64,000 nucleotides of DNA from Oscillospiraceae bacterium (GTDB lineage: Bacteria; Bacillota; Clostridia; Oscillospirales; Oscillospiraceae): assembly GCA_902795195.1 (NCBI GenBank), contig CADBKF010000001.1:62001-126000 (forward strand), read 5' to 3'. Shown here one piece after another: positions 1 to 64,000 of this stretch. Within the stretch, counting starts at the first letter, position 1, and each line of letters starts with the position of its first letter. A model generated the notes under the pieces. It had not been told where the DNA came from. It ran no database searches and saw nothing but the letters and a program-made list of their open reading frames with translations. Both the position numbers and the translations under genes were made by a program.

Positions 1-507
1 GCCGACATCAAGGCCAACCTGCTCAAGGACAAGCAGGCCGGCATCGACCGCGCCTTCGGCGATGCGGTCATCGAGAAGGCCGTCGAGGGCACCGAGATGG
101 ACGTTCCCGCTTGCATGATCGACGAAGAGCTTGAGCGCGACCTGCAGGACTTCGACTATCAGCTGCGCGGCCAGGGCATGAGCCTGGATCAGTACGTGAA
201 GATGCTGGGCGGCAACAAGGAGCTCATGAAGAACAGCTTCCGGCCCGGCTCCGAGCGCAAGCTGAAGACCCGCATCATGCTCGACGCCATCGTGACCGAG
301 GAGAAGCTCGAGGTTTCCGACGAGGAGCTCGAGGAAGAGTACAAGCGCCTGGCCGACAGCTATCAGATGGACGTGGACGCCGTCAAGAAGGCGATCCCGG
401 CAGAGGACCTCAAGGGCGATCTGGCCGTCAAGAAGGCCCAGCAGCTGGTCATCGACAACGCCGTTGCCGTGGCCCCCAAGGCCGAGGAAGAAAAGACGGA
501 AGAATAA
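1..507 (+). CDS. tig: Trigger factor, C-terminal part (truncated by window edge)
   Basis: The reading frame is open from the first base and ends at TAA 505-507, giving about 168 residues of the C-terminal, ribosome-distal chaperone arm. The segment has the alternating acidic/basic helices of trigger factor C-domains and the early pattern of a [11 protein letters not shown] helix followed by a VP..MI.EE motif. The PPIase and ribosome-binding domains lie outside the window. It acts at the ribosome exit tunnel on nascent chains. The acidic, lysine-rich tail is normal for the family. It is followed after 49 bp by clpP and clpX, the standard Firmicutes order, linking nascent-chain folding to ClpXP proteolysis. 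Confidence 0.93.
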
Positions 508-556
508 TTCTTCCGTCACTCGGTTACAATGCATTATCCGAGAAAGGAGAAGCACT

Positions 557-1138
557 ATGAGTTTAGTTCCCTATGTTGTGGAGCAGACGAGCCGGGGCGA
601 GCGCTCCTATGATATTTTTTCCCGCCTGCTCAACGACCGCATCATCATCCTGTCCGAGGAGGTCAACGACACCACGGCCTCTCTGATCGTGGCGCAGATG
701 CTCTACCTCGAGGCGCAGGACCCCGACAAGGACATCCAGTTCTATATCAACAGCCCCGGCGGCGTCATCACCTCCGGCATGGCGATCTACGACACCATGC
801 AGTACATCAAGTGCGACGTTGCCACCATCTGCATCGGCATGGCGGCCTCCATGGGCGCGTTCCTGCTCTCGGCCGGCGCCAAGGGCAAGCGCATGGCCCT
901 GCCCAACGCCGAGATCATGATCCACCAGCCCTCCGGCGGCGCCCAGGGCCAGGCCACGGACATCCAGATCCAGGCCCGCCGCATCGAGCAGATGAAGAAA
1001 AAGCTCAACGAGATCCTGGCCGCCAACACCGGCAAGAGCTATGAGCAGATCGCTGCCGACACCGAGCGCGACAACTTCATGACTTCCTACGAGGCGATGG
1101 AGTACGGTCTGATCGATAAGGTGATCGAGCACAGATAA
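557..1138 (+). CDS. clpP: ATP-dependent Clp protease proteolytic subunit
   Basis: A 193-residue serine protease that forms the tetradecameric ClpP barrel and degrades substrates unfolded by ClpX. The catalytic triad is visible as Ser98 in GMAASMGAF, His123 in MIHQPSGG and Asp172 in ERDNF. Length matches the family. An upstream in-frame extension to 464 runs through the tig stop region and lacks family similarity. The ATG at 557 follows AGAAAGGAGA at good spacing and gives the usual [10 protein letters not shown] start, so it was chosen. The clpX start lies 12 bp after the stop, so the two are almost certainly co-transcribed. Confidence 0.98.
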
Positions 1139-1150
1139 AGGAGTACCCCA

Positions 1151-2401
<1,251 letters not shown>

Positions 2402-2406
2402 CAATT

Positions 2407-4830
2407 ATGGAAGAACTCATTGAATATGAACAGCTGCCGGTGATCCCGCTGCGCGGCATGGTGGCCTTTCCGGAGGCGACCATGCACTTTGACGTGGGGC
2501 GGGAGAAATCCGTGCGCGCGCTCGACCGGGCGGTCAGCACGAATCAGCGGCTGTTTCTGGCCCCGCAGAAGAGCCTGATGACCGACGATCCGGGCTTTGA
2601 CGAGCTCTACAGCGTGGGCACCATCGCCAAGGTCAAGCAGGTCCTGCGCCTGCCGGGCGAGACGGTCCGCGTGCTGGTTGAGTGCCAGACCCGGGCCAGA
2701 ATCGTCACGGCGCTCAAGACCGCGCCCTATCTCAGCGCCCGGGTGGAGCACCAGACCGAGATTTCGGTGCAGGCGCCCTCTGCCCGCGCCGAGGCGGCGG
2801 CGCGCATCGCCTACCAGCAGTTTGAGGAGTATATGGACCTCAGCGGCCGGCAGCTGAGCGAAGAGATGCTGCGCCTGCTTGCCACGCGCGACCCCGGCAA
2901 GATCGCCGATATCACCGCGCAGGCCTCCTCCATCCGCTTTGAGGACAAAGCGGCCCTGCTGCTCGAGCGCAACGGGCTCAAGCGCCTGCTGCTGTGCAAC
3001 AAGCTGATGCAGCACGAGCTGGAGATCCTTCGCATCGAGGATGAGATGCAGGACAAGACGCAGGAGAGCATGAACCGCAACCAGCGGGACTACTATCTGC
3101 GCGAGCAGCTCAAGGTGATCCAGACCGAGCTCGGCGAGGACGACGAAGAGGAGTTCGACGAATACGAGCGCAAGGTCCTCGACCTGCACCTGCCGGAGGA
3201 ATCCGAGCAGAAGGTGCTCAAGGAGGTCCAGCGCCTGCGCAAGCAGCCCTTCGGCTCGTCCGAGGCTTCGGTCATCCGCAATTACCTCGACCTGGTGCTG
3301 GAGCTGCCCTGGAACACCGCGACCAAGGAGCGGCTGAACCTCGAGCAGGCCAGACGCATGCTCGACCAGGACCACTACGGCCTGGAAAAGGTCAAGACCC
3401 GCGTGCTGGAATTTCTTGCCGTGCGCAAGCTCGCGCCCGACATGCACGGGCAGATCCTCTGCCTCGTGGGGCCTCCCGGTGTGGGCAAGACCTCGGTCGC
3501 CATGAGCATCGCCCGCTGCCTCAACCGGAAGCTGGCCCGCATCTCGCTCGGCGGCGTCCATGACGAGGCCGAGATCCGCGGCCACCGCAAGACCTATGTC
3601 GGCGCCATGCCCGGCCGGATCCTGTCCGGCCTGCTGCAGGCCAAGACCAACAACCCCCTGATGCTGCTCGACGAGATCGACAAGCTGGGCAGCGACTACC
3701 GGGGCGACCCGTCGGCGGCCCTGCTGGAGGTGCTCGACAGCGAGCAGAACAGCAGCTTCCGCGACAACTATCTGGAGCTGCCGTTTGACCTCAGCCGCTG
3801 CATGTTCATCACCACGGCCAACACCACCGACACCATCCCCAGACCGCTGCTCGACCGCATGGAGGTCATTGAGCTCGGCTCCTACACGGACGAAGAGAAG
3901 CTCATGATCGCCAAGCGGCACCTGCTGCCGAAGCAGCTGAAAAAGCACGGCATCCAGAAGACGCAGCTGCGCCTGCCCGATAGCGCCCTGCGCGAGATCA
4001 TCGCCTGCTACACCCGCGAATCCGGCGTGCGGCAGCTCGAGCGGGAGCTCGGCGCGGTCTGCCGCAAGGCGGCCATGCAGCTTGCAACCGACGAGAGCAT
4101 CCAGAAAATCAGCGTCAGCGCCGATCAGCTCGAGCACTATCTCGGCGTGCGCCGCTTCCTGCCCGACCGCATGGCGGCAGAGGACCCCGTGGGCCTGGTC
4201 AACGGCCTGGCCTGGACCTCGGTCGGCGGCGAGGTGCTGCAGGTGGAGTGCAACGTCGTCGAGGGCAGCGGCAAGCTGGAGCTCACCGGCAACCTGGGCG
4301 AGGTGATGAAGGAATCCGTCCACGCTGCGCTGAGCTACATCCGCTCCCGGGCCAAGACCTTCGGCATCGCCGAGGATTTCTACAAGACCAAGGACATCCA
4401 CGTGCATTTCCCCGAGGGCGCGGTCCCGAAGGACGGCCCGTCGGCCGGCATCACAGTCTGCACGGCCATCGTCTCGGCGCTCACCGGCGCCACGGTGCGC
4501 AGAGACCTCGCCATGACCGGCGAGATCTCGATCCGCGGCCGGGTGCTGCCGATCGGCGGCCTCAAGGAAAAGACCATGGCGGCCTACCGCATGAACCTCA
4601 AGACGGTCATTCTGCCGGAGGACAACGTCAAGGACCTCGAGGAGATCGACCCCGTCGTGCGCAAGGCCCTGAACTTCATCTCCGTCTCCACCGCTGACAG
4701 CGTCATCGAGCACGCGCTGCACTTCCCACAGCCGGAGGCCAGAGACGCGGTGCTCGAGGAGCCCTCCCAGCTCCCCCTGGGCGCCAAGCCGGTGAAGCAG
4801 AGAAAGCGGAAGCCGGATCTGCGGCAGTAG
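2407..4830 (+). CDS. lon: ATP-dependent protease Lon
   Basis: An 807-residue Lon protease with an N-terminal LON substrate-binding domain (about 8-205), a helical linker, an AAA+ domain with Walker A GPPGVGKT near 355 and Walker [11 protein letters not shown], and a proteolytic domain. The catalytic dyad is Ser679 in PKDGPSAG and Lys722 in GGLKEK, the same numbering as E. coli Lon. The frame is open further upstream inside clpX, but the ATG at 2407 gives the expected [17 protein letters not shown] start. No strong Shine-Dalgarno precedes it; translation may be coupled to clpX, whose stop is 5 bp away. The C-terminal tail is basic. Confidence 0.97.
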
Positions 4831-4833
4831 GGG

Positions 4834-4875
4834 ATAGGCAATCGGGAAGAGGCAAAAGGCAATAGGCAACAGGAG
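4834..4875. repeat. Heptamer tandem array, six units
   Basis: Six consecutive 7-bp units lie in perfect phase, with consensus A-N-R-G-G-C-A (for example ATAGGCA, AGAGGCA, AAAGGCA). The array begins three bases after the lon stop codon. A related array with the same kind of unit occurs upstream of priA at 16764-16791, and arrays with other units lie elsewhere in the window. No coding function is visible. Confidence 0.8.
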
Positions 4876-4900
4876 ACGCGGTCTCATCCATGCTGCGCTC

Positions 4901-4926
4901 CGTAGGGGACGGGTTCCCCGTCCCGC
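4901..4926. repeat. GTAGGGG-type palindromic repeat
   Basis: A short GC-rich palindrome starts with GTAGGGGACGGG and closes with CCCGTCCC over a three-base TTC loop. It shares the GTAGGGG edge with the larger inverted-repeat element at 5994-6083. It lies between lon and engB, about 20 bp upstream of the engB start. This looks like a REP-class intergenic repeat. Confidence 0.55.
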
Positions 4927-4945
4927 CCGAAACAGATTGAAACCA

Positions 4946-5536
4946 ATGCTGAATTTACAAAAAGCTGAATTTTTAACGTCGATCGCGGATCTGAACAAGG
5001 TCCCGGGCGACGGGCTGCCGCAGATCGTGTTCTCGGGCAAGTCCAACGTGGGCAAATCCTCAGTCATCAACCGGGTGCTGCAGCGCAAAAACTTCGCCCG
5101 GGTGGGCGAGAGCCCCGGCAAAACCACGCACATCAACTTTTTCCGCATCGACGGCAAGGCGTATTTTGTCGATCTGCCGGGCTACGGCTACGCCAAGGTG
5201 CCCAAGTCCGAGAAGGAGCGCTGGGGCAAGCTCATGGAGGCCTATTTTGCCCGGCCGGAGTGGATCAGCCTCGGCATCCTGATCGTGGACGCCCGGCACA
5301 AGCCGACGGAAAACGACGTGACGATGGCAAAATACTTTCAGGCCTCCGAACGGCCCTTCCTCGTGGTGGCAAACAAGCTCGACAAGCTCAAAAAGAGCGA
5401 GCTTGCGCCCAACATGGCCCTGATCCGCCAGACCCTCGCCCTGGACGAGGCCACGAAGCTCATCCCCTTCTCCGCCGAAAAAGGCACCGGCCGCGACGAG
5501 CTCGTCAGAGAAATCTTCGCCGCCGCAGGGGAATAA
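4946..5536 (+). CDS. engB: Ribosome biogenesis GTP-binding protein EngB (YsxC/YihA)
   Basis: A 196-residue TrmE-Era-like GTPase needed for 50S assembly. The G1 loop GKSNVGKS is at residues 31-38, the GKTTHINFF stretch carries G2, DLPGYGYA is G3 and NKLDK is G4, with a SAEKGTG G5-like end. A TTG three codons upstream (4937) is in frame; the ATG at 4946 is preferred because it gives a typical short N-terminus. Neither has a clear Shine-Dalgarno, and a heptamer array and a palindrome fill the upstream gap. The lon-engB order is common in bacteria. Confidence 0.95.
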   Translation: MLNLQKAEFLTSIADLNKVPGDGLPQIVFSGKSNVGKSSVINRVLQRKNFARVGESPGKTTHINFFRIDGKAYFVDLPGYGYAKVPKSEKERWGKLMEAYFARPEWISLGILIVDARHKPTENDVTMAKYFQASERPFLVVANKLDKLKKSELAPNMALIRQTLALDEATKLIPFSAEKGTGRDELVREIFAAAGE

Positions 5537-5540
5537 AAAA

Positions 5541-5587
5541 GAGAAAAAACGATCTGATTTCCGACGAAATCAGATCGTTTTTTCTCT
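5541..5587. terminator. Long perfect-stem terminator after engB
   Basis: A 20-bp perfect inverted repeat (5541-5560 against 5568-5587) with a seven-base loop. It ends in TTTTTTCTC on the plus strand and in the equivalent on the minus strand, so it can work in both directions. It separates engB from the minus-strand tRNA region. Confidence 0.85.
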
Positions 5588-5594
5588 GAAATGC

Positions 5595-5648
5595 TCCACC
5601 AACAACAAAAAGAGATCGCTTTTGCGATCTCTTTTTGTTGTTGGTGGA
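5595..5648 (-). terminator. 25-bp perfect hairpin next to a tRNA 3'-end copy
   Basis: The arms 5595-5619 and 5624-5648 are exact reverse complements around a TTTT loop. Read on the minus strand, the hairpin directly follows a copy of the tRNA-Val 3' end (5641-5662), just as the real tRNA terminator follows the tRNA. It looks like the terminator of a lost or rearranged tRNA gene. Confidence 0.6.
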
Positions 5649-5741
5649 GACGAATGGACTCGCGAGCCGCGGGCTAAAAACATGCCACCGGCATGTTTTT
5701 GCGGTCTTCGACCGCCGCCCTGTTCGAGTCCATTATTCTGA
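5641..5741 (-). other. tRNA-derived structured remnant
   Basis: Bases 5641-5662 repeat, with one mismatch, the 3' terminal 22 bases of the tRNA-Val at 5785-5806 (T-arm, acceptor, CCA). The rest of a tRNA is absent. Instead the T-arm half AATGGACTCG (5653-5662) pairs with an inverted copy CGAGTCCATT (5725-5734), enclosing two more hairpins: one at 5676-5700 flanked by A5 and T5, and a GCGGTC/GACCGC one. This may be an integration scar, a decayed tRNA or a tRNA-end-derived repeat. The open frame across it encodes a VETNG-type peptide and is spurious. Confidence 0.5.
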
Positions 5742-5749
5742 ATACCATA

Positions 5750-5788
5750 CCAAAGAAAAAGCTGCCCAATTGGGCAGCTTTTCTTTGG
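5750..5788 (-). terminator. Terminator of tRNA-Val
   Basis: The hairpin is centred on GCTGCCCAATTGGGCAGC (5761-5778), with A-rich and T-rich flanks that extend the stem. Read on the minus strand it begins at the CCA end of the tRNA and ends in a T-run, as expected for intrinsic termination. Confidence 0.85.
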
Positions 5789-5862
5789 TGGAGACTAATG
5801 GACTCGAACCATCGACCTCCTGCGTGTGAAGCAGGCGCTCTAACCAGCTGAGCTAAGCCTCC
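5786..5862 (-). tRNA. tRNA-Val (anticodon CAC)
   Basis: Read on the minus strand, a 77-nt cloverleaf starts GGAGGCTTAGCTCAG and ends CTCCACCA, with CCA encoded. The acceptor stem GGAGGCT pairs with AGTCTCC. The anticodon stem CCTGC/GCAGG closes the loop TTCACAC, placing CAC at positions 34-36, which reads GUG (Val). The T-arm has the TTCGAGT loop. It stands alone, with its own promoter and terminator. Confidence 0.93.
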
Positions 5863-5873
5863 GTGCGAAGGGT

Positions 5874-5901
5874 ATTATATCATATTTTTCCGAAAAATCA
5901 A
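5874..5901 (-). promoter_or_regulatory. Promoter of tRNA-Val
   Basis: On the minus strand TTGATT (5896-5901) is followed after 16 bp by a perfect TATAAT (5874-5879), ending 11 bp before the tRNA 5' end. It fits sigma-A. Confidence 0.75.
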
Positions 5902-5993
5902 GTATTTTTTTTGAAATGCGTGAAAGACATTTTTCGAGATATGTGAAAGACTATTGAAACCGGTTTTCGACGAACCGGTATCTGCTCGGACAC

Positions 5994-6083
5994 ATTGTAG
6001 GGGCGGCGTCCTCTACACCCCGCAGCAGCCGCTCAGGACCAGGAAACGGGCTGTCGAGGACGTCGCCCCTACCGATATACAAT
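5994..6083. mobile_element. MITE-like GTAGGGG inverted-repeat element
   Basis: Near-perfect 17-bp inverted repeats (5997-6013 and 6056-6072, one mismatch) start with GTAGGGGCG and end with CGCCCCTAC. They are flanked by ATTGTA and TACAAT, which extend the symmetry. The core of about 42 bp has no ORF. A smaller relative lies at 4901-4926. A separate hairpin (ACCGGTT/AACCGGT) sits just upstream. A non-autonomous element mobilised in trans is likely, but no transposase is present in the window. Confidence 0.6.
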
Positions 6084-6166
6084 GGTAAAGACTCTCATTT
6101 TGAAGAGCTTGCGATTAAATATTTGTGTAGCACTGGTTTATGTGTGGTATTGAAAGAATTAAAACG

Positions 6167-6214
6167 CGATTTATTTGGATAATTAGGAAACGATTTATTT
6201 GGATAATTAGGAAA
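6167..6214. repeat. 24-bp tandem duplication
   Basis: Two exact, adjacent copies of a 24-bp AT-rich unit (CGATTTATTTGGATAATTAG followed by GAAA) lie immediately upstream of the promoter of the AT-rich gene at 6298. The position suits a duplicated operator, though a simple replication slip is equally possible. Confidence 0.8.
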
Positions 6215-6219
6215 AACGA

Positions 6220-6248
6220 TTGAAAACATTTCCGCGGTATGTTATGAT
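6220..6248 (+). promoter_or_regulatory. Sigma-A-type promoter of the orphan gene
   Basis: TTGAAA (6220-6225), a 17-bp spacer and TATGAT (6243-6248) lie about 50 bp upstream of the ATG at 6298, just after the 24-bp tandem repeat. Confidence 0.75.
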
Positions 6249-6297
6249 ACTATTTGTCTACTATAGAAATACTATATGCGGAAAAAGGAGATAAAAA

Positions 6298-7128
6298 ATG
6301 TTTGAGAAATCGCCGTATGAATATGAAAAAGAGCTTCGCCAGGAAGCAGATAAAAAGAGTGAAAAAAAGAAAAAAATGAAGAGAAAAGAAGATGGGGATG
6401 TATTACTTTGGTCACTAAGCATAACGGTAGGCGTTTTTGCTGGGTTTGTTGGATGCACTGTGAAGCTAATCAACCATCAAGGGAGCCCTAGCAAAGCAGT
6501 ATTATCTTGGTTTACAACAATGCTAGTTGTGAGTCTAGTGACATTCTCTATTCAATTGATTATTCATTGGATTGTTTCAGTGCAGAATAAAAATGTGGAT
6601 ATGAAGAAGGAGGCTAACAACAGAGGTGCAGAACAGGAAGCAAGAATATACCAGCACGATTTTGAAAGAGCGGCAAAAATAGAAAGTATTAAATACGAGA
6701 AAAGCATATTCACACAAGAAATCGTTGATACTATCGCTCCGGCGATATTTTCATCGATAAAGATGGCGGATCGCAACAAGCATATCCAAACAGTCACAGA
6801 TAAAACATGCATTTCCGTACTGAAAACCGAAGTGCGTTGGGGGACATGGATTAATAGTTTTTATAATTTTAACGAGCATCGAGTCGACTGCTTACCAAAT
6901 ATTTTATCACAAGCTGCCCTTGCTATGGCAGTAGCTACCTTACTTCAACAGAAAACTGAGCTAGAGTTTCTACATGATAGCAGTGGAACTACCCCGACTA
7001 TTTCGTATTGTTTAAGATATGATACAGCAGTAAAGGACAGTAAAGGTGTTTATTCATTCCCTGTTTATATAGACTATTTATATTCCGCGCCAAACGGAGA
7101 CTATGTTGAATCTCATACATGGGTATAA
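6298..7128 (+). CDS. AT-rich orphan two-TM protein, unknown function
   Basis: A 276-residue protein I do not recognise. It begins with a highly charged cytoplasmic segment (Lys/Glu-rich, 1-36), then has two hydrophobic helices at about 37-59 and 68-95, then a soluble C-terminal region of about 180 residues, helical at first and ending in a Tyr/aromatic-rich stretch. It has a good ribosome site (AAAGGAG) and a strong promoter. Base composition is far more AT-rich than the neighbours and A-ending codons are frequent, pointing to recent acquisition. It stands alone between a tRNA/MITE zone and a terminator. A membrane-anchored sensor or a defence/immunity function is possible but unsupported. 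Confidence 0.8.
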   Translation: MFEKSPYEYEKELRQEADKKSEKKKKMKRKEDGDVLLWSLSITVGVFAGFVGCTVKLINHQGSPSKAVLSWFTTMLVVSLVTFSIQLIIHWIVSVQNKNVDMKKEANNRGAEQEARIYQHDFERAAKIESIKYEKSIFTQEIVDTIAPAIFSSIKMADRNKHIQTVTDKTCISVLKTEVRWGTWINSFYNFNEHRVDCLPNILSQAALAMAVATLLQQKTELEFLHDSSGTTPTISYCLRYDTAVKDSKGVYSFPVYIDYLYSAPNGDYVESHTWV

Positions 7129-7255
7129 TAGGAAAGATAAGTTTTACGAATATCGAATTCATGAAAGTTGAGATTACTAAATCTGTCCCTTTGACAATAT
7201 GGTTTAGAGTGCACTTTAATATGATATTGTTGAATAATGGTCTATAAACTATACG

Positions 7256-7291
7256 AATCCCTTGAAATCCCTGAGATTTCAAGGGATTTTT
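7256..7291. terminator. Intrinsic terminator
   Basis: The stem AATCCCTTGAAATC / GATTTCAAGGGATT (7256-7269 and 7275-7288), with a five-base loop, ends in TTTTT. It lies about 130 bp after the stop of the orphan gene. The DNA between (7129-7255) is AT-rich and shows no ORF. Confidence 0.85.
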
Positions 7292-7455
7292 CATTTATCA
7301 CGAGTATTATTCCTCTGAGCCCTTTCGATAGATTTGAGGATGCAGGCTGGGCTGACCTATCGCTCAACCAGCAGTATAAATTGGTGTTGAACTAAATTGA
7401 TGGAAAGGATTGTAGTTCGGGATGTGGTTTGGAACATAGTTTACAACATCTGTTA
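7292..7455. other. Intergenic segment with a possible gene remnant
   Basis: No complete gene is visible. One forward frame stays open to TAA 7393-7395 and encodes about 35 residues ending DLSLNQQYKLVLN, protein-like in composition but with no start codon; it could be the tail of a lost gene. The rest, up to the end of the minus-strand gene at 7456, shows no clear terminator. Confidence 0.25.
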
Positions 7456-8529
7456 TCAAACCATGCTGGTAATGCTGGCATACTGTCTAAACAGGGCGGT
7501 CCAGGTGGCGGGGTTGACGGCGCCGGTGCGGGGCAGGCCTGCATAGGCCTGGAAGGCAAAGACCGCGTCCCGGGTGTTGGGGCCGTAGACTGCATCCACC
7601 GTGAGCACCGGGATGCTCGGGATATACTCGCCCAGCACCGCCAGCATATACTGCAGCTGCGCCACGCGCTCGCCGGTGTCGCCGGGCTGCAGGCCGTCAA
7701 AGGGCCCGAGCAGGATGTCCTCAAAGCGCAGGCCTTCGGATTCCAGCTCCGCCAGCTGCAGCACCCCCACGTAGACCCGCTCGATGGCATACCAGGTGTT
7801 TCGGCCCACGACGCCGTCGGGCTCCAGGCCGAAGACCTGCTGGAATGCGCGCACAGAGGCCTCGGTCTGCGGCCCGAACACGCCGTCCGGCTGCGGCCGC
7901 GGGATCGCCGGAAAGCTCCGGCCGATCCGGTTGAGGTCCCGCTGCACGGCGTACACATCCCTGCCGCGGCTGCCGCGGCGCAGCGCCGCGCCGGGATAGG
8001 ACTCCCGCAGGCTCTGCTGCGGCGCGTTGCGCACAAGCTCGATGTTCTCGCCGTAATAGTAGCGCAGGATGCGCATGGCGTCGTAGCCCTGCTGCGCCAG
8101 ATACTGCGAGCCCCACTGACTGAGCCCGGCGCAGGTGACCGTGGTGCCGTTGCAGAACTTGGCCGCCAGCGGCTCGATGCGGCCCGGGCGGCGGATATAA
8201 TCATCGTAGAGCTCGTCGACGAGCACCGAGATCGTGTCAAAGAAGTTGCGTCCCTGGACAAACTGCTGGTCGTAGGCGGTGCTCGAGGTGATGTCGAAGG
8301 GATAGCCCCGGCTGCGGTAGAACTCGGTGTAGACCCGGTTGAGCGCAAACGAGGTGATGGCCAGAATGTTGGCCCGCAGCGCAGACGGGTCCCAGGTGGG
8401 ATAGACCTCGCTCGAGGCGACGTTTTTCACATAATCCTTGTAGGGCACCGTGACGTTTTCCGCCGGCCGGTCCGGCGGACCGAGGTGCACCGTGATGTAG
8501 GATGGCACAAAGGGGATCGTGGTTGGCAT
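7456..8529 (-). CDS. SpoIID/LytB-like domain protein with two peptidoglycan-binding repeats
   Basis: 357 residues. Residues about 25-165 match the SpoIID pattern: a YKDYVKNVASSEVYP..W opening, an ALRAN..A..SFALNR helix and the GLSQWG motif. Two PG_binding_1-type helical repeats follow, about 185-255 (RGSRGRDVYAVQRDLNRIG ... DGVFGPQTE) and 280-350. SpoIID of sporulating bacteria cleaves denuded glycan strands. This version has no signal peptide or TM helix, so it probably acts in the mother cell or spore compartment. The start follows GGAGGAGG. It is the second gene of a pair with 8560-8937. Confidence 0.85.
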   Translation of the reverse strand: MPTTIPFVPSYITVHLGPPDRPAENVTVPYKDYVKNVASSEVYPTWDPSALRANILAITSFALNRVYTEFYRSRGYPFDITSSTAYDQQFVQGRNFFDTISVLVDELYDDYIRRPGRIEPLAAKFCNGTTVTCAGLSQWGSQYLAQQGYDAMRILRYYYGENIELVRNAPQQSLRESYPGAALRRGSRGRDVYAVQRDLNRIGRSFPAIPRPQPDGVFGPQTEASVRAFQQVFGLEPDGVVGRNTWYAIERVYVGVLQLAELESEGLRFEDILLGPFDGLQPGDTGERVAQLQYMLAVLGEYIPSIPVLTVDAVYGPNTRDAVFAFQAYAGLPRTGAVNPATWTALFRQYASITSMV

Positions 8530-8559
8530 GATTTCCTCCTCCGGGTCAGATCGCTGCGC

Positions 8560-8937
8560 TCATAGCCCCTGCGGGGGAACATCAAAGCGCTCGGTTTCGT
8601 CAAATGCCCCGGGCGTTTCGCTGAGTGGGATCAGCCGCATTTTCTGAATTGTCGTGACGCCAGGGAAGATCTGCACGCCGCTGACGATGATGCCCTCGAA
8701 GCCCGGGTGCGTGACGCTCACCGTGACCTCGGTCCAGCCCTGCAGCTGGTCCGGCGAGAGGCTGTTCTGCAGCGCGGGCGTCGGAACGGAAACCGTTCGG
8801 GTAAAGCCGCTCTGATCGGTGCGCTGCGCGCTGAGCAGCACCCGGTCCGGGCCGGTGATCGTCACCTGAGCCCCGCGGATCGGGATCTCGACCCGGGACG
8901 TGACCGCCTGCACGCGGATATAGCCGGTTGATGGCAT
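8560..8937 (-). CDS. Carboxypeptidase-regulatory-like (Ig-fold) domain protein
   Basis: 125 residues forming a single beta-sandwich of the carboxypeptidase regulatory-like type: GYIRVQAVTSRVEIPIRGAQVTI, then GFTRTVSVPTP and a GFEGIIVSGVQIFPG strand. No signal peptide is visible. An in-frame ATG two codons earlier (8943) is only one base from GGAGG; the ATG at 8937 has proper spacing and was preferred. It lies 30 bp before the SpoIID-like gene in the same direction, so the pair is probably one transcript. I infer a joint role at the spore cortex or envelope. Confidence 0.75.
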   Translation of the reverse strand: MPSTGYIRVQAVTSRVEIPIRGAQVTITGPDRVLLSAQRTDQSGFTRTVSVPTPALQNSLSPDQLQGWTEVTVSVTHPGFEGIIVSGVQIFPGVTTIQKMRLIPLSETPGAFDETERFDVPPQGL

Positions 8938-9042
8938 AAGCATTCCTCCATTTCCTCACCAGACTATGCAAAGACGGGCGCGACGGTGCGCGCCGGCGCA
9001 GTTCGACGCCTTCCGGCATAGACTGATGCGGGAGGGATGAAT

Positions 9043-9279
9043 ATGCGGGAATACTTTGTCAATTACCGCTCGATCACCAAGGCCCAGCGGGCCCTGCGCG
9101 CGCTGGAGCGCCAGGGCATTGCGGCGAGCCTGCAGCGCACGCCGCAGGCGGCCCGCCAGAATGGCTGCGGCTACTCGATCCGGCTTTCTGAGCGTGAGTT
9201 TTTGCGCGCCCGGCCGCTTCCGCCGGGCTATGACAGCGTGTTGGTCAAAACCGGCCAGCTCTGGGAGGCGGTACCGTGA
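9043..9279 (+). CDS. DUF3343 family protein (putative Se/S carrier-like)
   Basis: A small protein (78 residues from ATG 9043; an in-frame ATG at 9037 abuts GGAGGG and has no spacing). It shows the DUF3343 pattern: an initial beta strand FVNYRS, a helix with ALRALERQGI, then QNGCGYSIRL with one Cys in a Gly-Cys-Gly context. The family is described as carrier-like and often sits beside selenium or sulfur genes. Its TGA overlaps the GTG start of a cysteine desulfurase by 4 bp, so the two are translationally coupled and probably work together. Confidence 0.8.
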   Translation: MREYFVNYRSITKAQRALRALERQGIAASLQRTPQAARQNGCGYSIRLSEREFLRARPLPPGYDSVLVKTGQLWEAVP

Positions 9280-10439
9280 TCTATCTCGACAACGCCGCCA
9301 CCACGCTGCAAAAGCCGGCGTCCGTGCCGCGGGCGATGGCGCAGGCCGTGCAGCGCTGCGCCAATCCCGGCCGCGGCGGCTATGCGGCCTCCATGCAGGC
9401 GGCCGACACGCTGCTGGAACTTAGGCAGGCTGCGGCGGACTGCTTTGACGCTGATCCGGAGCAGGTGGTTCTGACCATGAATGCCACCCACGGACTGAAC
9501 CTGGCGATTCGGACCCTGGTCTCGCCCGGGGACCGGGTGGTGATCTCAGGCTATGAGCACAACGCGGTCGTGCGCCCGCTGCACGCGCTGGGCGCGGAGC
9601 TTTCGGTCGCGTCCCGGGCGCTGTTTGACCCGGCGCGGACGGCTGCGGACTTTGAAGCGGCCATTTCCCGGGACACGAAGGCGGTCATTGTGAACCACGC
9701 TTCCAATGTGTTCGGGTATGTGCAGCCGGTGGAGGAGATCGCAGCCCTGTGCCGGCAGCGCGGCGTGCCGCTGATCGTCGATGCGTCCCAGTCGGCTGGG
9801 ATCCTGCCGATCTCGCTCCGGCATCTGGGCGCTGCGTTCATTGCCATGCCGGGCCACAAGGCGCTCTACGGGCCGCAGGGCACGGGCTTGCTGCTGTGCG
9901 GCAGGCTGCCCGACCCGCTGCTCTTCGGCGGCACCGGGAGCCAGTCGCGGCTGCCTGAAATGCCGGATTTCTTGCCGGACCGCGCCGAGGCGGGCACCCA
10001 GAACGTGCCCGGTGCGGCGGGGCTGCTGGCCGGGCTGGGATTCGTGCGCGGGCAGGGGAGCGCCCTTCGGGTGCGGGAGCGGCAGTGCAGGGCGCAGCTG
10101 TGCCGCGGCCTTGCGGCGATTTCCGGCGTGCAGGTTTTCTCCGGCGGGGCGGATCAGCTCGGGGTGGTCTCGTTCCGGGCGGCCGGCATGGACTGCGAGG
10201 ACCTGGCCGCGCAGCTGGCAGAGCGCGGCATCGCCGTGCGGGCAGGGCTTCACTGCGCGCCCCTGGCGCACGAGAGCGCCGGCACACTGGGCAGCGGCAC
10301 TGTCCGCGCCAGCCTCGGCGCGTTCAATCGCAGTGAGGAGATTGCCGCATTTCTGGACGCAGTTGAAGAAATTTTGAAAAAACAAGAAGGAACCCAGGAA
10401 AAGCCCTTGCCTTTTCACGGCTTTTCCTGTATAATTTAA
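9276..10439 (+). CDS. Cysteine desulfurase / selenocysteine lyase family protein
   Basis: A 387-residue class V aminotransferase fold PLP enzyme. MIYLDNAATT is the typical start, the PLP lysine is Lys195 in MPGHKALYGPQGTG and the catalytic Cys327 lies in RAGLHCAPLAH. HASNVFG and DASQSAG are further family motifs. It starts at GTG 9276, overlapping the DUF3343 stop. It mobilises sulfur (or selenium) from cysteine (or selenocysteine). No IscU/NifU or tRNA thiolation gene is adjacent, so Fe-S supply is less likely than a dedicated Se/S relay with DUF3343. The C-terminal 12 residues overlap the promoter-hairpin zone of cdaA. Confidence 0.88.
   Translation: MIYLDNAATTLQKPASVPRAMAQAVQRCANPGRGGYAASMQAADTLLELRQAAADCFDADPEQVVLTMNATHGLNLAIRTLVSPGDRVVISGYEHNAVVRPLHALGAELSVASRALFDPARTAADFEAAISRDTKAVIVNHASNVFGYVQPVEEIAALCRQRGVPLIVDASQSAGILPISLRHLGAAFIAMPGHKALYGPQGTGLLLCGRLPDPLLFGGTGSQSRLPEMPDFLPDRAEAGTQNVPGAAGLLAGLGFVRGQGSALRVRERQCRAQLCRGLAAISGVQVFSGGADQLGVVSFRAAGMDCEDLAAQLAERGIAVRAGLHCAPLAHESAGTLGSGTVRASLGAFNRSEEIAAFLDAVEEILKKQEGTQEKPLPFHGFSCII
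10407..10435 (+). promoter_or_regulatory. Promoter of cdaA operon
   Basis: TTGCCT (10407-10412), a 17-bp spacer and a perfect TATAAT (10430-10435) lie about 70 bp before the cdaA ATG. A GGAAAAGCC...GGCTTTTCC hairpin overlaps the spacer and could terminate upstream transcripts. Confidence 0.75.
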
Positions 10440-10503
10440 TAGATTAAGTGTAAATAGGTGAAATGGCGCTCATCGCGCCTCGCACACCCGGGAGTTTTGT
10501 TCC

Positions 10504-11373
10504 ATGAAAGAAATTGAAAGCATGATCAACAGCATCGGCAACGCGCTGCCGACGATCTCGGTGACTGACATCATCGACATCGCGCTGGTGACGATCCTCG
10601 TGTACTACGTCATCATGAAGATCCGCAACACCAGCGCCAACCGCATCGTCAAGGCCATCATCCTTTTGCTGGCCGTGACCCTATTGACAGACATCTTCAA
10701 GCTGCACACGATGCACTTCTTGCTCAATCGCGTGCTGGAATTGGGCGTTGTGGCCCTGGTCATCGTGTTCCAGCCGGAGCTTAGAAAGCTGCTCGAGCGC
10801 GTCGGCGGGCAGAGCCTGCGGGATCTTGTCACCAAGCCGGTCACCTCCGACGAGTCGATGGTCACGATCCGCGAGACGGTGGAGGCCTGCGACAACATGT
10901 CCAAGGAGCGGGTCGGCGCCCTGATCGTGTTTGAGCGCATCAACTCCCTCGAGCAGATCGCGCATACCGGCACCAAGGTCAACGCCGAGGTCTCGCAGGA
11001 GCTGATCCGGAACATTTTCTTCCCCAAGGCGGCCCTGCATGACGGCGCTATGATCATTTCCAATAACCGCATCACCGCAGCCGGCTGCGTGCTGCCCCTG
11101 ACGGAAAACCGGAATCTCAGCTCCGACCTGGGCACCCGGCACCGCGCCGGCATCGGCATGAGCGAGAATTCCGATGCACTGGTCATCATCGTCTCTGAGG
11201 AGACCGGCGCCATCTCGGTCGCCACCGAGGGCATGCTCAAGCGCGGCCTCACGGTGGAGACCCTGCGCAAGATGCTCGAGCAGGAGTTTACGAACAGCGA
11301 ACAGAAGGAGTCGGTGTTCGACCGCATCAAAAAGATCGGCAGAAAGGAGAACGACAGCGATGCAGAAGCATAG
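10504..11373 (+). CDS. cdaA: Diadenylate cyclase CdaA (DacA/YbbP)
   Basis: 289 residues, with about three N-terminal TM helices (roughly 22-100) and a cytoplasmic DisA_N domain. The catalytic DGA motif is Asp180-Gly-Ala in ALHDGAMI and the RHR motif is Arg212-His213-Arg214 in GTRHRAG. It makes c-di-AMP from two ATP to control potassium and turgor. The next gene, cdaR, overlaps its end by 14 bp, the standard pairing. In many Firmicutes glmM follows; here it does not. Confidence 0.97.
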   Translation: MKEIESMINSIGNALPTISVTDIIDIALVTILVYYVIMKIRNTSANRIVKAIILLLAVTLLTDIFKLHTMHFLLNRVLELGVVALVIVFQPELRKLLERVGGQSLRDLVTKPVTSDESMVTIRETVEACDNMSKERVGALIVFERINSLEQIAHTGTKVNAEVSQELIRNIFFPKAALHDGAMIISNNRITAAGCVLPLTENRNLSSDLGTRHRAGIGMSENSDALVIIVSEETGAISVATEGMLKRGLTVETLRKMLEQEFTNSEQKESVFDRIKKIGRKENDSDAEA

Positions 11374-12592
11374 AGTCCTTTTGTTCTTTGTCTCCCTTTT
11401 GGTTGCCATCATTGCCTGGATCTATGTGGTCACCACCGTGGCCCCTGACACCACCGGCACGGTCTCCGGCATCGGCGTCTCCGTGATCGGCGACACCACG
11501 CTTGAGGCCCGGGGCCTGATGATCACCGAAATGGACACCTCCGCGGTCCGCGTGGAGCTGCAGACCTCCCGCGCGACCCTCAGCAAGCTCAACTCCGGCA
11601 ACATGGGCGCGACGGTGGACGTCTCGCGCATCACCGAGGCCGGCGAATACGATCTGAGCTATGCCGTCTCCTTCCCGGACACGGTCAACACCGGCGAAAT
11701 CCAGCTGCTGCGCAAGAGCGTGGACAAGATCCACGTGACAGTCTGCAACCTGGTCACCAAGACGATCCCGATGGAGCTCAAATGGAGCGGCCAGGTGCCC
11801 GACGGCTACCTCTTCGACGAGGGCAAGGTGGAGTTCAGCCCCGAGACCCTGACGCTGCAGGGCCCGGATTTTGAGGTCAACAGCATCGCAAAGGCTGTGG
11901 CCACCTTCGACGTGTCCGAGCTGACCGAGACCGTCGTCCAGCAGCAGGTCCCGATCTTCCTCGATGAGCTGGGCAACGAGGTGGTCCTCTCCGAGGTCAC
12001 CGCGGTCAGTGCCAACGAGGTCACCATGACCGTGCCGGTCATGCGCTACAAGGACATCCGGCTTGCGGTGGACCTGCTCTACGGCGCCGGCATCAACAGC
12101 GACAACGTCAAGGTCACGCTCGACCCCGAGAGCATCCGGGTCAGCGGCGACTCCGATATCATCGGTGCGCTGGGCGATTCGATCACCCTGGGCAGCATCG
12201 ACCTGACGCAGGCGGAGAACAACGACACCTTCCCGTTCCAGCTGCAGATGTATCTGCCCAAGGGCGTGACCAATGTCAGTGGCGAGCCGCTCGTCACCGC
12301 GACGGTGGCGTTTACCGGCCTTGCCGTGCGCACCTTTACCGTGACGGACATCGAGCTGCTCAACGAGCCGGAGGACTATGAGGTCGTGCTCTCGACCCGG
12401 GCGGTGACCGTTCGCCTGCGCGGCAGCCAGGAGCTGCTGGACACGATCAGCGCCGAGCAGATCCACGTGCGCGCAGACCTGGCCGATATGGAGCAGGGCG
12501 GCACCTATACCGTGGTCGCCAGTGTGGAGATCGACGGCAATCCGGATGTGGGTGTGGTGCGCGACGTGGAGCTCATCATCACCTTGAGCTAG
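11360..12592 (+). CDS. cdaR: CdaA regulatory protein CdaR (YbbR domains)
   Basis: 410 residues with one N-terminal TM helix (about 6-27, VLLFFVSLLVAIIAWIYVV) and an extracellular series of about four YbbR beta domains rich in Val/Thr. The ATG at 11360 lies inside the cdaA end, ten bases after AGAAAGGAGA; the longer upstream open frame is only the antiphase of cdaA. The family binds and modulates membrane CdaA. The overlap with cdaA implies coupled translation. Confidence 0.93.
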   Translation: MQKHRVLLFFVSLLVAIIAWIYVVTTVAPDTTGTVSGIGVSVIGDTTLEARGLMITEMDTSAVRVELQTSRATLSKLNSGNMGATVDVSRITEAGEYDLSYAVSFPDTVNTGEIQLLRKSVDKIHVTVCNLVTKTIPMELKWSGQVPDGYLFDEGKVEFSPETLTLQGPDFEVNSIAKAVATFDVSELTETVVQQQVPIFLDELGNEVVLSEVTAVSANEVTMTVPVMRYKDIRLAVDLLYGAGINSDNVKVTLDPESIRVSGDSDIIGALGDSITLGSIDLTQAENNDTFPFQLQMYLPKGVTNVSGEPLVTATVAFTGLAVRTFTVTDIELLNEPEDYEVVLSTRAVTVRLRGSQELLDTISAEQIHVRADLADMEQGGTYTVVASVEIDGNPDVGVVRDVELIITLS

Positions 12593-12594
12593 CC

Positions 12595-13467
12595 ATGTTT
12601 GGCTATGTGCGCCCCCACAGGGACGAGCTGCGCATGCGCGAGTATGACCGCTATCACGCGGCATACTGCGGCGTATGCCGCACCCTGGGCAGGGAATACG
12701 GCTTTTTCCCACGCTTTCTGGTCAACTACGACATGACCTTTTTATACCTGCTCCTGGCCTCGGTCGAGGCAGCAAAGCCCAATGCGCGCTGCCGCTGCCC
12801 GGCAAAGCTCGGCTGCGTCAAGAAGGACTGTGTGGACGATGAAGCGCTGCTGGGCTATGTGGCGGCGGTGGACGTGATCCTCTGCCGGCACAAGCTCCTG
12901 GACAATATTCAGGATTCCGGCTTTTTCAAGGGCCTGGCCTACCGGCTCGCGGCGCTGCTGATCTCCGGCGGCTACCGGCGGGCAAAAAAGCGGCTGCCGG
13001 ACTTTGACCGGATCACCGAACAGCGCCTTGCTGCGCTGCAGGCGCTCGAAGGCGAGCAGTCCTCCAGCATCGACCGGACCGCGGACGCCTTTGCCTCGAT
13101 TTTGGAGCACTGCGCGGACCTCTATGACGATCCGGCGCTGCGTCGGCCCTTCGGGCAGCTGCTCTACCATGTGGGCAGGTTTATCTACCTTGTCGACGCG
13201 CTCGACGATCTGGCGGAGGACTGCAAAACCGGAAACTACAACCCGCTGCGCTTCCGCTTTACGCCCGAGGAGGGCAGGCTTCGCCCGGAGGACCAAACCT
13301 ATCTGGGCGAGCTGCTGGAGGGCTCGATCAATTTGGCCGGCGCCGCGCTGGCCCTGCTGCCGCTGAAAACAGACAGCGATTTACTGGAAAACATCATCTA
13401 CCTTGGCCTGCCGGCGGTGCGGAAGGCTGTGGAAGCCGGCAGCTTCCATCAGCAGGCGAAGATATAG
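12595..13467 (+). CDS. DUF5685 family protein
   Basis: 290 residues, Cys-rich near the N-terminus: Cys25-x-x-Cys28 (YCGVC), then CRCPAKLGCVKKDC around 63-76, suggesting metal binding. The rest is helical, with a DALDDLAEDCKTGNYNPL motif near 205. I recognise the DUF5685 pattern; its function is unknown to me. It starts 2 bp after cdaR and is followed by a J-domain gene, a small neighbourhood recurrent in Clostridia as far as I know. The J-protein next door suggests a link to a folding or assembly process. Confidence 0.8.
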   Translation: MFGYVRPHRDELRMREYDRYHAAYCGVCRTLGREYGFFPRFLVNYDMTFLYLLLASVEAAKPNARCRCPAKLGCVKKDCVDDEALLGYVAAVDVILCRHKLLDNIQDSGFFKGLAYRLAALLISGGYRRAKKRLPDFDRITEQRLAALQALEGEQSSSIDRTADAFASILEHCADLYDDPALRRPFGQLLYHVGRFIYLVDALDDLAEDCKTGNYNPLRFRFTPEEGRLRPEDQTYLGELLEGSINLAGAALALLPLKTDSDLLENIIYLGLPAVRKAVEAGSFHQQAKI

Positions 13468-13480
13468 AAAGGAGACGGCG

Positions 13481-14131
13481 ATGCGAGACCCTTATGAAGT
13501 GCTGGGCGTCAAACGCTCGGATTCCGACAGCGAAATCAAAAGAGCATACCACGAGCTGGTCAAGAAGTATCACCCCGACAACTATGCCGACAACCCCCTG
13601 GCGGACCTGGCCTCCGAGAAAATGAAGGAGATCAACCAGGCCTACGACGACGTGGTCAAGGAGCGGCAGGCTTCGGCCTCGGCTTCCAACAGCAGCCAGT
13701 CGGCCAATGCCAACCCCGGCTACAACTACAGCTATCAGCCCGGCAGCGGCAGCAGTCATTACAGCTATTACACCAACGCCTCGAGTGGGCAATACCCGCA
13801 GATCCGGGCCTATATCAACAACGGGCAGCTCGACGCCGCGGCCTCGATGCTGGCCGGCATCAACGAGCGCAGCGCCGAGTGGTATTTCCTTGCCGGCGAG
13901 ATCGCCTACCGCAGAGGCTGGCTCGACGAGGCCCGGCAGAACTACCAGACCGCCTGCAGCATGGCCCCTGGCAACATGGAATACCGCCGCGCCATGACCG
14001 TGGTGGGCGGCGGCTACACGCCCTACCGGCAGATCAACTACGGCGGCTCCAATGACCTGGACACCGCCTGCAACGTCTGCAACACGCTGCTTTGCCTCAA
14101 CTGCCTCTGCAGCGGCGGAGGCTGCCGTTGA
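13481..14131 (+). CDS. J-domain (DnaJ-like) protein
   Basis: 216 residues. An N-terminal J-domain (1-65) has the HPD motif at 31-33. A Ser/Asn/Gln/Tyr-rich linker (66-100) follows, then a TPR-like helical region (105-165: GQLDAAASMLAGI..RSAEWYFLAGEIAYRRGWLDEARQNY) and a Cys-rich tail (CNVCNTLLCLNCLCSGGGC). It lacks the zinc fingers of DnaJ, so it is a specialised Hsp70 co-chaperone. The ATG at 13481 follows AAAGGAG. Its stop overlaps the TTG start of the next membrane protein. Confidence 0.88.
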   Translation: MRDPYEVLGVKRSDSDSEIKRAYHELVKKYHPDNYADNPLADLASEKMKEINQAYDDVVKERQASASASNSSQSANANPGYNYSYQPGSGSSHYSYYTNASSGQYPQIRAYINNGQLDAAASMLAGINERSAEWYFLAGEIAYRRGWLDEARQNYQTACSMAPGNMEYRRAMTVVGGGYTPYRQINYGGSNDLDTACNVCNTLLCLNCLCSGGGCR

Positions 14132-14637
14132 GCGCGGCAAAGCGGCTGAGCCTCTGCGCCGTCCTGGCTGCCCTGGGCGTGGTGATTCTGGTGCTGGCAG
14201 CCGTCTATCCGGCGCTGGCGCCGGCCTTTGCCGCGCTGGCAGGGCTCTTCGGCGCCGTCGCGGTCATCCACTGCGGGCCGCTCTGGGCCCTGGGCGTGTG
14301 GCTCGTCTGCGGCGGACTCGGGCTGCTGCTCTCGCCGGCCAAGGGCGCAGCGGTGCTGTATCTGCTGTTTTTCGGCTGGTACCCCGTTGCCAAGAGCGGG
14401 ATCGAGCACATGCAGAGCCTGCCGCTATCCTGGGCGGTCAAGCTGCTGACGGCGGCAGCCTCCATCGTCTGCGCCTACCTGGTCTATTACCGGCTGTTCG
14501 TCTCGACGCAGCTGTATGCCTGGTATCTGTACCTGGCTGCGATGGCCGTGCTGCTCGTCGTGTTTGCCGCCTATGACATCGCATTTTCCGCGCTGATCTC
14601 CTTCTACCTCAGAAGGATCGCGCCGCATATCAAGTAA
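14128..14637 (+). CDS. Small polytopic membrane protein, unknown function
   Basis: 169 residues, with about five hydrophobic helices and little else. The most likely start is TTG 14128, which overlaps the upstream stop as TTGA and has GGAGG six bases before it; an upstream ATG in the same frame lies inside the J-domain gene. It is coupled to the DUF5685/J-domain genes, so it may be the membrane partner of that set. I do not recognise the family. Confidence 0.72.
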   Translation: MSAAKRLSLCAVLAALGVVILVLAAVYPALAPAFAALAGLFGAVAVIHCGPLWALGVWLVCGGLGLLLSPAKGAAVLYLLFFGWYPVAKSGIEHMQSLPLSWAVKLLTAAASIVCAYLVYYRLFVSTQLYAWYLYLAAMAVLLVVFAAYDIAFSALISFYLRRIAPHIK

Positions 14638-14652
14638 AGGGGAGAAATAACT

Positions 14653-15531
14653 TTGGTTCGCAGTATGACCGGCTATGGCCGGGCGATCGACACCTTTGAG
14701 GGGCGGCAGATCACGATCGAGGTCCGCTCCGTCAACAACCGCTATCTCGACTGCGCGGTCAAGCTGCCGCGCGGCTACACCTTCGCCGAGGACGCGCTCA
14801 AGCAGCAGGTCAAGCAGTTTGTCACCCGCGGCAAGGTGGATGTGTTTGTGACCATCAACACGCTGCAGAGCGAGGACGTCGTCGTCACGCTTAACAAGCC
14901 TGTTTTGGAGGGCTATCTTGCCGCCATGCAGGAGATTGCCGATCATTACGACGTGCGCAACGACATCTCCGTCAACAGCCTCAGCCGCCTGCCGGAGGTC
15001 TTCCTTCTGAGCAAGGCCGAGGAGGACGAGGACGCCCTGCTGCAGGTGCTTCTGGCGGTGGAGAAATCCGCACTCGAGTCCTACAACGCCATGCGCAGCA
15101 CCGAGGGCGCGGCCCTGGCCCGGGATCTTCGCAGCAAGGCCGAGAACATCCTGGCTCTTGTGGCGCAGGTCGAGCAGCGCAGCCCCGTGACCGTAGCACT
15201 CTACCGCGAGCGGCTTGAGGCAAAAATGCGCGAGGTGCTCGAATCCACCACGATCGACGAGGGAAGAATCCTCACCGAGGCGGCGATTTTTGCCGACAAG
15301 GTGGCGGTCGACGAGGAGACCGTACGCCTGCGCAGCCACCTGGCGCAGCTGGAGACCATGCTGGAATCCGGCGAGCCCATCGGGCGCAAGCTGGACTTTT
15401 TGATGCAGGAGATGAACCGCGAGGCCAACACCATCGGCTCGAAGGGCAACGACCTCGAGCAGGCGCGCACCGTGGTCGAGATCAAGGCCGAGCTGGAAAA
15501 GATCCGCGAGCAGATGCAGAATATTGAATAG
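14653..15531 (+). CDS. yicC: YicC family endoribonuclease
   Basis: 292 residues, with the characteristic start VRSMTGYGRA and EVRSVNNRYLD, and the C-terminal DUF1732 signature GRKLDFLMQEMNREANTIGSK. YicC proteins are reported RNases involved in RNA turnover. The start is TTG 14653, spaced eight bases from GGGGAG; the Met four codons in is the alternative. It heads the classic yicC-remA-gmk-rpoZ-priA-def-fmt order. Confidence 0.95.
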   Translation: MVRSMTGYGRAIDTFEGRQITIEVRSVNNRYLDCAVKLPRGYTFAEDALKQQVKQFVTRGKVDVFVTINTLQSEDVVVTLNKPVLEGYLAAMQEIADHYDVRNDISVNSLSRLPEVFLLSKAEEDEDALLQVLLAVEKSALESYNAMRSTEGAALARDLRSKAENILALVAQVEQRSPVTVALYRERLEAKMREVLESTTIDEGRILTEAAIFADKVAVDEETVRLRSHLAQLETMLESGEPIGRKLDFLMQEMNREANTIGSKGNDLEQARTVVEIKAELEKIREQMQNIE

Positions 15532-15549
15532 TACGATTGAATCATCATT

Positions 15550-15789
15550 ATGAAACTGATCAACATCGGATTTGGAAATATGGTGGCGGGGGAACGGATT
15601 CTGAGCATCATCAGCCCGGATTCGGCGCCGGTCAAGCGCCTCATGCAGGAGGCCCGGGATCGCGGCATGCTCATTGACGCCAGCTTCGGCCGCAAGACCA
15701 AGGCGGTGCTCATCATGGACACCGACCATGTGATCCTCTCAGGCCTTTCCCCCGAGACCATTGCCGGAAGAGCAGAGGAAACCGAATAA
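15550..15789 (+). CDS. remA: RemA/DUF370 family regulator
   Basis: 79 residues, full family length, with the hallmark [11 protein letters not shown] start and [22 protein letters not shown] core. In Bacillus, RemA is a DNA-binding activator of matrix and osmoprotection genes and forms ring oligomers. Its place between yicC and gmk is conserved in Firmicutes. There is no strong ribosome site (upstream is GATTGAATCATCATT), so translation may depend on yicC. Confidence 0.93.
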
Positions 15790-15846
15790 AACAGGATAAA
15801 AACAGGCGTGAGTCCCGCAGCGGCCGACTGCGTGCCCTCTATGGGT

Positions 15847-15907
15847 ATGCCCACATCGGCCATAGAGTGTTCAAAGCACTATGCTGTCGGATGGCCGATG
15901 TGGGCAT
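15847..15907. repeat. 16-bp perfect inverted repeat between remA and gmk
   Basis: The arms ATGCCCACATCGGCCA (15847-15862) and its exact complement (15892-15907) enclose a smaller AGTG/CACT hairpin. It lies about 40 bp before the gmk start and has no T-run, so it is not a classical terminator. It may be a REP-type element or an mRNA structure affecting gmk. Confidence 0.6.
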
Positions 15908-15948
15908 CGGTCACTACGGGAAAGATTGAATGAAAACAGGAGAAATCT

Positions 15949-16548
15949 ATGAAGACAGGAAAACTGATCGTGATTTCCGGGCCCTCCGGCGTCGGCAAGG
16001 GCACCGTCGTCAAGGAGCTGATGCGCCGCCATGACAAGGCGCGCTTCTCCGTCTCCGCCACCACGCGGGAGATCCGCCCCGGCGAGGTGGACGGCGTCAA
16101 CTATTACTTCATCAGCCGCGAGCGCTTTGAGCAGCTGATCGCCGAGGACGCGCTGCTCGAGCACGCGGTCTACGTGGGCAACTACTACGGTACGCCCGAG
16201 GCCAAGGTCAACGAGCAGCTGGCGGCCGGCTACGACGTGATCCTGGAAATTGAGGTCCAGGGCGCCCTGCAGGTGAAAAAACGCCGCCCCGATGCGGTGC
16301 TGATCTTCATCACCGCGCCGTCCTTCGAGGAGCTGGCCCGCCGCCTGCGCGGCCGGGGCGACACCGCCGAGGACAAGGTCCTTGCCCGCCTGGAAACCGC
16401 CCGCTGGGAATGCCAGCTGGCCAAGGACTACGACTACATCGTGGTCAACGACACCGTGGATGCGGTGACCGAACGAATTTTGACGATTATCGCCGCGGAG
16501 GACTATCGCGCCGACCGCTGCGAGGAAGTTATCAAGGAGGCAGATTGA
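15949..16548 (+). CDS. gmk: Guanylate kinase
   Basis: 199 residues, converting GMP and ATP to GDP and ADP. The P-loop GPSGVGKGT is at about residues 11-19 and the GMP-binding stretch STR-like SATTREIRPGEVDGVNYYF follows, with the lid region near 130. Length is typical. The start follows CAGGAG. rpoZ begins one base after its stop. Confidence 0.97.
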   Translation: MKTGKLIVISGPSGVGKGTVVKELMRRHDKARFSVSATTREIRPGEVDGVNYYFISRERFEQLIAEDALLEHAVYVGNYYGTPEAKVNEQLAAGYDVILEIEVQGALQVKKRRPDAVLIFITAPSFEELARRLRGRGDTAEDKVLARLETARWECQLAKDYDYIVVNDTVDAVTERILTIIAAEDYRADRCEEVIKEAD

Positions 16549-16549
16549 T

Positions 16550-16756
16550 ATGTTGTATCCCCCGATGGCAGAGCTCCTGGAGCACATCGACAGCCGTTAT
16601 TTGCTGGTGAACGTGGTCGCGCGCCGCGCCCGGCAGATCGCGATTGAATCCGAAACCTTCCACGAGCCGCTCAGTGACAAGCCCGTGACCCTCGCCATCC
16701 GCGAGGTCGCCGACGGCAAGCTCGAGGCCGAGGTCAAGAAGGAATATCTTCGATAA
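16550..16756 (+). CDS. rpoZ: DNA-directed RNA polymerase subunit omega
   Basis: 68 residues, with the omega signature SRYLLVNVVARRARQI and the following VTLAIREVADGKL. It helps assemble RNA polymerase around beta-prime. AAGGAGG precedes it within the gmk end. Gene order gmk-rpoZ-priA is conserved. Confidence 0.93.
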   Translation: MLYPPMAELLEHIDSRYLLVNVVARRARQIAIESETFHEPLSDKPVTLAIREVADGKLEAEVKKEYLR

Positions 16757-16763
16757 GCAGCGA

Positions 16764-16791
16764 AGAGGCAAGAGACAATCGGAGAGAAGGG
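16764..16791. repeat. Heptamer tandem array upstream of priA
   Basis: Four 7-bp units in phase (AGAGGCA, AGAGACA and two variants), ending ten bases before the priA ATG. The unit resembles that of the array at 4834-4875. Its last units provide the only purine-rich ribosome-site-like sequence for priA. Confidence 0.65.
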
Positions 16792-16800
16792 AGCCTGTGC

Positions 16801-19251
16801 ATGGTCGCAAAGATTGCAGTTTCTTCGGCGGTCTACGCCATGGACAAGCCCTATGACTACCGTGTCAGCCCGGAGATGACGCTGCTGCCCGGTATGCGGG
16901 TGAAGGTGCCCTTCGGCAAGGGAAACCGCATGATCGAGGGCATGGTGCTCTCGGTGGAGGCGGGCAGCGAGGACGGCCTGAAGACCGTGGCCGAGCAGCT
17001 CGACGAGCAGCCGGTCATGAACGAGCGGATGCTGCGCCTGGCGGGCTTTCTGCGCGAGCGCTATTTCTGCACGCTCTATGACGCCGTCAAGGCGATTTTG
17101 CCCGCCGGCCTCTGGCTGCAGGTCAGGCAGCGCTATGCCCTGCAGGAGCTGCCGCCGGACTGGCAGCACGCTGCTGCCCGGCAGAAGGACGCAGCGCTTT
17201 TGGTGCAGGCCCTGCTGGACCTGGGCGGCGAGGCGGAGGAGCCGGCGCTCATCCGCGTGCTGCCGGACATGGAGCGGCGCAATGCCGCCATCCGCTATCT
17301 TCTGCGGAAGAACTGGCTGCGCACGGACGCAGAGCTGCTGCACAAGAACGCCGACCGCACCGAAAAGCTGGTGGAGCTGGCCGCCTCCCCGGAGGAGGCC
17401 CTTTCCTACGCCGCGCAGAAAAAGCGATCCGCACCCCTGCAGGCGTCGGCGCTGGAGCTGCTTGCGGCGGTGGGCGCGGTGAGCGCGAAGGAGCTCTGCT
17501 ACTTCACCGGCGCAACGAACCAGACCCTCAGCCGCCTGGAAACGCTGGGCTTTGTTCGCATTTTCCGACAGGAGATCCTGCGAAGAAGCAAAATTGAGCC
17601 CTACACCGGCGACACGGCCTTTGACCTCACCGAGCAGCAGCAGGCGGCGTTTTCCGCGCTTTCTCAGAAGCTTGGGACAGACAGTCCCGGCGTCTCGCTG
17701 CTCTACGGCGTGACCGGCAGCGGCAAGACTGCCGTGTATATCCAGCTCATCCGCGCCTGCCTGGCCATGAGCCGGACGGCGATGCTCCTGGTGCCGGAAA
17801 TCGCGCTCACCCCGCAGCTTCTGAGCCTCTTTTCCGCCTGCTTCGGCGATAAGATTGCCGTGCTGCACAGCAGCCTGCGGGTGGGCGAGCGCTACGACGA
17901 GTGGAAGCGCATCCGCCGCGGCGAGGCCACGGTGGTCATCGGTACGCGCTCTGCGGTCTTCGCCCCGGCCGAGCGGCTGGGCCTTCTGATCGTGGACGAG
18001 GAGCAGGAGCACACCTACAAATCCGAAAACAGTCCGCGCTACCACGCCAGGGAGGTCGCCATTTACCGCGGCGCCCGCGAACAGGCGCTGGTGGTGCTCG
18101 GCTCCGCCACGCCCAGCGTGGAGAGCATGTACCGGGCAAAGCAGGGGATCTACAGCCTCTGCACGCTGCCTTACCGCTACAACGGCAAGGATCTGCCCGC
18201 CGTGGGCATGATCGATATGAAGCAGGAGCTTCGAAACGGCAACCAGGGCGTCGTCTCCGGCGTGCTGGCCGACGCCATCCGGGACGCGATGTCCCGCAAG
18301 GAGAAGACGATCCTGCTGCTCAACCGCCGCGGCGCAAGCCGGCTCACGGTCTGCGTGGACTGTGGCTATGTGGCCGAGTGCCCGCGCTGCAGCGTCCATC
18401 TGACCTATCACGCGGCCAACCGGCGCCTGATGTGCCACTACTGCGGCTACTCCGAGCCCTATGCCGAGCGCTGCCCGAGCTGCGGCGGCCACATCAAGCA
18501 GATGGGCTTCGGCACCCAGCGGGTGCAGATGTGCCTGGAGGAGCTGTTCCCGGGCCGGGAGATCCTCCGCATGGACGCGGACACGATCACCCCGTCAAAT
18601 CCGCACGAAAAGGTGCTCTCCCGCTTTGCAAACGAGGACATCCCGGTGCTCGTGGGCACGCAGATGGTGGCAAAGGGCCTCAATTTTGAGGACGTGACCC
18701 TGGTCGGCGTCATCGATGCGGACATGTCCCTGTATGTGGACAACTTCCGCGCCTCGGAGACGACCTTTTCCCTTATCACGCAGGTGGTGGGGCGCTCGGG
18801 CCGCGGCAGCAAGGCCGGGCGCGCGCTCATCCAGACCATGACGCCGCAGAACAGCGTCCTGCAGCTGGCCAGCCGCCAGGATTACGACGCCTTTTACGAG
18901 CAGGAGATCGGCCTGCGGCAGGCGCGCAGCTGCCCGCCGTTTTACGATCTCATTCAGATCGGCTTCACGGGCTGGCCCGAGCGGCAGGTGATCGCCGCAG
19001 CGGCCGCCTTCCGCGACCGCCTGAACGCACTTCTCAATTCCGAGCCCTATCGGCAGGTCAAAATGCTGGTGCTGGGCCCGGCGCCGGCGTCGGTTGCCAA
19101 GATCAACAACCGCTACCGCTACCGGCTGAGTCTCAGCTGCGAAAACAGCCGCAGCGTGCGCACGCTGCTGGCCTGGCTGCTGCGGGAGTTTTCCCGGGAC
19201 AGCAAAAACCGGGACGTCACGATCTTCGCGGACGTCAACCCATATGAATGA
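16801..19251 (+). CDS. priA: Primosomal protein N' (replication restart helicase PriA)
   Basis: 816 residues. A 3'-DNA-binding N-terminal domain is followed by a winged helix and a superfamily 2 helicase core with Walker A GVTGSGKT at 303-310. Motif II is DEEQ (399-402) rather than the common DEEH. The zinc-binding region starts at Cys518 and carries four paired-Cys motifs (CVDCG, CPRC, CHYC, CPSC). A GTQMVAKGLNF motif V and VVGRSGRG motif VI follow. It reloads the replisome at collapsed forks. Def starts 15 bp downstream. Confidence 0.96.
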   Translation: MVAKIAVSSAVYAMDKPYDYRVSPEMTLLPGMRVKVPFGKGNRMIEGMVLSVEAGSEDGLKTVAEQLDEQPVMNERMLRLAGFLRERYFCTLYDAVKAILPAGLWLQVRQRYALQELPPDWQHAAARQKDAALLVQALLDLGGEAEEPALIRVLPDMERRNAAIRYLLRKNWLRTDAELLHKNADRTEKLVELAASPEEALSYAAQKKRSAPLQASALELLAAVGAVSAKELCYFTGATNQTLSRLETLGFVRIFRQEILRRSKIEPYTGDTAFDLTEQQQAAFSALSQKLGTDSPGVSLLYGVTGSGKTAVYIQLIRACLAMSRTAMLLVPEIALTPQLLSLFSACFGDKIAVLHSSLRVGERYDEWKRIRRGEATVVIGTRSAVFAPAERLGLLIVDEEQEHTYKSENSPRYHAREVAIYRGAREQALVVLGSATPSVESMYRAKQGIYSLCTLPYRYNGKDLPAVGMIDMKQELRNGNQGVVSGVLADAIRDAMSRKEKTILLLNRRGASRLTVCVDCGYVAECPRCSVHLTYHAANRRLMCHYCGYSEPYAERCPSCGGHIKQMGFGTQRVQMCLEELFPGREILRMDADTITPSNPHEKVLSRFANEDIPVLVGTQMVAKGLNFEDVTLVGVIDADMSLYVDNFRASETTFSLITQVVGRSGRGSKAGRALIQTMTPQNSVLQLASRQDYDAFYEQEIGLRQARSCPPFYDLIQIGFTGWPERQVIAAAAAFRDRLNALLNSEPYRQVKMLVLGPAPASVAKINNRYRYRLSLSCENSRSVRTLLAWLLREFSRDSKNRDVTIFADVNPYE

Positions 19252-19266
19252 CGAGGAAGGTTTACC

Positions 19267-19761
19267 ATGGCATTAAGAAAGATCATTGTCGAGGGACATC
19301 CCACACTCCGGAAGAAATCCAGACCGGTCGAGAAATTCGATGACCGGCTCGCAACGCTGATCGACGACATGAAGGAGACCCTGGTCGACGCCAACGGCGT
19401 GGGCCTGGCCGCCCCGCAGGTCGCCATCTTGCGGCGCATCTGCATCGTCGACAACGGCGAGGAGCTGCTGGAGCTGGTCAACCCCGAAATCATAGAGCAG
19501 TCCGGCGAGCAGGACGGCCTGGAGGGCTGTCTGAGCGTGCCGGATAAGTACGGCAGGGTCAAACGGCCGAACTATGTCAAAATCAAGGCCCAGGACCGCC
19601 ACGGCGTGTGGCACGAATACGAGGGCACCGAGCTGGTGGCCCGCTGCTTCTGCCACGAGATCGAGCATCTCGACGGCCACCTCTACACCGAGAAGGCCTA
19701 CCACATGCTGACCGACGAGGAGTACGAGGCACTCTTTACCGACGACGAGGAGGACGCATGA
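19267..19761 (+). CDS. def: Peptide deformylase
   Basis: 164 residues, removing formyl groups from new N-termini. The three motifs are intact: GVGLAAPQ (44-51), EGCLSVP (86-92, metal ligand Cys88) and HEIEHLDG (130-137, ligands His130 and His134, catalytic Glu131). The tail is acidic. Its stop overlaps the fmt start (ATGA), the usual def-fmt coupling. Confidence 0.97.
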   Translation: MALRKIIVEGHPTLRKKSRPVEKFDDRLATLIDDMKETLVDANGVGLAAPQVAILRRICIVDNGEELLELVNPEIIEQSGEQDGLEGCLSVPDKYGRVKRPNYVKIKAQDRHGVWHEYEGTELVARCFCHEIEHLDGHLYTEKAYHMLTDEEYEALFTDDEEDA

Positions 19762-20672
19762 GAGTTGTGTTCATGGGCACGCCGGCCTTTGCAGCTACCT
19801 GCCTGAACAAGATCGCGGACCGCTGTGAGATCGTCGGCGTCTACACCAAGCCCGACACCCCGAAAAACCGCGGCATGAAGCTCATGGAGTCCGAGGTCAA
19901 GCAGGCGGCAAAGGTCCTGGGCCTGCCGGTCTATCAGCCGGTCAGCTTCATGGACGACGCGGTGGTCGAAGAGCTGCGCGATCTGCAGCCGGAGCTCATC
20001 GTGGTCGTGGCCTTTGGCAAGATCCTGCCCCAGCGGGTGCTGGACATCCCGGAAAAGGGCTGCATCAACATCCACGGCAGCATCCTGCCGGCCCTGCGCG
20101 GCGCTGCGCCGGTGCAGTGGGCGGTGCTGCAGGGCTTGCCTGAGACCGGCGTCACGGCGATGTATCTCTCCGCCGGCATGGACGAGGGCGATATCATCGA
20201 CATTCGGAAAACCCCCGTGGACCCGAACGAGACCGCGGGGCAGCTGATGGACCGGCTGGCCGTCCTGGGCGCAGAGCTGCTGGCCGACACGCTGGTCTCC
20301 ATCGAGAACGGCACCGCGACCCGCACGCCGCAGGATGCGGCGCTTGCCAGCTACGCGCCGATGCTGACGCGCGAGCTTTCGCCGATCGACTGGGAGAAGC
20401 CCGCCCGGCAGATCCTCAACCAAATCCACGGGCTCGATCCCTGGCCCACCGCCACGGCGGAGCTGGGCGGCACGAGCTTCAAGATTTTCAACGCTGAGCC
20501 CATCGAGGCGCCCTGCGCAGGCTGCCCGGGTACGCCGGTGCGGCTGGATAAGAAGGGCCTCACCGTCCTGTGCGGCGACGGCGCGGTGCGCATCACCGAG
20601 CTGCAGGCCCAGGGCGGCAAACGGATGCGCGCCCCGGATTATTTCCGCGGCCACCCGATCGCACTGCCGTGA
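19758..20672 (+). CDS. fmt: Methionyl-tRNA formyltransferase
   Basis: 304 residues, formylating initiator Met-tRNA with 10-formyl-THF. The N-terminal Rossmann-type domain begins RVVFMGTPAFA. The active-site stretch is INIHGSILPALRGAAPVQWA, with Asn-His in place. The C-terminal OB-like domain follows from about 208. The ATG 19758 overlaps def and has GAGGAGG before it; a longer upstream frame is only the antiphase of def. Confidence 0.96.
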   Translation: MRVVFMGTPAFAATCLNKIADRCEIVGVYTKPDTPKNRGMKLMESEVKQAAKVLGLPVYQPVSFMDDAVVEELRDLQPELIVVVAFGKILPQRVLDIPEKGCINIHGSILPALRGAAPVQWAVLQGLPETGVTAMYLSAGMDEGDIIDIRKTPVDPNETAGQLMDRLAVLGAELLADTLVSIENGTATRTPQDAALASYAPMLTRELSPIDWEKPARQILNQIHGLDPWPTATAELGGTSFKIFNAEPIEAPCAGCPGTPVRLDKKGLTVLCGDGAVRITELQAQGGKRMRAPDYFRGHPIALP

Positions 20673-20701
20673 AGATCCAACCACAGGATAAGAATTAAAC
20701 A

Positions 20702-20825
20702 ATGAAAAAATGAAATAATGAAAGAATTGAGGTATCCCTGCGGGATGAAATTCAAATTTGTTTTTCATATCGCGATATGAAAAACACCGAAATTATTTCA
20801 TTCTTTCATATTTTCATTCTTTCAT
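20702..20825. repeat. Composite octamer array plus palindrome
   Basis: Three 8-bp units of type ATGAAANA (20702-20725) are followed by TTGAGGT, a small CCCTGCGGG hairpin and a perfect 26-bp palindrome built from GTTTTTCATATCG (20760-20785). Four inverted copies of the 8-bp unit follow (20794-20825). The whole forms a large symmetrical element between fmt and rsmB. A related array-TTGAGGT-palindrome arrangement lies before dnaX. Confidence 0.75.
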
Positions 20826-20869
20826 TTGGACTTGCTTAGAACGGAACAATCGGAACAAAGGAACATGAG

Positions 20870-22156
20870 ATGAATGCACGAGATACCGCGCTGGCGGTTC
20901 TGATTGCCTGCCGGCGGGACGGCGCTTGGGCTGACGGGGCCCTCAAGCAGCAGTTGGCCCGGGACAGGCTGGACCGGCGCGACGCCGCGCTGGCGACCCG
21001 GCTGGTCTACGGCGTGCTGCAAAACCGGCTGCTGCTGGACCATTGGCTGGCGCCCTTTCTGCGGGGCAAGCTGCAGCCTGTGGTGCAGGACATCCTGCGC
21101 CTGGCGGTCTATCAGCTGCGGCTGATGGACAAGATCCCCGCAAACGCCGCGGTGAACGAGGCCGTGGAGCAGGCAAAGCGCCAGGCAAATCCCAAGGCGG
21201 CGGGCCTGGTGAACGCGGTGCTGCGCAATCTGCTGCGAGGCGAACAGACCCTGCCGGAGGAGCTTTCTCTTCGCTACAGCCACCCCCAGCCGCTCGTGGC
21301 GCTGCTGCGTGAGGCTGTGGGAGAGGACCGGCTCGAGGCTTTGCTTCAGAGCCACAACCGCACCCCCGAAACAGCGATTCAGGTCAACACAACGCTTGCG
21401 ACCGCCGCAGCGGTGCTGGAACGACTGAACGAAGAGGGACTGGACGCCGCGCCGCACCCCTGGCTGCCGGACTGCCTGCTGCTCTCCGGCGGCAGCGTGG
21501 AGGGGAGCGCAGCGTACCGCGACGGCCTGTTTTACGTGCAGGATCCGGCGGCAAGGCTGGCGGTCCTGGCGGCGGAGCTGCGGCCTGGCCTACGCGTACT
21601 CGACTGCTGCGCGGCCCCCGGCGGCAAGAGCTTTGCCGCGGCGATCGCCATGGAAAACCGCGGCGAGATCACATCCTGCGACCTGCACGCGCACAAGATC
21701 GCACTGATCGAAAAGGGCGCAGCGCGCCTGCGCTTGGACTGCATCCGCGCCCTGCAGCAGGATGCCAGAGCCGTCCGGCCCGAATGGAGAGGGCAGTTTG
21801 ACGCGGTGCTCTGCGACGTGCCGTGCTCGGGCCTTGGCGTGATCCGCAAGAAGCCGGACATCCGCTATAAGGACCTGGCCCCGCTTGAGGCTTTGCCCAC
21901 CATCCAGCTGGACATCCTGCGGACCCAGGCGGACTACGTGAAGCCCGGCGGCGTGCTGGTCTACAGCACCTGCACGATCCTGCCCCGGGAGAACGAGGGC
22001 GTGATCGCCGCGTTTTTGCAGGAACGGAGCGATTATGCGCCCGAGGCCTTCACACTGCCGGGCGGCATCGCGGGGCCGGACGGCATGAAAACGCTGCTGC
22101 CCTGTGAGGAAGACACCGACGGATTTTTCATCTGCAAGCTGAGGAGGCACTCTTGA
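20870..22156 (+). CDS. rsmB: 16S rRNA (cytosine-C5)-methyltransferase RsmB
   Basis: 428 residues. An N-terminal NusB-like RNA-binding domain (1-140) is followed by a SAM-dependent methyltransferase with motif I VLDCCAAPGGKS. The two catalytic cysteines of m5C enzymes are present: Cys319 in DVPCSG and Cys368 in STCTI. It methylates C967 of 16S rRNA. AAAGGA precedes ATG 20870. Its stop overlaps the TTG start of rlmN as TTGA. Confidence 0.94.
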   Translation: MNARDTALAVLIACRRDGAWADGALKQQLARDRLDRRDAALATRLVYGVLQNRLLLDHWLAPFLRGKLQPVVQDILRLAVYQLRLMDKIPANAAVNEAVEQAKRQANPKAAGLVNAVLRNLLRGEQTLPEELSLRYSHPQPLVALLREAVGEDRLEALLQSHNRTPETAIQVNTTLATAAAVLERLNEEGLDAAPHPWLPDCLLLSGGSVEGSAAYRDGLFYVQDPAARLAVLAAELRPGLRVLDCCAAPGGKSFAAAIAMENRGEITSCDLHAHKIALIEKGAARLRLDCIRALQQDARAVRPEWRGQFDAVLCDVPCSGLGVIRKKPDIRYKDLAPLEALPTIQLDILRTQADYVKPGGVLVYSTCTILPRENEGVIAAFLQERSDYAPEAFTLPGGIAGPDGMKTLLPCEEDTDGFFICKLRRHS

Positions 22157-23184
22157 AGCAGGATATCAAATCCATGACAATATCGGAGCTGCAGGCGGCC
22201 TTTGACGCCTTGGGCGAGCCGAAATTCCGGGCCGGCCAGGTCTACAGCTGGCTGCACCGCGGCGCGCGCTCGTTTGCCGACATGACCAACCTCTCCAAGG
22301 CCCTGCGCCAGCGGCTGGACGAGCTGTTTTTCATCACCGTCCCGGAGGTCGTGCGCAAGCAGACCGACCCGGAGGATGGAACCATCAAGTATCTCTGGCG
22401 TCTGATGGATGGAAACTGTGTTGAGACCGTCCTCATGCGCTATCACCACGGCAACACCGTCTGCATCTCCTCCGAGGTGGGCTGCCCGATGGGCTGCGCG
22501 TTCTGCGCCTCCACGATCGGCGGCCTGGTGCGGCGGCTGAGCCCCGCGGAAATGCTCGACGAGGTGCTCTTCACCCAGCTCGATTCCGGGCTGGAGATCT
22601 CCAACATCGTGCTCATGGGCATCGGTGAACCGCTGGACAACTTTGACAACGTGCTGCGCTTTCTGGAGCTGGTCAACAGTGAAAACGGCATGAACATCGG
22701 CATGCGGCACATCAGCCTGTCCACCTGCGGCGTGGTGCCGCGAATCGACGAGCTGGCAGAAAAGGGCCTGCAGCTGACCTTGTCGGTCAGCTTGCACGCG
22801 CCCGACGATGAGACCAGAAGCCGCATCATGCCGGTCAACCGCCGCTGGAACGTGGAGGAGCTGCTGGATGCCTGCCGGCGCTATTTTGCCAAGACCGGCC
22901 GCCGGATCTCGTTTGAATACGCGATGATCCGGGGCGTGAATGACACGCCAGAGGCGGCGGCGCTGCTGCTCAAGCGGCTGCGCGGCATGCAGGCGCATGT
23001 GAACCTGATCCCGCTCAACCACGTGGACGAAAGCCCGCTGGAGCCGAGCACGAAGGAGACCGTGGCCGCCTTCCAGCAGGCGCTTGAGCGCGGCGGCGTG
23101 ACCTGCACCGTCCGGCGGACGCTGGGCGGCAACATCGACGCCTCCTGCGGGCAGCTGCGCAGGCGCTACGAGAAAAACAACTGA
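22153..23184 (+). CDS. rlmN: Dual-specificity 23S rRNA/tRNA adenine-C2 methyltransferase RlmN
   Basis: 343-residue radical-SAM enzyme. The [4Fe-4S] motif is Cys111-x3-Cys115-x2-Cys118 in GCPMGCAFCAST, and the catalytic Cys332 lies in ASCGQL near the end. GIGEPL and SLHAPDD are further family motifs. It makes m2A2503 in 23S rRNA. The start is TTG 22153, overlapping the rsmB stop, with GAGGAGGC as ribosome site. Confidence 0.96.
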   Translation: MKQDIKSMTISELQAAFDALGEPKFRAGQVYSWLHRGARSFADMTNLSKALRQRLDELFFITVPEVVRKQTDPEDGTIKYLWRLMDGNCVETVLMRYHHGNTVCISSEVGCPMGCAFCASTIGGLVRRLSPAEMLDEVLFTQLDSGLEISNIVLMGIGEPLDNFDNVLRFLELVNSENGMNIGMRHISLSTCGVVPRIDELAEKGLQLTLSVSLHAPDDETRSRIMPVNRRWNVEELLDACRRYFAKTGRRISFEYAMIRGVNDTPEAAALLLKRLRGMQAHVNLIPLNHVDESPLEPSTKETVAAFQQALERGGVTCTVRRTLGGNIDASCGQLRRRYEKNN

Positions 23185-23219
23185 CAAAACAAAAATATTC
23201 GGAGAAGGGAGGACAGACC

Positions 23220-23948
23220 ATGGAGGTTTGGGGCTTGACCGACATTGGCAACGTGCGGGAGCAGAACCAGGACTATTACCTGACCCTGCCGCTGGAAAAC
23301 GCGATGGCCGCCGTACTGTGCGACGGCATGGGCGGCGCCAAGGCCGGCAACATCGCCAGCAAGCTGGCAGCCGAGGTATTTTTGGAAGAGATCCGGCGGG
23401 CCTACCGCGAGCATATGGAGCCGGACATGGTCATGTTCATGCTCGACACCGCCGTGGGCCTTGCCAACACGGCAGTGTACGAAAACTCCCTGCTCAGCGA
23501 GGAAATGTACGGCATGGGCACGACGCTCGTGGGCGTCCTGCTCTATGACCGCACCCTCTATACGGTCAACGTGGGCGACAGCCGCGCCTACCTGCTCAAC
23601 CGCAGGGAGGTCCGGCAGATCACGATCGACCATTCCCTGGTGGAGCTGATGGTCCGCCGGGGCGAGCTCACGCGCGAGGAGGCCAAGACCTTCCCAGGGA
23701 AAAACGTCATCACCCGCGCCGTGGGCACCGAACGCTCCGTGCGGGCGGACATCTTCAAACAACCCCTCTATACGGGCGACAACATCCTGCTCTGCTCGGA
23801 CGGCCTGTCCAATCTGCTGGCCGATCAGGAGCTGCTCTTTGAGGTGGCGCACGGCGCGCGCAAGCGCGACTGCTGCAGGCGGCTCGTGGAAATCGCGAAG
23901 AGCCGCGGGGCACCGGACAACGTCACGGTGCTGCTGATTTCTCTTTGA
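23220..23948 (+). CDS. prpC: PP2C-type Ser/Thr protein phosphatase (PrpC/Stp)
   Basis: 242 residues with the PP2C metal-binding motifs: NQDYY near the N-terminus, DGMGGAKAG (about 38), GDSRAYLL, CSDGLSN and the final DNVTVLLI. It removes phosphates placed by PrkC and is soluble. It lies 30 bp before prkC, the standard antagonist pair. GGGAGGA precedes the ATG. Confidence 0.95.
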   Translation: MEVWGLTDIGNVREQNQDYYLTLPLENAMAAVLCDGMGGAKAGNIASKLAAEVFLEEIRRAYREHMEPDMVMFMLDTAVGLANTAVYENSLLSEEMYGMGTTLVGVLLYDRTLYTVNVGDSRAYLLNRREVRQITIDHSLVELMVRRGELTREEAKTFPGKNVITRAVGTERSVRADIFKQPLYTGDNILLCSDGLSNLLADQELLFEVAHGARKRDCCRRLVEIAKSRGAPDNVTVLLISL

Positions 23949-23978
23949 TTCTTTCTGTTTCGGAAAGGAGTTTGGAAA

Positions 23979-25988
23979 ATGGACCAATACATCGGAAAAA
24001 TCCTGGACAACCGGTACGAGATCCTCGAGGTCATCGGCGTGGGCGGCATGGCTGTGGTCTACAAGGCCATGGACCGCCGGCTCAACCGGCGTGTTGCAGT
24101 GAAAATATTGAAGGACGAGTTCCTCAACGACGCGGAGTTCCGCCGGCGCTTCCACGCCGAGTCGCTCGCCGTTGCGATGATGTCGCACCCGAACATCGTG
24201 AATGTGTACGACGTGTCGAAAAATGACATGACCGACTACATCGTGATGGAGCTGATCGACGGCATCACCCTCAAGCAGTATATGGAGCGCAAGGGCATGC
24301 TCAGCTGGCGCGAGACCCTGCACTTTGCCATGCAGATCGCCAAGGCGCTTGAGCACGCGCACAGCCGCAACATCATCCACCGGGACATCAAGCCGCACAA
24401 CATCATGATCCTCAAGGACGGCAGCGTCAAGGTGGCCGATTTCGGCATCGCCCGGGTGGCCTCGGCGCAGAATACGCTGACCAAGGAGGCGCTGGGCTCG
24501 GTGCACTATATCTCGCCCGAGCAGGCCAGAGGCGCCCGGGTCGACAACCGCACCGACATCTACTCCCTGGGCGTGGTCATGTACCAGATGCTCACCGGGC
24601 GGCCGCCCTATGACGGCGACTCGCCGGTCAGTGTGGCGATCCAGCACATCAACGGCACGCCGCTGCTGCCGTCTCTCATCAACAGCAACATCCCCACGGG
24701 CCTTGAGCAGATCACGATGCACGCCATGTGCTCTGATATCAGCAAGCGCTATGCCTCCGCAGCCGACATGCTGCGGGACATGGAGGAATTCCGCAAGAAT
24801 CCCGGCGCGGTCTTCTCCTTTGCCCCCGACGGCAGCACCGCCGCCGTCACGCGGCCGCCGCTGCAGAGCACCACGCCGATCCGGCAGGGCGCCGAGCCGC
24901 GGCAGCTGCGCCACGCCACCCAGGCCGACTATGACGCCGAGGAGCGGGCCTCCCGGCGCAAGATCATCCTCACGGCGGCGCTGGTGATCCTGGGCCTGGT
25001 GATCCTGATCGGCGTCGGCTCGCTGCTGCTAAGGAACAGCGGCGGCATCTCCCTGCCCACCGAGGCTCCCACGGAGACCGAGACCAAAAAGGTCAAGGTC
25101 CCGAACCTGCTCGGCACCGTGTGGGAGGACGTGCACGTGACCGACTATCCCGGCCTGGAGTTCATCCTGACCAACGACGCCTACGTCTACAACAACGCCT
25201 ACCCCGAGGGCACGGTCTGCGATCAGTCGATCCAGGGGGGCACCGAGGTCGACCCCGGCACGAAGCTGGAGATCAAGATCTCCCTGGGCGAGCAGACCGA
25301 CAAGCTGCCCGACTTCAACCGCAAGTCCCTGGAATACACCGAAAACTACCTCAAGAATATCGAGACCAACGTCCGCGTCACGGTCGAGGAGATCTATGAC
25401 GACTCCGTGCCCGAGGGCTTCGTGGTCGTGACCGATCCCGGCGCCGGCGACTCGGTCAAAAACGGCGACACCGTGACGATTTACGTCAGCCTGGGCAAGG
25501 AGACACGCCCGGTGGAGGTCCCGGACGTGCGGGGCAACACGCTGGAAAACGCGCGCTCGGTCCTCACGGGGCTCAAGCTCTCGGTCTATGTGTTTGAAGA
25601 CTACAGCGCCTCAGTGCCCGCCGGCAGCGTCATCACGCAGTCGCCCGCACCCGCCACGGAGGTGGACGAGGGCGCGGTCATCACGCTGACCGTCTCCAAG
25701 GGCCCGCAGACGACCCCGGTGGCCAACGTGACCGGCATGGACTCCGACACTGCAAAGGCGACGCTCGAGTCGCAGGGCTTTGTCGTGAACATCTTTGAGC
25801 AGTACAATCTCATGGTCCCGGCAGGCCAGGTCATCTCACAGGATCCCGCCGCGAGCACCGAGCTCGAGCAGGGCGCGGTCGTCACGATCTACGTCTCGCT
25901 CGGTACCGACTCCTTCCAGCCCCTGTTCCCGGAACCGCCCGCGCCGGATGAGGGCGGCGAGAACAACGGCAACGTCTGGTTCCCCTGA
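23979..25988 (+). CDS. prkC: Ser/Thr protein kinase with PASTA domains (PrkC/StkP type)
   Basis: 669 residues. The cytoplasmic Hanks-type kinase (about 10-270) has VAVKIL, the catalytic loop HRDIKPHN (His134-Arg-Asp136), DFGIA and the APE-equivalent SPEQARG. A juxtamembrane linker and one TM helix (about 328-351) follow, then four extracellular PASTA repeats (about 370-655). It senses muropeptides or lipid II and controls growth, division or germination. The stop overlaps the rsgA ATG by one base (TGATG). Confidence 0.96.
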   Translation: MDQYIGKILDNRYEILEVIGVGGMAVVYKAMDRRLNRRVAVKILKDEFLNDAEFRRRFHAESLAVAMMSHPNIVNVYDVSKNDMTDYIVMELIDGITLKQYMERKGMLSWRETLHFAMQIAKALEHAHSRNIIHRDIKPHNIMILKDGSVKVADFGIARVASAQNTLTKEALGSVHYISPEQARGARVDNRTDIYSLGVVMYQMLTGRPPYDGDSPVSVAIQHINGTPLLPSLINSNIPTGLEQITMHAMCSDISKRYASAADMLRDMEEFRKNPGAVFSFAPDGSTAAVTRPPLQSTTPIRQGAEPRQLRHATQADYDAEERASRRKIILTAALVILGLVILIGVGSLLLRNSGGISLPTEAPTETETKKVKVPNLLGTVWEDVHVTDYPGLEFILTNDAYVYNNAYPEGTVCDQSIQGGTEVDPGTKLEIKISLGEQTDKLPDFNRKSLEYTENYLKNIETNVRVTVEEIYDDSVPEGFVVVTDPGAGDSVKNGDTVTIYVSLGKETRPVEVPDVRGNTLENARSVLTGLKLSVYVFEDYSASVPAGSVITQSPAPATEVDEGAVITLTVSKGPQTTPVANVTGMDSDTAKATLESQGFVVNIFEQYNLMVPAGQVISQDPAASTELEQGAVVTIYVSLGTDSFQPLFPEPPAPDEGGENNGNVWFP

Positions 25989-26887
25989 TGGCAGGGGGAC
26001 TGGAAGGGCGCATCGTGCGCTCGCTGAGCGGCTTTTATGACGTGCAGTGCGGCACCCGCCGCGTGCAGTGCCGCGCCCGCGGCCGGCTCCGCACCCAGGA
26101 GCACAGCCCCCTGGTGGGCGACCGCGTGCGCTTCTCCGAGCAAAACGGAAAAGGCATGGTCGAACAGATCCTGCCCAGAACCAACTGGTTCATCCGCCCG
26201 GCCGTCAGCAACATTGATCTGTTGGTGATCCTGGCCTCGGGCGTGATCCCGGTGACGGACCCGTTTCTGATCGACCGCGTGGCGGCCATCGCCGGGGACC
26301 GGAACGTCCCGGTCGCGATCTGCATCAACAAGCGGGACCTCGACCCCGGCGCCGCGCTGGCGGAGATCTACCAGAAGGCCGGCTTTCAGGTCTACCTCAC
26401 AAGCGCCGAGACCGGCGAGGGCGTGGACGCCCTGCGCGAGGGCATCCGCGGCAAGACCGTTGCCTTCACCGGCAACTCCGGCGTGGGCAAGAGCAGCCTG
26501 CTCAACCGGATCTGCCCGGAGCTGCAGCTGCCCACCGGCGACGTGTCCCAGAAGCTGGGCCGCGGCCGCCACACCACCCGGCATGTGGAGCTGTATGACC
26601 TGGGCGGGGACACCTACGTGGTGGACACGCCGGGCTTCTCCGCCTTCGACACCGACCGGATGGAGCTGATCGTCAAGGAAAATCTCCAATACGCCTTCCC
26701 GGATTTTGCCGAATTTCTGGGCGGCTGCCAGTTCCATGACTGCGCGCATCTTCAGGAGCCCGGCTGCCGCGTCCGCGCGGCGCTGGCGGCAGGGGAGATC
26801 CAGCCCTCCCGCTACCAGAGCTATGTGCGCCTGTACGAAAAGGCGAAGGAGATCAAGAGCTGGGAGCTTCCCGAAAACAAAAATTGA
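25988..26887 (+). CDS. rsgA: Ribosome small-subunit GTPase RsgA
   Basis: 299 residues. The N-terminal OB fold is followed by a circularly permuted GTPase, so NKRD (G4) comes before GNSGVGKSS (G1, from residue 162) and DTPGFS (G3). The C-terminal zinc motif is CQFHDCAHLQEPGC. It acts in late 30S maturation. It closes the rsmB-rlmN-prpC-prkC-rsgA cluster; the rpe and thiN genes often found next are absent. Confidence 0.96.
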   Translation: MAGGLEGRIVRSLSGFYDVQCGTRRVQCRARGRLRTQEHSPLVGDRVRFSEQNGKGMVEQILPRTNWFIRPAVSNIDLLVILASGVIPVTDPFLIDRVAAIAGDRNVPVAICINKRDLDPGAALAEIYQKAGFQVYLTSAETGEGVDALREGIRGKTVAFTGNSGVGKSSLLNRICPELQLPTGDVSQKLGRGRHTTRHVELYDLGGDTYVVDTPGFSAFDTDRMELIVKENLQYAFPDFAEFLGGCQFHDCAHLQEPGCRVRAALAAGEIQPSRYQSYVRLYEKAKEIKSWELPENKN

Positions 26888-26895
26888 AGCATCAC

Positions 26896-26935
26896 AAAAC
26901 CGCCTCCCGCATACACTGCTGCGGGGGGCGGTTTT
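26896..26935 (+). terminator. Terminator after rsgA
   Basis: A 16-bp stem, AAAACCGCC..CCCGCA against TGCGGGGGGCGGTTTT, with an eight-base loop. Its T4 run lies directly before the ATG of the 49-codon ORF at 26937, and the G-rich right arm doubles as that ORF's only ribosome-site-like sequence. Confidence 0.75.
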
Positions 26936-26936
26936 G

Positions 26937-27086
26937 ATGTGTTTGCGACCGAACATGCTGGGCCTGCTGCTGATTTCGGCGGGGGCGGCGTTTCTGATCT
27001 CCTCGGCCATCTGCTCGCTGTGGCTGCTGCTTCTGCTAGGCGCCGGCTGCGTGGCGGCGGGCGTGCTTCTTTTGCGAAAACGGTAG
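26937..27086 (+). CDS. Small hydrophobic membrane protein (49 residues)
   Basis: A 49-residue ORF, ATG 26937 to TAG. It has a short polar start (MCLRPN), two adjacent hydrophobic stretches (about 8-25 and 27-44) separated by a Cys, and a basic end LLLRKR. The coding pattern fits the local GC-rich style. Its ribosome site lies within the rsgA terminator stem, so expression may depend on read-through or on hairpin opening. Family unknown to me. Being short, it may not be a real gene. Confidence 0.45.
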   Translation: MCLRPNMLGLLLISAGAAFLISSAICSLWLLLLLGAGCVAAGVLLLRKR

Positions 27087-27141
27087 GCATATTTGGAAAG
27101 CTCATGCATATCGTATAGCAGAACGAGCAAGGAGTGATCAA

Positions 27142-28638
27142 ATGAAGCTGACAAGCAAAGAACAGCCGCTGGACTTTCTCCGGGGCAGGGAGCCGGAAAC
27201 CCTGTATCAGGAGCTGACGGCGGAGATCGTCGTGCCCGAGCGGCTGCCGGATCTGGACCGGGTGGTGGACGCCTGGGGGACGGTGGTGCTGCCCGAGCGG
27301 AGCGTCGAGGCGGGCAGCGTCCGCCTCTCCGGCGGGGTGCAGGCCGGGGTCGTCTATGTGCCCGAGGGCGAGGGCGCGCCGCAGCTGCTCGAGGGCTGGC
27401 TGCCGTTTCGTCTGCAGCGGGAGCTGCAGGACCGGGAGAGCTGCGTCATCACGCGGCTGTTTCTCAAGAGCATCGACGCCCGCTCGGTGAACGCCAGAAA
27501 GGTGCTGCTGCGGGCCAATCTGGGCATCGAGCTGACCGAGCTCACGCCCGAGCACCTGGGCCTGGCTGCCATCGAGGACGCGCCCGAGGCGCTGCAGCAG
27601 CAGCAAAACACCTATCCGGCCCTGCTGCCGGTGGACTGCGCTGCCCAGGAATTTCGCGTGCAGGACGAGCTGCAGCTGACGGACACGAGCCCTGCCATCG
27701 AGCGCATCCTCCGCTGGGAGCTGAACCCGAAGGTGCACGAGGGCCGCGTGATCGGCAGCCGGGCAGTGTTCAAGGGCGAGGTGGACGTGGCGCTGCTGTA
27801 TCTGGGCACGGACGGCTCGATCAACACCTATCGGGGGCGGCTGCCGTTTTCCCAGTACGCGGAGCTCTCCGGCGAGTGGCCGGACGGGCAGGTCGAGGTC
27901 TGGCCGGTCATTACCGCGGCGCAGCTGGAGACCGACGGGCAGATGGAGAGCCGGACCCTGCTGGCGGACCTCAATCTGCTGGCGCAGGTCTGCATCATCG
28001 ATCGCAGGCCGATCACCGTCACCGAGGACGCCTACGCCCTGGGCGGCACGCTCGAGCCGGTCTGGCAGACGGTCTCGGTGCAGCCGCGGCTGGATCTGCA
28101 GACGATCCGGCAAAGCGCGCGGCTGCAGACGCCGATCAAGGCCGAGCGGGTGCTGTATGTCTCCCTGCTGGCTGACAAGCCCACCCAGCGCCGCAGCCAG
28201 GACAGCGTGTATCTAACCTGCGCGCTGAGCGGAAATCTGCTGTATCTCGGTGCGGACGGCCTGCTCAAGAGCAAGAGCCTGCGCGGAGAGTGCGGCTGCA
28301 GCACCGCGCTTGCGCCGTCCTGCCGCTGCCTGAGCCGGGCGGCGCTGACCGCGCCCCCGGAGGCTTCCGTGAATGCCGACGGCGTGCAGATCGACGCCGA
28401 GCTGGGATTTACCCTGGACATCCGGCAGGATGGGGCCTGGCAGAATCTGGCCGGCGGGGAGATCACGCCGCGGGAAGGGAAGAAGCGACCGTCCGTGGTC
28501 GTGCGCCGCTATGCCGGCGGCCCGCTCTGGCCGCTGGCAAAGCAGCTGGGCGCGTCCGTCAGCGAGATCGAAGCCGCCAACAGCCTCACCAGCCAGGCCG
28601 CCCCGGAGAACAACATTCTTCTCATACCGCTGCAATAG
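27142..28638 (+). CDS. SPOCS (DUF3794) and LysM domain spore-associated protein
   Basis: 498 residues. Two or more DUF3794/SPOCS beta domains occur (for example about 185-290, LRWELNPKVHEGRVIGSRAV), preceded by a divergent one (20-130). A C-terminal LysM-like module follows (about 450-498: RRYAGGPLWPLAKQLGASVSEIEAANSL). This architecture resembles Clostridial SafA/SpoVID-like coat assembly proteins. There is no signal peptide, which fits mother-cell expression and coat assembly. AAGGAG precedes the ATG. It stands alone. Confidence 0.85.
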   Translation: MKLTSKEQPLDFLRGREPETLYQELTAEIVVPERLPDLDRVVDAWGTVVLPERSVEAGSVRLSGGVQAGVVYVPEGEGAPQLLEGWLPFRLQRELQDRESCVITRLFLKSIDARSVNARKVLLRANLGIELTELTPEHLGLAAIEDAPEALQQQQNTYPALLPVDCAAQEFRVQDELQLTDTSPAIERILRWELNPKVHEGRVIGSRAVFKGEVDVALLYLGTDGSINTYRGRLPFSQYAELSGEWPDGQVEVWPVITAAQLETDGQMESRTLLADLNLLAQVCIIDRRPITVTEDAYALGGTLEPVWQTVSVQPRLDLQTIRQSARLQTPIKAERVLYVSLLADKPTQRRSQDSVYLTCALSGNLLYLGADGLLKSKSLRGECGCSTALAPSCRCLSRAALTAPPEASVNADGVQIDAELGFTLDIRQDGAWQNLAGGEITPREGKKRPSVVVRRYAGGPLWPLAKQLGASVSEIEAANSLTSQAAPENNILLIPLQ

Positions 28639-28830
28639 TTCAGAAACTGACGGTTTTTCTGCATGTTTGCAGCGAGACAAAAACCTGCCGGGAGCAGCGC
28701 AGTTGGATGATCCGAGCGCATACCCGATCCCGTCATTGCGAACCAGCGTGCGCGCTGGTTCGCAATGATTGGGACGGCAGTGCTGTCATTTTCCATAGCA
28801 ATTCTCGCTTCTCTTGCGTAACTCCCAAAA
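28639..28830. repeat. Intergenic region with REP palindrome (28733-28768)
   Basis: A perfect 16-bp inverted repeat (28733-28748 and 28753-28768, TCATTGCGAACCAGCG with TGCG loop) is flanked by imperfect GTCCC/GGGAC symmetry. It is the TCATTGCGAA class of palindrome seen widely in bacterial intergenic DNA. The remaining bases between the two convergent genes show no ORF and no further signal. Confidence 0.75.
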
Positions 28831-29331
28831 CTACAACTGCTTCCGGGCAAGCAGGACGGTCCAGCCGTCTTGCGGGACCTCCCGGAGGACGGAAAAGCCA
28901 TTTTTCTTCCAGAAGTGCGTCGATTGCGGGTTGCCCTTGTCGATGCCGAGCTGAATTGCGGTTTTGCCCTGCGCTTTCAGAGCATCGGCAAGGCCCCGAA
29001 TGATCGAGGAGCCGACGCCCCAGCCCTGCAGGGCTGCGTTCATCATGAAAAAGCCGATAAATGCGATGCCGCGTTCCGGATACCCGTCGATCAGATCCAT
29101 CACGGCGACAAGTGTGTCAGTCTGATAGAAGCCCACATAGTATTTGTCCTCGGCCCCGATGCCGGGCGGGGTGATGCTCAGATCGTTCAAAATCTGCTCT
29201 CTGGCGGGCTGCGCCCGGCAATACTGATAATACAGTGTGTTCCCGGCGCAGAGGGCCCGAATTTCGTCCACATCTGACGCATCCAACCGCCGGACCGTAT
29301 ACTGCCGGCTGAATTCTGCAATATTCAGCAT
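28831..29331 (-). CDS. GNAT family N-acetyltransferase
   Basis: 166 residues with the GNAT fold: motif A region GWGVGSSIIRGLADALKAQG (acetyl-CoA loop) and motif B with NPQSTHFWKKNGF. No membrane or signal segments. The substrate cannot be told. It is a lone gene on the minus strand whose upstream side carries a heptamer array (29350-29384). Confidence 0.9.
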   Translation of the reverse strand: MLNIAEFSRQYTVRRLDASDVDEIRALCAGNTLYYQYCRAQPAREQILNDLSITPPGIGAEDKYYVGFYQTDTLVAVMDLIDGYPERGIAFIGFFMMNAALQGWGVGSSIIRGLADALKAQGKTAIQLGIDKGNPQSTHFWKKNGFSVLREVPQDGWTVLLARKQL

Positions 29332-29349
29332 CTGTTTTCACCTCGCTGA

Positions 29350-29384
29350 GATCAGGGATCAGGGATTAGGGATCAGGGATCAGG
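29350..29384. repeat. Heptamer array, five units of GATCAGG
   Basis: Five exactly phased units, four GATCAGG and one GATTAGG (third). It lies between the tmRNA terminator and the start of the GNAT gene, ending about 19 bp upstream of the latter's ATG on the minus strand. Confidence 0.9.
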
Positions 29385-29393
29385 GTACGATTC

Positions 29394-29433
29394 AAAAAAG
29401 CGCCTTTTGTCAGGGGACAAAAGACGCTTTTTT
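29394..29433 (-). terminator. Terminator of ssrA
   Basis: An 18-bp stem with one mismatch (AAAAAAGCGCCTTTTGTC against GACAAAAGACGCTTTTTT), with runs of six A and six T. It lies about 25 bp beyond the tmRNA 3' end on the minus strand. Confidence 0.88.
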
Positions 29434-29457
29434 CTGAGCCGTGCGAAGCGCACGACG

Positions 29458-29808
29458 TGGTGGAGCTGAGGGGAGTTGAACCCCTGTCCGAAAACCACTT
29501 GACAGGAACTTCTCCGGGCGCAGTTTGTTATTTACATTCCCTCGGCCGCACGCGAACAAACACGCTTACGGTCTTAGTAGCTTCATGATGCATGGTGCGG
29601 GCAAAGCTTACCGCACGCACGGTCACCACTAAAATCACACCCGAGCCCGGCTCGTGGTCCTTCCGGGGCGGATGGGCCGCTAATTAAGCAGCAGCCAGAA
29701 CGAAGTTATCGTTGTCAGTTAATTTAGAAAGTTGCCCGTTTTGAGGAGGCCAGGCGCCTCCGCCCGCTATTCCAGCCGCACGATCCCCGTCGAAACCGGT
29801 ACAGCCCC
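29458..29808 (-). ncRNA. ssrA: tmRNA (transfer-messenger RNA)
   Basis: 351 nt. The 5' end GGGGCTGTACCGGTTTCGAC and the 3' end with GTTCAACTCCCC T-arm and AGCTCCACCA form the tRNA-like domain; GGGGCTG pairs with CAGCTCC. The tag reading frame ends DNDNFVLAAA then TAA. After the conserved TTAACT the first codon is GAC, so the tag may start with Asp instead of the usual Ala. It rescues stalled ribosomes with SmpB, encoded 0.6 kb upstream on the same strand with a cyclophilin between. Confidence 0.95.
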
Positions 29809-29832
29809 ATGGGTGCGCCTTGCGGCGCAGGG

Positions 29833-29867
29833 AATAGATAATAGAGAATAGATAATAGTGAATAGGT
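29833..29867. repeat. Heptamer array, five units of AATAGNN
   Basis: Five phased units of 7 bp (AATAGAT twice, AATAGAG, AATAGTG and AATAGGT) between the cyclophilin stop and the tmRNA 5' end. The same unit type recurs at 61129-61156. Confidence 0.9.
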
Positions 29868-29873
29868 GATGCG

Positions 29874-30413
29874 TCAGAAACGACCGTAGGGGTCCTTGAG
29901 CTTTTTGGGCTCGGGATAGGTTTCGCCCAGCGTATCGACGCGGATGGAGGCGATGGTCTGATCCTCCAGCGGCCGGTCGCTGCTGTCGACCTTGACCGAG
30001 GCGATCTGGTCGACGATCTCCAGACCCTCGGTGACCTTGCCGAAGGCAGCATACTGCTTGTCCAGATGCGGGGCGTCCTGGTGCATCAGGAAGAACTGGC
30101 TGCCGGCGGAGTTGGGGGAGGAGGAGCGCGCCATGGACAGCACGCCGCGCTTGTGCTTGAGCTTGTTGTCCACGCCGTTGAACAGGAACTCGCCCTTGAT
30201 GCAGTAGCCGGGGCCGCCCATGCCGGTGCCGGTGGGGTCGCCGCCCTGGATCATGAAGCCCTTGATGACGCGGTGGAAAATCAGCCCGTCATAGAAGCCC
30301 TTGTTGGCCAGGTCGATGAAATTATAGACGCTCTGCGGCGCGACGTCGGGGTAGAGCTCGCCCTTCATGACGCCGCCGTCGGTCATGGTGATGGTGAAAA
30401 TGGGGTTGGACAT
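29874..30413 (-). CDS. Peptidyl-prolyl cis-trans isomerase, cyclophilin type
   Basis: 179 residues, cytoplasmic, single cyclophilin domain. The active-site pattern is FHRVIKGFMIQGGDPTGTG with catalytic Arg, then SQFFLMHQDAPHLDKQYAAFGKV. Length is typical of bacterial PpiB. It starts directly at the smpB stop and precedes ssrA, so smpB-ppi-ssrA forms one minus-strand unit. Confidence 0.95.
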   Translation of the reverse strand: MSNPIFTITMTDGGVMKGELYPDVAPQSVYNFIDLANKGFYDGLIFHRVIKGFMIQGGDPTGTGMGGPGYCIKGEFLFNGVDNKLKHKRGVLSMARSSSPNSAGSQFFLMHQDAPHLDKQYAAFGKVTEGLEIVDQIASVKVDSSDRPLEDQTIASIRVDTLGETYPEPKKLKDPYGRF

Positions 30414-30878
30414 TTAATGACTCCTTTCCTTCATGGCCCGGTCGATCTGCCGCTTGGCGTCGCGCACTGCGGCGTCGTCACGCTTGTCGTAGAGCTTTTT
30501 GCCCTTGCAGAGTGCAATTTCGACCTTGACACGGGAGTTTTTGAGATAGACGGACAGAGGAATGATGGACATGCCGTCCTGCTTGACCTTGCCGTAGAGC
30601 CGCAGGATCTCACGCTTGTGCATGAGCAGCCGCCGCGGCCGCAGCGGGTCCTTGTTGAAGATGTTGCCCTTCTCATAGGGGGAGATGTGCATCTGGCGGA
30701 TGAACAGCTCGCCGTTTTTGACCTGGCACCAGGCATCCTTCAGGCTGATCGTGCCGGCGCGGATGGACTTGACCTCGGTGCCCACCAGCTCGATGCCGGC
30801 CTCGAAGGTCTCTTCTATGAAATATTCGTGCCGGGCCTGCTGGTTTTTGGCCACCAGCTTCACGCCTGCCTGTGCCAT
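30414..30878 (-). CDS. smpB: SsrA-binding protein SmpB
   Basis: 154 residues, with the OB-fold core [28 protein letters not shown] and SLKDAW, and the basic C-terminal helix ([11 protein letters not shown]) that mimics a codon-anticodon helix in the decoding centre. It binds tmRNA for trans-translation. Start follows AGAGGTGATACC. Its own promoter lies just upstream. Confidence 0.97.
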
Positions 30879-30901
30879 GGTATCACCTCTGTTCCGCGTC
30901 T

Positions 30902-30930
30902 ATTATACCACGCCTGTCAAGTGCCCGCAA
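30902..30930 (-). promoter_or_regulatory. Promoter of smpB-ppi-ssrA
   Basis: On the minus strand TTGCGG (30925-30930), a 17-bp spacer and a perfect TATAAT (30902-30907), about 24 bp before the smpB ATG. Confidence 0.72.
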
Positions 30931-31001
30931 GCAAAAGCTGACGACTGGATGAATTTGTGCTGACGACTGCGCAGATTTGTGAAAATTCATCAAAACTTCT
31001 C

Positions 31002-31030
31002 TTGCACGCAGGGGGAAAATGTGGTAAAAT
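31002..31030 (+). promoter_or_regulatory. Promoter of the galactanase gene
   Basis: TTGCAC (31002-31007), a 17-bp spacer and TAAAAT (31025-31030), 29 bp before the ATG. No inverted-repeat operator or CRE-like box is evident. Confidence 0.6.
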
Positions 31031-31058
31031 AACCATATTCGGGAAAGGAGGAACCCTC

Positions 31059-34000
31059 ATGAAAACAAAACGTTTTTTCAGCTTGCTCCTGGCGCTGGCC
31101 TTGGTGCTGACGCTGCTGCCGGCGACTGCCGCTTTTGCAGAAACCAGAACCTATGACGGCAGCGAGAAGCTCTATGTCAATCTGGGTGCAGTGGACTGGT
31201 GGACCAATGACGGAGCTGTACAGCGGGCATTTTTCTTCAATGGCAGCACCAATGGCTGGTCGCTTCTGGAACCGGTAGCGCCGGAAAGCAGTGTCTACGT
31301 AACCACCGTTCCGGAAGGCACGTGGACCAATGTAATCCTGGTTCGCTGTGATCCGGCCAAGGACGGCGATTATTGGGAAGCAAAATGGAATCAGACCGGC
31401 GATATTGTACTGGACGCCAGCAAGAACTACATCACCAGCTTTTCCGATGCAAGCGCGGATGCTGTTTGGGACACTTACACAGAACCGCTCAATGAGATTG
31501 CAATTCCCAATGGTGATTTTGAAAAAGGCGACACCAGCAACTGGGTTCTGTCCGGCCTGCCGGAAAATCCACTGGAAAGTGACCAATGGAATACACCCAA
31601 CACCTCTTCAACACTGAGTCTCTGGGCCAGCGACACAGAGGCGGTTGAAATCCATGCACGCTATACTGTCAAGCTGACGGCCGGCACGTACAAGTTTAGC
31701 TTCCTGATCAGTGGGCAGGGCATCGACAGCAACCTCAAGTGGACGATCTATGCCGGCGACACCGTGCTTACACAGCAGGCGGACACCGTGACCACGGTGG
31801 ATTGGAACGTCTGGAACACGATCGAGACCGACGCATTTAATGTCGAGGGAACAACTGAGATTACTTTTGACTTCGGCGGCACTGGCCCAGTCAAGTACTG
31901 GGGCCATTTTGATGACCTCAAGCTCTTCGGCACCGGCGCGATCTACACGGCGGTCGAGCTTGAGCACACCCCGACGCTTGCCGTGGAGAAGGTGCCCGGC
32001 GTGGATGCCGAGGACTTCATGCGCGGCACCGACGTGTCCTCCTACCTCTCCATTGTGAACTCCGGCGCGAAGTTCTATGACTACGAGGGCAACGAGCTGG
32101 ACGATCAGGGCTTCTTCAACCTTCTGGCCAAGGCCGGGTTCAACTACATCCGTCTGCGCGTGTGGAACGACCCCTATGACGGCGACGGCAACGGCTACGG
32201 CGGCGGCAACTGCGATGTGAACGCGGCCAAGGCCATGGGCGTCTGGGCGACCAACGCCGGCATGAAGGTCCTCATCGACTTCCACTACTCCGACTTCTGG
32301 GCCGATCCCGGCAAGCAGAAGGCCCCCAAGGCCTGGTCCGGCTACACCGTGGACCAGAAGGCCGAGGCGGTGGACGCATTCACCTACGCATCCCTCAAGA
32401 CCCTGCTTGATGCCGGCGTCAACGTCGGCATGGTCCAGGTGGGCAACGAGACCACCAGCTCCATCTGCGGCGAGTCCAGCTGGGCCAACAAGGCGAAGAT
32501 CTTCTCCGCCGGCTCCGCGGCCATCCGCAGAATCTCGGCAGAATACGAGCATCCGATCCTGGTTGCCGTGCACTTCACCAATCCCGAGCGCTCCGGCAAC
32601 TACGCCAACCAGGCCAAGAACCTGAGCGACAACAACGTCGACTACGACGTGTTCGCATCCTCCTGGTATCCCTACTGGCACGGCACCACCGACAACCTGA
32701 CCAGCGTGCTCAAGCAGGTGGCCGACACCTACGGCAAGCAGGTCGTGGTGGCGGAGACCTCCTGGGCCTGGACGCTGGACGACGGCGACGGCTGGGACAA
32801 CACCGTGCGCAAGGGCAACAACGACGGCAATGCCGCCTATGCCTTCTCCCAGCAGGGCCAGGCCGACGAGCTGGTCTCCGCCGCCAAGGCGGTCACCGCC
32901 GTGGGCGAGGCCGGCATCGGCGTGTTCTATTGGGAGAACGCCTGGATTCCCGTCCAGTACGCCTACGACGAGAGCGGCACGCTGGATCAGACCATTCTGG
33001 CCTCCAACAAGCAGAAGTGGGAGCAGTTCGGCTCCGGCTGGGCAGCCTCCTATGCCACGGAATATGATCCCAACGACGCGGGCAAGTGGTTCGGCGGCTC
33101 TGCGGTGGACAACCAGGCCATGTTCGACTTCCACGGCAAGGCGCTTGATTCCCTCTACACCTGGAACTACATGATGGTCGGCACGGAAGAGCTGATCGAG
33201 AAGCAGGTGGAGACCGTTGAGACCGTCGAGATCAAGCTCGAGCAGGGCAATGCGCTCACGCTGCCCGGGACCGTCAAGGTCACCTATAACGTGGGCGCTG
33301 CCAAGGACGAGGCCGTTGCCTGGGACGAGGCGGATGTGGCAGCCGTGGACGTCAACACCCCCGGCACCTACAGCGTCAAGGGCGTTGTGACCCTGTCCTA
33401 TGACCTGGGCACCGCCGAGACCACCGCGACCGTCACGGTCACATATCCGAACCTTCTGCAGAACCCCGGCTTTGAGGAGTCGGATATGAGCATGTATACC
33501 TATGAGAACGGCAGCCGGACGACCGACGACCCGCATTCCGGCAGCAGAAGCTTCCACTTCTACAATGCGGCCGCCAAAACCGTGAAGCTCTCCCAGACGG
33601 TGGAGCTCGAGCCCGGCAAATACAGCTTCTCGCTCTATACCCAGGGCGACGTCAAGAGTGTGGACGGCCAGTACATCTACGCCACAATCGGCGAAAACAC
33701 GGAGACCGCAGCCTTTACGCTCGCTGGCTGGGCTGTCTGGCAGAACCCGAGCGTGACCTTCACAGTCTCTGAGAAGACCACTGTGACGGTCGGCGTGAAT
33801 CTTCCGTTCGGCGCCGGCGGCTGGGGCACGATCGATGATCTGTCCCTGGTCCTGCTGGAGGCGGCCCCGGTGGAGCCTGTGAAGGCGGCCATCGTCGGCC
33901 AGAGCCTGTCGCTCGGCGGCGAGATCGGCGTGAACTTCTATGTGGCCCCCGGCAGCGAGGCGGCAGAGGACCTGTCGGTGGCCCTCGCCTGGGCCGATAA

Positions 34001-34715
34001 GACCGCAACCGTCGAGCTGAAGGATCTGACGGCGGAGGAGGTCGAGGGCTTCGGCACCTGCTACAAGGTCACCGCGGGCGTGCCCGCCAAGGAGATGACC
34101 GAGGAGATCACCGCGACCCTGACGGTCGGCGGCGAGGCCCAGGAGCCGGTCAAGACCTCGGTTAAGACCTATGCTGACGCCATTATCGCAGGCGACTACA
34201 GCGATACCCTCAAGACGCTGGCCAGATCCATGCTGGTCTACGGCGCCGAGGCGCAGAAGTATTTCGGCTACAACACGGAAAATCCCGCGATCGATCTGAA
34301 CAATGTGGCCCTGCCCGCCGCACCCGAGCTGACAGCTGCCACCTACACCGACGAGCAGTTTGCGCCGTTCGGCCTGCAGTACTACGGCACCAGCCTGGTC
34401 CTGCGCAGCCAGACCATGTACAAGCTCTACTTCAAGGTGACGGACAAGGCCCTGGCCGACGCCGTGACCGTCACGGTAGACGGCAAGGCGCTCAAGAAGG
34501 CGAATGTGGGCAGTTCCATTGTCTGCTGGACCATCGAGAACATTTCCGCCAAGGACATCACCAAGACCTGGAAGGTTTCCTTCAACGGCACCGAGATCGA
34601 GTTTGGTGCGGAAAGCTACATGGCAAAGGCCCTGCAGCTCGAGGATGCAGCGCTGCACGAGCTGATCTGCGCCCTCTACGCCTACAACCAGGCAGCAAAA
34701 GTCTACTTCGGATAA
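31059..34715 (+). CDS. Secreted multidomain arabinogalactan endo-beta-1,4-galactanase (GH53)
   Basis: 1218 residues. A signal peptide (1-27, KTKR then LLLALALVLTLLP, cleavage near AFA) is followed by an N-terminal beta domain (about 30-140). A CBM61-like module comes next (about 148-300, IPNGDFEKGDTSNW). The GH53 catalytic domain (about 318-690) has acid/base Glu464 in QVGNET and nucleophile Glu566 in VVAETSW. Then follow a bacterial Ig-like domain (about 718-790), a second CBM61-like module (about 795-935) and a 270-residue C-terminal domain of unknown role starting AAIVGQSLSLGGEIGVNFYV. It cleaves pectic galactan outside the cell. ATG 31059 has AAAGGAGG. No sortase or dockerin signal, and no sugar transporter is adjacent. 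Confidence 0.93.
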   Translation: MKTKRFFSLLLALALVLTLLPATAAFAETRTYDGSEKLYVNLGAVDWWTNDGAVQRAFFFNGSTNGWSLLEPVAPESSVYVTTVPEGTWTNVILVRCDPAKDGDYWEAKWNQTGDIVLDASKNYITSFSDASADAVWDTYTEPLNEIAIPNGDFEKGDTSNWVLSGLPENPLESDQWNTPNTSSTLSLWASDTEAVEIHARYTVKLTAGTYKFSFLISGQGIDSNLKWTIYAGDTVLTQQADTVTTVDWNVWNTIETDAFNVEGTTEITFDFGGTGPVKYWGHFDDLKLFGTGAIYTAVELEHTPTLAVEKVPGVDAEDFMRGTDVSSYLSIVNSGAKFYDYEGNELDDQGFFNLLAKAGFNYIRLRVWNDPYDGDGNGYGGGNCDVNAAKAMGVWATNAGMKVLIDFHYSDFWADPGKQKAPKAWSGYTVDQKAEAVDAFTYASLKTLLDAGVNVGMVQVGNETTSSICGESSWANKAKIFSAGSAAIRRISAEYEHPILVAVHFTNPERSGNYANQAKNLSDNNVDYDVFASSWYPYWHGTTDNLTSVLKQVADTYGKQVVVAETSWAWTLDDGDGWDNTVRKGNNDGNAAYAFSQQGQADELVSAAKAVTAVGEAGIGVFYWENAWIPVQYAYDESGTLDQTILASNKQKWEQFGSGWAASYATEYDPNDAGKWFGGSAVDNQAMFDFHGKALDSLYTWNYMMVGTEELIEKQVETVETVEIKLEQGNALTLPGTVKVTYNVGAAKDEAVAWDEADVAAVDVNTPGTYSVKGVVTLSYDLGTAETTATVTVTYPNLLQNPGFEESDMSMYTYENGSRTTDDPHSGSRSFHFYNAAAKTVKLSQTVELEPGKYSFSLYTQGDVKSVDGQYIYATIGENTETAAFTLAGWAVWQNPSVTFTVSEKTTVTVGVNLPFGAGGWGTIDDLSLVLLEAAPVEPVKAAIVGQSLSLGGEIGVNFYVAPGSEAAEDLSVALAWADKTATVELKDLTAEEVEGFGTCYKVTAGVPAKEMTEEITATLTVGGEAQEPVKTSVKTYADAIIAGDYSDTLKTLARSMLVYGAEAQKYFGYNTENPAIDLNNVALPAAPELTAATYTDEQFAPFGLQYYGTSLVLRSQTMYKLYFKVTDKALADAVTVTVDGKALKKANVGSSIVCWTIENISAKDITKTWKVSFNGTEIEFGAESYMAKALQLEDAALHELICALYAYNQAAKVYFG

Positions 34716-34726
34716 GCCTTAACCCC

Positions 34727-34762
34727 AAAGGGGCCGCAGAATTCGGTCTGCGGCCCCTTTTT
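34727..34762 (+). terminator. Terminator after the galactanase gene
   Basis: A 14-bp perfect stem (AAAGGGGCCGCAGA against TCTGCGGCCCCTTT), six-base loop, with a T-run. Confidence 0.92.
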
Positions 34763-34799
34763 ACGTTTTTTTGCCCGGGAAAAGTCTGGCGGAAACGGG

Positions 34800-34829
34800 T
34801 TGACTGTTTTGGGTTGACTGTGGTATAAT
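34800..34829 (+). promoter_or_regulatory. Promoter of the S2P protease / scpAB region
   Basis: TTGACT (34800-34805), an 18-bp spacer and a perfect TATAAT (34824-34829), 24 bp before the ATG at 34854. A second TTGACT in the spacer is too close to the -10 to be used. Confidence 0.75.
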
Positions 34830-34853
34830 ATAACGATGAAAAGGGGGAGTATC

Positions 34854-35570
34854 ATGTCAGCATTGCAGCAATGGGCACAGGGAATCGACCTGCAGTGGGT
34901 CATCACGCAGGCAACGGTCATCCTGGCCGCCGTGATCTCCCTGACCGTGCACGAATGCAGCCACGCCCTGGCGGCCAAGCTTCTGGGCGACGACACCGCC
35001 CAGCGCCTGGGCAGGCTTTCGCTCAACCCCCTGCGGCACCTTTCCGTCAGCGGCCTTCTGATGCTGGCCATCGTGCATTTCGGCTGGGCCAAGCCTGTGC
35101 CGGTGGACATGCGCCGCTTCAAAAACCCCAAGACCGGCATGGCGCTGACCTCGCTGGCGGGGCCAGGCTCCAATGTGCTGCTGGCGCTTGTGAGCTGCCT
35201 GGTGCTCCAGTGCTTCTTCGCGTTTGACAAAAACAGCATTTCCGCTCTGATCGCCGGCGAGGGCGCGCGCTTTTATTTCTTCTACTTTTTCTACATTCTG
35301 GCGACGCTGAACGCCGGCCTTGCGGTGTTCAATCTGATCCCGATCTCCCCGCTGGACGGCTCGAAGATCCTGGCCATCGTGCTGCCGGACAAGGCCTATC
35401 TCTGGCTCATGCGCTACGAGCGCTACGGCATGTTTGCTTTGATGCTCCTGCTGTTTACCGGCGTGCTGGATGTCCCGCTGGACTTTTTGCGAACGGGTCT
35501 GCTGCGCGGACTTTCGCTTCTGACGCATCTGCCGTTCCCCGATCCCAACATTCTGCGCCAGATTTTCTGA
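34854..35570 (+). CDS. Site-2 protease family (M50) membrane metalloprotease
   Basis: 238 residues with about five TM helices. The zinc site HECSH (His33-Glu34-x-x-His37) lies in the first long helix, and the third ligand region is NLIPISPLDGSK. An in-frame ATG at 34836 precedes the ribosome site AAGGGGGAG, so ATG 34854 is used. This compact type lacks PDZ and CBS domains. It sits upstream of scpA as in many Firmicutes. The substrate is unknown. Confidence 0.93.
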   Translation: MSALQQWAQGIDLQWVITQATVILAAVISLTVHECSHALAAKLLGDDTAQRLGRLSLNPLRHLSVSGLLMLAIVHFGWAKPVPVDMRRFKNPKTGMALTSLAGPGSNVLLALVSCLVLQCFFAFDKNSISALIAGEGARFYFFYFFYILATLNAGLAVFNLIPISPLDGSKILAIVLPDKAYLWLMRYERYGMFALMLLLFTGVLDVPLDFLRTGLLRGLSLLTHLPFPDPNILRQIF

Positions 35571-35581
35571 AGATTTTTGAT

Positions 35582-35609
35582 CACGAACCACTATCCACGA
35601 ACCACTACA
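35582..35609. repeat. Heptamer array directly before scpA
   Basis: Four phased 7-bp units, alternating CACGAAC and CACTAYM (also readable as two 14-bp units), ending one base before the scpA ATG and occupying the place where a Shine-Dalgarno should be. Confidence 0.85.
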
Positions 35610-35610
35610 G

Positions 35611-36417
35611 ATGGACGAACCGAGATATCACCTCGAAGGCGTGGTGCACACCCGGGCGGAGCTGCCGGAGGACTTCGACGGCCCGCTGGATGTGATCCTG
35701 CTGCTTTTGAGCAAGAATAAAATTGAAATACAGGACGTGAGCATTGCCTCGATCCTCGAGCAGTACCTGGCGTATCTGGACGAAATGAAGCGCATGGACA
35801 TGGAGATTGCCAGCGAGTTTATCGCCATGGCCTCTCACCTGATGCTCATCAAGACCAAGATGCTGCTCTCGGCGGCCGAGCAGGAGGAGGCGCTCTCGGA
35901 GATGGAGCTGCTGATCCGCTCGCTGGAGGAACGCCAGCGCAAGGACGCCTACGAACAGATCAAAACCGCCTCCCAGTTCCTTGAGGGGCGCAACGAGATC
36001 GGCAGAAACCTCTTTGTCAAGGGCCCCGAGCCCTATGAGAAGGACAACAGCTACCGCTATCAGCACGATCCGGCGGATCTGCTTGCGGCCTTTGCCGCGA
36101 TTGCCGACCGCTCCCAGCGGCAGATGCCGCCGCCCACGGCCAGCTTTGTCGGCATTGTGGGCAAGGAGCCCTATCCCGTGACGAAAAAATCCGCAGAGCT
36201 TCTGAAAAAGCTCATCATGCGCGGCATCAGCAGGTTCCGCCAGCTCTTTTCGGGCAACAAATCCCGGTCCGAGATCGTGGCGACCTTCCTGGCCGTGCTG
36301 GAGCTGTGCCGGCTGCACTCGGTCGAGATCGCCGACACGGCGGAGGACCCCGCCATCAAGTTTATCAAGGTGCCCGAGGGCACGGAGGAAGGAGCGCTGG
36401 AGCTTGGAGCAGAATGA
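35611..36417 (+). CDS. scpA: Segregation and condensation protein A
   Basis: 268-residue kleisin that bridges the SMC heads. N-terminal FDGPLDVILLLLSKNKIEIQDV is the ScpA signature, then helices with MASHLMLIKTKMLL; the C-terminal winged helix is around 205-255. No Shine-Dalgarno is visible since the heptamer array abuts the ATG. scpB overlaps its end by 14 bp. Confidence 0.95.
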   Translation: MDEPRYHLEGVVHTRAELPEDFDGPLDVILLLLSKNKIEIQDVSIASILEQYLAYLDEMKRMDMEIASEFIAMASHLMLIKTKMLLSAAEQEEALSEMELLIRSLEERQRKDAYEQIKTASQFLEGRNEIGRNLFVKGPEPYEKDNSYRYQHDPADLLAAFAAIADRSQRQMPPPTASFVGIVGKEPYPVTKKSAELLKKLIMRGISRFRQLFSGNKSRSEIVATFLAVLELCRLHSVEIADTAEDPAIKFIKVPEGTEEGALELGAE

Positions 36418-37027
36418 ACTCGAACGCCTGCTGGAGGCCGTGCTGTTTGCCGCCGGCGAGCCGGTTCCGGCCTCTCGTTTGGCCTACGTGGCCGAGGTGG
36501 ACGAAAGCGAGGTCCACGAAGCGGCCAGGGCCCTGATGGACCGGCTCTCCTTTGAGCGCCGCGGCGTGCGCATGGTGCGCCTTGAGGACAGCTATCAGCT
36601 GTGCTCCGCCGGCGAGTATTCGGGCTTTGTGACCAAGGCCCTGGAGACCCGAAAGCCGCCGAAGCTCTCTGCCGCCCAGCTTGAGACCCTCACGGTGATC
36701 GCCTACTATCAGCCCGCGACCCGTGCCTATGTCGACCAGATCCGCGGCGTCGACAGCTCCTATTCCGTGGGCGCGCTGCTGACGAAGAAGCTCATTGAGG
36801 AGAGCGGGCGCCTCAACGTGCCCGGCAGACCGATCCTGTATCGCACGACCCCGGATTTTCTGCGGACCTTCGGGCTTTCCTCGCTTGACGAGCTGCCGCA
36901 GATTGACAAAATGACCTTTGGCCGCAAGGAGCAGCTGGAAATCACCGATCTGCCGATCCAGGAGACGGCGCCGGAGACAAAGCAGGCTGCCGAGGCAGCC
37001 CAGAGCACGGAGGAGGCACAGCCATGA
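36404..37027 (+). CDS. scpB: Segregation and condensation protein B
   Basis: 207 residues, two winged-helix domains, with LEAVLFAAGEPV at the start and the family core PPKLSAAQLETLTVIAYYQPATRAYVDQIRGVDS. It works with ScpA and SMC in chromosome organisation. The start is TTG 36404 inside the scpA end. The C-terminal tail is Glu/Ala-rich and low-complexity. DUF2953 overlaps by 4 bp. Confidence 0.95.
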   Translation: MEQNELERLLEAVLFAAGEPVPASRLAYVAEVDESEVHEAARALMDRLSFERRGVRMVRLEDSYQLCSAGEYSGFVTKALETRKPPKLSAAQLETLTVIAYYQPATRAYVDQIRGVDSSYSVGALLTKKLIEESGRLNVPGRPILYRTTPDFLRTFGLSSLDELPQIDKMTFGRKEQLEITDLPIQETAPETKQAAEAAQSTEEAQP

Positions 37028-37752
37028 TCGCGCTTGCCATCATTTTGGGTATTCTCATCCTGATCCTGCTGATCCCGGTGGGCGTGTATGCAAAATACGA
37101 CGGCGAGGCGACGGTCAAGGCCGTGGCAGGGCCTTTGAAGATCCAGATCCTGCCCGCCAAGCCGAAGACCCGCAAGCAGCTGGAGAAGGAAGAAAAAAAG
37201 AAGGCCGCAAACGCGGTCAAAAAGGCTGAGCAGAAGCAGAAGGCCGAGGCGGCCAAGCTCATCCACAAGGATCCGCCGCCGCCCAAGCCCGAAGAGCCGC
37301 TGATGGACAAGGTACGCGGCCTGCTGCCCTTTGCCAGGCTGGCGGTGGACGCGCTTGGGAGCGTGTTCCGCCGGCTGACCATCAAGAAGCTGATCGTGCA
37401 CGTGCGCTTCGGCGGCTCCGATCCGTCGAAGCTGGCCGAGAACTACGGAAAGATTATGGCAATCATCGGCGGCATGGGCCCGATCCTGAATCGGAAATTC
37501 AAGGTCAAACACGGCGATGTCTCCGTGGTGCCCGACTTCTCCTCCTCGAAGACCAAGGTGGAGGCCGAGCTCTACATGCGCTATCTGATCTTCGACCTGC
37601 TCGGCATCGCATTCAAATACGGCTTCCGCGGCATCAAGCTTCTGATTGCCCGGAAAAAGCATGAAAAACAGCTGCTGGCACAGCAGCAGAAGGAAAAAGA
37701 AAACGCAGAACAACAGCCCGGCAAAAATAACGTGGAAAAGGCGGTATCATAA
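37024..37752 (+). CDS. DUF2953 family membrane-anchored protein (YtfI-like)
   Basis: 242 residues. An N-terminal TM helix (1-24), a long Lys/Ala/Glu-rich charged segment (about 55-90) and a DUF2953 core (about 125-200, ENYGKIMAIIGGMGPILNRKF). In Bacillus the equivalent ytfI precedes ytfJ, as here. The role is unknown, though linked to sporulation by position. Start ATGA overlap with scpB. Confidence 0.82.
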   Translation: MIALAIILGILILILLIPVGVYAKYDGEATVKAVAGPLKIQILPAKPKTRKQLEKEEKKKAANAVKKAEQKQKAEAAKLIHKDPPPPKPEEPLMDKVRGLLPFARLAVDALGSVFRRLTIKKLIVHVRFGGSDPSKLAENYGKIMAIIGGMGPILNRKFKVKHGDVSVVPDFSSSKTKVEAELYMRYLIFDLLGIAFKYGFRGIKLLIARKKHEKQLLAQQQKEKENAEQQPGKNNVEKAVS

Positions 37753-37754
37753 TT

Positions 37755-38141
37755 ATGGCGAACAGATTTTCCGAAATGATCTCCGACTCGATGGAGAAGA
37801 TCCAGAACATGGTCAACGTCAATACCGTGATCGGCGAGCCGATCACGACCGGCGACGGCGTCACCATCATCCCGGTCTCCAAGGTGAAGATCGGCATGGG
37901 CGGCGGCGGCAGCGACTTCACCGGCAACAAGAAGGCCGAGAAGGACAGCATGTTCGGCGGCAGCGGCATGGGCTGCAGCATGAACATCGATCCCGTGGCC
38001 TTCCTGGTCATCACGGGCAGCAACGTGCGGATGCTGCCGGTTGCGGCGCCCGCCAGCACCACCGTGGACCGCGTCGTGGAGATGGCGCCCGAGATGTTCG
38101 ACAAATTTGCCGACTTCCTCGAGGGCAAGCGGCCCGAATAA
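37755..38141 (+). CDS. ytfJ: GerW/YtfJ family spore protein
   Basis: 128 residues, full length. Core: NTVIGEPITTGDGVTIIPVSKVKIGMGGGGSDF, then a Gly/Met-rich loop and the MNIDPVAFLVI strand. In Bacillus GerW is made in the forespore and needed for germination. It starts 2 bp after the DUF2953 gene. Confidence 0.93.
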   Translation: MANRFSEMISDSMEKIQNMVNVNTVIGEPITTGDGVTIIPVSKVKIGMGGGGSDFTGNKKAEKDSMFGGSGMGCSMNIDPVAFLVITGSNVRMLPVAAPASTTVDRVVEMAPEMFDKFADFLEGKRPE

Positions 38142-38200
38142 GCGATATTTCGACTGAATTTGCATAAAAGCCGCCCGCGCGGGAAAGCTACGCGCGGGTG

Positions 38201-39235
38201 ATGATTGTGCGAAAAATATACTGCTTTGTCGCGCTGGCGCTGCTGCTGGCGTGCGTGAGCCCGTGTCAGGCGATCTCTGCGGCCTCAGCCATTGTGATCG
38301 ACGCCGACACCGGGCGGGTGCTCTATGCCCATAACGCGGATCAGCGGGCGCTGATCGCCAGCACGACGAAGATCATGACGGGCTATCTGGCCTGTGAGCG
38401 CTGCGATCCGGCGGCGGAGATCTCCGTACCGGCGGAGGCTGCAGGGCTGGAGGGGAGCTCCCTCTGGCTCAAGGCAGGCCAGCGCGTGACGGTGAAGACC
38501 CTGCTCTACGGGGCGCTGCTGCAGTCGGGCAACGACGCGGCGGCGGCCCTGGCCTATGCTGCCTGCGGCAGCACTGCCGCGTTTGTGGAGGCTATGAACG
38601 AACGGGCTGCTGCCCTGGGGCTGGCAGACACCCATTTTGCCAATCCGCACGGGCTGGACGACCCGGAAAACTACAGCACTGCGCGGGATCTGGCGGACCT
38701 GGCGGCAGCGGCGCTGAAACATCCGCTGTTTGCGCAGATCGTCTCCACCAAAAGCGCCACGATGGAGGGCTTTTCCTTCGTCAACCACAACAAGCTGCTC
38801 TGGCAGCTGGAGGGGGCCGTCGGCGTCAAGACCGGCTACACCAAAGCCGCCGGGCGCATCCTTGTGAGCGCGGTCCGCCGCCTCGGACGGACGCTGATCT
38901 GCGTCACGATCAGCGATCCCGACGACTGGAAGGACCATGCGGCGCTGTATGACGCGGCGTTTTCCCGCTATCAGGCGCTCGACGTCGCCAAGGAGGGGGA
39001 GCCGGTGTACTGCGTCCCGACGGTCTGCGGCCCGGCGGGGTGGACGGAGCTGCTGGCAGGGGAGGACCTGTCCCTCGGCCTTCTGCCGGAGGAGCGGGTG
39101 TCCTATGCCTGGACGGAGGCCTCGGTGCTCTTTCCGCCGTATGCAGCAGGCGGGGACGCCGGCGCGGTGCGCGTCTTTGCCGACAACGTCCCGATCGCAG
39201 AGATCCCGGTGGTATTATCCGAAAGCTCATCATAG
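38201..39235 (+). CDS. D-alanyl-D-alanine carboxypeptidase (DacF/PBP5 type)
   Basis: 344 residues. A signal peptide is followed by a penicillin-binding serine carboxypeptidase: Ser54-x-x-Lys57 in IASTTK, the SGN triad in LLQSGNDAA and KTG in GVKTGYT. It trims pentapeptides in the wall; next to ytfJ it may serve the spore cortex. The start is uncertain: GTG 38198 and ATG 38201 are adjacent, and a GC-rich hairpin (CCCGCGC/GCGCGGG) overlaps the start region, perhaps limiting translation. Confidence 0.92.
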   Translation: MIVRKIYCFVALALLLACVSPCQAISAASAIVIDADTGRVLYAHNADQRALIASTTKIMTGYLACERCDPAAEISVPAEAAGLEGSSLWLKAGQRVTVKTLLYGALLQSGNDAAAALAYAACGSTAAFVEAMNERAAALGLADTHFANPHGLDDPENYSTARDLADLAAAALKHPLFAQIVSTKSATMEGFSFVNHNKLLWQLEGAVGVKTGYTKAAGRILVSAVRRLGRTLICVTISDPDDWKDHAALYDAAFSRYQALDVAKEGEPVYCVPTVCGPAGWTELLAGEDLSLGLLPEERVSYAWTEASVLFPPYAAGGDAGAVRVFADNVPIAEIPVVLSESSS

Positions 39236-39243
39236 GAGGCGCC

Positions 39244-39969
39244 ATGGCGGAACGCTTGCAAAAAATCATCGCCGGCTGCGGTGTTTGCTCCCGGCGCAAG
39301 GCCGAGGAGCTGATCGCGGCCGGCCGCGTGACGGTCAACGGCGTGAAAGCCGCCGTCGGCGACACGGCGGATCTGTCTGTCGACGTCATTGAGCTCGACG
39401 GCGTTCGTCTTGCTGCGCCCGCGCAGAAGCGCACGCTGCTGCTCTACAAGCCGCGCGGCTACGTCACGACCGCCTCGGATGAAAAGGGCCGCAAAACCGT
39501 GATGGAGCTGGTCCCGGGGGATCTGCGGCTCTATCCCGTGGGGCGGCTGGACCTCAATTCCGAGGGCCTGCTGCTCATGACGAACGACGGCGATCTGGCC
39601 TACCGCCTGACCCATCCCAGCCGGGAGACGCCGAAGCGCTACCTGGTCTGGGTCAACGGCTGGCACGACGGCGCCGAGGCGCTGCTGCGCCGGCCCATCG
39701 AGCTCGACGGGCGCCCAATCCGCCCGCCCGGGCTGCACGTGCTGCATGCCAGAGACGGCCAGGCGAAGCTCACGATCACCATTCACGAGGGCCGCAACCG
39801 GCAGATCCGCCGGATGTGCGAGGCCGCCGGCCTGCGCGTGACCCGCCTCAAGCGGGTGGCCGAGGGCAGCCTGGAGCTCGGAAGCCTCAAGCCCGGCGAA
39901 TACCGGGAGCTGACCGCGGCAGAGCTTGCCGCGCTGAAAGAGAACACTACGTCAAATGACGAAACATAG
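39244..39969 (+). CDS. RsuA/RluB-family rRNA pseudouridine synthase
   Basis: 241 residues. The N-terminal S4 RNA-binding domain (1-60: ERLQKIIAGCGVCSRRKAEELI) precedes the synthase domain with the catalytic Asp in GRLDLNSEGLLLMTNDG and the later GRNRQIRRM. It is RluB-like in Firmicutes context, probably acting on 23S rRNA; the exact target is not decidable. AGGAGG precedes ATG 39244. Confidence 0.92.
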   Translation: MAERLQKIIAGCGVCSRRKAEELIAAGRVTVNGVKAAVGDTADLSVDVIELDGVRLAAPAQKRTLLLYKPRGYVTTASDEKGRKTVMELVPGDLRLYPVGRLDLNSEGLLLMTNDGDLAYRLTHPSRETPKRYLVWVNGWHDGAEALLRRPIELDGRPIRPPGLHVLHARDGQAKLTITIHEGRNRQIRRMCEAAGLRVTRLKRVAEGSLELGSLKPGEYRELTAAELAALKENTTSNDET

Positions 39970-39979
39970 GAGCAAGCAA

Positions 39980-40657
39980 ATGAACTACATCAGCATTGCC
40001 ATCGACGGCCCCGGCGGCGCCGGGAAGAGCACCGTCGCAAAGCGCCTGGCCAGTGAGCTGGGCTATCATTATGTCGATACTGGCGCGATCTACCGCACCG
40101 TGGGCTACCACATGAGCCTCATGGGCATCGGCCCCAAGGATAAGGACGGCATCGAGCGCTGCATCGACGACGTGAACATTCAGATCGAGTGGCAGGACGG
40201 CGTGCAGCACATGTTCCTCAACGGACAGGACGTCACCGGCGAGATCCGCACGCCGGAAATGTCGATGATGGCCTCCGGCGTCTCGGCGCAAAAGTGTGTG
40301 CGCGACTACCTGCTGCAGATGCAGCGGGATCTGGCCAGGACCCAGAACGTCATCATGGACGGCCGCGACATCGGCACGGTCGTGCTACCGAACGCCACGG
40401 TCAAGATCTACCTCACCGCCAGCGCCGAGGTGCGCGCCGAGCGCCGCTTCCTGGAGCTGCAGGGCAAGGGCGAAAAGGTGAAGTTCGAGGACGTGCTCAA
40501 GGAGCTGATCGCGCGCGATCAGCAGGATATGAACCGTGCCATCGCGCCCTTGAAGCAGGCAGACGACGCCTTCGTGGTGGACGCCTCTTACAAGAATGTG
40601 GACGAGGTCGTCGCCGAGATCAAGGACATCATCGGAAGGAAGGTCGCGGCCCTGTGA
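39980..40657 (+). CDS. cmk: Cytidylate kinase
   Basis: 225 residues, phosphorylating CMP and dCMP. P-loop GPGGAGKST (10-18), VDTGAIYR, DGRDIGTVVLP and a lid with the RRFLELQGKG stretch. TAGGAG precedes ATG 39980. Its TGA overlaps the GTG of plsC. The order cmk-plsC-ispH-rpsA is typical of Clostridia. Confidence 0.96.
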   Translation: MNYISIAIDGPGGAGKSTVAKRLASELGYHYVDTGAIYRTVGYHMSLMGIGPKDKDGIERCIDDVNIQIEWQDGVQHMFLNGQDVTGEIRTPEMSMMASGVSAQKCVRDYLLQMQRDLARTQNVIMDGRDIGTVVLPNATVKIYLTASAEVRAERRFLELQGKGEKVKFEDVLKELIARDQQDMNRAIAPLKQADDAFVVDASYKNVDEVVAEIKDIIGRKVAAL

Positions 40658-41253
40658 GATGGATGATGTACTACGGGCTCAAGGTCATCTACTGGCCGGT
40701 GCTGTTTGTGATGAGCCTGCTGCATTTCCCGATCTTCAAGGGCAGGGAGCACCTGCCCGAGGGCGGCGCGCTGCTGTGCGCCAACCACTCGGGCCTGGCA
40801 GACCCGGTCTGGGTGGTGCTCTTGATGCGTGACAAGCAGATGCCCTGGTTCATGGCAAAGAAAGAGGTCATGGACGCGCCCGTGCTGGGCCGCTTCCTGT
40901 CCTGGTTCGGCGCCTTCCCGGTGGACCGCGACGGCGCGGACATCAACGCCATCAAAAAGTCCCTGGGCTATCTCAAAAACGGGGACAAGCTGCTGATCTT
41001 CCCGGAGGGAACGCGCGTGAAGAAGGGCAAGCAGGTCGAGCCCAAGTCCGGCGCGGTGCTGCTGGCCCACCGGACGGGCGTGCCCATCGTGCCGATCTAT
41101 CTGACCCCGAACCGCAAGCCGTTCCAGCCGATCCGCTGCATCATGGGCGAGCCCTACCACCCGGAATTCAGCTCCCGCAGGCCGTCCAATGAGGAGCTCG
41201 AGGCCGAGACGAAGAAGCTCATGCAGAAGATCTACGATCTGGGTAAGACTTGA
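40654..41253 (+). CDS. plsC: 1-acyl-sn-glycerol-3-phosphate acyltransferase
   Basis: 199 residues. The catalytic HX4D motif is His45...Asp50 in NHSGLAD, and the glycerol-phosphate motif is FPEGTR. One N-terminal hydrophobic helix anchors it to the membrane. It makes phosphatidic acid. The start is GTG 40654 overlapping the cmk stop (GTGA); ATGs at 40663 and 40666 are alternatives. Confidence 0.93.
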   Translation: MRWMMYYGLKVIYWPVLFVMSLLHFPIFKGREHLPEGGALLCANHSGLADPVWVVLLMRDKQMPWFMAKKEVMDAPVLGRFLSWFGAFPVDRDGADINAIKKSLGYLKNGDKLLIFPEGTRVKKGKQVEPKSGAVLLAHRTGVPIVPIYLTPNRKPFQPIRCIMGEPYHPEFSSRRPSNEELEAETKKLMQKIYDLGKT

Positions 41254-41264
41254 GAGGAGCTGCC

Positions 41265-43247
41265 ATGGAAATCAGAGTAGCCGAGACCGCGGGCTTCTGC
41301 TTCGGGGTCAAACGGGCCGTGGAGCTCGTGGAGCAGACGATCCGCGAGGGCAAGCAGGCCGTGACCCTGGGGCCCATCATCCACAACCGCCACGTGGTGC
41401 AGCATTTTAACGACCTGGGCGTCCGGGAGATCGCCGACGTGGATGCGATCCCGGACGGCAGCACCGTCATCATCCGCTCCCATGGCGTGGGCCGTGCCGT
41501 CTACGAGCAGCTTGCGCAGCGGGGCCTTTCGGTGGTGGACGCCACCTGCCCCTTTGTCAGCCGCATCCACGAGCTGGTGCGAAAAGGGGAGGCCCAGGGC
41601 CGCCAGCCCGTCATCATCGGCACCCGCGCCCACCCCGAGGTGGCGGCGATCGCCGGCTGGTGCCGGCACCCGCTGGTCTTTGAAACGCCGGAGGAGTTAG
41701 AAATATATCTCACCTCTTCGCCGGAAATCGCCGCGAAACCGCTTTTTTTGGTTTTTCAGACCACGAGTACACAATTTTTACATAAAAAATGTGCTGAAAT
41801 TTCAAAAAAAGTGTGTACAAATTGCGAAATCTTTGATACAATATGCAAAGCGACCGAGGATCGTCAGTCCGAAGCCGCAGCGCTTGCCGCTTCCTGCGAG
41901 GCAATGGTCGTCGTCGGGGACCGGACAAGCTCCAACACCGGAAAGCTCGCTGCCATCTGCAGGCAGCACTGTGAACGGGTCTTTCTGGTGGACAACGCGT
42001 CGGAGCTCGATTTGAGCGAGCTGTCCGGCGCTGCCAGAATCGGCATCACTGCAGGCGCGTCGACACCTGCGTGGATAATAAAGGAGGTCAATCAGACGAT
42101 GGACGAAATCAAGGAAATCAAAACTACTGCTGATACTGCTACGGAGGAGAGCTTCGAGGCCATGCTCGACGCCAGTATCAAGACTTTAAATACAGGAGAC
42201 AGGGTCACAGGTATCGTTACCTCGATCGGCAACACCGAAGTGCAGGTCGATCTCGGCACCAAGCATGCCGGTTACATCCCCTACGACGAAGTCAGCGCGG
42301 ATCCCAATGTGAAGCCTGAGGACGTATTGAAGGTCGGCGACGAGATCAAGGTCTTCGTCGTTCGCGTGAACGATCAGGAAGGCACCGTGCAGCTGAGCAA
42401 GAAGAAGATCGACGGCGAGAAGGTTTGGGACGAGCTCGAGGAAGCCTGCGAGAACAAGACCCCGATGGAAGCTGTCATCACCGACATCAACAAGGGCGGC
42501 CTGGTCGCCAATGTCAAGGGCATCCGTGTGTTCGTGCCCGCTTCCGCCTCCGGCGTCGCCCGCGGCGGCAATCTGGAAGTCATGCGCGGCAAGAACGTCC
42601 GCCTGCGCATCACTGAGGTCAACCGCGGCGCCCGCGGCCGTGTGGTCGGCTCCATCCGCGACGTGCTCAATGAGGAGCGCAAGGCCGCGCAGGAGAAGAT
42701 CTGGAGCGAGATCGAGATCGGCAAGAAGTATCACGGCAAGGTCAAGTCCCTGACCTCCTACGGCGCGTTTGTCGACGTGGGCGGCGTGGACGGCATGGTC
42801 CATGTGTCCGAGCTGAGCTGGAACCGCATCAAGAACCCCGCCGAGGTCGTCAAGGTCGGCGACGAGATCGACGTCTATGTCATCAACTTCGATCCGGAAA
42901 AGAAGAAGATCTCCCTGGGCTACAAGACCGCGGAGATGAACCCCTGGAGCCAGTTCACCGCCAAGTTCAATGTCGGCGACGTGGTCCCCGTCAAGGTGGT
43001 CAAGATGATGACCTTCGGCGCGTTTGCTGAGATCATCCCCGGTGTGGACGGCCTGATCCACATCTCCCAGATCGCCAACCGCCGCATCAACAAGCCCGAG
43101 GACGTGCTGAGCGTCGGCCAGGAAGTGAACGTCAAGATCATCGGCATCGACGCCGAGAACAAGCGCATCTCCCTGTCCATCCGCGCGGTGGAGGAGCCCA
43201 CTGTGGAAGAGCAGGAAGAGGCTCTGGCTGAGGAAGACGCCGAGTAA
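41265..43247 (+). CDS. ispH: Fusion: HMBPP reductase IspH and ribosomal protein S1
   Basis: 660 residues. The N-terminal 280 residues are IspH, last step of the MEP isoprenoid pathway, with the three [4Fe-4S] cysteines Cys12, Cys95 and Cys194. The C-terminal part has four S1 RNA-binding domains (about 308-640) of ribosomal protein S1. The fusion is known in Clostridia. An AT-rich patch (41697-41855) with long A and T runs interrupts the otherwise GC-rich IspH coding sequence. The ATG 41265 follows GAGAGGAGC. In-frame TTG 41250 is unlikely. Confidence 0.96.
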
Positions 43248-43257
43248 TCAACAGAAC

Positions 43258-43297
43258 AAAAAACTGCAAGCTCGAATTGAGCTTGCAGTTTTTTTGT
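43258..43297. terminator. Bidirectional terminator between ispH-rpsA and yajC
   Basis: A stem of about 15 bp (AAAAACTGCAAGCTC against GAGCTTGCAGTTTTT) with GAATT loop and T/A runs on both sides, lying between convergent genes. Confidence 0.92.
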
Positions 43298-43318
43298 TGA
43301 ACAAAATCGCGATGAAGC

Positions 43319-43729
43319 TTACAGGTTCTTCTTGGCAGCCTTTTCTTCCTTGCGGCGCTTGGCCTCGGCCTTGGCTTCTTCCTGCTTTTTCTTCTTGTCG
43401 GCCTCGGCGGTCTCGTTGGTCATGACGGACCACTTCTTGAGCTCCATGCGGACCTGATCCTCGCTGGTCTCGATGACGATGTCGTCGTCTTTGACCGAAA
43501 CGATGGTGCCCATGATGCCGCCGATCGTGGTGATCTTGTCGCCCTTCTTCAGCGCGTTGCGGAGCTCTTCCTGCTCCTTCTTCTTCTTGTTCTCGGGGCG
43601 GATCATCATGAAGTAGAAGACTGCGAACACAGCCACGAGCATGATGAGCATGGAAATCATGCTGCCGCCGCCGGCTTCGGCGCCTTCGGCTGCCGTCGGC
43701 ATCATCAGAAATGTGCGAAATAAGGCCAT
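43319..43729 (-). CDS. yajC: Preprotein translocase subunit YajC
   Basis: 136 residues. One TM helix (about 22-44, MISMLIMLVAVFAVFYFMMIRP) follows an alanine/glycine-rich start; the YajC core is LKKGDKITTIGGIMGTIVSV. The last 30 residues are extremely Lys/Glu/Ala-rich. It associates with SecDF. ATG 43729 has GGAGGT at proper spacing; an upstream in-frame ATG is ignored. Adjacent to tgt and queA as in many bacteria. Confidence 0.95.
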   Translation of the reverse strand: MALFRTFLMMPTAAEGAEAGGGSMISMLIMLVAVFAVFYFMMIRPENKKKKEQEELRNALKKGDKITTIGGIMGTIVSVKDDDIVIETSEDQVRMELKKWSVMTNETAEADKKKKQEEAKAEAKRRKEEKAAKKNL

Positions 43730-43756
43730 TTGGGTACCTCCATTTGTTTTTCTGTT

Positions 43757-43785
43757 ATTATACAATCACAGCCTGCCAAATGCAA
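43757..43785 (-). promoter_or_regulatory. Promoter of yajC
   Basis: On the minus strand TTGCAT (43780-43785), 17-bp spacer, perfect TATAAT (43757-43762), about 28 bp before the ATG. It lies between tgt and yajC, so yajC can be transcribed on its own. Confidence 0.75.
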
Positions 43786-43796
43786 GCATGAAATTG

Positions 43797-44927
43797 TTAA
43801 ATTTTGCGGGCCAGCTGCTCGGAATACTGCGCCCGGAAGGCGGCGAAGCGGCCCTCGTCCAGCGCCTGGCGGATCTTTGCCATGAGTTGGTTGTAGAAGT
43901 AGAGATTGTGCATGACCGCCAGGCGCATGGCCAGCATCTCCTCGGCCTTGAACAGGTGGTGGATGTAGGCCCTGGAGTAGCGCCGGCAGACCGGACAGTC
44001 GCAGTGCTCGTCGATCGGCCGCTCGTCGCGCTCGTACTTGGCGTTTTTGAGGTTCCGCGCGCCCTCCCAGGTGAAGAGCTTGGCGTGCCGGGCGTTTCTG
44101 GCCGGCATCACGCAGTCAAAGAAGTCCACGCCGCGGGCAACGCCCTCGATGATGTTCGTCGGCGTGCCGACGCCCATGAGGTAGCGGGTCTTGTCCTTCG
44201 GCATGAAGGGTTCCACGGCCTCGATGATCTCGTACATGACCTCGGTGGGCTCGCCCACGGCCAGGCCGCCGATGGCGTAGCCGGGAAGGTCGAGGTCCGC
44301 GATCTTCTTCATGTTGTCGATGCGAAGATCTGCAAACGTGGCGCCCTGGTTGATGCCCCAGAGCATCTGCTGCGGGTTCACGGTGTCGGGCAGCCCGTTC
44401 AGCCGGGCGTTTTCCGCCTTGCAGCGCACCAGCCAGCGGTAGGTGCGTTCGCAGGAGGCCTTGGCATACTCGTAGGTCGCGGGGTTTTCCACGCACTCGT
44501 CAAAGGCCATGCAGATGTCCGAGCCCAGGTTGGACTGGATCTGCATGCTCTCCTCCGGACCCATGAAGATCTTGCGCCCGTCGATGTGGGAGGCAAAATA
44601 CACGCCCTCTTCCTTGATCTTCCGCAGGCTTGCCAGCGAAAAGACCTGGAAGCCGCCGGAGTCGGTCAGCATCGGGCCGTCCCAGGTCATAAACTTATGT
44701 AAACCACCCAGGTCGTGCACCAGCCGGTCGCCGGGGCGCAAATGCAGGTGATAGGTGTTCGACAGCTCCACCTGGCAGCCGATCTCCTTGAGATCCTTTG
44801 CAGACAGTCCGCCCTTGATGGCGCCCTGGGTGCCCACGTTCATGAACACCGGCGTCTGCACGGTGCCGTGCGCACAGGTGAATTCGCCGCGGCGGGCGGC
44901 GCCTTCGGTTTTCAGCAGTTTGAACAT
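43797..44927 (-). CDS. tgt: tRNA-guanine transglycosylase
   Basis: 376 residues, exchanging guanine 34 for preQ1 in queuosine tRNAs. The active-site region includes LTDSGGFQVFSLASLRKI with the general Asp, GIDRA-like GINQGATF, the nucleophile region GVDFFDCVMPARNARH, and the zinc site CDCPVCRRYSRAYIHHL. Together with queA 0.6 kb upstream it covers two consecutive steps of the pathway. No preQ1 riboswitch is apparent. Confidence 0.97.
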   Translation of the reverse strand: MFKLLKTEGAARRGEFTCAHGTVQTPVFMNVGTQGAIKGGLSAKDLKEIGCQVELSNTYHLHLRPGDRLVHDLGGLHKFMTWDGPMLTDSGGFQVFSLASLRKIKEEGVYFASHIDGRKIFMGPEESMQIQSNLGSDICMAFDECVENPATYEYAKASCERTYRWLVRCKAENARLNGLPDTVNPQQMLWGINQGATFADLRIDNMKKIADLDLPGYAIGGLAVGEPTEVMYEIIEAVEPFMPKDKTRYLMGVGTPTNIIEGVARGVDFFDCVMPARNARHAKLFTWEGARNLKNAKYERDERPIDEHCDCPVCRRYSRAYIHHLFKAEEMLAMRLAVMHNLYFYNQLMAKIRQALDEGRFAAFRAQYSEQLARKI

Positions 44928-44944
44928 AACAATACCTCGTTTGA

Positions 44945-44976
44945 CAGAAAACGGGAGCCTCCCGGGAGGCTCCCGT
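44945..44976 (-). terminator. Terminator after the lipoprotein gene
   Basis: A 26-bp perfect palindrome (ACGGGAGCCTCCC and its complement) with TTTT on the minus-strand side, between the lipoprotein and tgt. Confidence 0.82.
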
Positions 44977-44991
44977 CAGCATGGGCTCGGA

Positions 44992-45408
44992 TCAACCTTC
45001 GCCTTCGTAGACATAACCCTCATAGGTCTCCGTGCTCGAGCCGTCAGCGCTGGTCACGGTCAGGATGGCCGTTTCGCCGTCGGCCGAGAGGGCCAGCTTG
45101 TCGCCGATGGCCAGGGGCACATTGTAGACATCATAGTTCATGTTGTTTTCATCCACAACGCCGATGTCATACTCGGCGCCGTCTCCGGCGAAGCGCTCAA
45201 AGTCGATGTGGATGGAGGAACCGGGGCTGAGGCGGGCATAGTTCACAGGATCGGCCCATTCCTCCTCTGTGACAGGGCTGATATAGAGGCTGTGAACCAC
45301 GGTCGGCAGGTCGTTTTGAAAAACGACGTCTTCAGAGGGCTTCGACGAACAGGCGCACAGCGCCAAGAGCAGGACTGCAGCCAGCAGCAGGGCAATTCGC
45401 TGTTTCAT
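44992..45408 (-). CDS. Small lipoprotein with a beta-strand domain
   Basis: 138 residues. The basic start MKQR, a hydrophobic core and a lipobox-like LCAC with Cys20 indicate export and lipidation. The mature part is acidic, with VVHSLYISPVTEEEWADPVNYARLSPGSSIHIDF, a pattern of small exported proteins of unknown function. AAAGGAG precedes ATG 45408; an upstream in-frame ATG extends into non-signal sequence. Lies between queA and tgt but has its own terminator. Confidence 0.78.
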   Translation of the reverse strand: MKQRIALLLAAVLLLALCACSSKPSEDVVFQNDLPTVVHSLYISPVTEEEWADPVNYARLSPGSSIHIDFERFAGDGAEYDIGVVDENNMNYDVYNVPLAIGDKLALSADGETAILTVTSADGSSTETYEGYVYEGEG

Positions 45409-45487
45409 AGGACGAGCTCCTTTCCTTCGTGATGGTATGTTCATCATATCGCGCATTTGCCGTTTTGTCAAGCCAAAGCCCGGTTTT

Positions 45488-46531
45488 TCATCGGCCAGCG
45501 GCAGTTTCCGGAAGGATCAGCATCGCGTCTCCGAAGGAGAAGAAGCGGTAGCGCTCCTTGACGGCGATCTCGTAGGCGTGCATGGTGTTTTCATAGCCTG
45601 CAAACGCGGAGACCAGCATGATGAGCGTGCTCTCCGGCAGGTGGAAGTTGGTGATCAGCCCGTCCATCGCCCGGAAGCGGTAGCCGGGGTAGATGAAGAT
45701 CTCGGTCCAGGCGGACTTTTCCTCAAAATGGCCGTTCTCATCGGCCAGAGATTCCAGCGTCCGGCAGGAGGTGGTGCCCACGCAGATGATCCGGCCGCCG
45801 GCGGAGCGCGTGTCGTTGAGCAGCTTTGCGGTGGGCGCGTCGAGCATACAGAACTCCGCGTGCATGTGGTGGTCGGTGATCTCCTCGGCCTTGACCGGGC
45901 GGAAGGTGCCGAGGCCCACGTGCAGCGTCACATAGGCGATGGAAACGCCCTTGTCGGCGATCTTCTGCAGCAGCTCCTGCGTGAAGTGCAGGCCGGCAGT
46001 GGGCGCCGCTGCAGAGCCGTTGATCTTGGAATAGACGGTCTGATAGCGCTCCTGGTCCTGCAGCTCCTCTTTGATATAGGGCGGCAGCGGCATTTTGCCC
46101 AGCTGCTCGAGCAGCTCGAGGAAGATGCCCTTGTAGTGGAACTGCACGAGCTTGTTGCCGTCCTCTTTGGCGCCTACCACCGTGGCGGTGAGCAGGCCCT
46201 CGCCGAAGCTGAGCTCGGCTCCGACCGGCGTCTTTCTGCCGGGCTTGGTCAGGCACTCCCACACGCCGTCGCCCTTGTCCTGCAGCAGCAGGACCTCCAC
46301 CGCGCCGCCGGTGGCGCGCCTGCCCAGCAGCCTTGCCGGCAGAACGCGGGAGTTGTTCAGTACCAGGCAGTCGCCGGGCTGCAGATAGTCGATGACGTCG
46401 TAAAAATGCCGGTGCTCGAGCGCGCCGTCTTCCTTGTGCATCACCAGCAGCCTGGACCCGTCGCGCCGCTGCAGCGGCGTCTGGGCGATCAGCTCCTCGG
46501 GCAGGTCGTAGTAGAAATCATGTGTTTTCAT
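45488..46531 (-). CDS. queA: S-adenosylmethionine:tRNA ribosyltransferase-isomerase
   Basis: 347 residues. QueA transfers the ribosyl part of SAM to preQ1 in tRNA to form epoxyqueuosine. Family motifs: [61 protein letters not shown] and [20 protein letters not shown] 46531 follows GGAGGA; an upstream in-frame ATG at 46597 is unlikely. Confidence 0.96.
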
Positions 46532-46568
46532 CCGGTTCCTCCGTTTCGTTTTGCGGGGGGGATTGTAA

Positions 46569-47897
46569 TTACTTCGCTGCAGCGTGAGCTTTGGCAACGT
46601 TCTGCCCGCCGCGCTTGCGGTAGTGCTTGGGCTCCTCCTGCTTGGGGTTGAGGGCCTTGTCGGGGATCTCGCCGGCCTTGGTCAGGGCGATCTTTGTGAG
46701 CATCGGGCCGACCAGCTCATAGATCAGCACCGAAAACAGCGTGATGGAGCGGATGATTGCGCCCTCGCTGCCGAGATCGGCTGCCACGGTCTGGGACATG
46801 CCCAGGGCCACACCGGCCTGGGGCAGCAGGGTGATGCCGAGCCATTTCTGGATCGTGGGCTCACATTTCATCATTCGGGTGCTGATGGCCGCGCCGCCGA
46901 TCTTGCCGGCGGAACGGAAGAGAATGTAGACGATGCCGGCCAGCACAACGGCGAAGCTGTTGAAGACCGAAAGGTCCAGCTCCGCGCCGGAGAGCACGAA
47001 GAAGAGCACGAACAGCGGGGCGGTCCAGCGCTCGGTCTTGCCCATGAGCTCCTCGGAGCTCTGGCAGATGTTGCAGAACACGGTGCCCAGCATCATGCAG
47101 ACCAGAAGGGGCGAGAACCCGAACTCCACGCCGCCGCCCAGCGCGAACGACAGCTTGGAGAGCGACACCGCCAGCACCACAAAGGTGATGGCCACGCTCA
47201 GCCGCTTGCTGCGGGAGTGGAACAGCTTTTCGATTTCGGTGTAGACAAAGCCCAGCAGGGTGCCCAGCAGCAGGGAGGCCAGCACCTCGAGCAGGGGATT
47301 GACCAGCACGCTCACCAGGCTCACGCCGCTGCCGCCGGAGAGGCTCTTGGCGATGCCGAAGCTGACGGAGAACACAATGAGGCCCACCGCGTCGTCAAGC
47401 GCGACGATCGGGAGCAGTATGTCAACCAAAGGGCCGCTGGCCTTGTACTGGTTGACGACCATCAGGGTCGCAGCCGGCGCGGTGGCGGTGGCGATGGCGC
47501 CCAGCGTGATGGCCACGGGCACCGTGATGACCTCAGGCATCAGAAGGTGGAGGATCAGCAGGCCGACGTCCACCAGAATCGTGGCGCACAGGGCCTGGAA
47601 GACCGCGACCACCGCCGCCTGGCGGCCGATCGCCTTGAGCTGGGAGACCCGGAACTCGTTGCCGATGGCAAAGGCGATAAAGCCCAGGGAGACGTCGGAG
47701 ATCGGATCCATCACGTCCACCGCGGCAAGGCTCGTAAAGCCGAGCCCGTTGATGCCCAGGCGGCCGAGCACAAAGGGACCGATCAAAAGGCCTGCGATCA
47801 GATAGCCCGTGACGGCCGGCAGCTTCAGCGGCTTGACCACGCGGGACATCATGAGGCCTGCAAACAATGCAACTGCGATCGATAGCAGCATTTCCAT
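46569..47897 (-). CDS. Cation:proton antiporter (CPA2/KefB-type Na+/H+ exchanger)
   Basis: 442 residues with about 12 TM helices. It has the CPA pattern: [16 protein letters not shown] in TM2, an [13 protein letters not shown] stretch and [15 protein letters not shown], with the paired acidic residues of ion-coupling TM5. The C-terminal tail is short and basic, with no TrkA-N domain. Ion specificity is unknown. It lies divergently from the lipoprotein at 48150, with back-to-back promoters. Confidence 0.88.
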
Positions 47898-47917
47898 GGA
47901 TAAGACTTCTTTCTGTT

Positions 47918-47968
47918 TTGATTTTTTAGTGCAAATACGTATTATAGCGCCGGATTCGGAAAAAGCAA
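47918..47968. promoter_or_regulatory. Divergent overlapping promoters
   Basis: Plus strand: TTGATT (47918-47923), 16-bp spacer, TATTAT (47940-47945), towards the lipoprotein at 48150. Minus strand: TTGCTT (47963-47968), 16-bp spacer, TATAAT (47941-47946), towards the antiporter. The two -10 boxes occupy the same bases, so the promoters should be mutually exclusive. The plus transcript would have a leader of about 200 nt (47950-48149), in which I see no known riboswitch. Confidence 0.6.
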
Positions 47969-48149
47969 GCCCAAATTGCGTTTTCCGGATTTCTTTTTTG
48001 AGGAAAAGCAGAACCATGCGCAGTATTTTTCGACTTCCTGCGGAACCTTTTCGCGCCGGATGCGTCTAAATACCAAGCACAGGGGGAAGTATGCCCATTT
48101 GGAGAAAAACCAGGGGGCGGAAAAGAATTGCAATTCAGGAGGCATTTAC

Positions 48150-49439
48150 ATGAAACGTTTGCATATTTTGGCAGGACTTTTGGCGATTGCGGTGCTGTTT
48201 TCAGCCTGCATGGCAGGGCCGACGACGAACGACCCGGCAAATACGACGCCGGAGACGGCAGCCGTGCCGGAGCTGGAGATCCCAGCGGAGACCACCGAAG
48301 CACCCGCCCGGCAGACCACCGAAGTACCTGCGGAGGCGACCGCCGAGCCGACCGAAGCGGAGACCGCGCCGGAGACCACAGCGCATGTGCCGCAGGACGG
48401 CGACGAGTCAAGCGCATTTTCCGGTATTTTTTCCGGCTGCGACGAGACGATCTACGGCGTGCTCTACAACGCGCCGTTCACCAACGGTGAGCCCGCGCCC
48501 ACAGAGGTCTGGAACCGGGGCGAGTATGACCAGCTCGTGCTGATCCCGCGCTATGTGGGAACGACGGTGCGGGCCTATGAAATGGAGCTGGATGAAAACT
48601 GGCAGCCGGTGGCAAAGCAGGCACCCGTTTATACGACGGTTTCTCAGGACGGCTGCGTGATCGGTGCGAGCCTGCAGCGTCCGGAGGGCGCGCCGGCCTG
48701 GTATGTCGAGATGGAGCTGCCGGACGGCCGCTCTGCGGGCATGGCGCTGAGCTACAACGGCCGCTACGGCACGGCGCGCTATGAATTTCTGACCGATCCG
48801 TACGCCTCATCTCTGGTCCAGACGCCCTCTGTCATGGACGATTGGGCGCCGTCCATAGAGCGCTTCGGCAGCGACGTGGTCTGGGCCTATTGGCGCGCTG
48901 CGACGCGGATGGGCCTTGATCCCTGGGAGGCAACATCAGAGTTCTTCACCGAGCTCACCGAGATCGGTGATGGCGCGGCCTTCACCCTGCGGGAGGACCA
49001 GGACATGGAAAACGGCGTGTATCACTTTGACGCAGCCCGCTTCCACACGGCCTACTACACCGAGAAGGGCACCCTGGGCGAGGCGGTCCGGGCGCAGTAC
49101 AATCTCTATTCGTCCGTGGGCAACCGCTTCGGCATCCTGGGGCCGGACGACCCCTACCGGAACGACCCGCTGGTCTATCAGCTCAAGGGCCTGACGATCT
49201 ACAATCCTTCCCTGGCGGCCGCCACGGTGCGCATCCGGCTGGATCACGAGGATGTGGGCACCTTCGACCTCAGTGCCGGCGATTTCTGCACGCTGATCCC
49301 GTTGGATCTGCCGGAGTTCGAGGCCTCGCGGCCGGTGTCCGTGGATGTGGAGGTGCTGGAAACCTACTACGGTACGCCCGAGGAGGCGATCATCCAGGTC
49401 TGGCCCGGCATCGGCAGCAACATCAGCGGGGCGCTGTAA
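48150..49439 (+). CDS. Secreted lipoprotein with Thr/Pro/Glu linker
   Basis: 429 residues. Signal with lipobox LFSAC (Cys20 region), then a low-complexity Thr/Glu/Ala/Pro linker (about 25-90), then a 330-residue extracellular region. The latter begins with a beta part (TVRAYEMELDENWQPV) and contains a helical part with WRAATRMGLDPWEATSEFF. I do not recognise the domain. AGGAGG precedes ATG 48150. A HAD hydrolase follows in the same direction. Confidence 0.8.
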   Translation: MKRLHILAGLLAIAVLFSACMAGPTTNDPANTTPETAAVPELEIPAETTEAPARQTTEVPAEATAEPTEAETAPETTAHVPQDGDESSAFSGIFSGCDETIYGVLYNAPFTNGEPAPTEVWNRGEYDQLVLIPRYVGTTVRAYEMELDENWQPVAKQAPVYTTVSQDGCVIGASLQRPEGAPAWYVEMELPDGRSAGMALSYNGRYGTARYEFLTDPYASSLVQTPSVMDDWAPSIERFGSDVVWAYWRAATRMGLDPWEATSEFFTELTEIGDGAAFTLREDQDMENGVYHFDAARFHTAYYTEKGTLGEAVRAQYNLYSSVGNRFGILGPDDPYRNDPLVYQLKGLTIYNPSLAAATVRIRLDHEDVGTFDLSAGDFCTLIPLDLPEFEASRPVSVDVEVLETYYGTPEEAIIQVWPGIGSNISGAL

Positions 49440-49465
49440 TCATTATAATGTAAGGAGCCGAGACG

Positions 49466-50212
49466 ATGCGGCAATATCCGGCCTATATTTTTGACCTGTA
49501 CGGGACGCTCGTGGACATTCACACCGACGAGCGGCGCCCCGCCTTCTGGCGGCAGATCGCGGCAGATTTTGCGACCCACGGAGCGGCTTATGCTCCCCAT
49601 GCGCTGCGGGAGGCCTACCTGCGCGCCTGCGCAGCGGAGACGACGCGCCTGGCACAGACCGGCGGCTGTCCGGAAGAGGAGATCGAGATCGACCTTGCGC
49701 CGGTCTTCTCCGCGCTCTACAGCGCGAAGGGGATCGCGGCGGATGCGGCTTTGATCGCCGAAACCGCCTGGCAGTTCCGGCGGGCCTCGACCTGCCATCT
49801 GCGCGCCTATGCCGGCGCAGCCGAGCTGCTGCAGGCGCTGCGGGCACAGGGGAGAAGAGTGCTGCTGCTGTCCAACGCGCAGGCGCTGTTCACCTGGCCG
49901 GAGCTGCGGCAGCTGGGGCTGGCGGACGGCTTCGATGCGGTCTACATCTCATCGAGCTGCGGCTTCCGCAAGCCCGCCCGGCAGTTTATGGACCGCCTGC
50001 TGACAGAGCAGCGGCTCTCCCCGGAGGACTGCCTGATGATCGGAAATGACCCAAATTCCGATATGGCCGTTGCCAACGCCGTGGGAATGGACAGCTTTTA
50101 TCTCCGATCCGCCACCTCGCCGGACATCGCCCCGGAAAACGCCGCGGCAACGTATGCCCAGGCCCATATCGACCTCAGAAGGCTGAAAAAAGAACTGCTG
50201 CACAAAGAATAA
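49466..50212 (+). CDS. HAD superfamily hydrolase
   Basis: 248 residues. Motif I reads FDLYGTLVD, so the usual second Asp is Tyr, as in haloacid-dehalogenase-type members. LLLSNAQ is motif II, Lys in GFRKPARQF is motif III and MIGNDPNSDMAVANAVG is motif IV. A helical cap lies at about 18-95. Substrate unknown. The last six codons are part of the 25-bp terminator stem shared with ackA. Confidence 0.88.
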   Translation: MRQYPAYIFDLYGTLVDIHTDERRPAFWRQIAADFATHGAAYAPHALREAYLRACAAETTRLAQTGGCPEEEIEIDLAPVFSALYSAKGIAADAALIAETAWQFRRASTCHLRAYAGAAELLQALRAQGRRVLLLSNAQALFTWPELRQLGLADGFDAVYISSSCGFRKPARQFMDRLLTEQRLSPEDCLMIGNDPNSDMAVANAVGMDSFYLRSATSPDIAPENAAATYAQAHIDLRRLKKELLHKE

Positions 50213-50247
50213 ACCGCCCACCGGGCGGTTTATTCTTTGTGCAGCAG
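50195..50247. terminator. 25-bp perfect stem terminator partly inside coding sequence
   Basis: Arms 50195-50219 and 50223-50247 are exact complements around a three-base loop. The left arm contains the final codons and stop of the HAD gene. It serves both the HAD gene and the convergent ackA. Confidence 0.85.
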
Positions 50248-50260
50248 ATATAACAATCGT

Positions 50261-51451
50261 TTACTTGGACAGCTCCGCGGTATCCTGGGCGATGACCAGC
50301 TCTTCGTTCGTGGGGATGACCCAGACCGTGACCTTGGAGTCGGGCGCGGAGATGATGCGCTCGTCGCCTCTCTGGGCGTTCTTCTCGGGGTCGAGCTTGA
50401 CGCCGAGGAATTCCAGACCCTCGCAGACTGCGGCGCGGGTGTTGGCGCCATTTTCGCCGACGCCGGCGGTGAAGACCAGCACATCCAGACCGCCCAGGGC
50501 AGCGGCATAGGCGCCGATATACTTCTTGACCTCGTAGCAGAACTTCTCGAGGGCCAGCTTGCATTTTTCGTTGCCCTCAGCCGCACCGGCCTCGAGGTCG
50601 CGGAAGTCGGAGCTCAGCCCGCCGGACAGGGCCAGCACGCCGGACTTCTTGTTGAAGATCGTGAGCACCTCGTCGATGCTCTTGTTGTACTTGTTGGCAA
50701 TGAACTGCGCGACAGTGGTGTCCACGTCGCCGGCGCGGGTGCCCATGGGAACACCGGCCAGAGGGCCAAGGCCCATGGAGGTATCCTGGCACTTGCAGTC
50801 CTTGATGGCGCACAGGGAGGAGCCGTTGCCCAGGTGGCAGTTGATGACCTTGAGGTCAGTGCGGCCCATGAGCTTGGCAACGCGGTCGGCGATGTAGCGG
50901 TGGGATGTGCCGTGGAAGCCGTAGCGCCGCAGGGAGTCGTTCTCGTAATATTCGTCAGGGATGGCGTAGCGGTAGGCCTTGGGGGGCATGGTCATGTGGA
51001 AGGCTGTGTCGAACACCGCAACCTGCGGCTTGGTCGGCATGATCTTCTGGCAGGCCTCGATGCCCATGAGGTTGGCCGGGTTGTGCAGGGGGCCGAGGGG
51101 GATGCACTCGCGGATGGCTTCCTTGCAGGCATCGTCGATGCGGCAGGAGGCCGTGAACTTTGCGCCGCCGTGCAGCACGCGATGGCCGACGGCATCGATC
51201 TCATCGACGGACTTGACCACGCCGTTGACCTCGTCGACCAGGATATCCAGGACCGCGGTCATGGCCTCGGAATGGGTGGGCATGGGGATCTCACGGACGA
51301 CCTTGATGTCCTTGGCGGGCACCCGATGGGTCAGTCTGCCGTCGATGCCGATGCGCTCGCACAGGCCCTTGGCGAAGACGTCGCCGGTATCCGGGTCCAT
51401 CAGCTGGTACTTGAGCGAAGAGCTGCCTGCGTTGATGACAAGAATTTTCAT
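50261..51451 (-). CDS. ackA: Acetate kinase
   Basis: 396 residues, interconverting acetyl phosphate plus ADP and acetate plus ATP. Motifs: VINAGSSSLKYQL, GHRVLHGG, FDTAFHMTMPP, GFHGTSH and CHLGNGSS, with the phosphate-binding GVGENG. Complete. pta is not adjacent. It is divergent from tmcAL, whose enzyme uses acetate. TAGGAG precedes the ATG. Confidence 0.97.
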   Translation of the reverse strand: MKILVINAGSSSLKYQLMDPDTGDVFAKGLCERIGIDGRLTHRVPAKDIKVVREIPMPTHSEAMTAVLDILVDEVNGVVKSVDEIDAVGHRVLHGGAKFTASCRIDDACKEAIRECIPLGPLHNPANLMGIEACQKIMPTKPQVAVFDTAFHMTMPPKAYRYAIPDEYYENDSLRRYGFHGTSHRYIADRVAKLMGRTDLKVINCHLGNGSSLCAIKDCKCQDTSMGLGPLAGVPMGTRAGDVDTTVAQFIANKYNKSIDEVLTIFNKKSGVLALSGGLSSDFRDLEAGAAEGNEKCKLALEKFCYEVKKYIGAYAAALGGLDVLVFTAGVGENGANTRAAVCEGLEFLGVKLDPEKNAQRGDERIISAPDSKVTVWVIPTNEELVIAQDTAELSK

Positions 51452-51561
51452 ACGTCACACTCCTAAAAAATCTCTATGAATTCGTTGTATTTTGTGCTAA
51501 ACTACATACAGTTACATTGTATACCAAAATTTGCAGGATAGCAAGGGAAAATTTCGGAAAG
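51452..51561. promoter_or_regulatory. Divergent ackA / tmcAL control region
   Basis: The AT-rich 110-bp gap between the two divergent starts contains TATAC(C/A) boxes on both strands around 51520-51530 and TTGTAT near 51485. No single consensus promoter stands out. Both genes must be driven from here. Confidence 0.4.
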
Positions 51562-52752
51562 ATGAAAACTGTCGGGATCATTTGTGAATATAACCCGTTC
51601 CACAACGGCCACGCCAAGCAGCTGCGCCGGATTCGGGAACGATACGGCGAAAACGCGGCGATCGTCTGCCTGATGAGCGGCAATTATGTGCAGCGGGGCG
51701 AGCCGGCTTTGTTTGACAAGACGATCCGCGCCCGCGCGGCGGTGGAATGCGGGGCGGACCTCGTGCTCGAGCTGCCCGTGACCTATGCGCTTCGTTCTGC
51801 CGAGGGCTTTGCCGACGGCGGCGTGGAGCTTCTGGACGGCCTGGGCGTGGACGCGCTCTGCTTTGGCTGCGAGTGCGGCGACGATAATTTAATTATGTCA
51901 ACCGCAAGGGAGCTGTTGACGCCGGCGTTTGCAGAACGGCTGCACAAGGCGCTCGAGCGCGGCGTGTCCTTTGCAGCCGCCCGGGCAGAGGCGCTGGCGC
52001 AGACCCTGCCGCCGACCGCCCTGGAACGCCCAAACGACATTCTGGCGGTCGAATACTGCAAGGCGCTCCTCCGGCGTGGCAGCGGCATGGAGGTGTTTGC
52101 CATCGCCAGAGAAGGAGACTACCACGGGACGGCGGAAAACGCCGAAAACCCCTCTGCCTCCTTCCTGCGCGGGCAGATCGGGCGCGGAGAGGCTTGGCAG
52201 TCTGCTGTGCCGGAAGCTGCCGCGGCACTCTACGAGGCCGCGCCGCGCTATACCCTGGCAGCCGGGGAGCGGGCGGTGCTGGCAAGGCTGCGCACGCTGC
52301 CGGATGCGGTCTTCGAGGCCCTGCCCTTTGGCAGCGAGGGCCTGTGGCGGCGCTTCATGCGCGCCTGCCGGACGGAAGTGGGCGTCGAGGCGATCATCAC
52401 CGCCACCAAATCCAAGCGCTACGCCAGGACCCGCATCCAGCGGATGCTGATCTGCGCCTACCTTGGCCTGACGGAGACAGATCTGCAAAGTACGGCCCCC
52501 TATGTCCGCATCCTGGCCTTCAACGAGACCGGGCGTAACTTCCTCCGTGTGCAGAAAAACAAAAGAAGGACCTCTGAGATGATGTCTTTGCACAGCTATC
52601 AACCCCTATGTGTTAACGCAGGGCAAAGGCTTGAAAACGCAGAGCTCTATGAAAAAGAATGTCTTGCAGCAGATTTATTTTCACTATTATCAAATGAAAA
52701 CCCGTTGAGCTACAAAAAAGAACAAGACTATAGAACTTGGTATTGCAAATAG
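51562..52752 (+). CDS. tmcAL: tRNA(Met) cytidine acetate ligase
   Basis: 396 residues. The nucleotidyltransferase start VGIICEYNPFHNGH carries the HxGH motif, followed by MSGNYVQRGEPALFDK. TmcAL acetylates C34 of elongator tRNA-Met with ATP and acetate. The last 60 codons (from about 52590) become AT-rich, marking the edge of the island that follows; the tail (ECLAADLFSLL ... NPLSYKKEQDY) still resembles the family, so the gene seems intact. GGAAAG is a weak ribosome site. Confidence 0.92.
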   Translation: MKTVGIICEYNPFHNGHAKQLRRIRERYGENAAIVCLMSGNYVQRGEPALFDKTIRARAAVECGADLVLELPVTYALRSAEGFADGGVELLDGLGVDALCFGCECGDDNLIMSTARELLTPAFAERLHKALERGVSFAAARAEALAQTLPPTALERPNDILAVEYCKALLRRGSGMEVFAIAREGDYHGTAENAENPSASFLRGQIGRGEAWQSAVPEAAAALYEAAPRYTLAAGERAVLARLRTLPDAVFEALPFGSEGLWRRFMRACRTEVGVEAIITATKSKRYARTRIQRMLICAYLGLTETDLQSTAPYVRILAFNETGRNFLRVQKNKRRTSEMMSLHSYQPLCVNAGQRLENAELYEKECLAADLFSLLSNENPLSYKKEQDYRTWYCK

Positions 52753-52767
52753 TTTTATCAGGATAAT

Positions 52768-52803
52768 AAGAAATGGCCACGCTCTACGCGTGACCGTTTC
52801 TAT
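52768..52803 (+). terminator. Terminator after tmcAL
   Basis: An imperfect stem (AGAAATGGCCACGC against GCGTGACCGTTTCT) followed by a T-rich stretch. The next gene is convergent. Confidence 0.6.
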
Positions 52804-52836
52804 TCTTTTACTACCGAATATTTGGAAAATCTATCA

Positions 52837-53625
52837 TTATCGACCTGTGGTCATTAAATCGTATGTTTTAAGGAAGTTGTTCCAACGCTGTTCCTCGAGA
52901 CTGCACTGAGAATTATATGCAGTAATCGCATTGCTTGTCGCAGAAAAAGATTGTAATTGAGTTTGACGAACAGATTCATTCAATAAGTTTCTAGTCAAAC
53001 TGTTTCCATCATTTATGGCATCATAAAGTGTGTGCTGATTTGTTTTGATCTGCTCAAGGTTTTTGATGACTTGGTCCATTTTATCGAGCAATTTACCCCA
53101 ACGTACGTCTTCCCGATATGTATTGTAGGCACCACTTGAGCCTCCAAGTTCAGTGCAGATTCCAGAAGCAAAATATTCATAGAACGAGCAAACAGCATTC
53201 AAATTCTGGTAAGATGGGTAAATGTTGCCGGCTTCATAATAGCGTTTTAGGAAAGAAAGCGTTTGGTTATGCTGTGCTACTAATTCATTCTTCATAGTTT
53301 CCAACTTCTTTGCCTGCTGAAGCTCGTTTTCAACTCTTTTTTTGTCATTATCCAGATTCTTATAGTATTTGTTTCTCAACTCATCATCAGCGCTGTTTTC
53401 TCTTGAACGTTCAACAAGCCAAACAATGATACTGACAAAGAAACTGCCAGCAAGTGCGATCGCACCAAACTTAATAGCACCACCGATTAAACCGCCGATT
53501 TTTCCCAATAGCCCTTTTTCGGTAACGAGGCCAACAATACCGCCTATAATTGCACCGGCAAGCACACCAATCATTGCAACTGCAGCTAAAGTATCCGTGA
53601 ATTTTGATTTTTCAACAACTTCCAT
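52837..53625 (-). CDS. AT-rich two-TM coiled-coil protein, unknown function (3' frame of a frameshifted gene)
   Basis: 262 residues as read. Two Gly/Ala/Ile-rich TM helices (about 10-35 and 40-70) are followed by a long charged coiled coil (75-115) and a helical C-terminal region with a YPSYQNLNAVCSFYEYFASG motif. No proper ribosome site precedes ATG 53625. An open frame with a perfect Shine-Dalgarno starts at 53753 in the next frame, and one extra A in the A6 run (53636-53641) would join them. The gene is thus frameshifted or recoded. AT-rich composition indicates acquisition. A divergent XRE regulator lies upstream. Confidence 0.75.
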   Translation of the reverse strand: MEVVEKSKFTDTLAAVAMIGVLAGAIIGGIVGLVTEKGLLGKIGGLIGGAIKFGAIALAGSFFVSIIVWLVERSRENSADDELRNKYYKNLDNDKKRVENELQQAKKLETMKNELVAQHNQTLSFLKRYYEAGNIYPSYQNLNAVCSFYEYFASGICTELGGSSGAYNTYREDVRWGKLLDKMDQVIKNLEQIKTNQHTLYDAINDGNSLTRNLLNESVRQTQLQSFSATSNAITAYNSQCSLEEQRWNNFLKTYDLMTTGR

Positions 53626-53753
53626 ATAAAACTGCTTTTTTGGCCAAGGGAACGAATCTTTTTGTCAAGACCCTGGATTGTTCCTTGCTGTGTGTAGGAT
53701 TGCTTCTCAAGAGTTATTGCCCCTTGTAAGTACTTAAGCATATCTCCTTCCAT
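53586..53753 (-). CDS. 5' frame of the frameshifted membrane protein gene
   Basis: 55 codons, ATG 53753 to TAG 53586-53588, preceded by GGAGG seven bases upstream. It encodes MEGDMLKYLQGAITLEKQSY and a Gln/Lys-rich helix, typical N-terminal sequence rather than random. At codons 38-40 (Gly-Gln-Lys) lies the A6 run; slipping back one base there gives GQKKQFYMEVVEKSKF and enters the 262-residue frame. So this is either a decayed gene, a sequencing or assembly indel, or slippage-dependent expression. Confidence 0.65.
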   Translation of the reverse strand: MEGDMLKYLQGAITLEKQSYTQQGTIQGLDKKIRSLGQKSSFIWKLLKNQNSRIL

Positions 53754-53823
53754 GATAGAACCTCCGATTTATAATGTGGTTGAGTTATAAGCAAAACCAG
53801 TATAGATGAAATTTATCTAAAAG

Positions 53824-53852
53824 TCAATAGATAATAAATATCTGAATATAAT
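53824..53852 (+). promoter_or_regulatory. Possible promoter of the XRE gene
   Basis: A perfect TATAAT (53847-53852) with a weak TCAATA (53824-53829) at 17 bp spacing, about 33 bp before the XRE start. The whole divergent gap (53766-53884) is very AT-rich. Confidence 0.45.
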
Positions 53853-53884
53853 ATTGTAGCAAAATCTATTGGCGGTGAAGTATC

Positions 53885-54097
53885 ATAAAAAACAGAATTC
53901 GTGAATTAAGAGAGGATGCCGACTTGACGCAACAGCAGCTTGCAGACGCAATCGGGATCACTCAAAGAAAGTACAGCTATCTAGAAACAGGAACTCAACA
54001 ATGGACAGACGAATTGCTCGTTCTGCTATCAAAGTACTATGATGTAAGTATTGACTTTCTGCTATGTCAAACAGATAACCCGAGAAGATACAAATAA
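53885..54097 (+). CDS. XRE-family helix-turn-helix regulator with ATA (non-canonical) start
   Basis: 70 residues. The HTH_3 fold is clear: NRIRELREDADLTQQQLADAIGITQRKYSYLETG, then a C-terminal helix ending YYDVSIDFLL. No ATG, GTG or TTG occurs in frame upstream before the stop at 53876. ATA 53885 sits six bases after GGTGA and gives the usual (M)KNRIREL start, so a start-codon mutation ATG to ATA is likely; ATC 53882 is another option. Expression may be weak. Divergent from the frameshifted membrane gene, which it may control. Confidence 0.72.
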   Translation: MKNRIRELREDADLTQQQLADAIGITQRKYSYLETGTQQWTDELLVLLSKYYDVSIDFLLCQTDNPRRYK

Positions 54098-54121
54098 AAT
54101 CAAATTTTTCAAAAAAAACAC

Positions 54122-54150
54122 TTGCAAATCTTGAAGGGTTGTGCTATTAT
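54122..54150 (+). promoter_or_regulatory. Promoter of rpmE
   Basis: TTGCAA (54122-54127), 17-bp spacer, TATTAT (54145-54150); 67 bp upstream of the ATG. Confidence 0.75.
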
Positions 54151-54174
54151 ATCCGGGCTGATTAAAAAATCACG

Positions 54175-54192
54175 GGGCAACATGCCCTTTTT
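54175..54192 (+). promoter_or_regulatory. Possible attenuator hairpin in the rpmE leader
   Basis: A small stem GGGCA/TGCCC with ACA loop followed by T5, inside the roughly 60-nt leader. Autoregulatory leaders of L31 genes are known in Firmicutes; whether this one belongs to that class was not tested. Confidence 0.35.
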
Positions 54193-54217
54193 ACCAAAGA
54201 AGAAAGAGGTGAATGCA

Positions 54218-54418
54218 ATGAAGGAAGGTATCCATCCCAAGTACGAACAGACGACCATTCGGTGTGCCTGCGGCGCTGTCATCGAAACCGGCTCCACCAA
54301 AAAGGACATCAAAGTTGAAATCTGCTCCAAGTGCCACCCTTTCTACACCGGCAAGCAGAAGCTGGTCGACACCGGTGGACGTGTTGATCGTTTCAACAAG
54401 AAATACGGCCTGAAGTAA
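54218..54418 (+). CDS. rpmE: 50S ribosomal protein L31
   Basis: 66 residues, zinc-containing (C+) form with Cys16, Cys18, Cys36 and Cys39 (CACG ... CSKC). ATG 54218 follows AAAGAGGTGA. A longer in-frame extension upstream covers the promoter and is not coding. Own promoter and terminator. Confidence 0.97.
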
Positions 54419-54427
54419 GTAAAGCCA

Positions 54428-54460
54428 AGCCCGCACCCCATTGCAAGGTGCGGGCTTTTT
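54428..54460 (+). terminator. Terminator after rpmE
   Basis: A 10-bp perfect stem (AGCCCGCACC against GGTGCGGGCT), then T5. Confidence 0.92.
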
Positions 54461-54469
54461 CCTTATGTT

Positions 54470-54530
54470 TGTCATCCGGAGCGCAGCGAAGGATCTCAGG
54501 ATTCTTCGGCGCAGGCGCCTGAGAATGACA
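54470..54530. repeat. TGTCAT...ATGACA palindromic repeat
   Basis: A 61-bp element with imperfect terminal inverted repeats TGTCATCCGGAG and CTGAGAATGACA, and an inner GGCGCAGGCGCC hairpin. It is of the widespread GTCATTCTGAG class of bacterial intergenic repeats. It ends 14 bp before the hflX ATG. Confidence 0.75.
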
Positions 54531-54544
54531 GGGGAGAGAACAGT

Positions 54545-55795
54545 ATGGAACAACACAAAATGGAACGTGCGATCCTGGCGGGGCTGGCTGCCGACTGCTT
54601 CAGGAAAGAGGAGCAGGCGACCGAGGAATCGCTCGACGAGCTTGAGGCCCTGCTAGAGACCGCCGGCGGCGAATGCGTCGGCAAGGTGCTGCAGAACCGG
54701 CACGCGCCCGATCCCCACAGCTTTGTGGGCGAGGGCAAGGCCGAGGAGATCAGGGAACTGGCGGAGGCCAACGAGGCCACGATGGTCATCTTTGACAACG
54801 AGCTCTCCCCCAGCCAGATCCGGGCGCTCGAGGACATCACCGGCACCACCGTGCTCGACCGCAGCGCCCTGATCCTCGACATCTTTGCCCAAAGGGCCAA
54901 GACCGCCGAGGGCCGCCTGCAGGTGGAGCTGGCGCAGTATAAATACCTTTTGCCGCGCCTGTCCGGCATGGGCAAGTCCCTGTCCCGGCTCGGCGGCGGC
55001 ATCGGCACGCGCGGACCCGGCGAAACCAAGCTGGAAACCGACCGCCGGCACATCCGCACGCGGATCGCCCGGCTCGAGGAGGAGCTCGAGCAGGTGCGAA
55101 AGGTGCGCAGCGTCCAGCGCCAGCGCCGGCAGAAGAACGCGGTGCCGGTGGTGGCCCTGGTGGGCTACACCAACGCGGGCAAGTCCACGATCCTGAACCG
55201 GCTGACCGACGCGGGCATCCCCGCGAACGACCGCCTGTTTGACACGCTCGACACCACCACCCGGCAGCTTACGGTCTCGGACAACCTCTCGGTTCTGCTC
55301 TCGGACACCGTCGGCTTCATCGCCAAGCTGCCGCACCATCTGATCCAGGCCTTCCGCGCAACGCTCGAGGAGCTGGAATACGCGGACCTTCTGATCCACG
55401 TGATCGACGCCTCGGACCCCGAGCGCGAGGAACATATCGCGGTCGTGGATCGTCTCATTGAACAGCTGGCAAAGCCCGACACGCCGGTCATCCGCTGCTA
55501 CAACAAGGCGGACCTGGTCGAGCGCGCGGAGTGGATCGTCGGCACGAACAACGTGGCGATTTCCGCCAAAACCGGCGATAATCTGGATGATCTGCTCAAA
55601 ATGATCGACCGGGAATTGTGCAAAGCGCTGCATCGCGGCGTGTTCCTGCTGCCCTACAGTATGGCCGGCATGATCGACAAGCTGCACAGCGAGGCCCAGG
55701 TCCTGCGCGTGGAGTACAAGACCGAGGGCATCGAGATCGAGGCCGTGGTGGACGAGGTGCTCTATGGCAGGCTCAGGCAATATGAGGTAACGTGA
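54545..55795 (+). CDS. hflX: Ribosome-associated GTPase HflX
   Basis: 416 residues. The N-terminal HflX domain has DNELSPSQIRALED and LDRSALILDIFAQRAKTAEGRLQVELAQ, then RGPGETKLETDRR, then the G domain: GYTNAGKST (G1), DTVGF (G3), NKADL (G4). It splits stalled ribosomes. GGGGAG precedes ATG 54545. The yigZ-like gene overlaps its stop (TGATG). Confidence 0.96.
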   Translation: MEQHKMERAILAGLAADCFRKEEQATEESLDELEALLETAGGECVGKVLQNRHAPDPHSFVGEGKAEEIRELAEANEATMVIFDNELSPSQIRALEDITGTTVLDRSALILDIFAQRAKTAEGRLQVELAQYKYLLPRLSGMGKSLSRLGGGIGTRGPGETKLETDRRHIRTRIARLEEELEQVRKVRSVQRQRRQKNAVPVVALVGYTNAGKSTILNRLTDAGIPANDRLFDTLDTTTRQLTVSDNLSVLLSDTVGFIAKLPHHLIQAFRATLEELEYADLLIHVIDASDPEREEHIAVVDRLIEQLAKPDTPVIRCYNKADLVERAEWIVGTNNVAISAKTGDNLDDLLKMIDRELCKALHRGVFLLPYSMAGMIDKLHSEAQVLRVEYKTEGIEIEAVVDEVLYGRLRQYEVT

Positions 55796-56424
55796 TGGAA
55801 GAATACTTGGTTCCCTCGAAGGATGCGGTCACGGAGTTCACCGAGCGACGTTCGCGCTTCATCGGCCGGATCTGGGTCACGGACACGGAGGAGGAGGCGC
55901 TCTCCTGCATCAAAAAGATGCGCGAGCAGCACTGGGACGCCACCCACAACGTCTACGCCTATATCATCCACGACGGGCCCACCCGCTATTCCGACGACGG
56001 CGAGCCCCAGGGCACGGCGGGTATGCCGGTGCTCGAGGTGCTGCGGCGGGAAGGTTTACATAATGTTTGCTGTGTGGTGACGCGGTATTTTGGCGGCATC
56101 CTTTTGGGCGCGGGCGGTCTGGTCCGGGCCTATGCGCGTTCTGCCAAGGACGCGGTGGACGCAGCCGGGATCTCCGTCAAGCGGGTCTGGAAAAAGGCCG
56201 ACCTCATTTTGCCCTACAGCTATTTTGAGCGCATGAAGCAGGAGCTCGAGCGCAGCGGCGGGCTGCTGCTGGATGTGGAATACAGCGCGGACGTGTGCAT
56301 GCACATGATTCTGCCCAAGGCCAATTACGAGGCCTTCTGCAGGCGCGTGACCGACGTTTCGAGCGGTAAGCTCGCGCCGATGGAGCTGGGCGAGGAATAT
56401 CGCGCATTCCCGGTAAATCCATGA
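55795..56424 (+). CDS. YigZ/IMPACT family protein
   Basis: 209 residues. The UPF0029 N-domain: EFTERRSRFIGRIWVTDTEEEA, HNVYAYII, RYSDDGEPQGTAGMPVLEVL and VVTRYFGGILLGAGGLVRAY; then a small C-terminal domain. The molecular role of bacterial members is poorly known. GTG 55792 just upstream is a possible alternative start. Confidence 0.92.
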   Translation: MEEYLVPSKDAVTEFTERRSRFIGRIWVTDTEEEALSCIKKMREQHWDATHNVYAYIIHDGPTRYSDDGEPQGTAGMPVLEVLRREGLHNVCCVVTRYFGGILLGAGGLVRAYARSAKDAVDAAGISVKRVWKKADLILPYSYFERMKQELERSGGLLLDVEYSADVCMHMILPKANYEAFCRRVTDVSSGKLAPMELGEEYRAFPVNP

Positions 56425-56496
56425 AAAAGAGTAAAACGCGGAAAAATTGCGTATATAGATAAATAGAGAGAAAATCGCATGGAAGGAGCGAGGCCT

Positions 56497-57501
56497 GTGA
56501 CTGTTCGGGAACGTCTGGAGCAGGAGGAATTCAGCCGGCTTGCGCCCTATGCCGCAAAGGCAGCCGAGAGCAAGGGCCGCGACCGGGCAGAGCCGGAGCG
56601 GGACGACCGCACCTGTTATCAGCGGGATGCCGACCGCATCCTGCACAGCCGGTCCTTCCGGCGGCTCATGCACAAGACGCAGGTTTTTCTGCAGCCCGAG
56701 GGCGACCACTACCGCACCCGCATGACCCACACGCTGGAGGTCTCGCGCGTGGCGCGGACGATCGCAAGGGCCCTGCGGCTGAACGAGGACCTCACCGAGG
56801 CCATCGTCATGGGCCATGACCTGGGCCACACGCCCTTCGGCCATGCGGGCGAGATCGCCCTGACCGAGGTGCTGGGCCGGCCCTTTTATCACAACGAGCA
56901 GTCGCTGCGCGTGGTGGAAAAGCTGGAAAAGAACGGCGACGGGCTGAACCTCACCTATGAGGTCCGGCGCGGCATCGTGGGCCACACCGGCCCCGAGATC
57001 CCCGAGACCCTGGAGGGCCGCATCGTCCGCTACGCCGACCGCATCGCCTACATCAACCACGACATCGACGACGCCATGCGCGCCGGCATCCTCAAAAACG
57101 AGGACATCCCGAAGAAGATTTCCGACGTGCTGGGCTGCACCCACTCCGAGCGCATCAACACGCTCGTGGGCGACATGATCCAGGCCTCCATGGACCGCCC
57201 GGAGATCCTTATGACGCCCGAGATCGAGCGGGCGATGCTCGAGCTGCGGGAATTCATGTTTGAGCACGTCTACCGCAACCCCGTGGCAAAGAGCGAGGAG
57301 AGCAAGGCGCGCATCATCATCCAGGAGCTCTACAAATACTATCTCGCGCACCCGGACAAGCTGCCCGCGGATTTCCAGCCGCAGCTGGACATCGAGGGCC
57401 TGCCGCGCATCGTCTGCGACTATGTGGCCGGCATGACGGACAAGTACGCGATCTATAAGTTTTCGGAAATCTACGTTCCGTCCGCCTGGCAGGTACGGTA
57501 G
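56497..57501 (+). CDS. dgt: Deoxyguanosinetriphosphate triphosphohydrolase-like protein
   Basis: 334 residues, HD-domain dNTPase. Motifs: RDRILHSRSFRRLMHKTQVF, the metal-binding His of THTLEVSRVAR, GHDLGHTPFGHAGE and the later IVRYADRIAYINHDIDD. The GTG 56497 follows GGAAGGAG and gives the usual VTVRE start; an in-frame ATG at 56479 precedes that ribosome site. dnaG follows, giving the dgt-dnaG-rpoD order of Firmicutes. Confidence 0.95.
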   Translation: MTVRERLEQEEFSRLAPYAAKAAESKGRDRAEPERDDRTCYQRDADRILHSRSFRRLMHKTQVFLQPEGDHYRTRMTHTLEVSRVARTIARALRLNEDLTEAIVMGHDLGHTPFGHAGEIALTEVLGRPFYHNEQSLRVVEKLEKNGDGLNLTYEVRRGIVGHTGPEIPETLEGRIVRYADRIAYINHDIDDAMRAGILKNEDIPKKISDVLGCTHSERINTLVGDMIQASMDRPEILMTPEIERAMLELREFMFEHVYRNPVAKSEESKARIIIQELYKYYLAHPDKLPADFQPQLDIEGLPRIVCDYVAGMTDKYAIYKFSEIYVPSAWQVR

Positions 57502-57543
57502 ACAGCGAGGCGAGTACACAGAAAAGAGAAGGGAGGTCCGGGT

Positions 57544-59304
57544 ATGGCGTTTCCGCCGGCATTTTTGGACGAGCTGATCGCCCGCAACCCCATCGAGGAT
57601 GTGGTCGGGCAGTATGTCCAGCTCAAGCGCAGCGGCGCGAACTACTTCGGCCTCTGCCCGTTCCACAGCGAAAAAACCGGCTCCTTCTCGGTCGCGCCCA
57701 ACAAGCAGATCTACTACTGCTTTGGCTGCCACAAGGGCGGGGGCGTGATCAACTTCATCATGGACATCGAGAACCTCAGCTATCCCGACGCGGTGCGCTT
57801 TCTGGCCAAGCGGGCGGGGCTCGAGGTCCCGGAGGACGACCGCTATCAGAGCCGCTACCGCGAGCAGGAGCGATTGTGGAAGCTCTGCAAGGACGCGGCC
57901 CGGTTTTTCCACCAGCAGCTCAAATCAGACGCCGGAAAGCCCGGCAGGGCCTATCTGGCCGGCCGCGGCATGGACTGGCAGACCGTGACGAAATTCGGCA
58001 TCGGCTTTGCCGTGGACGACTGGCACACGCTGGAAAACGCCATGCGCAAGCAGGGCTACACCCGCGAGGAGCTGATCGCGGCGGACCTCGTCGGCGAGCG
58101 GGAGAAGGACGGCAGGCGCTACAGCTACGACCGCTTCACCAACCGCGTGATGTTCCCGCTGATCGACGTGCGCGGAAACGTGGTGGGCTTTGCCGGCCGG
58201 ACGCTGGACGCCAACTATCAGGGCCGGAAATACCTCAATTCCAAGGACACGCTGATCTTCAACAAGCGGAATTTTGTCTTCGGCATGAACCTGGCGAAAA
58301 AGAGCAAGCAGGGGCGGATCATCCTCTGCGAGGGGCCGATGGACGCCATCGCCTGCCACCAGTTCGGCTTCGACTGCGCGGTGGCCTCGCAGGGCACGTC
58401 CCTGACCCAGGAGCAGATCAACATCATCGGCAAGTACACCGATCAGGTCGTCATGACCTTCGACAGCGACTTTGCCGGGCAAAACGCCACCCAGCGGGCC
58501 ATCACGATGTTTGAAAAGGCGGGGATCTCCGTGCGCATCCTGCGCTTCGAGGGCGCCAAGGACGCCGACGAATTTCTCCATAAATACGGCGCAGACCGCT
58601 TCTCTGTGCTGCTCGAGGGCTCTGCCGACCAGGCGGATTACCGCCTGCAGTCGCTCAAATCCCAGTACGATCTGTCGAAGGACGATCAGAAGGTGGAGTT
58701 TCTCAAAAAGGCCGCGGTGCTGATCTCCGGCTTTCCCAACGCCATCGAGCGGGAGATCTACGGGGCCAAGGCCGCTGAGGCCGCCGGCATCACGCCGGAC
58801 GCCATGAAGCTGGAAATCTCCCGCGCCTACAAGAACCGGCGGCGCCGGGAGCAGAAAAAGGAAGAGGAGAAAAACCTCAGTCCGGTGACGGCGCTGCAGC
58901 CCGCCGCGCGCGGCCTGCGCTATGACAACATCCGCTCGGCCCGTGCCGAGGAGGTCGTCTTGCGGCAGGTGCTGCGGGACGCCTCGCAGTTTGAGCTGTT
59001 AAAGGACCTGCCGCCCGAGGCGTTCTCCGCCCCGGTGCTGGGCAAGGCCTATGCCGCCCTGCGCGAGCGCTACCGGGCAGGACACGACGTGTCGCTGGCC
59101 GTGCTCCAGGACTTCACGCCCGAGGAGCTGGCGCACCTGACCGGCGTGGCGCGGGCCAACGACGAGCCGGTGAGCGAGCAGGCACTGCGCGACTGCGCGG
59201 CCGCCATTCTGGAAGAACATCAAAAATCCCAGCAGGGCCAGGGTGAGGACGCCCTGCGCGCGACCCTGGAACGAATGAAAAATAAAAAAGGATACGGAGG
59301 CTGA
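57544..59304 (+). CDS. dnaG: DNA primase
   Basis: 586 residues. N-terminal zinc finger with Cys38, His41, Cys59 and Cys62, the RNA polymerase-like catalytic core (about 120-350) with the TOPRIM motif EGPMDAIA and DSDFAG, and a C-terminal helicase-binding domain (about 450-586). It makes primers for replication. GGGAGG precedes the ATG. sigA starts 4 bp downstream. Confidence 0.97.
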
Positions 59305-59308
59305 ACCC

Positions 59309-60442
59309 ATGGAAGATGCGGAGCTGGTACAGAACAAAATCAATGAGCTGCTGGCCCTCGGCAAGCAGCATGGCAAGGTAACATCCAAGCAATTGCTTGC
59401 AACGCTCGACGCCATCGACGCCGACGAGGCCCAGACCGACGCGGTCTATGCGGCCCTGGAGCAGGCGGGCATCGAGCTGGACGTCTCGGACGTGGCCGAG
59501 ATCATCGAGGGCGCGGAGGAGCTGCTGCCCACGGACGAGGAGCTCGAGCGCATCTCGGAGGAGGTGCCCGAGACCGAGGAGATCATGGACTACGCCAACG
59601 TCGACGAGAGCGCGCCCATGAGCGACCCCGTGCGCATGTACCTCAAGGAGATCGGCAAGATCAAGCTGCTCAGCCCTGAGGAGGAGCAGGAGGTCGGCAG
59701 GCGCATCAGCGAGGGCGACGAGCAGGCGAAAAAGCGCATGGTCGAGGCCAACCTCCGTCTGGTGGTCTCCATCGCCAAGCGCTATGTGGGGCGCGGCATG
59801 CACCTGCTCGACCTCATCCAGGAGGGCAACATCGGCCTGCTCAAGGCGGTGGAAAAGTTCGATTACACCAAGGGCTACAAGTTCTCCACCTATTCCACCT
59901 GGTGGATCCGCCAGTCCATCACCCGCGCGGTGGCGGACCAGGCCAGAACCATCCGCATCCCGGTGCACATGGTGGAGACCATCAACAAGGTCGCCAAGGC
60001 ATCAAGAAGCCTCGTGCAGGAGCTGGGCCGCGAGCCCAACGTCTCCGAGATCAGCGAGCGCATCGGCGTGCCCGAGGAGAAGGTGGCCGAGGTCATGAAG
60101 ATCGCCCAGGAGCCGGTCTCCCTGGAGACCCCGGTGGGCGAGGAGGACGACAGCCATCTGGGCGACTTCATCCCCGACAACGAGGCCAAGGAGCCGGCGG
60201 AGTCCGCCAGCTTCAACATGCTGCGCCAGCAGCTGAACGAGGTCATGGCGACCCTCACGCCCAGAGAGTGCAAGGTGCTGCGCCTGCGCTTCGGTCTGGA
60301 GGACGGCAGGCCCCACACGCTCGAGGAGGTCGGCAAGGAATTTGACGTCACGCGCGAGCGCGTGCGCCAGATCGAATCCAAGGCCCTGCGCAAGCTGCGC
60401 CACCCGTCGCGGTCCAAGATTCTGAAGGATTTCTTAAATTAA
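59309..60442 (+). CDS. rpoD: RNA polymerase primary sigma factor SigA (RpoD)
   Basis: 377 residues. Acidic region 1.1-like start, region 1.2 ([21 protein letters not shown]), region 2 ([41 protein letters not shown]), region 3 (HMVETINK) and region 4 ([18 protein letters not shown]). It is the housekeeping sigma, which fits the consensus promoters found across the window. Confidence 0.98.
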
Positions 60443-60453
60443 GAATTTTACTC

Positions 60454-60481
60454 TTGACATCTGGCAAAAAATCCGTATGAT
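60454..60481 (+). promoter_or_regulatory. Promoter of acpP
   Basis: TTGACA (60454-60459), 16-bp spacer, TATGAT (60476-60481), about 48 bp before the ATG. Confidence 0.75.
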
Positions 60482-60529
60482 ATTCTAAGGTAATGAATTA
60501 CGAATTTTGATTGCTGGGAGGCAAACCTT

Positions 60530-60751
60530 ATGCTGGAAAAAATCATTGCGTATCTGTCCAGAGAGCTGGACATTCCCGCCGAGAGCATCGACGCGGACAC
60601 CACCTTCGAGAGCCTGCAGCTGGATTCTCTGGACACCGTGGAAATGGTCATGGATCTGGAGCAGGAGCTGGATATGGAACTCGAGATCGAGGACCGGCTG
60701 ACCACCGTCGGCGAGCTGGCGGACTACATCGAGAGCAAGCTCGACGAATAA
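60530..60751 (+). CDS. acpP: Acyl carrier protein
   Basis: 73 residues, acidic four-helix protein. The phosphopantetheine attachment serine is Ser33 in LDSLDTVEMVM. It carries acyl chains in fatty acid synthesis. It is not in a fab cluster; it stands alone between rpoD and the SRP RNA. GGGAGGC precedes the ATG. Confidence 0.95.
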   Translation: MLEKIIAYLSRELDIPAESIDADTTFESLQLDSLDTVEMVMDLEQELDMELEIEDRLTTVGELADYIESKLDE

Positions 60752-60764
60752 TTCGGATTTTTAC

Positions 60765-60793
60765 TTGCAATCGGCAAAAAAATACGGTATAAT
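60765..60793 (+). promoter_or_regulatory. Promoter of the SRP RNA
   Basis: TTGCAA (60765-60770), 17-bp spacer, perfect TATAAT (60788-60793); expected start near 60800. Confidence 0.85.
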
Positions 60794-60810
60794 TCCATAT
60801 AGACTTGTCA

Positions 60811-61121
60811 TACGCCGCGCCGGCCTGTGACAAGGTCGCACTAGTCGGGGAGATAGCGGTGCCCTGTTGCCCGCAATCCGCTACAGCGGGGATGAAGTCC
60901 TGTACGAGGGTCTGCGTTGTGTTGTCTGTCCGGATAAGTGGTGTTGAGGAATCGGTCTCGCGCAACGTCGCCCCGTGAACCATGTCAGGCGGGGAACCGA
61001 GCAGCATTAAGCGGTAAGCTTCGTGTGCCGCGAGTCAGCCGTTTCTGAGCTGGCTGTCCGGGAAACGGGGATAACGCAAATTCGGATGCAGGTGTGCGAT
61101 CTTGTCATGGGTCGGCGTGTT
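60811..61121 (+). ncRNA. ffs: Signal recognition particle RNA (large Firmicutes type)
   Basis: About 310 nt. The Alu-domain sequence GGGGAGATAGCGGTGCCCTG, the CAATCCGCT motif, GTGGTGTTGAG, and the S-domain GAACCATGTCAGG with the GGAA loop and AGCAGCATTAAG are all present, matching Bacillus scRNA closely. The ends pair: GACAAGGTCGCAC (60829-60841) with GTGCGATCTTGTC (61094-61106), extended by ACGCCG and CGGCGT, then TTTTT. Exact termini are inferred from this pairing. With Ffh it targets membrane proteins. Confidence 0.92.
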
Positions 61122-61128
61122 TTTAGGG

Positions 61129-61187
61129 AATAGGGAATCGTGAATAGGGAATAGTTGAGGTGTTTTTCAAATTGCCATTTGAAAAAC
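61129..61187. repeat. Heptamer array plus palindrome upstream of dnaX
   Basis: Four phased 7-bp units (AATAGGG twice, AATCGTG, AATAGTT; 61129-61156) are followed by TGAGGT and a perfect hairpin with 11-bp arms, GTTTTTCAAAT, loop TGCC and its complement (61162-61187). The same order, array then TTGAGGT then GTTTTTCA-type palindrome, occurs at 20702-20785. Confidence 0.85.
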
Positions 61188-61208
61188 TGAAATGGATGGG
61201 GTGAGACG

Positions 61209-62807
61209 GTGTATCAGGCGCTATACAGAAAATACAGGCCGCAGACCTTTGACGAGGTCGTGGGGCAGGCGAGCGTCACGCAGACGCTCAAGGCACAGCT
61301 GATCTCCGGCAAGCTCAGCCACGCCTACCTCTTCACCGGCTCCCGGGGCACCGGCAAGACCAGCTGCGCCAAGATCCTGGCCAAGGCGGTCAACTGCCTG
61401 CACCTCATCGACGGCAATCCCTGCAACCACTGCGCCGCCTGCCGCAGCATCGACAGCGGCAGCTGCATGGACGTGCTGGAGATCGACGCGGCCTCCAACA
61501 ACGGCGTGGACAACGTCCGCGCCCTGCGCGACGACGCGATCTATGCCCCGGCGGAGGTCAAAAAGCGCGTGTACATCATCGACGAGGTGCACATGCTCTC
61601 CATCTCGGCCTTCAACGCGCTGCTCAAGATCATTGAGGAGCCGCCTGAGCATCTGCTCTTCATTCTGGCGACCACCGAGCTGCACAAGGTTCCGGCGACG
61701 ATCCTCTCACGCTGCCAGCGCTTTTCCTTCAAGCGCCTGCTGCCGGAGGACATCGCCAAGCGCATCAACTATGTGGCCTATCAGGAGGGCATCGACCTCA
61801 CACCCGAGGCGGCCAATCTGCTGGCCCGGCTGGCGGACGGCGCCCTGCGTGACGGCATGAGCCTGCTCGACCAGTGTGCGGCCTCGGCCATCGGTACAGT
61901 GGACGCAGAGAAGGTCTATGACTGCCTGGGCCTGGCCGGGTCCCGCCGGGCGGCGGAGCTGCTGGGCTATGTGGCCGCGCACGACACCAAGGCGGCGCTC
62001 GCGCTGTTTTCCGAGCAGTACGCCGGCGGCAAGGACATCGCGGCCATGCTCGACGAGCTGGTCTCGCTCTGCCGGGACCTTCTGATCCTGCGCACCGCGC
62101 CGAAGACCGGCAGCGGCCTGCTCACCGGCGTGTGCACCGACGCGGAATACAAGCAGCTCTATCCCCGCTTTACCGCGGCGGAACTGCTGCGGCTGACCAA
62201 GCTGCTGCAGGAAACCGCTTCCGGCTTCAACCGCAGCGCCAACCGGCGCATCGACGCCGAGCTCTGCCTCATGCAGATGTGCGATCCGCAGCTGGATCTG
62301 GACGCGCAGGCCATCAACGCCAGGCTCTCCAGGGTTGAGCAGCAGCTGGCCGCAGGCGTGCGGCCCGTGCAGCTGCAGCCGCTGGCCGAGACCGCGGCGC
62401 CGGCGCCGAGCGAGCCCGAGGCTGCGCCGCAGCCGGCGAGCCCGCCAAAGCCCCGGGTGCTGCCCGATGAGCTGCCGGTGGGCTTCTGGGCGGAGCTCAT
62501 TGAGAAGGTGACGCCGCAGCTCGACCCTGCCGAGGCCGGCTTCTTTTCCACAAAGCCCGACGCAGTGCTGCGCCCGGTGTGGAAGGACGACACGCTGCTG
62601 CTGTGCGCCGAGACCGAGTTCACCCGGCAGATGGCCGACACGCAGACGGTCCGGCAGGCCGTTTCCACCGCGGCTGAAGCGCTGCTGCACACGCCGATCC
62701 GCGTGCGCGTGGTCTGCTCGCCGAAGCGCGACGAGGGCAGCGACAAATTCGAAGAATTGTTGTTATTTGCAAAAAAGCATCCCAATATCATCAACATCAA
62801 AACATAA
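61209..62807 (+). CDS. dnaX: DNA polymerase III subunits gamma and tau
   Basis: 532 residues. AAA+ clamp-loader core: YQALYRKYRPQTFDEVVGQ, Walker A GSRGTGKTS from 44, a four-Cys zinc module (NCLHLIDGNPCNHCAAC), YIIDEVHMLS and SRCQRF. The C-terminal part (about 375-532) has a Pro/Ala-rich linker and a tau-like domain, shorter than in Bacillus. The start is GTG 61209 after GGGGTGAG. The dnaX-ybaB-recR order is classical. No clear slippery site for a gamma form was noticed. Confidence 0.95.
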   Translation: MYQALYRKYRPQTFDEVVGQASVTQTLKAQLISGKLSHAYLFTGSRGTGKTSCAKILAKAVNCLHLIDGNPCNHCAACRSIDSGSCMDVLEIDAASNNGVDNVRALRDDAIYAPAEVKKRVYIIDEVHMLSISAFNALLKIIEEPPEHLLFILATTELHKVPATILSRCQRFSFKRLLPEDIAKRINYVAYQEGIDLTPEAANLLARLADGALRDGMSLLDQCAASAIGTVDAEKVYDCLGLAGSRRAAELLGYVAAHDTKAALALFSEQYAGGKDIAAMLDELVSLCRDLLILRTAPKTGSGLLTGVCTDAEYKQLYPRFTAAELLRLTKLLQETASGFNRSANRRIDAELCLMQMCDPQLDLDAQAINARLSRVEQQLAAGVRPVQLQPLAETAAPAPSEPEAAPQPASPPKPRVLPDELPVGFWAELIEKVTPQLDPAEAGFFSTKPDAVLRPVWKDDTLLLCAETEFTRQMADTQTVRQAVSTAAEALLHTPIRVRVVCSPKRDEGSDKFEELLLFAKKHPNIINIKT

Positions 62808-62819
62808 AGGAGTAGAACT

Positions 62820-63170
62820 ATGGCAAAGGGCGGTTATCGCGGCAACCCCATGATGGGCGGCGGCGTCAACATGAACATGATCAAGCAGGCACAGAAGATG
62901 CAGCAGGACATGCTGAAGATGCAGGAGGAGATGGAGACCAAGGAGTACGAGGCCACCGTCGGCGGCGGCATGGTGACGGCCAAGGTCAACGGAAAGCACG
63001 AGGTGCTCTCTGTGACCATCGACCCCGAGGCAGTGGACCCCGACGACGTGGAGATGCTGCAGGATATGGTGGTCGCGGCGGTCAATGAGGCCATGCGCAA
63101 GCAGGAGGCCGACGCCAGCGCCAACATGAGCAAGCTCACCGGCGGCCTGAATCTGGGCGGTCTGTTCTGA
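62820..63170 (+). CDS. YbaB/EbfC nucleoid-associated protein
   Basis: 116 residues. A Gly/Met/Asn-rich start, then the coiled [51 protein letters not shown] core of the family, and a Gly/Leu-rich end. A DNA-binding dimer. AAAGGAG precedes the ATG. It overlaps recR by one base (TGATG). Confidence 0.95.
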
Positions 63171-63772
63171 TGCAGCGCTATTTTCCGGTGGCGCTCGAGC
63201 GCCTGACGGAGGAATTCGCCAAGCTCCCCGGCATCGGCGGCAAGACCGCCCAGCGGCTGGCCTTCTATGTGCTGAGCCTGCCGGAGGAGGAGGCGAGAAG
63301 CTTTTCCGAGGCCATTATGGAGGCCAAGCGCACCGTGCACACCTGCCCGGTCTGCCAGAATCTGACCGACGGCGAGCTGTGCGGCATCTGCGCAGACGAG
63401 GAGCGCGACCACAGCGTGATCTGCGTGGTGGCTGAGCCCAAGGACGTCATCGCCCTCGAGCGGGCCCGGGAATATCACGGGGTCTACCACGTGCTCCACG
63501 GCGTCATTTCGCCGCTGAGCCACATCGGCCCGGACGATATCCGCATCCGCGAGCTGCTCTCCAGAGTCGCCAAGGGCGACGTGCAGGAGGTCATTATGGC
63601 CACCAACCCCGACACCGAGGGTGAGGCCACGGCCATGTACATCTCGCGGCTGCTGCGGCCGATGGAGATCAAGGTCACCCGGCTGGCCTACGGCATCCCG
63701 GTGGGCAGCCAGCTGGAATATGCAGACGAGGTCACGCTGCTGCGCGCCCTTGAGGGAAGGCGGGAAATCTGA
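63170..63772 (+). CDS. recR: Recombination mediator protein RecR
   Basis: 200 residues. Helix-hairpin-helix [14 protein letters not shown], zinc motif [22 protein letters not shown] domain with [14 protein letters not shown] and [15 protein letters not shown]. It loads RecA with RecFO in gap repair. Its stop overlaps the next ATG (TGATG). Confidence 0.97.
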
Positions 63773-64000
63773 TGTCGGCCCTGGCACTGAAGCTGATCGC
63801 AACGCTCACGATGACCATCGACCACCTGGGGCACTTCGTGCCCGGCGGGACCTACATGCGCATCATCGGCCGTCTGGCGTTTCCAATCTACGCATTTTTG
63901 CTGGCAAACGGCTTTGCCCACACCTCCAACCGGGGGCGCTACGCCTACCGGCTGGCGCTGTTTGCGCTCATTTCCCAGCTGCCGTTCACGCTGATGCTCA
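63772..64000 (+). CDS. TraX family membrane protein, N-terminal part (cut by window edge)
   Basis: 76 codons are visible. The start ALKLIATLTMTIDHLGHFV, then RIIGRLAFPIYAFLLANGF and RLALFALISQLPF are the TraX pattern of a polytopic membrane protein. In plasmids TraX acetylates pilin; chromosomal Firmicutes versions have unknown roles. It is coupled to recR by a TGATG overlap. Confidence 0.85.
   Translation, partial: MSALALKLIATLTMTIDHLGHFVPGGTYMRIIGRLAFPIYAFLLANGFAHTSNRGRYAYRLALFALISQLPFTLML

Follow-up and report, generated by a model that had tools for sequence, protein, structure and literature searches.

What protein does the most AT-rich patch of this DNA encode, to which family does it belong, and how did its gene come to lie beside a tRNA and a MITE-like element? 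We addressed these questions for P0001, the product of a gene in a 64-kb stretch of an Oscillospiraceae genome (the whole stretch, 64,000 nucleotides, is called the window here). An earlier, sequence-only reading had taken P0001 for an orphan two-TM protein of no recognised family, an acquired cargo gene with a strong promoter and a terminator of its own.

Results

The open reading frame (ORF) of P0001 is preceded by AAGGAGATAAAAA, as seen on inspection of the sequence. With the AAGGAG, the ATG, 276 codons and a downstream hairpin, it is a convincing gene (Table 1). The protein is made of a basic N-terminal segment, which includes the stretch KKKKMKRK, a first transmembrane (TM) segment at residues ~33-58, a short loop, a second TM segment at ~67-96, a helical stretch that runs to ~150, and a C-terminal domain (~135-276). 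The hydropathy profile has two hydrophobic segments at these same N-terminal positions, in keeping with the two-TM description, plus a borderline third at residues 198-216, inside the C-terminal domain. AlphaFold2, run on the single sequence, placed helices at residues 6-60 and 66-151 with an overall pLDDT of 52; values by block were 63-85 up to residue ~120 and mostly below 50 from residue 126. The C-terminal domain modeled alone reached a pLDDT of 40. These models are too poor to be suited to a fold search.

Table 1. Features of the P0001 locus and positions of the two relatives of P0001 (positions are those of the window unless a locus is named)
Feature	Position	Strand	Basis or remark
tRNA-Val (cac)	5786-5862	-	tRNA search
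MITE-like inverted-repeat element	about 5997-6072		left border of the AT-rich patch; 134 bases past tRNA-Val
Tandem direct repeat, exact, 24 bp, 2.0 copies, 100%	6167-6214		possible regulator-binding site
Extended -10 promoter-like site, TTGAAA-17-TATGAT with TG	6220-6248	+	string match
Ribosome-binding site AAGGAG and spacer	6285-6297	+	sequence
P0001 gene, 276 aa, ATG start	6298-7128	+	ORF call and translation
Conserved C-terminal domain, residues 130-276, common to P0002 and P0003	6685-7125	+	pairwise shuffles, BLASTP, alignment A4
Terminator-like perfect hairpin, 14 bp	7255-7289		separates P0001 (+) from the convergent SpoIID-like gene (-)
P0002 (genome G108), 300 aa	L086:814-1713	+	profile A1
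P0003 (genome G1360), 186 aa	L107:1414-1971	-	profile A3

The composition of the gene is indeed foreign to its surroundings: its GC is 0.380 in a window of 0.61, and its GC3 is 0.343 compared with 0.82-0.87 in five neighboring genes. Among all 831-bp stretches of the window, the one of lowest GC starts at 6075-6077 and overlaps P0001, and the AT-rich patch starts directly after the MITE-like inverted repeat. Among the ORFs of 6085-7450, no other convincing one adjoins P0001.

The exact direct repeat upstream of the gene is far beyond chance. The longest lagged exact match in 6085-6300 (lags 10-60) is 24 bases, against a maximum of 14 in first-order simulations (n=2000). It is the sole lagged exact match of at least 18 bp within the 64 kb, and its 21-base core occurs in its own genome only at these two places (up to 3 mismatches). 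Neither the region upstream of P0002 nor that around P0003, the two relatives described below, showed a comparable tandem repeat; the 24-bp repeat is therefore not a family feature. The strong promoter that had been claimed is a string match no commoner than in shuffles: 3 sites of the TTGAAA-17-TATGAT kind were observed and 3.4 expected, so that the match alone is not significant. The site is plausible because of its position, 5 bases downstream of the 24-bp repeat and 49 before the start codon. At the other end of the gene, the perfect hairpin agrees with the terminator that had been claimed.

The placement of P0001 beside a tRNA and a MITE was confirmed. The MITE-like element has imperfect inverted repeats and occurs at 6 places in its own genome, this one included (window 5985-6085; others L078-L082). 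The consensus, made from five aligned copies with L082 left out, has the ends GTAGGGGGCGGCGTCCTCGACGCCCCG and CGGGGCGTCGAGGACGCCGCCCCCTAC and a variable middle. A 22-bp copy (95%) of the 3' end of the tRNA-Val (5785-5806) lies at 5641-5662, 144 bp away on the side opposite P0001, and may be the mark of an old integration.

An engB-like DNA match was present in 21 of the 23 genomes of the genus, its own included; in G014 it was merely a 39-base stretch. Surroundings of engB were taken from the other 19 genomes. We counted as informative the 14 in which 2.7 kb or more follow engB; the remaining five contigs end inside engB or within about 1.2 kb of it and are uninformative. P0001 was missing after engB in all 14 informative species (tblastn, 1e-5), and tRNA-Val and the SpoIID-like gene were likewise missing from the fetched stretches of all 14 (ARAGORN; tblastn, 1e-5). 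Presence at this locus throughout the genus, one of the two outcomes named as refuting the earlier reading, was thus not observed. The first 1.8 kb after engB have a GC of 0.50-0.71 per 300 bases in 13 of these species. In the fourteenth (G006), a tRNA-Met follows engB, together with an AT-rich gene that has hydrophobic segments and an end that we take to be GGDEF-type (L115:239-1792). The site therefore looks variable, and insertions may recur in the engB flank. By eye, no mobility gene was recognized among the ORFs of 3000-11000, so that the description of P0001 as acquired cargo stands on composition and patchiness.

Single-query searches with P0001 gave nothing convincing in Pfam, NCBIfam, PHROGs, PADLOC, the PDB, phages, plasmids and viral contigs. 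Such searches miss P0002, and profiles were used in three genome searches only. A weak match to the NCBIfam MAG1210 family (NF046000; residues 9-156, E 3e-4) scored 19.6 bits against a curated cutoff of 275 bits; it is confined to the TM and helical part, and we therefore take it to be driven by composition. The TM region also resembles four Pfam TM families of unknown function (DUF3169, DUF6773, DUF1218 and DUF4064; E 0.013-0.14), all below the gathering score. As P0001 falls below every Pfam and NCBIfam cutoff, it was assigned to no household family. Matches to PHROG 33436 (E 0.068, residues 46-144) and PHROG 1193 (named hemolysin; E 8.2, residues 68-92) lie in the TM/linker region and were not significant, and the C-terminal part alone had no PHROG match. 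The 5027 models of PADLOC-DB gave no match to P0001 at E up to 10 and none to P0003; for P0002 there was just TIR-TM at E 0.63. The best PDB sequence match of P0001 had E 1.3, and nothing across all PDB searches was better than E 0.31. P0001 had no match in 50,697 phage records, and P0002 and P0003 had none among phages either; the phage and viral-contig searches with P0001 reach fairly close homologs. Plasmids gave no match for P0001 and P0003 and one for P0002 at E 2. Pattern scans of viral contigs and genome contigs confirmed no relative.

Genome searches with P0001 itself used overlapping samples of 148, 400, 391 and 398 whole genomes. With an E limit of 1, whole P0001 matched 27 of the 148 related genomes, the best match other than itself having E 5.7e-4; six matches were inspected, and five lie within what we take to be FtsX/MacB-like permeases, while the frame retrieved for the sixth was an overlapping one in antisense. 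Residues 101-276 found only themselves among 400 genomes of the family at E 0.01, the other 399 being without a match. Among 391 genomes of the class they found themselves and two places, both rejected as they contain stops and overlap other ORFs. Residues 130-276 matched themselves and 12 places among 398 genomes of the phylum at E up to 0.1. Half of the twelve are interrupted by stops, and the other six fall within open frames of 137-831 codons. Realignment succeeded except at L066, and by eye no alignment showed the family features. Four (L062, L065, L067 and L069) were examined as plus-strand frames, but the matches of L062 and L065 lie on the opposite strand.

The relatives of P0001 came from profiles. 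Profile A1, made of the last residues of P0001 and two hand-typed probe rows, was searched against 246 genomes and found a 301-codon frame in G108 (E 5.8e-5 per genome), the gene of P0002. Because the probe rows are not data, the P0001-P0002 pair was tested on the actual sequences alone. Their C-terminal regions gave a local z of 10.2 (0/2000 shuffles), and outside the probe region, at residues 130-200, the global z is 6.1 (0/2000) and the local z 4.3 (5/2000). There is no such alignment between the N-terminal halves (global z 0.1; local z 2.7, 30/2000). Profile A3, built from the two real sequences only, was searched against 108 genomes and pointed to G1360 (E 0.0025 per genome), a value insufficient by itself. 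The 187-codon frame found there, that of P0003, ends in the shared closing motif N..Y.E...W. P0003 aligns with P0001 at a local z of 8.8 (0/3000) and with P0002 at 7.8 (1/3000). Block-preserving shuffles of the three pairs gave local z of 9.5, 8.2 and 7.3 and global z of 6.7, 4.9 and 4.8 (0/2000 each), and two-sequence BLASTP gave E 6e-6, 1e-4 and 1e-5 as single comparisons, the first two involving P0001. P0001 thus aligns significantly with both other members and carries the closing motif, the two marks by which membership of the family, defined here, was judged.

P0002 and P0003 come from two genera of one family, other than that of P0001, within the same order. The three proteins share a C-terminal part of ~130-150 aa, and their N-terminal anchors differ. 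In alignment A4, P0002 and P0003 are 22 and 25% identical to P0001, and like it they have [YV][ND]F[ND]xxRxxxL, DxxG and the closing segment Y-x-[AC]-x-N-x-x-Y-x-E-x-x-x-W; P0001 has the closing motif with one extra residue after the W. Among the positions conserved throughout are F, R and L of the first motif, D and G of the second, and five residues of the closing segment (Y, N, Y, E and W). The invariant set, with R, D, D, N, E, two Y and W among its residues, forms no catalytic pattern known to us, and for this reason we favor a binding domain; with three sequences in hand, an enzyme is still conceivable. Each relative also has a hydrophobic N-terminal anchor and an AT-rich gene. Unlike P0001, with its two hydrophobic stretches, they have one each; P0002 has a long linker and P0003 a short one, and their neighbors differ from those of P0001. 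Judged by these alignments, the C-terminal domain of P0001 belongs to a small, fast-diverging family, undescribed in the libraries searched. The remote homology check of the C-terminal region that had been suggested thus yielded two real relatives through profile searches, and the label of an orphan has to be narrowed: no named family was found, but with two relatives of its C-terminal domain P0001 is not a strict orphan.

No further candidate inspected from these searches held up. The hand-typed probe alone matched 6 of 117 genomes, including its own and G108 (E 0.02). Apart from itself, profile A1 hit 20 places in 18 genomes; of the six inspected (L086, L105, L103, L097, L087 and L088), L086, the locus in G108, was alone real. 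Profile A3 matched 3 of 108 genomes, and G1319 (L108) was dropped for its internal stops. Profile A4, searched against 166 genomes from a different family of the class, had two matches, both to unrelated ORFs, and found no member there. A motif scan of the fetched loci returned the three members only, the motif being derived from those same three. Sub-threshold matches in the N-terminal half of P0002, to Pfam Ly49 (E 3.6e-5, 24.7 bits; cutoff 31.5) and phrog_21600 (E 2e-4), were set aside.

The genes of P0002 and P0003 have a GC of 0.33 each, against 0.45 and 0.46 in the surrounding 19.5 kb, and their neighbor genes have 0.32-0.37. P0002 is followed by a DUF5685 gene (PF18937, E 7.8e-62) and then by an ORF of 171 aa whose tail is Cys-rich, these two ORFs sharing about 40 bases (L111:9777-11172). 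P0003 is preceded by two genes, one for a protein of 117 aa that is apparently TM and a divergent one for an XRE-type HTH regulator; a kinship of the 117-aa protein with the N-terminus of P0001 failed (local z 0.8). By eye, no defense gene, integrase or transposase was recognized near any of the three members. All three being AT-rich agrees with lateral acquisition.

Discussion

Our best explanation is that P0001 is an acquired, membrane-anchored protein that carries the domain of this family and acts in conflict with mobile elements. Taken whole, it seems to us evenly poised between right and wrong. Its statement of identity is likely, and the single gene was probably acquired horizontally. 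The role, that of a membrane-localized sensor or effector in phage defense or exclusion, is tentative and, on its own, rather unlikely. It is the leading guess because the gene sits in a patchy AT-rich island, and the commonest known biology of membrane-anchored genes in such islands is conflict with phages and plasmids; the small, apparently TM protein and the XRE-type HTH gene next to P0003 speak for the explanation, and the DUF5685 neighborhood of P0002, which is unlike a defense cassette, leans against it.

In such a protein, the two N-terminal TM helices would anchor P0001 in the membrane, the helical linker may oligomerize, and the C-terminal domain would face the cytosol, where it probably binds a partner or ligand. 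The basic N-terminus points to an inside location of this end and, across two TM helices, of the C-terminal domain too. This orientation, read from charge alone, is probable, and the borderline stretch at 198-216 could upset it. The gene would have its own promoter, perhaps controlled by a regulator at the 24-bp repeat, a candidate operator. A bolder version, in which the C-terminal domain belongs to a modular membrane system against phages and mobile elements, with one partner-sensing cytosolic domain, swapped anchors, AT-rich islands and a switch at the 24-bp tandem site, strikes us as improbable.

P0001 could also be an accessory envelope or stress protein of the host, fast-evolving, membrane-anchored and partner-binding, its AT-richness due to transfer from low-GC relatives. 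We consider this a real possibility that falls short of an even balance. It is favored by the low GC of P0002 and P0003, by the position of P0002 next to DUF5685 with no recognized mobile or defense genes, and by the phage and plasmid searches, which gave nothing in phages and at best E 2 in plasmids. Patchiness speaks against it, as members were recognized in 3 genomes of all searched, most searches being single-sequence. A gene for superinfection exclusion or lysogenic conversion, left by a prophage lost from the tRNA-Val site, would account for the neighboring tRNA with its 3'-end copy and for a membrane protein with its own promoter-like and terminator-like sites. However, that copy lies on the side of the tRNA away from P0001, no phage gene was recognized by eye in 3000-11000, and neither the phage records nor the viral contigs held a confirmed match, which makes this origin improbable.

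A membrane-active toxin of a toxin-antitoxin type pair, its partner lost or elsewhere, seems less probable still. A membrane protein in an AT-rich single-gene patch fits it, as do the small, apparently TM protein and the HTH gene beside P0003, but P0001 has no adjoining candidate partner ORF and its conserved C-terminal domain is large. That the frame is no gene at all and arose by chance in an AT-rich spacer is scarcely credible: no close homolog was found, yet the ribosome-binding site is good, and the two independent C-terminal homologs refute it. Returning to the acquired membrane-anchored protein that we prefer, the domain family is new and small, and the gene is of a familiar kind. Unnamed singletons that are AT-rich and membrane-anchored are numerous in bacterial genomes. 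By defining a C-terminal domain whose anchors can be exchanged, the analysis makes one such orphan open to family searches. Should the domain turn out to function in phage conflict, it would offer a handle on defense genes that present models miss.

A second AT-rich single-gene island in the window encodes a 262-aa protein (52837-53625, minus strand; 831-bp stretches of GC 0.37-0.39). By eye it resembles P0001 in its hydrophobic N-terminal segments, helical stretch and C-terminal part, and in its AT-rich island; the C-terminal parts are unrelated (z 0.2). The likeness of the N-termini is marginal, being reached by 15/2000 local and 4/2000 global block shuffles, BLASTP of the pair gave no significant alignment, and we dropped the idea of a shared 2TM anchor. 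The 262-aa protein had no phage or plasmid match at E 0.1, and none was confirmed in viral contigs.

At the P0001 locus itself, engB is followed by two long perfect inverted repeats at 5594-5649 and 5540-5587 (26- and 22-bp arms, 4-nt loops), which are likely terminators.
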